Part shown: positions 1 to 25,393 of the stretch, piece by piece
How positions within the stretch are numbered: the stretch's first letter is position 1
Layout: every line of letters starts with the position of its first letter
Virus record (IMG/VR): IMGVR_UViG_3300030104_006381
Coordinates: 1-25,393 of that record
DNA: 25,393 nucleotides
Source of the DNA: a virus
Direction: 5' to 3' (one strand)
Program-made: the position numbers and the translations under genes
The notes under the pieces: model-generated
What the model was told of the DNA's origin: nothing
Database searches by the model: none
What the model saw: the letters and a program-made list of their open reading frames with translations, nothing else

Positions 1-636
1 CTGCCAAGCTCTGCCAATGGCTAACTCTTTCTTGACCTGCTCGTTAAAGTGAGGCATCAGTCGTGTCCTTTCGCCACCGAGGTGAGCCCCAATCGTTGGT
101 TGACGTTGGTAAGTTGAGCGAAGAAATTCGATAATACAGTAATTCAAATTGAAGTCTGTAATGACACCCATTTCGTTATACTCCACATAAGTTCCGGTGG
201 TGGGGTTCCACCTTTCTCCCTTCTGTTGAAACAAGGCACCGACACCATAACCAGCAGCCGTCAAGGACTTGGCTATCTTCTCATTATAAGCGAGTTGTGC
301 TTTGACCAGAAGGTCAAGATGACCCTTCAAGTGCTTACAGGTGCGACGATTGTGGCCGCCCTCATAGCAATAAGTGCATTGACGATTTTTGTTTTTTCGC
401 TCCTTTGCGGTCATGGTTGCTGCTGCCTCGACCTCCTCCCAAGTAAAGCCCATCTTTCTTCTTACAGACCAAGGAATACTTGTGATGCTATAATCAGGAC
501 AATCAGGGTTCTCTTTTTTATATTTCGCAAACTTCTGTTTGTATTCTTCATGAGCTTTGATGAGGTCTGGGCATCCAGATTTATTGTGTCCTCGACGATA
601 GCAGTGTGAGCATGTTACGGTTCCATTGTAAGACAT
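1..636 (-). CDS. Two-zinc-knuckle protein (C-terminus beyond window)
   Basis: An open frame runs from ATG at 634-636 to the window edge without a stop, giving 212 residues of a longer protein. The ribosome site AAGGAG lies 5 nt before the ATG. Two retroviral-type CCHC zinc knuckles (C-X2-C-X4-H-X4-C) are visible: Cys9, Cys12, His17, Cys22 and Cys87, Cys90, His95, Cys100. A Lys/Glu-rich, probably helical segment separates them. The remainder (about 105-212) is mixed alpha/beta with no motif I recognise. CCHC knuckles normally bind single-stranded RNA or DNA, so a nucleic-acid-binding role is a fair inference; the partner is unknown. A TCGACA-N16-TATATT promoter lies directly upstream. The reading frame and knuckles are clear; the function is open. 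Confidence 0.85.
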   Translation of the reverse strand, partial: MSYNGTVTCSHCYRRGHNKSGCPDLIKAHEEYKQKFAKYKKENPDCPDYSITSIPWSVRRKMGFTWEEVEAAATMTAKERKNKNRQCTYCYEGGHNRRTCKHLKGHLDLLVKAQLAYNEKIAKSLTAAGYGVGALFQQKGERWNPTTGTYVEYNEMGVITDFNLNYCIIEFLRSTYQRQPTIGAHLGGERTRLMPHFNEQVKKELAIGRAWQ

Positions 637-656
637 ATTTTCTCCTTGTTACCTTT

Positions 657-686
657 ATAATATAATCAACTTTCTTTTATTGTCGA
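657..686 (-). promoter_or_regulatory. Sigma-70-like promoter for the zinc-knuckle gene
   Basis: Read on the minus strand, TCGACA (681-686) is followed after 16 nt by TATATT (659-664), 20-odd nt before the ribosome site of the zinc-knuckle gene. The -35 box overlaps the last codons of the upstream gene (stop at 677-679). It is one base from consensus, and the same N16-TATATT geometry occurs at 1171, 3558 and 21511. Confidence 0.6.
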
Positions 687-874
687 GGACATTTTTTGTC
701 CGGTTTATTAATAATTGTTAAAACATGTGGTGTGTAGATGTGTTCTTCTCCAGACATCAGCATGACCCGTACAGAGCGGATGCCAGTGAAGCGGAAGATT
801 TCAACGACTATACCCAATAATCTTTCATCATACTCGGCTCCACCGGCGACTCTAACGAGGTCACCGACCTTCAT
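677..874 (-). CDS. Small GDLV-family SH3-like protein
   Basis: 65 residues, starting MKVGDLVRV. It belongs to a paralogous set in this window: a start a few residues before G-[DTE]-[LQ]-[VI], then alternating hydrophobic beta strands (GIVVEIF, SVRVMLMSG), then a final strand and short turn (EHIYTPHVLTII). This pattern is typical of small SH3-like or KOW-like barrels found in many phages; the fold is inferred from pattern only. The start overlaps the upstream stop as ATGA (871-874), which suggests translational coupling, since the ribosome site itself is weak. The basic, Cys-containing tail (KPDKKCPRQ) is coded by DNA that also forms the -35 box of the next promoter. Confidence 0.8.
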   Translation of the reverse strand: MKVGDLVRVAGGAEYDERLLGIVVEIFRFTGIRSVRVMLMSGEEHIYTPHVLTIINKPDKKCPRQ

Positions 875-1140
875 ATAAGGCCAGCAATTCTTGCGGCATC
901 GGGTCGCATAATTGAAGCAGAGGACAACTGCTTCGCTTTGTTTACGTGAACCGAAGTAGTTTGGCTAACCCAAGCACCACCTTTGGCTGTCCAGTCAAAA
1001 ATAAGCTTATCGCCATTGCAATCGGTCTTACCGATACACAAACGATAGGAGAACAAACGATTGCCGTCTGTTTTCATGCTACCTGATCTGGCTTCTTTTC
1101 CGTTGTTCCATGCTGCAATTACTTGATCGTTCCTCATCAT
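871..1140 (-). CDS. Conserved-type phage protein, unknown function
   Basis: 89 residues from ATG at 1138-1140. An upstream in-frame start at 1188 would add 16 residues, but it overlaps the promoter and lacks a ribosome site, whereas CGGAG lies 6 nt before 1140. The sequence MMRNDQVIAAW then a Gly/Ser/Lys stretch and WTAKGGAWVSQTTSVHVNKAK suggests a compact beta-rich protein with four or more strands. I recognise no catalytic motif. It is the first gene after the promoter at 1171-1198 and is coupled by ATGA to the GDLV gene downstream. Confidence 0.75.
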   Translation of the reverse strand: MMRNDQVIAAWNNGKEARSGSMKTDGNRLFSYRLCIGKTDCNGDKLIFDWTAKGGAWVSQTTSVHVNKAKQLSSASIMRPDAARIAGLI

Positions 1141-1170
1141 TTTTAACTCCGTTGTTTGAGGTTCATAGGT

Positions 1171-1198
1171 AATATAATCAGTTCTCAATATATGTCAA
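1171..1198 (-). promoter_or_regulatory. Sigma-70-like promoter
   Basis: On the minus strand a consensus TTGACA (1193-1198) precedes TATATT (1171-1176) with a 16-nt spacer. Transcription would start near 1164, about 25 nt before the start codon at 1140. The promoter fills the gap after the stop codon at 1208-1210. Confidence 0.75.
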
Positions 1199-1207
1199 GA
1201 AAATAGT

Positions 1208-1420
1208 TTATCTTTTTTGATTCTTGGCTTTGTTCCTTGTTCTTGGGCCGGGACGGATGACCCCATTTTCAATCAATCTTGCGGCATTTCGGCCATACCA
1301 CCCTTGAAGCGACCACACAATACCCGTATCGACGAGGTGCTGCCATGCTTCAATGACTTGATTTTCATTTTGTGATTCGATAAAGCCCTCGGCCAATCCC
1401 ATTGCTGTGTAGTTATCCAT
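1208..1420 (-). CDS. Small protein of unknown function with basic tail
   Basis: 70 residues from ATG at 1418-1420. GGAGGA sits 7 nt upstream, inside the end of the preceding gene; the longer in-frame start at 1486 has no such site. It starts MDNYTAMGLAEGF. The N-terminal two thirds look helical (ENQVIEAWQHLVDTG, NAARLIENGVI) and the C-terminus is strongly basic (RPGPRTRNKAKNQKR), which could contact nucleic acid. It overlaps the upstream GDLV gene by 8 nt. I do not recognise a family with certainty. Confidence 0.75.
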   Translation of the reverse strand: MDNYTAMGLAEGFIESQNENQVIEAWQHLVDTGIVWSLQGWYGRNAARLIENGVIRPGPRTRNKAKNQKR

Positions 1421-1673
1421 TCGCTTTTCCTCCATATAGTTCTGTGAATGTATTAAAGTTAATCCAGTAATCTTCTTCTTCGCCAATCCAGCGAAGTTTT
1501 ACCATTTTTTTAAAATTGACGGTGTGTGGTTTGATTCTTAAAATTATAGACAATCTGCCTCCAGTCATTACCAAGTCGCCAACGCCGACATTTTCAACAT
1601 CTGCATGTGGGTTAAAAGCATCTGGTATCAGCCATCGTCCAGAGTCTGCTCTAATTTTTAAGTCATCGTTCAT
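1413..1673 (-). CDS. GDLV-family SH3-like protein with N-terminal extension
   Basis: 86 residues. The family core begins at about residue 30 (VGVGDLVMTGG) and runs through the strands SIILRIK, MVKLRWIG and DYWINFNTFTELY. Unlike its neighbours it has about 29 extra N-terminal residues (MNDDLKIRADSGRWLIPDAF). The start at 1671-1673 overlaps the end of the upstream gene by 11 nt and has only a weak ribosome site, so the exact start is less certain; the frame is supported by family resemblance. Function unknown; small-barrel fold inferred. Confidence 0.72.
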   Translation of the reverse strand: MNDDLKIRADSGRWLIPDAFNPHADVENVGVGDLVMTGGRLSIILRIKPHTVNFKKMVKLRWIGEEEDYWINFNTFTELYGGKANG

Positions 1674-1821
1674 TTGCTTTTGTTAAATCCCTTGCGAAAA
1701 GCCACACTTTACGTTCGTTCATAAAGTGAATAAGCCATCGCCCATGTAGTGTCTTGGTAACCAATCCAAGTGTTTTCTTTGTGTCGCATTTTTCATAAAC
1801 TAAATCGCCAACATCAATCAT
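1663..1821 (-). CDS. Small GDLV-family SH3-like protein
   Basis: 52 residues from ATG at 1819-1821, starting MIDVGDLVYEK. An in-frame start at 1881 would give 72 residues, but the region before GDLV would then only repeat the neighbour's coding DNA, and GGAAG lies just upstream of 1821. The family layout is visible: GDLV, GLVTKTLHGRWLIHF, and the closing strand KVWLFARDLTKAN. It overlaps both neighbours (8 nt upstream, 11 nt downstream), as expected for a coupled array. Confidence 0.75.
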   Translation of the reverse strand: MIDVGDLVYEKCDTKKTLGLVTKTLHGRWLIHFMNERKVWLFARDLTKANER

Positions 1822-2014
1822 CGAGCTTCCATACTTTCTTGAGATATGCGTATGCTTTATCCGCAACGGGCTTGCTCTCATACACCATGGGGTCTGTAGG
1901 GGAGTGGGGTAGTAGGATACCGTAGCAGCCTATATCCCCTCGGTCGAGGCACTCAAATCTTTCTACTATGGTCTTTGTAATCTTAAATGGGTTTCTTAGT
2001 TTTCTCTGAGCCAT
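1814..2014 (-). CDS. Small basic protein, unknown
   Basis: 66 residues, MAQRKLRNPFKITK at the start. The ribosome site GAGGAG lies 6 nt before the ATG. The N-terminus is basic (five Arg/Lys in the first 14 residues); the C-terminal half reads as an alpha segment (SKPVADKAYAYLKKVWKL). No motif recognised. It is not a GDLV family member, though it lies within that array, 3 nt after the preceding stop. Confidence 0.75.
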   Translation of the reverse strand: MAQRKLRNPFKITKTIVERFECLDRGDIGCYGILLPHSPTDPMVYESKPVADKAYAYLKKVWKLDD

Positions 2015-2017
2015 GGT

Positions 2018-2179
2018 TCACTCCTCAATCTTCTCTTTTAAAATAGTTTCCAATTCTTTTAATTGACCAAGTATAACCTTGGTTTTTTCATATATTTCGG
2101 GTTCGTCTACATGATTGTATTTAATTCTATGTAGTTCCACAAAAAGCCTTTTGACGATTATGTATGTTCTATCGTACAT
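2018..2179 (-). CDS. 53-residue helical protein, unknown
   Basis: A small frame from ATG at 2177-2179 to TGA at 2018-2020. It starts MYDRTYIIVKRLF and continues as a probably all-helical charged protein (KTKVILGQLKELETILKEKIEE), with heptad-like leucine/isoleucine spacing in the second half. The upstream gene ends one base before it, and its last codons supply a GGGGTGAC-type ribosome site. The downstream gene begins 3 nt after its stop, using the GAGGAG coded by the final Glu-Glu. The tight fit between two genes supports its being real. Confidence 0.7.
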   Translation of the reverse strand: MYDRTYIIVKRLFVELHRIKYNHVDEPEIYEKTKVILGQLKELETILKEKIEE

Positions 2180-2180
2180 A

Positions 2181-2465
2181 TCAGTCACCCCGCACCCAAT
2201 TTAAAATTTCCTTGATGTAGGTAGGAGGGCAGAATATAATGACAGTTCTCCACCCCATGAACTTGGGAGGCAATCGTTTCTTCCAAGGATAAGGATCTCG
2301 CCTGTTGGACGCTGCCTCAACATAGATAGCGACATGTTTACCAGCACCATCACCACCGAATCTAATATCAAAAGCATCATCGGTGCAATCTACAAGCTCC
2401 TTCATAAGAGCCTCTCTCGTCTCAGATTCGGAGGCTTTAGGTCCCGACCAGTATAGGTTAGCCAT
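2181..2465 (-). CDS. Phage protein of unknown function
   Basis: 94 residues from ATG at 2463-2465, with GAGGAGGT 5 nt upstream. The in-frame start at 2483 lacks this spacing. It is mixed alpha/beta: a helix (SESETREALMKELVD), a strand pair (DAFDIRFGGDG, HVAIYVEAAS), a basic Trp/Pro segment (YPWKKRLPPKFMGW) and VIIFCPPTYIKEIL. No known catalytic motif. It overlaps the end of the preceding GDLV gene by 8 nt. Confidence 0.75.
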   Translation of the reverse strand: MANLYWSGPKASESETREALMKELVDCTDDAFDIRFGGDGAGKHVAIYVEAASNRRDPYPWKKRLPPKFMGWRTVIIFCPPTYIKEILNWVRGD

Positions 2466-2649
2466 CGGTGACCTCCTCGCCATATATACGGCAATCTTGG
2501 CGGCTTACGAGGATTTTTGTACCTCCCGCCATAACAATTATATCTTCTTCATTGGGAATAGACACGACCAGTGCGGGGAACCCGTGTAGGGTAGTACCAC
2601 TCGGAACGATAGCCTCATCGCTCACATAAACTAAATCACCTATTTTCAT
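2458..2649 (-). CDS. Small GDLV-family SH3-like protein
   Basis: 63 residues from ATG at 2647-2649, starting MKIGDLVYVSDEA. GGAG lies 5 nt before the ATG, inside the end of the upstream gene, with an ATGA overlap; the in-frame start at 2667 is therefore less likely. Strands FPALVVSI and DIIVMAGGTKILVSRQD match the family pattern of a central hydrophobic strand followed by a glycine turn and a closing strand. Confidence 0.8.
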   Translation of the reverse strand: MKIGDLVYVSDEAIVPSGTTLHGFPALVVSIPNEEDIIVMAGGTKILVSRQDCRIYGEEVTDG

Positions 2650-2966
2650 AACAACTCCGGCAAACAATTGGGTATACCATTTGGCAATTCACCAGACACC
2701 ATACCCCCATGTTTAACTATTATGGCATAAACCAAAGCGGCTGGAACATAAGCATAAACTGCATCAGTTGGGTCGGCTGTTGTTTCAGCATACTCCATAA
2801 GCAACTCTTCTCGCTGAGAAGGGTAGCCAACTTCGACCGTTTCATATTGGTAAGCACCATTGTATCGTGGCTCGCAATAAGCATACTCATTGGCTTGAAC
2901 GGACATCGTAAAGCCATCGGAGCATACGACTTTTTCATTTAAAAATGTTTTCTTAGTCATTCCCAT
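2646..2966 (-). CDS. Acidic phage protein, unknown
   Basis: 106 residues. It starts MGMTKKTFLNEK with GGAGG 6 nt upstream; a second ATG two codons later is possible. It is rich in Tyr and Glu (EYAYCEPRYNGAYQYE, ELLMEYAET), followed by a hydrophobic segment (AVYAYVPAALVYAIIVKHGG) and a Pro/Leu-rich end (LPNGIPNCLPELL). The hydrophobic stretch is only moderately apolar and I do not call it a membrane span. I recall similar proteins in phages only as unnamed ones. It overlaps the preceding GDLV gene by 14 nt. Confidence 0.75.
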   Translation of the reverse strand: MGMTKKTFLNEKVVCSDGFTMSVQANEYAYCEPRYNGAYQYETVEVGYPSQREELLMEYAETTADPTDAVYAYVPAALVYAIIVKHGGMVSGELPNGIPNCLPELL

Positions 2967-3129
2967 TTAGAACCTCCAATTCTTCTTCAAGGAACCAGTG
3001 CTTTTTTGTAGAGACAGCCGACACCACTTGGATGCGGGGCTTGTATTTATTGTTGTATTTCTTCTCACAAAGAACAACATAAAACTTCTTATTGGTCGCC
3101 ATGTGGCGAACGAGATCCCCTTGTTTCAT
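2953..3129 (-). CDS. Small GDLV-family SH3-like protein
   Basis: 58 residues from ATG at 3127-3129 to TAA at 2953-2955, starting MKQGDLVRHMATN. The family elements are GDLV, strand KFYVVLCEKK, strand RIQVVSAVST, and an aromatic closing segment (KKHWFLEEELEVL). The start overlaps the upstream stop as ATGA, so it is probably translated by coupling. Its last codons carry the GGAGG ribosome site of the next gene (start 2966). Confidence 0.75.
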   Translation of the reverse strand: MKQGDLVRHMATNKKFYVVLCEKKYNNKYKPRIQVVSAVSTKKHWFLEEELEVLNGND

Positions 3130-3305
3130 TGCTTGAATCCGATAGGAGCCGCTTCTTTTTCGGGTGCTCCTTTTGCCGCAGGGATCTGTGACATCATCAC
3201 ACCCACGGGTGCGGGGGAGGAAGTCAACAACATGATATTTGCTATCTTGGTTAAGAGTGAATCGCTAACATTAATTTTAATTGTAATTTCATTATCGTTT
3301 TTCAT
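3126..3305 (-). CDS. Small protein with hydrophobic Met/Ala/Pro centre
   Basis: 59 residues from ATG at 3303-3305; GGAGG sits 5 nt upstream and the longer in-frame start at 3317 would overlap that site. The N-terminal part (NDNEITIKINVSDSLLTKIANIML) alternates as a strand then a helix. The rest is Pro/Ala/Met-rich (SSPAPVGVMMSQIPAAKG) and ends IGFKQ. No family recognised. It has its own near-consensus promoter (3327-3354). Confidence 0.7.
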   Translation of the reverse strand: MKNDNEITIKINVSDSLLTKIANIMLLTSSPAPVGVMMSQIPAAKGAPEKEAAPIGFKQ

Positions 3306-3326
3306 TATTACCTCCAAGGTATTATT

Positions 3327-3354
3327 ATTATAACTTATTCTGACGAGTTGTCAA
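3327..3354 (-). promoter_or_regulatory. Sigma-70-like promoter
   Basis: Minus-strand TTGACA (3349-3354), a 16-nt spacer and a consensus TATAAT (3327-3332). It lies across the last codons and stop (3335-3337) of the upstream GDLV gene and about 20 nt before the start at 3305. Confidence 0.78.
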
Positions 3355-3535
3355 GGTTTATTTTCTTAATATCTGCGGTTGTTACCCACAGGTCGGTTAT
3401 GTCACCGCTGGCAACACAATAGAACATATCCCTCACTTCGGTGATCATACCAATTCTGTGAATATGGAGTGTGTTATCTTTTTTCATGTAGGCATAAAAC
3501 TCTTCATCGAATTCAACTAAATCACCTATTTCCAT
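3335..3535 (-). CDS. Small GDLV-family SH3-like protein
   Basis: 66 residues from ATG at 3533-3535, starting MEIGDLVEFDEEFYAYM. GGAG lies 7 nt upstream; the in-frame start at 3559 would fall in the promoter. Family strands are visible (IGMITEVRDMFYCVASG, then DLWVTTADIKKINL). It is more acidic than its siblings. Its 3' end is also the site of the promoter for the next gene. Confidence 0.8.
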   Translation of the reverse strand: MEIGDLVEFDEEFYAYMKKDNTLHIHRIGMITEVRDMFYCVASGDITDLWVTTADIKKINLDNSSE

Positions 3536-3557
3536 TTTAATTCTCCAATCAACTTCC

Positions 3558-3587
3558 ATAATATATCATGTTCTCTCGAAAAGTCAA
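3558..3587 (-). promoter_or_regulatory. Sigma-70-like promoter
   Basis: Minus-strand TTGACT (3582-3587), one base from consensus, then 16 nt and TATATT (3560-3565). The -35 box covers the stop codon (3584-3586) of the preceding gene. It would drive the gene starting at 3535. Confidence 0.65.
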
Positions 3588-3772
3588 CCAAGTTTCTTCA
3601 TAAATTGTCTGGTTACCATGAACTTCTCTTTATTGCTAATAGAGTAAACCATAAAATAATCTTCAAGGTGTTCAATTCGAGAACCCATGCAATGCAAAAC
3701 CATACACAAAGAGTGAACATCCGTGTTGCCCAACTCTCTAATTAAAATTAATTCACCCTCTTCATATGTCAT
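3584..3772 (-). CDS. Divergent GDLV-family SH3-like protein
   Basis: 62 residues from ATG at 3770-3772; a TTG one codon earlier is equally well spaced from a GAGG site. The GDLV position reads EEGELILIREL, followed by a hydrophobic strand (SLCMVLHCMG), YFMVYSISN, and a closing segment (KFMVTRQFMKKL) that matches the family's end pattern. It overlaps the upstream gene by 11 nt. Family membership is inferred from layout, as sequence identity is low. Confidence 0.68.
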   Translation of the reverse strand: MTYEEGELILIRELGNTDVHSLCMVLHCMGSRIEHLEDYFMVYSISNKEKFMVTRQFMKKLG

Positions 3773-4028
3773 CAATGCGATCCTCTAATGTATATTCGTC
3801 TTCAAGCAAATAGACCGTCCCACTGCTTATCAAACGCTCAAGTGTATCGTGTCCCATAACTGTGATAGACCCATCTACATAGTATATCTCATAGTTAAAT
3901 CGCCAATTAATCATGGCATTTATTGTATTTAATTTGCCTGTCTCAATTAAACGACAAATAACACCAATCTTTCCCATGTCCCAAATGAGAGTACCTACAT
4001 CATAGTAATCATTTTTTGGCACGCTCAA
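3762..4028 (-). CDS. Divergent GDLV-family protein, longer version
   Basis: 88 residues if it starts at TTG (4026-4028), which has AAGGAG 4 nt upstream; GTG at 4020-4022 is the alternative and there is no in-frame ATG before residue 18. The core starts DVGTLIWDMGKIGVI and continues through NYEIYYVDGSITVMGHDTLERLI, where the family's closing strand would be; an acidic tail follows (LLEDEYTLEDRIDD). It overlaps the protease gene upstream by 20 nt, an unusual depth that makes the start uncertain. Confidence 0.65.
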   Translation of the reverse strand: MSVPKNDYYDVGTLIWDMGKIGVICRLIETGKLNTINAMINWRFNYEIYYVDGSITVMGHDTLERLISSGTVYLLEDEYTLEDRIDDI

Positions 4029-4707
4029 ACAACTCCTTTATGAAGTCGTGATCATAGTCTTGAATTTTCTGAACATGCACAGCAGTCTCGACCAACTCAG
4101 GAAATGGATTGACACTGGATACACCAACTGAAACGGCTGAGAGGACACCAATCGCTCTCCCCCAGAAATCAAACACGACAGAACCCGATGAACCGGGCAA
4201 AGCAAAGCTCTGAATTAACATTCTATACTCTGAATCCTTGGAAACAAAGCCTTTAAAAAGAGATTTACCTAAATCTTGCGGAAACCCCGCATAGTAAGTA
4301 GTTTTTCCAATTAAATCATTATTTCGATTAACTCGAAACCATTGAGCGTCTATGTTCCACAATTCTCTTTCCGGCACAAGTACCGCAAGATCGCGAATTG
4401 GATCCAAATGCAGAGGTATGAGCCTAACAAGCTCTTCTCCATCAATTATATATGTTTCGTATGGGTGGTTTATAACATGGGCGGCTGTTAAGATAAATTT
4501 ATATTTACCTGATTTGAAGTAGTTACCAGAACCATGGCCCAACATGGTTTCACCTTTCATAACAAGAATCTTACCACTGGATGCTAATGGTGTTTTGTTA
4601 GAAAAAGCTTTCGTCGTTTGAGCTTGTTCAAATGTAACTGCTGTCCGATTCTCACTTGTTTCCAGAGTAACCAGACAAGAAAACAACAACAATAAATAAT
4701 AAGACAT
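4009..4707 (-). CDS. Exported trypsin-like serine protease
   Basis: 232 residues from ATG at 4705-4707 (TTG at 4713 is an alternative). The N-terminus SYYLLLLFSCLV is a short hydrophobic export signal, possibly a lipobox with Cys11, though Phe at -2 is atypical. The trypsin/HtrA-type (PA clan) triad is readable: His77 in LTAAHV, Asp106 in PIRDLAVL, Ser174 in PGSSGS. The length suits one chymotrypsin-fold domain with no PDZ domain. It likely cuts proteins in the host envelope or periplasm; the substrate is unknown. It has a terminator just upstream and shares a leader element with the vWA lipoprotein. It is unusual among small array genes. Family call firm, role inferred. Confidence 0.88.
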   Translation of the reverse strand: MSYYLLLLFSCLVTLETSENRTAVTFEQAQTTKAFSNKTPLASSGKILVMKGETMLGHGSGNYFKSGKYKFILTAAHVINHPYETYIIDGEELVRLIPLHLDPIRDLAVLVPERELWNIDAQWFRVNRNNDLIGKTTYYAGFPQDLGKSLFKGFVSKDSEYRMLIQSFALPGSSGSVVFDFWGRAIGVLSAVSVGVSSVNPFPELVETAVHVQKIQDYDHDFIKELFERAKK

Positions 4708-4711
4708 AACC

Positions 4712-4732
4712 AAAACCCTCTATTAATAACTA
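4712..4732 (-). promoter_or_regulatory. Leader element shared with the vWA lipoprotein gene
   Basis: The 21 nt before the protease gene match 9616-9635 before the ASH/vWA lipoprotein gene: 11 identical bases (TAGAGGGTTTT on the coding strand) and 8 identical bases (TAGTTATT), separated by two versus one differing nt. GAGGG may serve as the ribosome site; the TAGTTATT part could be a promoter or regulator site. No other copy was noticed in the window. Confidence 0.45.
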
Positions 4733-4764
4733 TGGAATGATATAGCAAAAGAAGGAAATGTAAT

Positions 4765-4788
4765 AAAAAAAGGCCCGCTGGGGCCTTT
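4765..4788 (-). terminator. Rho-independent terminator
   Basis: Minus strand: an AAAGGCCC / GGGCCTTT stem with a CAGC loop, followed by a run of T. It is the clearest intrinsic terminator in the window. It follows the GDLV gene at 4809-4970 and separates the QueF transcript from the protease and the array. Confidence 0.9.
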
Positions 4789-4808
4789 GTATCTTTCATG
4801 TGACGATT

Positions 4809-4970
4809 TTATTTCTTTATTGGATGAACCATTTCCTTGGCGATTATGAAAAAACCACTGAGGTCGGGGTGTTTTAATTTAACACTCCTATCTGTAACTT
4901 CTAGAACAGTCATCACTTGGTACGAGTCATTATGATAATTTGATACATTTACTTGATCACCGGGTTTCAT
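4809..4970 (-). CDS. Small GDLV-family SH3-like protein (GDQV variant)
   Basis: 53 residues from ATG at 4968-4970 to TAA at 4809-4811, starting MKPGDQVNVSNYHN. Family strands: YQVMTVLEVTDRSVKLKH, then the closing strand GFFIIAKEMVHPI. The ATG follows directly on the upstream TAA, and AAGGAG is coded by the end of the QueF-like gene 6 nt before. It is the last gene before the terminator at 4765-4788. Confidence 0.78.
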   Translation of the reverse strand: MKPGDQVNVSNYHNDSYQVMTVLEVTDRSVKLKHPDLSGFFIIAKEMVHPIKK

Positions 4971-5384
4971 TTACCACTCCTTTGATTGGGCTGACCAATC
5001 CCTGTATTTGTCTTCACCGCCTCTGATTTTCCAATCAGAGTCAATTGTTAATTTGCTACTAATGCCTCCCCTTGGGTTACAGATCATAACTAATCGTATT
5101 CTATCTGGTTCATAAACTTTTACCAAGTCATCATAAATAACATTCATAATTCGTTCGTAAGAAAATGTTTTGCTTCTAAAATGATAGATGTACTCTTTTA
5201 AAGATTTAAGCTCTATAACTTTGTCACCAGCATAAAATGTAATATATAAAGTTGCAAAATCAGGTTGTTTGCGTGTACCCTCAAATGTCAACTCAGGAAT
5301 CTTTATTTTTGTTTCATAAGCACTCTTGCTTGGGTTCGGTATTGACTTTAAAATGGTTGAGTCTGACCAGATTCTTTTTTTCAT
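4971..5384 (-). CDS. QueF-family protein lacking the catalytic cysteine
   Basis: 137 residues. It matches type I QueF (NADPH-dependent preQ0 reductase, T-fold) over most of its length: ELTFEGTRKQPDFATLYI (31-48) for the QueF stretch EFTSLCP...QPDFATIYI, IELKSLKEYIYHFR (57-70) for the QueF motif E-x-KSLK-x-Y, Glu77 at the HE position (here YE), and PRGGIS (104-109). The active-site cysteine is missing: that segment has Glu/Gly instead and the protein's only cysteine is Cys102. Ordinary nitrile reduction through a thioimide is therefore unlikely. It could bind a 7-deazaguanine or pterin-like base, or serve in phage DNA modification. GGAGG precedes the ATG. Family call firm, activity unknown. 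Confidence 0.85.
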   Translation of the reverse strand: MKKRIWSDSTILKSIPNPSKSAYETKIKIPELTFEGTRKQPDFATLYITFYAGDKVIELKSLKEYIYHFRSKTFSYERIMNVIYDDLVKVYEPDRIRLVMICNPRGGISSKLTIDSDWKIRGGEDKYRDWSAQSKEW

Positions 5385-5542
5385 TTTCCCTCCGCAGTTA
5401 AATAATTATTGTAACAAAAAGCAGCTAAAAATAAACAAAATATCGACCAGAACCACTGTCCTGATATTAATGATGCAATTGCCATCGCTGCATTGATGTA
5501 AGCACATGCTAAACTAAGCTTACTTGATGTTAAAAAATTCAT
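5381..5542 (-). CDS. Small two-span membrane protein
   Basis: 53 residues from ATG at 5540-5542 to TGA at 5381-5383, preceded by AGGAG. After MNFLTSSKLS come two hydrophobic segments (LACAYINAAMAIASLIS and WFWSIFCLFLAAFCY), joined by a short GQW turn, and a tail NNYLTAEGK. A hairpin in the inner membrane is likely. It overlaps the QueF-like gene as ATGA. Function unknown. Confidence 0.68.
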   Translation of the reverse strand: MNFLTSSKLSLACAYINAAMAIASLISGQWFWSIFCLFLAAFCYNNYLTAEGK

Positions 5543-5550
5543 AATTTCTC

Positions 5551-5700
5551 CTATTTTTTTGTTATAATAAATTTATATTCAAAGTTCTTGTCTTTATTTA
5601 TCTCTCTCTCAAGTAATTCAATTTGCATACTCATATATCTTATCATGTTTCGATAAGCTTGTATGCTTTCTTTCGCTTGTCTCTCCTCTTTTTCAGTCAT
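5551..5700 (-). CDS. Small helical charged protein
   Basis: 49 residues from ATG at 5698-5700 to TAG at 5551-5553. GGAG sits 7 nt upstream, coded by the end of the alpha/beta hydrolase gene, and the ATG directly follows that gene's TGA. The sequence MTEKEERQAKESIQAYRNMIRYMSM then IELLEREINKDKN reads as one long amphipathic, possibly coiled-coil helix, with a short strand (FEYKFIITKK) at the end. No family recognised. Confidence 0.65.
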   Translation of the reverse strand: MTEKEERQAKESIQAYRNMIRYMSMQIELLEREINKDKNFEYKFIITKK

Positions 5701-6585
5701 TCATTGTCTCCAAATGACCCAGCCGTCATCAGATAGGTCAGTTAAAGATAAGATCGCTGATGTCCCTAAAGTAACTATTAGCGACCTAACTTCTTCGTCA
5801 GAAACTTCAGCGGCATTGTTTTCACAATTCATTTCGCATACAAAATCAGTAGGACTCTCGAAGTCACAATGATCTGCATCGTCAACTTTTAAAATATAGC
5901 TTTCCCCCATCATTTCAAAGAGTTGTAAGCCGTTATTATTGGAGTTGCATGATGAGGGTTCACCCATCACCAAAAACCCCGGCACCTTTATACTATCGGC
6001 ATATTGTTGACCTATAAAGTCAGGCACATTCGGCACGTTCTCTGTGTCGGTGGTATCAAGACCCAAAACACCCAAAGCATCGGGGTCTTGGCTTGCAGCA
6101 ATAATAGAGGCCAAGCCGCCAGCCGAATGACCACCATATACCACTTCAGCAGCACCATGATAATCAGCAAGTTCTACCATATTTTGGCCATTCATTTCAT
6201 GATCCACACCAGCTATTATATTGTAATGACATAGAGTCGGAAGTAAAACCTCCACCCCCCATGAAGCAAGGTGGTCGGCCCACCCGGTCATAGTATCAGG
6301 ACCACGGGCAAAGCCATGCCCCAGCACAACAACGGGAGGACTTGAGACATTCACAGGCGAATAAACATCGTAGCTCATATTGGGACAATTAGTTACTCCA
6401 ATAGACATGCTCTCCATGTTTACATCATAGGAACCACGAACAAGATAATCTGTGGTTTCTGGCTCCGTTGTTTCTTCCATTTGTTCATCGGGGTTGTTTT
6501 GTGTCTTATCTGTGGCGATACCAATGTTACCACCACATGCGAGGATTGAGCAAAGGCCCAATCCAATTAATAATTTTGTTTTCAT
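5701..6585 (-). CDS. Exported alpha/beta-hydrolase lipoprotein
   Basis: 294 residues with a lipoprotein signal: MKTK, a hydrophobic core and lipobox ILAC with Cys17, then an acidic Thr/Glu/Asn linker (24-46). The alpha/beta-hydrolase fold follows: oxyanion region VVVLGHGFARG (85-95), nucleophile elbow GGHSAGG with Ser154, probable acid Asp177 (GLDTTD), and His239 in DADHCDFESPTD. The last resembles cutinase/chlorophyllase/dienelactone-type esterases of this group. The cysteines near the end may pair. It is probably anchored on the outside of the inner or in the outer membrane and acts on an ester; the substrate is unknown. It starts 1 nt after the amidohydrolase stop, so they are co-transcribed. 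Cellular genes of this kind are common in Myxococcota, suggesting acquisition from a host. Confidence 0.85.
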   Translation of the reverse strand: MKTKLLIGLGLCSILACGGNIGIATDKTQNNPDEQMEETTEPETTDYLVRGSYDVNMESMSIGVTNCPNMSYDVYSPVNVSSPPVVVLGHGFARGPDTMTGWADHLASWGVEVLLPTLCHYNIIAGVDHEMNGQNMVELADYHGAAEVVYGGHSAGGLASIIAASQDPDALGVLGLDTTDTENVPNVPDFIGQQYADSIKVPGFLVMGEPSSCNSNNNGLQLFEMMGESYILKVDDADHCDFESPTDFVCEMNCENNAAEVSDEEVRSLIVTLGTSAILSLTDLSDDGWVIWRQ

Positions 6586-6586
6586 A

Positions 6587-7543
6587 TTATATTCCTAAAA
6601 CTTTTTTACCGTTTGTTGTTGCTATTTTAACTAATTCGTCTTCATCATATATTTTACATGCCTCAAGGAGCATTCTTAACTCAAACATCATGTCTCCATC
6701 ACAATAAGGCTTGTAAACATCTTGAATATTATCTGAACCAAGGGCGACCACAAGATCGTTCTCTATCAACTCGTCAACTGGAGTTATTGAATTGTGGATT
6801 GGGGCCAACTCTTCTCTTCTTGGATGGTCTATCCAAGCACTTGGGCAAGCAACAAAAGACAAACCAGCATCACGGCTCATGCTGTACACTTCTTGTCTAT
6901 AGTGTTTGGGATGACAGGCTAATGATATACTATGGACCGCTGTAACCTTGTCTTCCATACCCCATTGGATGGTCTTCCTCGCCAATAATTCAGTCTCTTT
7001 TTCTCTGTTTGTGTTCAATTGATCCACATGAACATGAAGCCTTTTATTGTTTTCCTTGGCCAGATTCATAACAAAATCCAAATGCTCGCTTTCTCTGCCT
7101 TTATCAGCACCTGGGAGCGAACCAATTATGTCTGCTTTTTCTATATTCATTAGTAGCACATTTCTTTCTTCTGGTTCCAAAACACCCTTCAAAGTTTGAG
7201 TAGCGATGGTCAAGCTTATTCGACCTTTAAAACAATTATAATTTGATACATCATAGGCAGCCGAGATCGCTTTAGAGCCGACCATGGTATCCAAATCAAT
7301 AAAAGAGCAAACATGCTTCACGCCGAAAGCAATCTGCTCATGTAGAGCATTATTTATTCTACCTTCATAGTCCAACTTGGTGGAGCTTTTCTTTATTTTA
7401 TCAACAAGTTTCCACTTCTCTTTTAAAAACATATATTTTTCTTTGCTTGTAAAAGAGTTGGCTGTGTTCGCTCTATCTAAATGAGAGTGAGCATTAACAA
7501 AGCCTCCGTTTGCTTTAATTTTTGCTTTAATTTTTTCTAACAT
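6587..7543 (-). CDS. Cytosine-deaminase-like amidohydrolase
   Basis: 318 residues, a metal-dependent TIM-barrel amidohydrolase. Visible metal and active-site motifs: HSH (His19, His21), HVDQ (His172, Gln175), His204 in TAVHSISLA, and Asp271 in ALGSDN. These are in the order found in the CodA/AtzC branch. In CodA the third motif is HCDE, where Glu is the general acid/base; here it is Gln, so the substrate or chemistry may differ. The family's N-terminal beta-sandwich is short or absent, since the HxH motif lies at residue 19. A pyrimidine salvage role would suit a phage; this is inference. The start (AAGGA 6 nt upstream) is only 14 nt from the tmRNA 3' end. Confidence 0.85.
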   Translation of the reverse strand: MLEKIKAKIKANGGFVNAHSHLDRANTANSFTSKEKYMFLKEKWKLVDKIKKSSTKLDYEGRINNALHEQIAFGVKHVCSFIDLDTMVGSKAISAAYDVSNYNCFKGRISLTIATQTLKGVLEPEERNVLLMNIEKADIIGSLPGADKGRESEHLDFVMNLAKENNKRLHVHVDQLNTNREKETELLARKTIQWGMEDKVTAVHSISLACHPKHYRQEVYSMSRDAGLSFVACPSAWIDHPRREELAPIHNSITPVDELIENDLVVALGSDNIQDVYKPYCDGDMMFELRMLLEACKIYDEDELVKIATTNGKKVLGI

Positions 7544-7557
7544 ACAATTTCCTTAAA

Positions 7558-7897
7558 TGGTGGAGGATAGGGGAATCGAACCCCTGTCCAACGCAGCTAA
7601 GATTAGAGTCATTCACAGGCTTAGTCGGTTTCCTATCACAACTCCGACAAAGATAGGCAGCTTTAAAACGATGCTTACTGCCCTGTTGCACCGAGTTTTT
7701 TTGATTTTTACAACTTGTCTGTTGTGTTGCCCCACTTGGACAGATGGTGTGAGGCGACCACCTGATTAAGCAGCTAAAGCTACTTCTTCAAAAAACAAAT
7801 TATTGTTTGCAATTATTAAGTTTGAACTTTTAAGGTTGTATCTTACCTACCTGCACTCGGCCTCCGAGTTCTACGCTGTCGAAACCATGTAACCCCC
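7558..7897 (-). ncRNA. ssrA: tmRNA (transfer-messenger RNA)
   Basis: A complete tmRNA of 340 nt with encoded CCA (7558-7560). The 3' part is a canonical T arm (AGGGG TTCGATT CCCCT) and acceptor strand ATCCTCC-A-CCA. The 5' end GGGGGTT pairs with it, giving G1-C72, G2-C71 and a G3-U70 wobble, the alanyl-tRNA synthetase identity element, plus discriminator A73. The D-loop-like GGTTTCGACAG follows. Between them lies the tag frame and pseudoknot-rich sequence. tmRNA rescues stalled ribosomes by trans-translation with SmpB and marks the product for degradation. It is 5 nt downstream of a Cys-rich micro-gene and 14 nt upstream of the amidohydrolase, so it must be cut from a longer transcript. No smpB gene is in the window. 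Confidence 0.96.
7766..7810 (-). other. ssrA: tmRNA tag-peptide reading frame
   Basis: Resume codon GCA at 7808-7810, stop TAA at 7766-7768. The frame encodes ANNNLFFEEVALAA. The ALAA end is the classical ClpX/ClpP degron. The middle part (NNNLFFEEV) differs from the E. coli tag ANDENYALAA but is of normal length. The assignment of the resume codon follows from the position of the tag and the ALAA stop; pairing details were not computed. Confidence 0.92.
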
Positions 7898-7902
7898 TAA
7901 GA

Positions 7903-7965
7903 TTATTTACAGCAACATTCACATTCACAAGGTGCTTTGCAGCCGCAGCATTCACAATTTTCCAT
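7903..7965 (-). CDS. Nine-cysteine micropeptide (20 residues)
   Basis: ATG at 7963-7965, TAA at 7903-7905. GGAGGA lies 7 nt before the ATG, one of the best ribosome sites in the window, and a promoter (8006-8034) stands about 40 nt upstream. The product is MENCECCGCKAPCECECCCK: Cys at 4, 6, 7, 9, 13, 15, 17, 18 and 19, with Glu and Lys between. The CxCC, CxC and CCC spacings resemble metallothionein metal clusters. Binding of zinc, copper or another soft metal is inferred; I know no family to which it belongs. The stop is 5 nt from the tmRNA 5' end, so the frame is the leader of the tmRNA precursor. Confidence 0.78.
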   Translation of the reverse strand: MENCECCGCKAPCECECCCK

Positions 7966-8005
7966 TTTTGAGTCCTCCCAAAGTAATTAGGTGTCTCATG
8001 TATAG

Positions 8006-8034
8006 AATATATCATTATATTTATATTTTGTCAA
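8006..8034 (-). promoter_or_regulatory. Sigma-70-like promoter of the micropeptide-tmRNA unit
   Basis: Minus-strand TTGACA (8029-8034), a 17-nt spacer and TATATT (8006-8011). Transcription should start near 7999, leaving a leader of about 33 nt before the Cys-rich micropeptide and then the tmRNA. It lies 4 nt beyond the stop of the vWA lipoprotein gene. Confidence 0.78.
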
Positions 8035-8037
8035 ATA

Positions 8038-9612
8038 TTATTCTTCTTGACATCCAAGAATTGCATATTTAATTTTTATAATTTGTTCATCAGCGGGAGC
8101 ATCAGACGAGTTGAATTCGACCTGATTGGTTTGAGGATTGTACCACCACAAGTTGTTTGGCTGGTCGCCAACCATAACCTCTATTGTGTCCTCAATCGGA
8201 TCTTCACTTAAATCATACGACGCAACTGGAATGGAATTAAAAGCCATGGACTGCATTTGTTGGCCCCAATCTACAGCACAAATAGAATAAATTGTGCCTC
8301 CGAAATAGTTTGCCACATCATAATAGCCAGCACCAAAGGTCGCATGTCGCATGTAGCCACCATAATTGTAGGTACAACCGCCGGGAGGATCACCAATAAC
8401 AGCATGGGCGATAATCATGGATGGGTCGGGCTTTAATGTCTCAATATAATTGGTAAATTGTTGCCAATTGTTGCGATAAAATGCTGGTTCATCCGACACA
8501 TATACAATTACCAAGTTAGCATCTGCTCTTTGAAAGCCAGAATGAGGACCCACCGAACCCCAAGTCTGAAGGGCATCGTGAGACATTTTGATGCCCTTTT
8601 CTCGCGGTGAACCAGCGATTCCTGTTTGCACTTGAGAAGATAATTCGGCTACAGGGTTGGGGGTATTTGGCGTAATTATATTGCCTCTGAGGACGGCACT
8701 ATCAGTTGTTATAACACCAATTTGATAATCAACATTAAGAAGTGCAAAGGCAGTCATAAACGATTGAATATTATTGGCCAAACTAAGTTGTAGCGGAAAC
8801 ATAGAGCCAGAATTATCAACCACAAATAATATATCTGCTTTTGATATAGAAGCTTGCTGAAAAACATCCGTTACATATTCTCCATAGTCTGCGGTAGCAT
8901 CAAGTGTAACTGTAACTGTGGGAGTAACTGGATCATTAGAATCTATATCAGCCATCGCAGAATCTGCTAATAAATCTTGTGGCTCATATGAGACATTAAT
9001 AATTTCCGTCGTACCGGGTGCAACACGCAGGGGTAGGGGAGCAGCAGGTAAAGAGAAGTCGTTAGGTGGGCTAACCCAGAAATCAATATTATCTACTATC
9101 AAGTCCATGTTACCAACATTACTAATTTCTATTTCAGTAATATCCTCGCAACCTAAATCAATAACCCCACGATCGGTTTCTATTGGATTGACTTCGATCA
9201 CAGGTGCATCACCGAAGCCATGAATGGGAACATTAACAACGGGGTTATCAGGATCATTAGAGACAATATAAATATGAGCCGACTTTTCTTCAAAAGTGAT
9301 CGGCTCATAAGTTACTTCAAAATTTGTTGCTTCTGAATTCTCTAATTCATATTCTTGGGGCTGTCCGTGTGAGAAGTTTGTTTGCCCATAGATCCCTATG
9401 TCTTCTATCTCTAAAACACCGTCTCCAGAATTAATAATTGTGACCAACTCAGAAAGACTTTCGACTCCAGATATAAGGTGACCATACTCAATATATTCTG
9501 GTGTCACGATGATGTTTGGTTCTTCGGGCACCGGGTCCACTGTTTGAACCTTTATAATCGAATGATCACTACAACCTACTAAAAAATATAATAAAAACAA
9601 CAACTTTTTCAT
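8038..9612 (-). CDS. Lipoprotein with ASH-like repeats and a vWA domain
   Basis: 524 residues. A lipoprotein signal (MKKLLFLLYFLVGC, Cys14) is followed by two ASH-like (choice-of-anchor D) beta domains at about 34-133 and 136-240. Both have the typical IINSGDGVLEI / ISNVGNMDLIV and IVSNDPDNP / DIDSNDPVTP phrases. A von Willebrand A domain starts near 258 with an intact MIDAS motif DNSGSM (266-271). A C-terminal beta segment ends in CQEE. Such proteins sit on cell surfaces and bind ligands through a divalent metal; ASH plus vWA lipoproteins are typical of Myxococcota and relatives. In a phage it may alter the infected cell's surface. GAGGG lies 7 nt before the ATG. It is much longer than its neighbours and probably of bacterial origin. 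Confidence 0.88.
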   Translation of the reverse strand: MKKLLFLLYFLVGCSDHSIIKVQTVDPVPEEPNIIVTPEYIEYGHLISGVESLSELVTIINSGDGVLEIEDIGIYGQTNFSHGQPQEYELENSEATNFEVTYEPITFEEKSAHIYIVSNDPDNPVVNVPIHGFGDAPVIEVNPIETDRGVIDLGCEDITEIEISNVGNMDLIVDNIDFWVSPPNDFSLPAAPLPLRVAPGTTEIINVSYEPQDLLADSAMADIDSNDPVTPTVTVTLDATADYGEYVTDVFQQASISKADILFVVDNSGSMFPLQLSLANNIQSFMTAFALLNVDYQIGVITTDSAVLRGNIITPNTPNPVAELSSQVQTGIAGSPREKGIKMSHDALQTWGSVGPHSGFQRADANLVIVYVSDEPAFYRNNWQQFTNYIETLKPDPSMIIAHAVIGDPPGGCTYNYGGYMRHATFGAGYYDVANYFGGTIYSICAVDWGQQMQSMAFNSIPVASYDLSEDPIEDTIEVMVGDQPNNLWWYNPQTNQVEFNSSDAPADEQIIKIKYAILGCQEE

Positions 9613-9615
9613 TTT

Positions 9616-9635
9616 AAAACCCTCTAAAATAACTA
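9616..9635 (-). promoter_or_regulatory. Second copy of the shared leader element
   Basis: Twenty nt directly before the vWA lipoprotein start match 4712-4732 before the exported protease (11 plus 8 identical bases with a one-nt length change). It contains the GAGGG ribosome site. Possible common control of two exported proteins. Confidence 0.45.
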
Positions 9636-9656
9636 GGGTTGTAATTTCATAATGAA

Positions 9657-10034
9657 TTATTTTTTAGTATCTCTCCCATATTCATCATGTAATCTAACAA
9701 CATCATCGATTTCTGGTGTTGACACTTCTATAAGCCTTACATGTCCTTCATTCGGGGCACAAAAACGATGAATAACACCGGGCTTGATCCTATAAGATTC
9801 ACCAGTTTCAAGCACCTTGATTTTTTCAGCTTGACCGTTTTTACTTTCATCCATACCAAGTTCTAGAATAAGAATACCCTGTAGGACATAAATTGTTTCG
9901 TCTTTTACTTCATGATATTGTCTGGAAAGCTTTTGCGATCGATTAATGTGCAAAATTTTACCAAGATACTTATTGTTTATTGCCCAACGAACCTCGTGGC
10001 CCCATGGCTTCTCAACCTTCAATACTGCACTCAT
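9657..10034 (-). CDS. Cupin, mannose-6-phosphate isomerase type II-like
   Basis: 125 residues, a single cupin domain resembling the C-terminal isomerase domain of bifunctional ManC/AlgA proteins: EKPWGHEVRW at the start, NRSQKLSRQYHEVKDETIYVLQG (31-53), PGVIHRFCAP (85-94) and a late IDDVVRLHDEYGRD. Metal ligands of cupin motifs 1 and 2 are probably His41, Glu46 and His89. The standard HHHR is reduced to YHEV, so true isomerase activity is uncertain; related stand-alone cupins act on sugar phosphates. GAGGG precedes the ATG. It overlaps the glutaredoxin gene by 23 nt. Confidence 0.85.
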   Translation of the reverse strand: MSAVLKVEKPWGHEVRWAINNKYLGKILHINRSQKLSRQYHEVKDETIYVLQGILILELGMDESKNGQAEKIKVLETGESYRIKPGVIHRFCAPNEGHVRLIEVSTPEIDDVVRLHDEYGRDTKK

Positions 10035-10281
10035 TTTTTCCCTCCAGATGCTGTATTAGATCGGTGCAACCACCAATCGTTTTGGCACTATCATCAAAAA
10101 GATCCACTTCGAGAACAATAGGTACTGTTTTCATATTATATAAATCTTTGTAGTGCTGTAATAACGATGGTGATCGTTCCATATCACACATCATAAAGTC
10201 TAATTCGTGCTCTATGAGCACTTCTGTTGCTTTAACACAAAATGGACAGTTATTACGTCCAAAAATCTGATAATATTTCAT
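10012..10281 (-). CDS. Glutaredoxin
   Basis: 89 residues, the full length of a classical glutaredoxin. Dithiol active site CPFC (12-15), the cis-proline segment KTVPIV and the glutathione-binding IGGCTDL near the end are all present. It would reduce disulfides with glutathione; in phages such proteins usually support ribonucleotide reductase, which is not in this window. GAGG lies 5 nt before the ATG. The following cupin gene overlaps its end. Confidence 0.92.
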   Translation of the reverse strand: MKYYQIFGRNNCPFCVKATEVLIEHELDFMMCDMERSPSLLQHYKDLYNMKTVPIVLEVDLFDDSAKTIGGCTDLIQHLEGKNECSIEG

Positions 10282-10282
10282 A

Positions 10283-10561
10283 TCAACCTCGTAAAATCTT
10301 TTTTGTCGAAGTGTTTATTTTACTTTCAATCATTTCGGGTGTGCCAACAACAATAATTTCAGAAAAATGTGCTGCTTCATTAATTTTAACCTTCGTAAAG
10401 GTTATATTTTTATCTAACCCTAAGTTAATTTTTCCCTCTACTAAGTGCGATTTTAAACTTGTTTCCTCAGACATAAAAACAATATGTTTTGGATTTATAT
10501 AAATATTGCACAAGGTATAAGTATTTGCGGTGTCTTTTTTAATTTGTGTAAGTTTTACCAT
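10283..10561 (-). CDS. Beta-rich protein of unknown function
   Basis: 92 residues, GGAG 7 nt before the ATG. It starts MVKLTQIKKDTAN and continues TLCNIYINPKHIVFMSEE, ITFTKVKIN, SEIIVVGTPEMIESKI and ends TSTKKILRG. The alternating strand pattern and the I-V-V-G-T-P-E-M-I-E-S-K end faintly recall FlbD-like small proteins, but I would not name it so. It overlaps the upstream GDLI gene by 23 nt and ends 1 nt before the glutaredoxin start. Confidence 0.72.
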   Translation of the reverse strand: MVKLTQIKKDTANTYTLCNIYINPKHIVFMSEETSLKSHLVEGKINLGLDKNITFTKVKINEAAHFSEIIVVGTPEMIESKINTSTKKILRG

Positions 10562-10769
10562 CGTTTTTCTCCATCATTCTTATATCTTCTAGACCGACGA
10601 GCCAATTTTGCCCGTCAACATTTACAACACATTCGTGTTTACTTTGATAATTCAAAAATATACCCATTTTGGGCTCTTTGGTTCTTTGATAAAAATCAAT
10701 CATGCCATCGTGCATTTTATAAAGCCCCACTTGTGAGGGAACTCTAATTAAATCACCTGCGCAAAACAT
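10539..10769 (-). CDS. GDLV-family SH3-like protein (distant copy)
   Basis: 76 residues, starting MFCAGDLIRVPSQVGLY. It has the family layout: GDLI, strand KMGIFLNYQSKHECVVNVDG, and the closing strand QNWLVGLEDIRMM. It is the only family member outside 677-4970, showing that the family is dispersed and not merely one tandem array. The upstream stop overlaps the start as TAATG, with GGAGAG upstream. Confidence 0.78.
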   Translation of the reverse strand: MFCAGDLIRVPSQVGLYKMHDGMIDFYQRTKEPKMGIFLNYQSKHECVVNVDGQNWLVGLEDIRMMEKNDGKTYTN

Positions 10770-11137
10770 TATTCACTCTCCGAGGGAGAATCACCCACTG
10801 GTTCTTGCGGGGGCACTGTATATTGTGGTTTGTACTCATGAATGTTTGGTGCAGATGCCTGTGGTGGCTCAGGGTTTAAGACATTTTTAATATAGCCTCC
10901 CATTAAGCCACTAACATCAGCAAGCGCATCATCGATTTCTGATAAACTTTTACGAACACGGTCAATAGCATTATATGAATACTCAACAGAGTTGTTTCCG
11001 TCAATTTTAAGAATACAAGAAATCGATTTAATTAAATTACAAGCCTCCTCAATGGGGAGAACATTTTGTTCCATAAGATTAGACAATTTTTCCGTAAGGG
11101 AATTCAATTCAGTGGCATAACTTACTCTTACTTTCAT
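10769..11137 (-). CDS. Helical protein with proline-rich tail, unknown
   Basis: 122 residues, GGAG 6 nt before the ATG. Residues 1-90 are predicted by eye to be helical (TELNSLTEKLSNLMEQNVLP, IDRVRKSLSEIDDALADVSGLM). The last 35 residues are low in complexity, with Pro, Gln and Ser (PEPPQASAPN, YTVPPQEPVGDSPSESE), and probably disordered. No family recognised. It is part of a run with the coiled-coil membrane protein upstream. Confidence 0.72.
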   Translation of the reverse strand: MKVRVSYATELNSLTEKLSNLMEQNVLPIEEACNLIKSISCILKIDGNNSVEYSYNAIDRVRKSLSEIDDALADVSGLMGGYIKNVLNPEPPQASAPNIHEYKPQYTVPPQEPVGDSPSESE

Positions 11138-11150
11138 TTTTTACTCCATA

Positions 11151-11417
11151 TTAAATAGAAAACAATGCTTTATATATTGTTGCAATAACTAGACCAACTA
11201 TAGTCGTTACTATTACCCATTGCACTTTCGATTGCGACTCTTTCCACTGCTCCAAAGCACGTAAACGAGCATAAAGACCAGAATCTGGATTGTAAACTGC
11301 TTCTTTAATTTTTTTAACATCTTCTAGCATCTCGTCTTGTCTTTCAGACATTCGCTCAATCTGGCCTTTGAGGTCCATGATTGCTTGGGTTAAATGTGTG
11401 ATATCTTGATTAGTCAT
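11151..11417 (-). CDS. Coiled-coil protein with C-terminal membrane anchor
   Basis: 88 residues. Residues 1-45 form a heptad-patterned coiled coil (LTQAIMDLKGQIERMSERQDEMLEDVKKI), then a short linker (YNPDSGLYARLRALEQWKESQ), then one transmembrane segment near 66-85 (VQWVIVTTIVGLVIATIYKAL). The layout resembles small XhlA-type or other phage lysis or membrane accessory proteins; this is an architectural similarity only. It follows groEL after 28 nt, with GAGG in a hairpin (11429-11453). Confidence 0.78.
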   Translation of the reverse strand: MTNQDITHLTQAIMDLKGQIERMSERQDEMLEDVKKIKEAVYNPDSGLYARLRALEQWKESQSKVQWVIVTTIVGLVIATIYKALFSI

Positions 11418-11428
11418 AATAGTATCCT

Positions 11429-11453
11429 CGCAACACTAAATAGTGTCACTGCG
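11429..11453 (-). other. Bulged hairpin between groEL and the next gene
   Basis: CGCA / TGCG and ACACT / AGTGT arms form a 9-bp stem with a 3-nt bulge and an ATTT loop. It spans the groEL stop codon and touches the GAGG site of the next gene. There is no T run, so it is not an intrinsic terminator; an effect on mRNA processing or translation is possible. Confidence 0.5.
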
Positions 11454-13017
11454 ATACAATCGCATGTCCTGTTGTTAATAAAGTTGAAGCAACAGACACG
11501 GCATTCTCAAGAGCACAGCGAGTAACTTTAGCCGGATCAATGATACCAGAGCTTGTAAGTTCTTTTATCTCATTGGTCATAAAATCATAACCTTCACCAT
11601 CATTTGAATTAACAACTTGGTTGACAATCAAGTCAGGAGAAAGCCCAGCATTTATTGCCATTTGTCTTAGAGGTTCTTGAACTGCTTCAAGTATAATGTC
11701 TCTGCCGAGTGCCTGTTCATCACTTAAATCATTGATTTCTATACACTTTGCGGCATGTATAAGAGCAGAACCACCCCCCGAAACAATACCCTCCATTTGA
11801 GCGGATCTCACCGCCTCAAGAGCATCATCAATTCGGTGTTTCTTTTCAATCATCTCGACCTCTGTAGCTGCTCCGACCCTAATAACAGCAACGCCACTAG
11901 CAAGACGAGTGATCCGTTCCTGATGACGTTCGCACTCTTTGAGCGACTCGGTATCTTTAATTTCCGCTTTAATCGTCTCAATTTGTTTGTCAATCTCATT
12001 TTGCTCTCCCTTACCGCCGATGATAGTTGTCCAGCCTTTATTAACTGAAATCTTTTTACAATTTCCAAAATGCTTTAATTGAATGTCCCTTAGTTGTAAG
12101 CCATTTTCTCTGGAAATGCAGGTTGCACCTATAGAAATACATAGATCCTTCATAATATTTCTTCGTTCTTCGCCATAGCGAGGAGCCTTCACAGCAGCGA
12201 CCTTTAGGGATCCCCGAACAGTGTTCATAATGAGTGCTGCAAGGGCTTGGTCAACAACATCATTTGCCACAAACAAAAGTGGCCGGTTTTCTCTGGCTGC
12301 AAGCTCAAGTGTTGGTAGAATTTGGTCGACGTGTTCGATCTTCTCATCTGTGACAAGAATGATAGGGTTTTCATAGCTGATTGTTCCGCTTCTCTCATCG
12401 GTTATAAATGCCGATGCAAGATACCCAGAATCAAACCTAAACCCCTCAATCAAATCAAGAGATGTATCAATTGATCGGGCTTCTTCAACGATAACAGAGC
12501 CATCTTTACCAGCACAATCAACAGCTTTTGCAATGAGAGTGCCAATGGTCGTGTCATTGTTTGCAGAAATGGTTGCAACATGTCGGATGTCTTCTTCGCT
12601 TTGGATGGGTCGGGACATTTCTTTGATGTGTTCGGTTAACACAGTTATTGTCGCATCCATGCCGCGCTTCAGTTCAATTGGAGAAACACCGGCAGTAATA
12701 TACTTTTGTGCTCGGTTGATAATACCACGGGCAAGAACCGTTGTGGTTGTTGTCCCATCGCCAGCATTATTTGCAGATTGTTCGGCGGCTTGTTTTACAA
12801 TTTGGGCCCCGACATTTTCAAAGGGATCTTCAAATTCAATAAACTTCGCGATGGTTACACCATCTTTTGTGACAACGGGAAGGTTTTGTTCTTTGCTATA
12901 AAGAATAACATTCCGGCCCTTGGGGCCAAGGGTGCTTCCGACATTATCGGCAAGCTTGTTAATTCCGTTCAACAGTTTCGCATTCAGTCCTTGACCGCTG
13001 CTATAATGCTTAGTCAT
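11446..13017 (-). CDS. groEL: GroEL-type chaperonin (Hsp60)
   Basis: 523 residues, close to the 548 of E. coli GroEL. The N-terminal region (TLGPKGRNV, 29-37), Asp52 in TKDG, the ATP-site GDGTTT (86-91) and the C-terminal VSGGG...ALEN...VASTLLTT stretch are intact. The Gly/Met-rich GGM tail is absent, ending TGHAIVSQ. It forms ring chaperonins that fold proteins with ATP; phage GroELs (for example of jumbo phages EL and OBP) can work without GroES, and no groES lies next to it here. It has its own consensus promoter (13045-13073) and GGAGGA ribosome site, suggesting strong expression. The cochaperonin requirement is unknown. Confidence 0.96.
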   Translation of the reverse strand: MTKHYSSGQGLNAKLLNGINKLADNVGSTLGPKGRNVILYSKEQNLPVVTKDGVTIAKFIEFEDPFENVGAQIVKQAAEQSANNAGDGTTTTTVLARGIINRAQKYITAGVSPIELKRGMDATITVLTEHIKEMSRPIQSEEDIRHVATISANNDTTIGTLIAKAVDCAGKDGSVIVEEARSIDTSLDLIEGFRFDSGYLASAFITDERSGTISYENPIILVTDEKIEHVDQILPTLELAARENRPLLFVANDVVDQALAALIMNTVRGSLKVAAVKAPRYGEERRNIMKDLCISIGATCISRENGLQLRDIQLKHFGNCKKISVNKGWTTIIGGKGEQNEIDKQIETIKAEIKDTESLKECERHQERITRLASGVAVIRVGAATEVEMIEKKHRIDDALEAVRSAQMEGIVSGGGSALIHAAKCIEINDLSDEQALGRDIILEAVQEPLRQMAINAGLSPDLIVNQVVNSNDGEGYDFMTNEIKELTSSGIIDPAKVTRCALENAVSVASTLLTTGHAIVSQ

Positions 13018-13044
13018 TAGTCCTCCAATTTTATAGACATATAT

Positions 13045-13073
13045 ATTATAATCACATTTAGGGTGTTTGTCAA
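13045..13073 (-). promoter_or_regulatory. Consensus sigma-70 promoter of groEL
   Basis: Minus-strand TTGACA (13068-13073), exactly 17 nt, then TATAAT (13045-13050): a full consensus match. It starts 1 nt after the upstream stop codon and lies about 27 nt from the groEL ATG. No heat-shock inverted repeat (CIRCE) was seen. Confidence 0.9.
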
Positions 13074-13074
13074 G

Positions 13075-13998
13075 TTAATCAATAACTTTTTCTACGGTAT
13101 TTTTAAGTAGGTCGGCGGTAGCTACAGCATTCTTTCCAGCGGTCGCATTATTATCAATAAAATATTTTGTCATATTATCGGATAATAATTTTAGATTTGA
13201 ATAAATCTTACCGATATTTTCATCAATTGAATCCAAAATTAGTTTGGCTGATGCTCCAAGCTTGTCTGGTGAAAGGCCCGATAGTTCTGCAATTGGGTTG
13301 TCCATTACAATATTTTTATCAATAACGAACTGGGTGTCTTTCTTTTTGGTCATGCTTTCCCAGTTGTCTGGGGTTAGGGTGACTTGGTAGATCTTAACAC
13401 TTGAAAGGTCTTCGCCTTTCATACCAACAATATAAGTAACTCCGTTTGGATCTCTCTCAAATGCTTGTTTCAAGAGGGCGATGCTACCTTTGATTTGTGT
13501 GGTGGGTTTAATTAACTTTAGACTTGCTGACTTTGAAAGGTCTTCTAAGTCTCCACCGATATTAAAGTCAACGATATTTCTGTTCCCAGATTCGACAGAA
13601 CCTTGAGCCAAGAGAGCCATGAAACTTTCAAACAAGAACCCACCACTTGATGCTCCGTAATCGTTTAGAACCGAACTAAGAACATCGAGAACAAGGATTC
13701 CCGAAAGAGCTTTATCAATCTGACCGCAAATATTAACATCACACTCGTCAATAAAGAAGCGTGTAAGGTAATCTACTTTTGCTTGGATTGAATTACCTTC
13801 GATCTTTCCAAAGATGGACATAACGAGTTCCGGTGTTTTATTTCCCGGCTTTCCCCAGTTCTCTGTGATAGCAAGTTTAGGAAATGGAATCGCTTCCATT
13901 TCTTTCTTTTTCGCGACAGGTGCTTGTTCCTGTAGTAAATTTTTTTCGCGGAGGATTTCGACGATTAGATTATCGAGTTGGCTTAGGTTCTTGTTCAT
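13075..13998 (-). CDS. Possible virion protein with nuclease-like pattern
   Basis: 307 residues. The N-terminus LSQLDNLIVEILREK resembles the short helical leader (L-x-x-I-I-x-E-x-L) often found on structural or virion-packaged proteins of large marine phages. The middle has GGFLFESF (119-126), NIVDF (141-145) and SASLKLI (157-163), an E...D...S-x-K order similar to PD-(D/E)xK nucleases with Ser in place of the second acidic residue; the same order occurs at 20706-21485. The C-terminal 100 residues look helical. A packaged nuclease or an unrelated structural protein are both possible. GGAG lies about 10 nt before the ATG. Confidence 0.7.
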   Translation of the reverse strand: MNKNLSQLDNLIVEILREKNLLQEQAPVAKKKEMEAIPFPKLAITENWGKPGNKTPELVMSIFGKIEGNSIQAKVDYLTRFFIDECDVNICGQIDKALSGILVLDVLSSVLNDYGASSGGFLFESFMALLAQGSVESGNRNIVDFNIGGDLEDLSKSASLKLIKPTTQIKGSIALLKQAFERDPNGVTYIVGMKGEDLSSVKIYQVTLTPDNWESMTKKKDTQFVIDKNIVMDNPIAELSGLSPDKLGASAKLILDSIDENIGKIYSNLKLLSDNMTKYFIDNNATAGKNAVATADLLKNTVEKVID

Positions 13999-14083
13999 TT
14001 TTTGGGGTCTCCTTATATCTATTTAGTTCAAACCAATCTGAATTTCTTCTTGTTCTAATTATTGATTTTCTTATATTTTTCAT
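13970..14083 (-). CDS. Candidate small basic protein (37 residues)
   Basis: ATG at 14081-14083 overlaps the endolysin stop as ATGA; TAA at 13970-13972 lies 26 nt inside the next gene. The product MKNIRKSIIRTRRNSDW... is strongly basic at the N-terminus and Pro/Glu/Lys-rich at the end. It fills the only sizeable gap in this stretch, but there is no good ribosome site apart from coupling (GAG in GATGAGATCAA), so it may be a chance frame. Confidence 0.4.
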   Translation of the reverse strand: MKNIRKSIIRTRRNSDWFELNRYKETPKNEQEPKPTR

Positions 14084-14976
14084 TTGATCTCATCCAATAG
14101 CTTACGAAGATCTAAACCGGCACAATCAATCTTTCGCTTTGTGAGGTGATAGTGTGAAACAAAACCCTTAAAGCTTCCTCTCACCGCCGATGTGCTTGAA
14201 ACATAACTCGTATTACCCGCTCTGTCAACAGGGCATTTCAAAGGAATTCCTGTGGCTTTGTGAACAGCTTTCATTAAAGCTTTAAGTGCTTCGATCTGAA
14301 CTGGGTAAAAACCAAGGAACGGTTTCATGGATTTACCATGAACCTTTTGTCCTTTAATAATTGGTCGTGGACCAAAGCCATTCTTCTCGTACCACTCTTG
14401 ATGCTTCAAATAATACGCATTGGAAATTTCGACTCCAATGGTCTGGGCATTATGTTTCTTTGAGCCAGCGTGCCAAGCGATATGATTCATATCCAGATGT
14501 TGCCTGATGGTCCCGTCATTGTCTATAGTGAAGTGGATACTGATCCCGCGTCGGGTCAAGACTCGGAAGCACGATTCTGAGTTCAAACAGACATCCCAGT
14601 GGCAGACGAACATATCTGGTGTTCTCTTCTCAAGTACTCTTTTAAACCCTTTCGTGTGGGCCATCCCACCATGATTGAAATGTAATGCAACCTTTGGCCA
14701 TTCGATTTCATAATAATCATTATTATAAATAATATTATTAATTCTCGGATTGTTTCTATGTTCCAACTGAACATAGCTTGATAGCTGGGACTCCCTATGT
14801 GTCCACAACCTTCTAAAAGTGGTTGGACCGACGAGCCCATCTGCTGTTAGATTGTGTTCTTTTTGGAACTCAATAACTTTATCGAGCAATTCTTCATCAA
14901 TCTCATCACATCCGAACCAATCAGGTTCCCAACCAAGCTTCACAGATGAAGCTTCATTATAAAATATCTTATCCAT
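14080..14976 (-). CDS. Endolysin: N-acetylmuramoyl-L-alanine amidase
   Basis: 298 residues. A short peptidoglycan-binding module at about 28-60 (VIEFQKEHNLTADGLVGPTTFRRLW) is followed by a zinc Amidase_2/PGRP domain. Likely zinc ligands are His126 (VCHWDV), His275 or His277 and Cys285 (SHYHLTKRKIDCAG), arranged as in T7 lysozyme. His148 (ISIHFTID) and the HIAWHAG motif (165-171) are also conserved. It cuts the bond between MurNAc and L-Ala and would act in lysis. No signal peptide is visible, so a holin or other export aid is expected. GAGG precedes the ATG. Binding domain first and catalytic domain second is common in phages of Gram-negative hosts. Confidence 0.93.
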   Translation of the reverse strand: MDKIFYNEASSVKLGWEPDWFGCDEIDEELLDKVIEFQKEHNLTADGLVGPTTFRRLWTHRESQLSSYVQLEHRNNPRINNIIYNNDYYEIEWPKVALHFNHGGMAHTKGFKRVLEKRTPDMFVCHWDVCLNSESCFRVLTRRGISIHFTIDNDGTIRQHLDMNHIAWHAGSKKHNAQTIGVEISNAYYLKHQEWYEKNGFGPRPIIKGQKVHGKSMKPFLGFYPVQIEALKALMKAVHKATGIPLKCPVDRAGNTSYVSSTSAVRGSFKGFVSHYHLTKRKIDCAGLDLRKLLDEIK

Positions 14977-14984
14977 AATATCCT

Positions 14985-15644
14985 CTAAAGTATTTCGTCA
15001 GCGATCCCATACTCAATCGCTTCTTCTGCGCTTAAATAGACATTAACCTTTCGGTCAATAAGTTTTTGTAATTGTCTCTTGGTCATGTGAGTTTCTGCGG
15101 CCATCGCATTAATATAAAGTTCCTGCATATGTTTAACTGCTTTAACTTCATTCTCAATACTATGGAGTTCTCCCATGTGTCCAGAATTAACTGAATGGAT
15201 CATAACACGACAGTGCTTTCCAATCTTTCTTTTGCCTTTTGTGCCTGATGCCAAAACCAAAGTTCCAGCAGACATAACTTTGCCAACACCAATAGTGTGG
15301 ATCTCGCACTCTCTTTTGGCTCTGGTCATAATATCGTAGATGCCGAACATTTCATCAGCAGAACCGCCATATGTGGAAATATACATGGTAATCGGATCAT
15401 AAGGGGCTTCCTTGCCACTTAATTCCGTAAGCAATAGGATCGCCATCATGAGATCGCCACCCTTTTCTTCATCAACATCTCCCATTAAACCAATTGTTCT
15501 AATTTCGCTTTGTGGACCACCAAGCAACTGTTCCAAAGCTCCCATCGGATTGGCTTCCTCCGTTCCTTCTTCTGTTACTGGCACTTCCGCTTCGACAGCT
15601 TTTTCCTTCTTTTTCTTTTTATCTTTGTCTGAACCTATAATCAT
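14985..15644 (-). CDS. clpP: ClpP-family serine protease
   Basis: 219 residues from ATG at 15642-15644 (GGAGGA 6 nt upstream, ATGA overlap with the upstream gene; the start at 15704 is not needed). The first 45 residues are charged and low in complexity (KDKKKKKEKAVEAE...), then a full ClpP fold: ISTYGGSADE, Ser125 in GKVMSAGTLVLASG, His150 in RVMIHSVNSG. The third triad position, Asp172 in E. coli, aligns with Asn201 (KVNVYLSAEEA). An Asn here is known in Listeria ClpP1. It may be a compartment protease used with host ClpX/ClpA, or a prohead protease. The tmRNA tag of this phage ends in the ClpXP degron ALAA. Confidence 0.92.
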   Translation of the reverse strand: MIIGSDKDKKKKKEKAVEAEVPVTEEGTEEANPMGALEQLLGGPQSEIRTIGLMGDVDEEKGGDLMMAILLLTELSGKEAPYDPITMYISTYGGSADEMFGIYDIMTRAKRECEIHTIGVGKVMSAGTLVLASGTKGKRKIGKHCRVMIHSVNSGHMGELHSIENEVKAVKHMQELYINAMAAETHMTKRQLQKLIDRKVNVYLSAEEAIEYGIADEIL

Positions 15645-16036
15645 TGCATGTCCTCCTTTTTCTTTTGCAACTCTGCATTGATATAATCCATGGCTGTTCC
15701 CCAATCACTAAATGGAATGAGATGATTATATTTTGGTGGTATACTATTAATAAAATTTCTTATAGTAGTATTCTTCATTGAATGGAGTTCGCGTGTGTCC
15801 ATGGCTTTCTGGAAATCTACATACTTCTCGTCTTTATCAGACATCTCCAGAGCAATGTATTTTAATTCATTTATCTCATAAACCGAATGAACATTCTTCG
15901 CGATCATGACAATAGAATCTTTAATGCAAGATTTAACAGCTAGTCCAATTGTTCCCATAGCATAAAGATAGTCCCACACTCTGAGAATTATTATTCCCGC
16001 TATCAACCCTATAAAAAATGTACTGTATTCTTCCAC
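15641..16036 (-). CDS. Membrane-anchored protein, unknown
   Basis: 131 residues with a GTG start (16034-16036) and GGAG 5 nt upstream. One N-terminal membrane span at about 6-25 (TFFIGLIAGIIILRVWDYLY), then a hydrophobic/helical stretch (GTIGLAVKSCIKDSIVMIAKNV) and a soluble charged remainder (IALEMSDKDEKYVDFQKAM, AELQKKKEDMQ). No family recognised. It is coupled to clpP by ATGA, so the two may be co-produced. It has its own consensus promoter and a leader hairpin (16046-16076). Confidence 0.75.
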   Translation of the reverse strand: MEEYSTFFIGLIAGIIILRVWDYLYAMGTIGLAVKSCIKDSIVMIAKNVHSVYEINELKYIALEMSDKDEKYVDFQKAMDTRELHSMKNTTIRNFINSIPPKYNHLIPFSDWGTAMDYINAELQKKKEDMQ

Positions 16037-16045
16037 TGTATCTCC

Positions 16046-16076
16046 AAAAAGAAAGGACGAAGATCAACCTCGTCCT
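16046..16076 (-). terminator. Hairpin with T run: terminator or attenuator
   Basis: Minus strand AGGACGA / TCGTCCT (7 bp), 9-nt loop, then TTCTTTTT and at once the GGAG site of the GTG-start gene. The predicted start of the promoter at 16080-16108 falls at the first base of the stem. It can be an intrinsic terminator for the acidic protein gene, an attenuator, or a 5'-terminal mRNA-stabilising stem. Confidence 0.7.
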
Positions 16077-16079
16077 ATC

Positions 16080-16108
16080 ATTATAACTCAAGAAACAATT
16101 CTTGTCAA
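16080..16108 (-). promoter_or_regulatory. Consensus sigma-70 promoter
   Basis: Minus-strand TTGACA (16103-16108), 17 nt, TATAAT (16080-16085): a perfect consensus match. The -35 box is 1 nt from the stop codon of the acidic protein gene. It drives the membrane protein gene, clpP and possibly the endolysin. Confidence 0.88.
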
Positions 16109-16109
16109 A

Positions 16110-16709
16110 TTATTTTCCAAGAGCTTCATTCATTTCCTTTTGAGCTTTTTTAGCTTTCAAAATTCTAGCAGCGACGCGACGAGCGACTTCTTGAACGATT
16201 TCATCTTCCGTTAATTCTTCTTTGTCTTCTTCTGTGACTGTTTCAGTTTCTTCTGTGACGGTTTCTTCTGTTGTTTCCATCATGGCTTCAGCATCTTCTT
16301 CGTCTTCAACTTCCATATCGTCAGCCAATTCATCAGCAGCTTCTTCTGCACCAGAATCACCGCGAGCAGCAAGCAACTTTTCTAAAACACCAACAAGAAC
16401 ATCAGCTTCATCAGAAGTGATTTCCATCTCAGGAGCTTCTTCACCCATCATTTCGTCTTCAGCGGCATCCATGGCCATCTCATCTTCAACAGGAGCAAGA
16501 TCTTCATCTTCTTCAGCTTCGAGTTCTTCTTCCTCGGTGACTGTTTCAGTTTCTTCCATGGGGTGGGCCATTTCTTCTTTTTCTTCATGCTCACCTTCTG
16601 GCTTGGCACCATACATTTCATTAACGGTATTGCTAACTACGTTATCTTCCATGCCAGCGAGTCCCATAAAACGACGGACGGCGGCTTCATTCAAAAGTTT
16701 CTTGCTCAT
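16110..16709 (-). CDS. Highly acidic head- or scaffold-type protein
   Basis: 199 residues. The leader MSKKLLNEAAVRRFMGLAGME resembles N-termini of virion-core proteins in large T4-like marine phages (LLNE-x2-I/V-RRFM-x-LA). The rest is extraordinarily acidic: long runs of Glu, Asp, Thr and Val (ETVTEETETVTEEDKEE), interrupted by a helix (ADVLVGVLEKLLAAR) and ending in a basic helix (VARRVAARILKAKKAQKEM). Acidic bodies with a basic end are typical of scaffold or internal core proteins. No enzyme motif. GGAG lies 10 nt before the ATG. The antisense strand is open only because Glu codons read as Ser. Confidence 0.78.
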   Translation of the reverse strand: MSKKLLNEAAVRRFMGLAGMEDNVVSNTVNEMYGAKPEGEHEEKEEMAHPMEETETVTEEEELEAEEDEDLAPVEDEMAMDAAEDEMMGEEAPEMEITSDEADVLVGVLEKLLAARGDSGAEEAADELADDMEVEDEEDAEAMMETTEETVTEETETVTEEDKEELTEDEIVQEVARRVAARILKAKKAQKEMNEALGK

Positions 16710-16774
16710 TTTAAATTATCTCCTTAAAAAGCTTTTCACAGTAAATAGGTTCTTAAAACAAAAAAAGCCAAGTT

Positions 16775-17098
16775 TTATAAATCAGGATGTTCTTCGGCAA
16801 TTAAATCAAAAATGTTTTCTAGTTCTCCATCTTTGATTCCAAATTGCCCCATCAAATCTTCTGATTTCTGTTGGTCTTTTTCTATATATTTCATCTTTCT
16901 TTTGCTCTGAACTTTATGTTCAGTTTTATATTTTTTGACATATTCCATTAGGTCTTTGTCTTGTTCAAGATAGCCGCTCACAATACAGCGAAAGAATTCT
17001 GATTGTGAGAAGCCATCATTATCTAATCTAATTCTCAATTGAGCATGTCGAATATGAGTATCGGAAAAGATAACTTTTTTATCTTTGTTCTCGGCCAT
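16775..17098 (-). CDS. Small basic protein, ribbon-helix-helix-like N-terminus
   Basis: 107 residues, starting MAENKDKKVIFSD. The stretch KKVIFSDTHIRHAQLRIRLDNDGFSQSEFFRCIVSGYLEQD (7-47) has a strand followed by two helices, as in ribbon-helix-helix DNA-binding proteins; I recall similar unnamed proteins in T4-like marine phages. The centre is very basic (KKYKTEHKVQSKRKMKYIEK) and the end acidic (ENIFDLIAEEHPDL). It lies 7 nt after the IMPDH/GMPR gene. A DNA-binding regulator is the likeliest reading, not proven. Confidence 0.75.
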   Translation of the reverse strand: MAENKDKKVIFSDTHIRHAQLRIRLDNDGFSQSEFFRCIVSGYLEQDKDLMEYVKKYKTEHKVQSKRKMKYIEKDQQKSEDLMGQFGIKDGELENIFDLIAEEHPDL

Positions 17099-17105
17099 AC
17101 TTTAA

Positions 17106-18146
17106 TTAGTACCTTGACTTGATGTGGGTACTACTTTCTGTCTGACCTGCGGCAGTTTGTTTGATAAACTTTGATTTTGATCTTAATTCACTAAGATTTA
17201 AAGCACCAGTATAAGACAAACCGCTTCTGATGCTGCCTTCGAGTCCCATAAGAATCTCAACAACAGAGCCTTTATATGGTATAGTATGGGACACCCCCTC
17301 AACCGAAGCAGTATGCCCCCTCCAGTCAATCTGGGCTTCTACGGAAGCCATGCCTCTGTAGGACTTGTATTGTCCATTCTCGCCATAAAACACTTGCCCC
17401 GGTGATTCCGATGTCCCAGCAAGCATAGAGCCAAGCATAACAAAGTCAGCACCAGCAGCGAGAGCTTTTACGATATCACCGGGTGTTTTGATGCCACCAT
17501 CGGCAATCAAAGTCGCTGACCTATCGGATCGAGAACAGTCCATAACTGATTGCAAGGTTGGAACTCCGTGTCCGGTTTGTATCCTTGTTGAACATATGGA
17601 GCCACCGCCAATACCAACACGAATGGAGTTCGCACCCCAGTCGGCCAAATCATTAAAGGCTTCCAAAGTGGCAACATTCCCAGCCATGATGTGAATGTCG
17701 TAACCCATTGTATTCCTTAATGTTTTTAGAGCATGTCGCATAAGAGCATGATGCCCATGGGCAACATCAACACATAGAATTTCACAACCAACTTCGACAA
17801 GGGCAGTTGCTCTGTCGAGATAATCCCCTGTGACACCAATTGCTGCGGCAGATGTCGCTCCGGTTCTCCTTACTCTATCACATTGTTTTTCTATTGAATC
17901 ATATCTATGGATAACACCAAGGCCGCCGGACTTATACATAGCTTTCGCCATGGTTGCTCCAGTTACTGTGTCCATCGGAGAAGATATAATAGGTAAAAAG
18001 AATTTCCTATTCATATCCAAATCAGAAGACAGATCAATTGTCTTGCGACTTAGAATCTCTGAATACTGTGGGACCAACAGAAGATCATCAAAAGTTATTG
18101 TTTCATTAATATTGTTTTTCATTGTACCATCTTTATTAATAATCAT
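17106..18146 (-). CDS. IMP dehydrogenase / GMP reductase family enzyme
   Basis: 346 residues from ATG at 18144-18146, which overlaps the upstream stop (TAATG); 18158 and 18122 are other in-frame ATGs. A TIM barrel with TFDDLLLVP near the N-terminus, the phosphate-loop/catalytic segment GIGGGSICSTRIQTG with Cys185, DGGI then TPGDIVKALAAGADFVMLGSMLAG, and a flap YRGMAS. There are no CBS domains and the length is that of GMP reductase. The C-terminal end (TAAGQTESSTH) looks more like IMPDH, while the IMPDH Arg-Tyr flap dyad (RYF) is not evident, replaced by a shorter DWRGH loop. Either way it acts on purine nucleotides. It is part of the nucleotide-pool set with dUTPase. Confidence 0.9.
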   Translation of the reverse strand: MIINKDGTMKNNINETITFDDLLLVPQYSEILSRKTIDLSSDLDMNRKFFLPIISSPMDTVTGATMAKAMYKSGGLGVIHRYDSIEKQCDRVRRTGATSAAAIGVTGDYLDRATALVEVGCEILCVDVAHGHHALMRHALKTLRNTMGYDIHIMAGNVATLEAFNDLADWGANSIRVGIGGGSICSTRIQTGHGVPTLQSVMDCSRSDRSATLIADGGIKTPGDIVKALAAGADFVMLGSMLAGTSESPGQVFYGENGQYKSYRGMASVEAQIDWRGHTASVEGVSHTIPYKGSVVEILMGLEGSIRSGLSYTGALNLSELRSKSKFIKQTAAGQTESSTHIKSRY

Positions 18147-18469
18147 TATTCTGTCCATACCTTTAGAACGACACCCTCAACATCATCGCAAACGTAGCCG
18201 TTAATCAAAGGATATTCGGCTGTCCATTCGCAATCCACACTCAAAGTGTCTCTTATTAATCTACGAGCCATTATCTCGCCATCGAAGAAATGAACCTCTC
18301 CTGTGATCCAAGTGATATTATCGCAAGTGTTTGTAAATACATGTACCCTATCAATTGGATCTGATTCAGTTTGGTTGCGGCATTGCCACTCATAAAACTC
18401 TTTTGGTAATATTGTCTCGGTCATTGTGTTCCCGCACCCAACAAGAAAAAGTAATAATAAATTTTTCAT
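18146..18469 (-). CDS. Small four-cysteine lipoprotein
   Basis: 107 residues. Signal MKNLLLLFLVGC with lipobox Cys12. The mature part has four cysteines (30, 49, 80, 94) in YEWQC, TNTC, VDC and YVC contexts, suggesting two disulfides in the periplasm, and mainly beta-like sequence. The spacing resembles that of the gene just upstream (18466-18798), suggesting diverged duplicates. GGAGGA lies just before the ATG, and ATGA overlaps the upstream stop. Function unknown; phage lipoproteins often block superinfection, which is inference here. Confidence 0.8.
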   Translation of the reverse strand: MKNLLLLFLVGCGNTMTETILPKEFYEWQCRNQTESDPIDRVHVFTNTCDNITWITGEVHFFDGEIMARRLIRDTLSVDCEWTAEYPLINGYVCDDVEGVVLKVWTE

Positions 18470-18798
18470 TGGTCCTCCGTTAATATATTGGTTAAGCTCA
18501 AGTCATAGATGCTTGAACACTTTTCATTTCCAAGAAACAACTTGGTTCCAAAAACGCAAGTATCCATCTCATGAAGATCGTAATTACTTACTACACCATT
18601 TTTAGTTGTTATAGAGATACCCGCACCAGCTAAAGCACACCCTTGGGCTTTCAAGAATAGGAATGTCCAGCCCATAGTTTTGTCCTCGACACATCTATAT
18701 TGATAAGTTGCATTGGGCAACCGAGCTTGAGATTGTAGAGTGGTTTTGCCGTTGGTGCTGGCTGATGCCAAACATGCTGTTAATAATAAACTAATCAT
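18466..18798 (-). CDS. Small exported four-cysteine protein
   Basis: 110 residues from ATG at 18796-18798 (GGAG 6 nt upstream; the in-frame start at 18810 lacks it). A very short signal MISLLLTAC with possible lipobox Cys9, or ordinary cleavage after LASAS. The mature part has cysteines at 36, 54, 81 and 94, in YQYRC, QGC, DTC and EKC contexts, close in spacing to the downstream lipoprotein. Otherwise Gly/Ala/Thr-rich and beta-like (AGAGISITTKNGVV). It is co-transcribed with dUTPase and the zinc-ribbon gene. Confidence 0.75.
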   Translation of the reverse strand: MISLLLTACLASASTNGKTTLQSQARLPNATYQYRCVEDKTMGWTFLFLKAQGCALAGAGISITTKNGVVSNYDLHEMDTCVFGTKLFLGNEKCSSIYDLSLTNILTEDQ

Positions 18799-19069
18799 TT
18801 TTATCTCCAAGTTCTCGCATTTCTTTTGCGAATTCGGTTGCCTTGTTCCAACAATCAGGGCAATAAAGCCTGACTACTCCTTCTTTCTCTCGGACGATAA
18901 CATTCCAACTCATTACCATCTCTTTATTTAACTTATCAAACTCTTTGTCACATGTCAAGCAATTTTCTGGTATTTTTTCAAATAAACCAAGTTTCTTTTC
19001 CATGTCTGTGCCTTTCTTCCCTGCTTTCTTGAGGGCTCGCTCTCTTGCTCTTCGTTCGGCTCGGTTCAT
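18791..19069 (-). CDS. Phage zinc-ribbon protein
   Basis: 92 residues. The N-terminus MNRAERRARERALKKAGKKG is very basic and helical. A zinc ribbon follows, with CLTC (37-40) and CPDC (70-73) separated by a beta hairpin (MSWNVIVREKEGVVRLY), and a helical end (KATEFAKEMREL). MNRAERR-type zinc proteins are common as unnamed genes in T4-like marine phages. A nucleic-acid-binding role is likely. ATGA overlap with the dUTPase gene. Confidence 0.82.
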   Translation of the reverse strand: MNRAERRARERALKKAGKKGTDMEKKLGLFEKIPENCLTCDKEFDKLNKEMVMSWNVIVREKEGVVRLYCPDCWNKATEFAKEMRELGDKND

Positions 19070-19500
19070 GATCCAGTGCTCCCAAAACCACCAGCACCAC
19101 GATCACTATCAGAAAGCTCCTCCACTTCATTAAACTCAACTTTGGGATGAGGCATAATAATAATTTGCCCGATACGATCACCAGCTTCATAAACTTGATG
19201 CTCGCCGGGAGTCTGTTCGTACCAGCCAAACTTTAACATGATCTCGCCGCGATAACCTGAGTCGATTACGCCGACATGGTTTCTCAACATGTGAGGTGTC
19301 TTTGATACTGATGAGCGAGGATAAATTAGACCGACATATCCATCAGGAATTTCCATGGCCAGTCCGGTCTTATAAACCATGTTGCCATACTTATCTGCTT
19401 CGCCTTGTTCTGTGGCATACAAGTCCATGCCAGCATCGCCATCTTTGGCATACTTTGGCACCACAGCATTTGGGTGCAGTTTTTTAATATTTACTTTCAT
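19066..19500 (-). CDS. dut: dUTPase (trimeric dUTP pyrophosphatase)
   Basis: 144 residues with all five trimeric dUTPase motifs: DAGMDLYA (1), PRSSVS (2), GVIDSGYRGEI (3, with the catalytic Asp), GDRIGQIII (4) and RGAGGFGSTG (5). It hydrolyses dUTP to dUMP and pyrophosphate, keeping uracil out of DNA and feeding thymidylate synthesis. It is full length with a normal P-loop-like C-terminus, so probably active. AGGAG precedes the ATG; it lies 8 nt after the DNA methyltransferase gene in the same transcript. Confidence 0.97.
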   Translation of the reverse strand: MKVNIKKLHPNAVVPKYAKDGDAGMDLYATEQGEADKYGNMVYKTGLAMEIPDGYVGLIYPRSSVSKTPHMLRNHVGVIDSGYRGEIMLKFGWYEQTPGEHQVYEAGDRIGQIIIMPHPKVEFNEVEELSDSDRGAGGFGSTGS

Positions 19501-19508
19501 TTCATCTC

Positions 19509-20696
19509 CTATGGTTTTTTCTTAATGCTTGGGTTTGTTTTCATAATCTCCAAGCACATTTTTGGTGGAAAACATTCACCGATAACATTACGTAAGAAGT
19601 TTTCATTCATGTCAGTGTGTTTGTCAAACCAATCGTCTGGTAAACCACACAAGATAAGCAACTCTCTGATTGTTAATGTTCTGGCATCGGAATATGTTTT
19701 ATCTTTATTAAGTTTACCGGGATGCACATTATTTTGGCTGTTAATCGAGCCGTTTTGCATTGTTATGGCAGGTGCGGGCTTGTCCCAATCCATTCTTTTA
19801 TATGTGCTTTTAAAGCCAGCTATCTCTCTCCTAAATTCATTCTTATCGGGAAAATAAATACACCTCATTGGTATTGGCTTTGCTGCTTTGATTTTCTTAT
19901 CACTTGGTTTATTAAATTCAATATTAAAAGAATTTTTCTTTGGTGTTCCCGGCAACTGTTCGCACTTAACAGATGGAAAATACACATCATTATCAAATGC
20001 ACTCTTCCCAGTTGGTGTGTGCCTCATCCATAAAACATGATTTTCATTATGTTGTTTAGAACTATGCCAAGTGATATCTGAACTCTCTCCGCTTTCAAGC
20101 GATGGCAAATGACCAATGGTCTCTCTAACAGTAATTAGTTTTTCATTGGGTTGTGGATGTTCCCAAACTCCTTCTTTCGAGATTAAAACAATTAATCTTT
20201 TCCGGTGCTGTGGTGTATTATAATTCGCTGCATCAAGAACTTTATATGTAATATTATAATCAGATGATATGTTGTCCCTTATAAATTCCATAATGTTAAC
20301 AGCTTCTCCCTCATGTTGAATGAAGGTCTTTGCCATCTCGCGAACATTCTCAATTAAAACATGCTTGGGCTCCAAATCATTGATAGCTTTTACAACATAT
20401 TTAATTAAAGAGTTGCGAGGGTCATTCTTGTTGGCACGTTTGGCATGGGCAATTGACATACCCTGACATGGTGGAGTTGCTATGATCATCTCAACACCTT
20501 TTGCAGCATTGATTACTTTATCATAGACATCAGATTCCGTGATTGTTCCTTGAATCATGTTGACACTTGGATACAACTTTCGATAGAACTCGCAACGATC
20601 TTCTTCAAGCTCATTGGCCACTACGACATCAATGCCCAGTTCATGAAGATAACATTCATCAATACCGATATTGGAAAATAAAGTTAATGTTTTCAT
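19509..20696 (-). CDS. C5-cytosine DNA methyltransferase
   Basis: 395 residues. Motif I is LTLFSNIGIDE (in place of FSGxGG), motif IV has PPCQG with catalytic Cys77, motif VI ENV (116-118), motif VIII QHRKR (163-167), and a target-recognition region about 200-310 before motifs IX/X (LTIRELLILCGLP, NVIGECFPP). It moves a methyl from S-adenosylmethionine to cytosine C5 in a specific DNA sequence. It lies 9 nt after a candidate nuclease gene, an arrangement like a type II restriction-modification pair; alternatively it protects phage DNA from host restriction. The recognition site cannot be read from sequence. Confidence 0.94.
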   Translation of the reverse strand: MKTLTLFSNIGIDECYLHELGIDVVVANELEEDRCEFYRKLYPSVNMIQGTITESDVYDKVINAAKGVEMIIATPPCQGMSIAHAKRANKNDPRNSLIKYVVKAINDLEPKHVLIENVREMAKTFIQHEGEAVNIMEFIRDNISSDYNITYKVLDAANYNTPQHRKRLIVLISKEGVWEHPQPNEKLITVRETIGHLPSLESGESSDITWHSSKQHNENHVLWMRHTPTGKSAFDNDVYFPSVKCEQLPGTPKKNSFNIEFNKPSDKKIKAAKPIPMRCIYFPDKNEFRREIAGFKSTYKRMDWDKPAPAITMQNGSINSQNNVHPGKLNKDKTYSDARTLTIRELLILCGLPDDWFDKHTDMNENFLRNVIGECFPPKMCLEIMKTNPSIKKKP

Positions 20697-20705
20697 TTCG
20701 CCTCC

Positions 20706-21485
20706 TTATAATTTAAGGTATTTTTTAAGATCAGATCTTTTACAATTAAATTGCACATTGTGATATGCCGAACCCGTCTTACCTGATCCTTTCATTTGCA
20801 CAGTCCAAGCACCACAGCGAATAGTGGTAGCAGCTTTAGAGCCAAGAGTAGTCTTAGCATGAACCATAGTTTGGTTAACTATATCATCAACTTCATAAAC
20901 TTTTATGCCGTCTAGAGAATTCTTTTTTTCTACCCATGCAACTTTATCCGCAAATGCTTGTGTTTCATGTGGTGCCACAAAACCTTCTTGGAATATAAAC
21001 CTTGTAATTGCAGCACGATTCTCATGAAACCAATCTATTACTTCTTGAAAATCTTCAATTGATGTTGCTTTAAAACGATTTCTTCTAATTTCATCCTTTT
21101 GACTAAGGTTTTTTGTATTGATACCTCGTCTTTTGCATTCATTTAAAAATACCCGTTGGTCCTTAAAGTGTTTTATAGACGAATCCCATGCACCAAAAAA
21201 CATTTCTAATTTGGCTCTAACACTTGGAGGAGCAAAAATTTTTAACAATAATCTATTCAATGAACAAACTGATATTTGTGTGGTCCCTTCAGAATTCTTA
21301 ACTGAAAACTGTTCACCATTCGGACCAAGAACATCTGTTTTGGATCTAGTTGTGTCTCCAAACATGCTATCGACATACTCAGGCACATCAGAGCCTCCGA
21401 TGTGTTCTGCGAACTCATCTTCAAATGCAAACCCTTCATCACGACCAAGTTTACCACCATCAATTTGTGCTTGTGTTGCAGTCAT
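20706..21485 (-). CDS. Candidate PD-(D/E)xK-like restriction nuclease
   Basis: 259 residues from ATG at 21483-21485 (GGAGG 5 nt upstream; the start at 21497 lacks spacing). The N-terminal pattern is GRDEGFAFEDEFAEHI (14-29, Glu22), SKTDVLGPNG (48-57, Asp51) then EQFSVKNSEG (58-67, Lys63). E...D...S-x-K resembles type II restriction enzymes of the PD-(D/E)xK fold with Ser at the second acidic place. The C-terminal half holds Trp-rich and beta segments (GAWTVQMKGSGKTG...VQFNCKRSD). It is the first gene after its own promoter and directly before the C5 methyltransferase. Nuclease identity is inferred from pattern and context; it might instead be a degenerate or unrelated protein. Confidence 0.68.
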   Translation of the reverse strand: MTATQAQIDGGKLGRDEGFAFEDEFAEHIGGSDVPEYVDSMFGDTTRSKTDVLGPNGEQFSVKNSEGTTQISVCSLNRLLLKIFAPPSVRAKLEMFFGAWDSSIKHFKDQRVFLNECKRRGINTKNLSQKDEIRRNRFKATSIEDFQEVIDWFHENRAAITRFIFQEGFVAPHETQAFADKVAWVEKKNSLDGIKVYEVDDIVNQTMVHAKTTLGSKAATTIRCGAWTVQMKGSGKTGSAYHNVQFNCKRSDLKKYLKL

Positions 21486-21510
21486 AAAAACCTCCATGTT
21501 GTTTGTTCTT

Positions 21511-21540
21511 ATAATATAACGTGTCTGAAATGTTTGTCAA
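21511..21540 (-). promoter_or_regulatory. Sigma-70-like promoter of the nuclease-methyltransferase operon
   Basis: Minus-strand TTGACA (21535-21540), 16 nt, TATATT (21513-21518), or TATTAT at 18 nt. It starts 5 nt after the dnaE stop. The downstream genes as far as 16775 follow with very short gaps or overlaps and no terminator in between. Confidence 0.78.
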
Positions 21541-21545
21541 GGATT

Positions 21546-24500
21546 TTAGTCCAATAACATCCAAGAATTATTTACTCGCCCATAGGTGCTGAAGCCCCAG
21601 TTGTCATCGTATCGAGGCTTAATCATATAAGGTCGATTAAGGTGTATGCGATCCTTATTCGGATCAACACTCCAGCATCTAATTCTGGTAACAACAGAGT
21701 TGATATCAATAACCTCAACAACATAATAGGTTCTATTGTTCTTGCTCTTCTTGACCGTTATAGACCTTGGAACACACCAACAAACCATCAGGTCAGCATC
21801 ATAATCAGAGATGGCCGGGACATACAATTCATCCAGTCGAGATTGAACTGCCTCATTCAAAACCTTTGACATTGGAAAGATACCAGTCAGGTCAGCAATA
21901 AATTCAATCTGCTCTTCTTCAGAGAAACTACCTTCGCTTCTGTACTTCTCTATATGGTCGTTGAGATTCTTTCTGGTTCGGGGGCGATCAACACATGTCG
22001 CATACCAAAAATGTTTGGAGCCGGTAAAACGATCATCAATAAGGTTGTCCAATGCACCACCTCGACACAGAACATCCAAAGCCTTTTTATTAAGTTTGCT
22101 GTATACGATATTATCATTGAACAATAACTCCTCAATTGCATTGAATGGCCTGTTAGCAAGTATCTGGTCGATAGCTTTCTCACCAAGACCCTTGATGGTT
22201 GTAAGCGGAGCAACGAGAGTCTTGTCGTCAACGATGCTCCAAGTCATATCTGATGTGTTTATATCCAAAGGACGAATCGAATAGCCGTGTTGCTTCGCAA
22301 GATTAATAGCTTTTTCTTTTCTTGTCTCTGGTTCTTTATCTAGAAAGGCAGCAGTCCACTCTGTAGAATAATAGTGAGAGAGCCAAGCACACTGATAAGA
22401 AATAATACTGTAAGAAACAGCATGAGACTTATTGAAGCCATACCCAGAAAAATACTCAAAAGTTCGCCAGAGACCGTCTGCGGCTCTCTTGTCCATGCAT
22501 CTTTCCAAACACCCTTCAATGAATTTAGTATAGATTTTTTCTTTGACTTCATTTCCTTTACCTGTGCCTTTCTTAGTAAGTACTTTTCTAAGCAAGTTCC
22601 CCTCGTCTAGAGTCAGATTTTTACCAAGCTTGTGAGCCAACAAGGCGATTTGTTCTTGGAATATCAAGAAGCCATGTGTTTCTTTGGTGACATCTTTCAC
22701 AGTATCATTTAAATATTTAACGCCACTCGGATTGTCTTTAGCCTCAACATAAGCTTTGTCTACTTCTGCTGATAAGGGGCCAGGGCGGTAGATCGAAGTG
22801 ATAGCCGCGATATCAATAATGGAGCGAGGCTGTGCTTGGACAGCAAACTTTTGAGCACCCGGCTCTGTAAATTGAAAGATACCAATCCAGCGGCCCTTAT
22901 GAAAAACATTCTTATAAACTGCTTGATCATCAAGGTCCATAACACTTGGATGCAAATTCTTATCATAGAATTCCTTAATCTGATCAAAGGTTGGGCTCTC
23001 AACATCATGATGTCGTTGTAATATTTTTGTAATACAGTCCTCAATCATGCGAAGAGTCGATAGTCCAAGTATGTCAAACTTAATAAAACCCATAGGTTCA
23101 AGCTGTCTAACATTCTGCCCTTCGGACCAAGGAGTCTGCCTAACTCCTTTGGAAGCTATGAGGGGCATGTGTTTATTTAGTTCTTCTCCAATTACAACCC
23201 CGCCAGCATGGCGAGAGCAGCTACGATATTCACCATGAAGAGCTTCAACATGTGTCTTAACATCAGGATACTTCTTGAGAAATGACCGCAAAGTTTCAGA
23301 ATACTCCATGACCTCTTCAAAGGTTGGAGTATAAACACCAGCTTTAATTCCATGTGCTTTCTTCGCAATTGGAGTTGCTTCATACATCATCTTGCTGGTT
23401 ACGTTATTAACTTCCCCAAAGGGTATATCATAGAACTTTGATATGTCCTTGATCAAAGATCGAAGCTGTAATGTATTCCAGTTCGATATCGGAACAACAA
23501 CATTGTCTCCCCACTCCTCAATAAGAGTTTCCTTCAGAGCCATAGGATTAGACACGTCATAGTCAATATCAGGATAGTCTTTCGCGTCTGATCTGAGAAA
23601 ACGAGAGAATAGCAATCCATAGTGAATAGGATCAATCTGAGTAATACCAAGGCAATATGCAACGAGAGAACCAGCAGCACTTCCTCTACCGGGTCCAGAA
23701 AGTTGTATTTCATTTGTTTTATCCGTAATAGCTTTCATTGTTAAGAAATATTTTGAGAAACCACGATCAGCAATAACTTTTAATTCATGTTTAAGTCTCT
23801 CGACATATCGTTGATCCTTGTGGATTTTATTCGGTGCGGAAGCCAAACCATCAAAGGTAAGCCGCTCCAAGTATTCATCCTCTGTATAGCCAGCGGGAAC
23901 AACAAAATCAGGCAAGCGAACAGTATCGTCAGGATAAAACTTCTCAATACGATTAAATGCTATGTCCCAAGTTTCTTCAAGTGTGCCTCTAACAAAGTCA
24001 TCATCATAGGTGACCTCGTTCATCAATGAATACTCTTGGTATGATTCCCACACCTGTTGGCCGTTCTTTGGATAAAGCTCATAGCCAATCTCCTCTGCTG
24101 AAGTGGGAAGGGTCATCTCCAACCATTCGGGCTTACCCTTACCAAGCCAGCCAAGTCGTTTGTATAATTCTCTATCTCGCCAAGCATCGGGATTGGGATA
24201 GTGTGAATCAACAGTCGAAACAACTTTAACATCAAATTCTTTACAGACCTCGATAACATATTTATTTAATTCATGCTGCTCTGGTATATTGTTCCATTGG
24301 ATCTCGCCATACCAACGATCACCAAAGATTGAGACCATTTCTTGTGTAACTTCTCGCATACACTCCAGAATCGCCTCTCTTCCCTCGTCTCGCTTGCTCC
24401 AATAGCAACCCGCATATACACCACCGAGACAAGCCGAAAGTGCAATTATACCCTCGTTATGCTTCTTTAAAAGGCTATAATCTATGCGAGGTTTGCGGTA

Positions 24501-24971
24501 GAAATACTCACCAGTATAACTCTCTGAGATCAACTTAAATATATTATTTAAGCCAGTCTGATTCATCGCTAAAAGAACAAGGTGGCGAGTCCGATTGATG
24601 TTACTGCTACCAGCAGATTTAGTCTCGCCTTCGTTTTCAATCGTAGTACCTGACTGGTCGTCATCGAGTTGTCTCGCTTTCTTTTTGTCTGCTTTGTGCT
24701 GTTCATATAATTCTCTCCATTCAACAACATCTGGGATAAAATAAGCTTCAAGGCCATAGATTGGTTTGAAGTCTTTACCTTGCTTCATCATCTTCTTAGC
24801 ATGTAGAACTTGACCTGCGAGGCCGTTCTGGTTTCCGTGGTCGGTCAAAGCCAAAGCTTTACCGCCGTTAGCATAACAAAATTCCATATGCTCACTTGGC
24901 TTGCCGAATCCATCAAATGGCGATCCGACACCAGAGTGAGCGTGTAAGCCAACAAACTTTATATCATTCAT
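21546..24971 (-). CDS. dnaE: DNA polymerase III alpha subunit (DnaE type)
   Basis: 1141 residues, near the 1160 of E. coli DnaE. PHP domain at the N-terminus (HAHSG with His10/His12, TDHGNQNG 43-50, LEAYF 74-78), then GPGRGSAAGSLVAYCLGI (426-443), the palm aspartates PDIDYD (Asp468, Asp470), HAGGVVIG, the third palm Asp in IKFDILGLSTLRMI, and FNKSHAVSYSIISY. A C-terminal OB-like part (YYVVEVIDINSVVTRIRCW) is present. It copies the phage genome; whether it uses the host clamp cannot be told, as no clear clamp-binding motif was checked. Most phages use A- or B-family polymerases, so a C-family enzyme is unusual. An Asp/Glu/Lys-rich insert (about 85-125) lies in the PHP domain. GGAGG precedes the ATG. 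Confidence 0.97.
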   Translation of the reverse strand: MNDIKFVGLHAHSGVGSPFDGFGKPSEHMEFCYANGGKALALTDHGNQNGLAGQVLHAKKMMKQGKDFKPIYGLEAYFIPDVVEWRELYEQHKADKKKARQLDDDQSGTTIENEGETKSAGSSNINRTRHLVLLAMNQTGLNNIFKLISESYTGEYFYRKPRIDYSLLKKHNEGIIALSACLGGVYAGCYWSKRDEGREAILECMREVTQEMVSIFGDRWYGEIQWNNIPEQHELNKYVIEVCKEFDVKVVSTVDSHYPNPDAWRDRELYKRLGWLGKGKPEWLEMTLPTSAEEIGYELYPKNGQQVWESYQEYSLMNEVTYDDDFVRGTLEETWDIAFNRIEKFYPDDTVRLPDFVVPAGYTEDEYLERLTFDGLASAPNKIHKDQRYVERLKHELKVIADRGFSKYFLTMKAITDKTNEIQLSGPGRGSAAGSLVAYCLGITQIDPIHYGLLFSRFLRSDAKDYPDIDYDVSNPMALKETLIEEWGDNVVVPISNWNTLQLRSLIKDISKFYDIPFGEVNNVTSKMMYEATPIAKKAHGIKAGVYTPTFEEVMEYSETLRSFLKKYPDVKTHVEALHGEYRSCSRHAGGVVIGEELNKHMPLIASKGVRQTPWSEGQNVRQLEPMGFIKFDILGLSTLRMIEDCITKILQRHHDVESPTFDQIKEFYDKNLHPSVMDLDDQAVYKNVFHKGRWIGIFQFTEPGAQKFAVQAQPRSIIDIAAITSIYRPGPLSAEVDKAYVEAKDNPSGVKYLNDTVKDVTKETHGFLIFQEQIALLAHKLGKNLTLDEGNLLRKVLTKKGTGKGNEVKEKIYTKFIEGCLERCMDKRAADGLWRTFEYFSGYGFNKSHAVSYSIISYQCAWLSHYYSTEWTAAFLDKEPETRKEKAINLAKQHGYSIRPLDINTSDMTWSIVDDKTLVAPLTTIKGLGEKAIDQILANRPFNAIEELLFNDNIVYSKLNKKALDVLCRGGALDNLIDDRFTGSKHFWYATCVDRPRTRKNLNDHIEKYRSEGSFSEEEQIEFIADLTGIFPMSKVLNEAVQSRLDELYVPAISDYDADLMVCWCVPRSITVKKSKNNRTYYVVEVIDINSVVTRIRCWSVDPNKDRIHLNRPYMIKPRYDDNWGFSTYGRVNNSWMLLD

Positions 24972-24992
24972 ATACCCTCCATGAATGTTATT

Positions 24993-25021
24993 ATTGTATC
25001 ATCTTATCAGGCTGCTGTCAA
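24993..25021 (-). promoter_or_regulatory. Sigma-70-like promoter of dnaE
   Basis: Minus-strand TTGACA (25016-25021), exactly 17 nt, TACAAT (24993-24998), one base off consensus. The -35 box is formed by the Leu-Thr codons near the end of the UV endonuclease gene. Start about 15 to 20 nt before the dnaE ribosome site. Confidence 0.85.
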
Positions 25022-25393
25022 GAGTTTTTTTTGGAAATCTTCTCTGTACTTGATGAGGGCCAACTCTTTCTTCTTGCATTCAAGCACAACATCAACATCT
25101 TTGTCGTAAGCTTCAAAGGGGGTGTAGTACCAGTCTGAATGGGCTGTGGCCTTGACTGATGGGTCTTCGTAATCCTTACGGGAATTAGAATGGTGACATT
25201 GTTGTTTGACACCGCGATCAATCCAAGTCTGTCTGGCGAGATGAAAGGCATCATGATAGTCAAGATCCTGTGGGCCAAGATCATGGTGATGTGAATCAAA
25301 GACAATAGGGATACCGATGTGCTTGCTGACTCCATCGTAAAGCATCTTGGTTGAAAACATAGATTGTCTGTCGTCGTTCTCAACAGTCAGGCG
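25007..25393 (-). CDS. uvsE: UV-damage endonuclease (UVDE), C-terminal part
   Basis: The last 128 residues are in the window; the N-terminus lies beyond 25393. It opens with RLTVENDD, the Glu-containing barrel strand of UVDE (RLTLENDD in the family), followed by IPIVFDSHHHDLGP, a metal-binding strand with several His, and a basic QQCHHSNSRKD and TAHSDWYY segment. UVDE is a TIM-barrel nuclease that nicks DNA 5' to pyrimidine dimers and some other lesions. It would start repair of UV damage in phage DNA, fitting sunlit water. The end (KKLLTAA) overlaps the dnaE promoter. Frame open to the edge. Confidence 0.92.
   Translation of the reverse strand, partial: RLTVENDDRQSMFSTKMLYDGVSKHIGIPIVFDSHHHDLGPQDLDYHDAFHLARQTWIDRGVKQQCHHSNSRKDYEDPSVKATAHSDWYYTPFEAYDKDVDVVLECKKKELALIKYREDFQKKLLTAA

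Follow-up and report, generated by a model that had tools for sequence, protein, structure and literature searches.

Does a 20-residue peptide with nine cysteines, encoded immediately ahead of a phage tmRNA, take part in the regulation of that tmRNA, or is it a gene in its own right? The question is raised by a locus in IMG/VR virus record IMGVR_UViG_3300030104_006381, of which the whole stretch analysed (25,393 nucleotides, hereafter the window) contains the following features:

4009 to 4713: trypsin-like protease
5701 to 6585: hydrolase-like lipoprotein
6587 to 7543, minus strand: amidohydrolase-family gene, immediately following the tmRNA in a dense operon
7558 to 7897, minus strand: complete one-piece tmRNA with tag ANNNLFFEEVALAA and encoded CCA (ARAGORN and Rfam)
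7903 to 7965, minus strand: nine-cysteine peptide gene, MENCECCGCKAPCECECCCK (reading of the open reading frame and family pN/pS)
7973 to 7978, minus strand: Shine-Dalgarno sequence GGAGGA, 7 nt 5' of the peptide ATG
8006 to 8034, minus strand: sigma-70-like promoter TTGACA-17-TATATT, predicted to drive the peptide and the tmRNA in the window
8038 to 9612, minus strand: VWA/HYDIN-type lipoprotein-like gene upstream of the peptide, absent at the corresponding place in contig L003
10012 to 10281: glutaredoxin gene
11446 to 13017: GroEL

The open reading frame (ORF) runs on the minus strand from 7965 to 7903, ATGGAAAATTGT...TGCTGTAAATAA, and is translated as MENCECCGCKAPCECECCCK followed by a stop, with cysteine at 9 of the 20 residues (positions 4, 6, 7, 9, 13, 15, 17, 18 and 19). 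Reading of this segment confirmed the nine-cysteine frame and the GGAGGA 7 nt before its ATG that had been described for it. ATG ORFs of 12–25 codons with at least eight cysteines were absent when the window was randomised in 60 order-1 Markov copies, against one in the real sequence. The tmRNA is a full-length match to RF00023 (model positions 1–374, 98.6 bits against a cut-off of 47); since both ARAGORN and Rfam place its 5' end at 7897, the stop codon of the peptide lies 5 nt from the mature 5' end, the distance given in the original prediction. A further Rfam match over the leader, to the permuted tmRNA model RF04321, was rejected as a cross-match, in which the tmRNA portion of the model falls on the ordinary tmRNA, with the peptide gene as no more than an insertion. 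Both genes had also been placed behind one shared promoter, and TTGACA-17-TATATT is indeed present 5' of the peptide in the window, where the sole further site between it and the tmRNA is a weak one with three mismatches inside the peptide ORF. The promoter is not conserved: over the 220 nt 5' of the tmRNA of L003, the nearest relative, that weak site alone recurs. The tags of the tmRNAs of the window, L154, L166, L168, L170, L171, L177 and L178 all begin with ANNN and vary in length and sequence, examples in these phages being, besides the tag of the window, ANNNYYFEQALAA, ANNNNHFEVALAA, ANNNLHFQQRLAA and others.

Copies of the peptide next to a tmRNA, which had been proposed as a check, were found in L003, L082, L167, L170 and L178. 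A pattern built on the tmRNA only returned eight contigs (L003, L082, L165, L166, L167, L168, L169 and L170). In the 57-kb contig L003, whose GroEL is 91% identical, MEKRECCGCKAPCECECCCK stands straight after a cupin gene, without the lipoprotein gene or promoter of the window, and in L082 (GroEL 90%) the tmRNA-adjacent peptide is MENCKCCKCCQCDCENCC. The peptides of L167 (MEKCKCCNCKCC) and L170 (MEKCECCGCNAPCGCECCCK), recovered independently by the same tmRNA-only pattern, sit after a gene related to that at 25007–25360 of the window and hence at another genome position. The cysteine peptide was absent from the other four of the eight contigs, namely L165 (the contig of L154), L169 (the contig of L155), L166 and L168. 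Contig L178 carries MEKCECCGCNPPCSCKCC 5' of its tmRNA, and the stop-to-tmRNA distance is 1–8 nt in all six tmRNA-adjacent copies, window included. The pattern TGCTGY near tmRNA 5' ends gave no member beyond L082 among the 120 contigs listed, and a DNA search of phages with the leader plus tmRNA gave a sole match of 32 nt, near the tmRNA 3' end.

A wider distribution emerged from a pattern built on the peptide only (M-E-[KN]-C-[KEQ]-C-C-x-C), run on IMG/VR and on 84,980 prokaryote species genomes. It identified 14 IMG/VR contigs, against about 0.2 expected from a rough estimate of the collection size, and only four of these have the peptide directly 5' of a tmRNA. In seven (L171, L173, L174, L176, L177, L179 and L180) the peptide lies in a tRNA-Asn/Thr region directly 5' of a conserved structured RNA without an Rfam family, with the tmRNA some 2–4 kb away; where the upstream side of that tmRNA was read (L171, L173, L174, L177 and L180), another ORF and not the cysteine peptide precedes it. 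The RNA in question, about 100 nt long (for example L174:6415–6514, minus strand), comprises three hairpins and a possible pseudoknot, with three pairs changed on both sides; L329 has a distant version of it (46.6 bits), there preceded by a thioredoxin-like gene, the peptide being absent. In the remaining three contigs (L172, L175 and L181) the peptide precedes or overlaps a second ORF with a C-x-C-D-P-C motif at its start. These overlaps or abutments with a CNCDPCDC-type ORF in another frame are located at L181:5524–6019, L172:142–207 and downstream, and L175:7595–8109; the second ORF of L181 has no plausible in-frame ATG, so that its translation may involve a frameshift or an unusual start.

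Two more members, G012 and G010, came from a looser pattern over 36 contigs. The 185-kb contig G012, in which a tmRNA was not detected, carries MSNEKCKCCECCSCECENCC with a terminator-like hairpin and T run behind it, and its cysteine spacing is that of the tmRNA-adjacent copy of L082; in G010, MKNENKCECCCCCSCCCSCECGKDGCCG lies 65 kb from the tmRNA. Altogether the family comprises 18 contigs with Shine-Dalgarno-led peptides of 12–28 residues and 36–50% cysteine, in settings that include a tmRNA (6), the other structured RNA (7), an overlapping cysteine-rich ORF (3), a terminator (1) and a position remote from the tmRNA (1). This count takes in divergent members, G010 above all, whose few residues could reflect shared ancestry or look-alikes, and since the peptides of L171 and L180 are identical, the independent cases are somewhat fewer than 18. 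All relatives are metagenomic contigs. Among the 84,980 prokaryote species genomes the peptide-only pattern found no true member, and three bacterial matches were discarded as chance because of an early stop or the lack of a cysteine-rich continuation. With the 20-residue peptide as query, tblastn gave no match among 50,697 phage records, in a search weakened by the low-complexity filter. The spacing-only pattern CCxC-x3-CxCxCC gave no short cysteine-rich ORF with ATG and Shine-Dalgarno site among the 120 matches listed; that set, of at least 120 contigs and without the known members among the matches listed, serves as a rarity control for the full feature only.

Comparison of synonymous and non-synonymous change, suggested at the outset, points to selection at the protein level. 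Among nine distinct ungapped 20-codon copies pN/pS was 0.16, an uncorrected proportion over 20 codons of related sequences that indicates direction rather than a precise rate. Because the peptide pattern fixed the N-terminal cysteines, conservation there is partly by construction; in codons 10–20, which are free of that constraint, pN/pS was 0.24 in the nine copies. At cysteine codons 13, 15, 17, 18 and 19 pN was 0 and pS 0.83, TGT and TGC being swapped freely and cysteine never lost. The family consensus is MEKCECCGCxAPCxCxCCCK. Not every cysteine is essential, as L003 carries C4R. The peptide could conceivably arise incidentally from a conserved RNA element, with no selection on it as a protein, as its frequent abutment on structured RNAs (the tmRNA or the unnamed RNA) might suggest. 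We regard this as the least credible of the explanations considered, since variable sites in the nine copies number 4, 2 and 14 at codon positions 1, 2 and 3, length differences among copies are whole codons and in frame, an SD-like purine run stands shortly 5' of the ATG in every copy read, and the peptide also occurs without an adjoining known structured RNA. Judged by these patterns of sequence change, the cysteine-rich ORF is a real protein-coding mini-gene, selectively maintained in a group of large uncultured phages.

On balance we find it likely that this phage family has in the ORF an independent gene for a microprotein, with thiols that would bind metal or oxidants, and that its place beside the tmRNA results from packed operons. 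The strong ribosome-binding site would allow the peptide to be made in quantity during infection. The peptide is too small to form a hydrophobic core, and what it conserves is a high density of thiols; the analogy to metallothioneins makes binding of thiophilic metals in Zn/Cu-type clusters, or reaction with oxidants, likely. Small size and cysteine richness with CC and CxC clusters, as in metallothioneins, are found throughout (36–50% cysteine across copies). Searches of the peptide returned no Pfam family at E 0.1 and no PDB sequence match at E 10, 20 residues being too short for either search to be informative; with neither a family profile nor a structure match, the peptide is classed as metallothionein-like only and not as a metallothionein. 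Bacterial metallothioneins of the SmtA/BmtA type are likewise short and cysteine-rich with CxC and CC motifs, but they are longer than the phage peptides (12–28 residues, without a Pfam match) and have His and aromatic residues around a zinc-finger-like fold. Neurospora-type fungal copper metallothioneins, of about 25 residues with 7 cysteines, are similar in length and cysteine density; the phage-borne peptide differs in its spacing (C-x-CC-x-C-x3-C-x-C-x-CCC), and the likeness is taken as analogy. A literature search on phage-encoded metallothioneins found no relevant paper.

Many small phage proteins target host components, and the peptide might bind one particular host protein or RNA (taking zinc from a host enzyme, for instance, or capping it) instead of buffering free metal. 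Residues E5, G8, A11, P12 and K20, kept in most 20-residue copies, agree with this possibility, which we hold to be unlikely but not negligible: the copies span 12–28 residues and show wide variation between their cysteines, as would be expected of a peptide that forms clusters more than of one with a fixed interface. The peptide is probably a tiny metal- or oxidant-binding protein, and the role of independent metal buffer, one of two that had been proposed, appears to be the best available.

The other proposed role, sensing of metal or redox state coupled to tmRNA supply, was not supported. Constant association, as expected of a tmRNA-specific regulatory leader, is not observed: 6 of 18 copies adjoin a tmRNA, 12 of 18 contigs have the peptide away from it, and closely related tmRNAs lack the peptide, a finding that the original prediction itself had named as refuting, here for the coupling. 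Unrelated ORFs in relatives also end equally close to the tmRNA. In L171, L174 and L180 the gap between the tmRNA and the end of an unrelated 71-residue ORF 5' of it is 10 nt, and in L173 (4642) and L177 (1482) a 69-residue ORF related to it overlaps the tmRNA 5' end by 8 nt, so that tmRNA maturation must cut within the coding sequence. With other small ORFs abutting or overlapping it in several relatives, the tmRNA behaves like any other gene of a packed operon; in the window, the gene that follows begins 14 nt past it. The tmRNAs of L154 and L155 have a promoter to themselves, whose −10 box stands 12 nt upstream of the 5' end. In these phages the tmRNA is usually transcribed within packed protein operons, some ORF commonly ending at its 5' end, and this would be why the peptide adjoins it. 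The tmRNA would be freed from the operon transcript by normal 5' processing. Packed operons would therefore explain the spacing, with no need for a regulatory link.

A ribosome terminating 1–8 nt before the tmRNA could nonetheless cover the RNase P site and the acceptor strand, such that translation, slowed by shortage of Cys-tRNA, would gate maturation in cis. The uniformly short distance in the six tmRNA-adjacent copies is compatible with such a leader, and short ORFs of mycobacteria use runs of cysteine codons for attenuation (Canestrari et al., 2020, described in PMC9031893). These polycysteine attenuators resemble the phage gene in being tiny, cysteine-codon-rich ORFs 5' of another gene; the phage peptide differs in being SD-led, not leaderless, and in recurring at unrelated places. 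In every copy read an SD-like site shortly precedes the ATG, and downstream lies a tmRNA, the unnamed RNA, an unassigned cysteine-rich ORF or a terminator instead of a gene of sulfur or cysteine metabolism. We consider the cis-acting leader improbable, given that the peptide is kept in the 12 contigs without an adjoining tmRNA, that it is missing from four other contigs sharing the tmRNA core, that unrelated ORFs lie as near, and that pN/pS indicates selection on amino acids, though an attenuator would keep cysteine codons too. More improbable still is a combined function, in which a ribosome at the peptide stop blocks tmRNA 5' maturation, metal or cysteine state tunes ribosome rescue, and copies elsewhere keep only the metal-binding half. 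With six copies adjoining a tmRNA at 1–8 nt and a different structured RNA immediately following seven more, a role tied to the downstream structured RNA retains a low probability. The tmRNA-side location is nevertheless one of several, and to judge from the family as a whole the peptide probably does not regulate the tmRNA.

The carriers are contigs of up to about 190 kb, with GroEL 50–91% identical among those that encode it. The annotated collection contains no close isolate, the DnaE polymerase being only about 30% identical to its best annotated-phage matches, and the nearest annotated relatives of the cupin are from cyanophages and marine viruses; the habitat is likely marine. The peptide is a new microprotein family with an ordinary reason for its place beside the tmRNA, and the interest lies in the peptides rather than in a tmRNA leader. 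Genes of 12–20 codons, usually dropped by annotation pipelines, can be conserved phage genes. The peptides form a small, synthesisable set, so that metal stoichiometry could be measured directly against length. If metal-binding, they would rank with the shortest metallothionein-like proteins found in nature (12–28 residues), and these large phages, which encode GroEL, glutaredoxin and tmRNA as well, would offer an unusual instance of a phage with its own metal or redox buffer.
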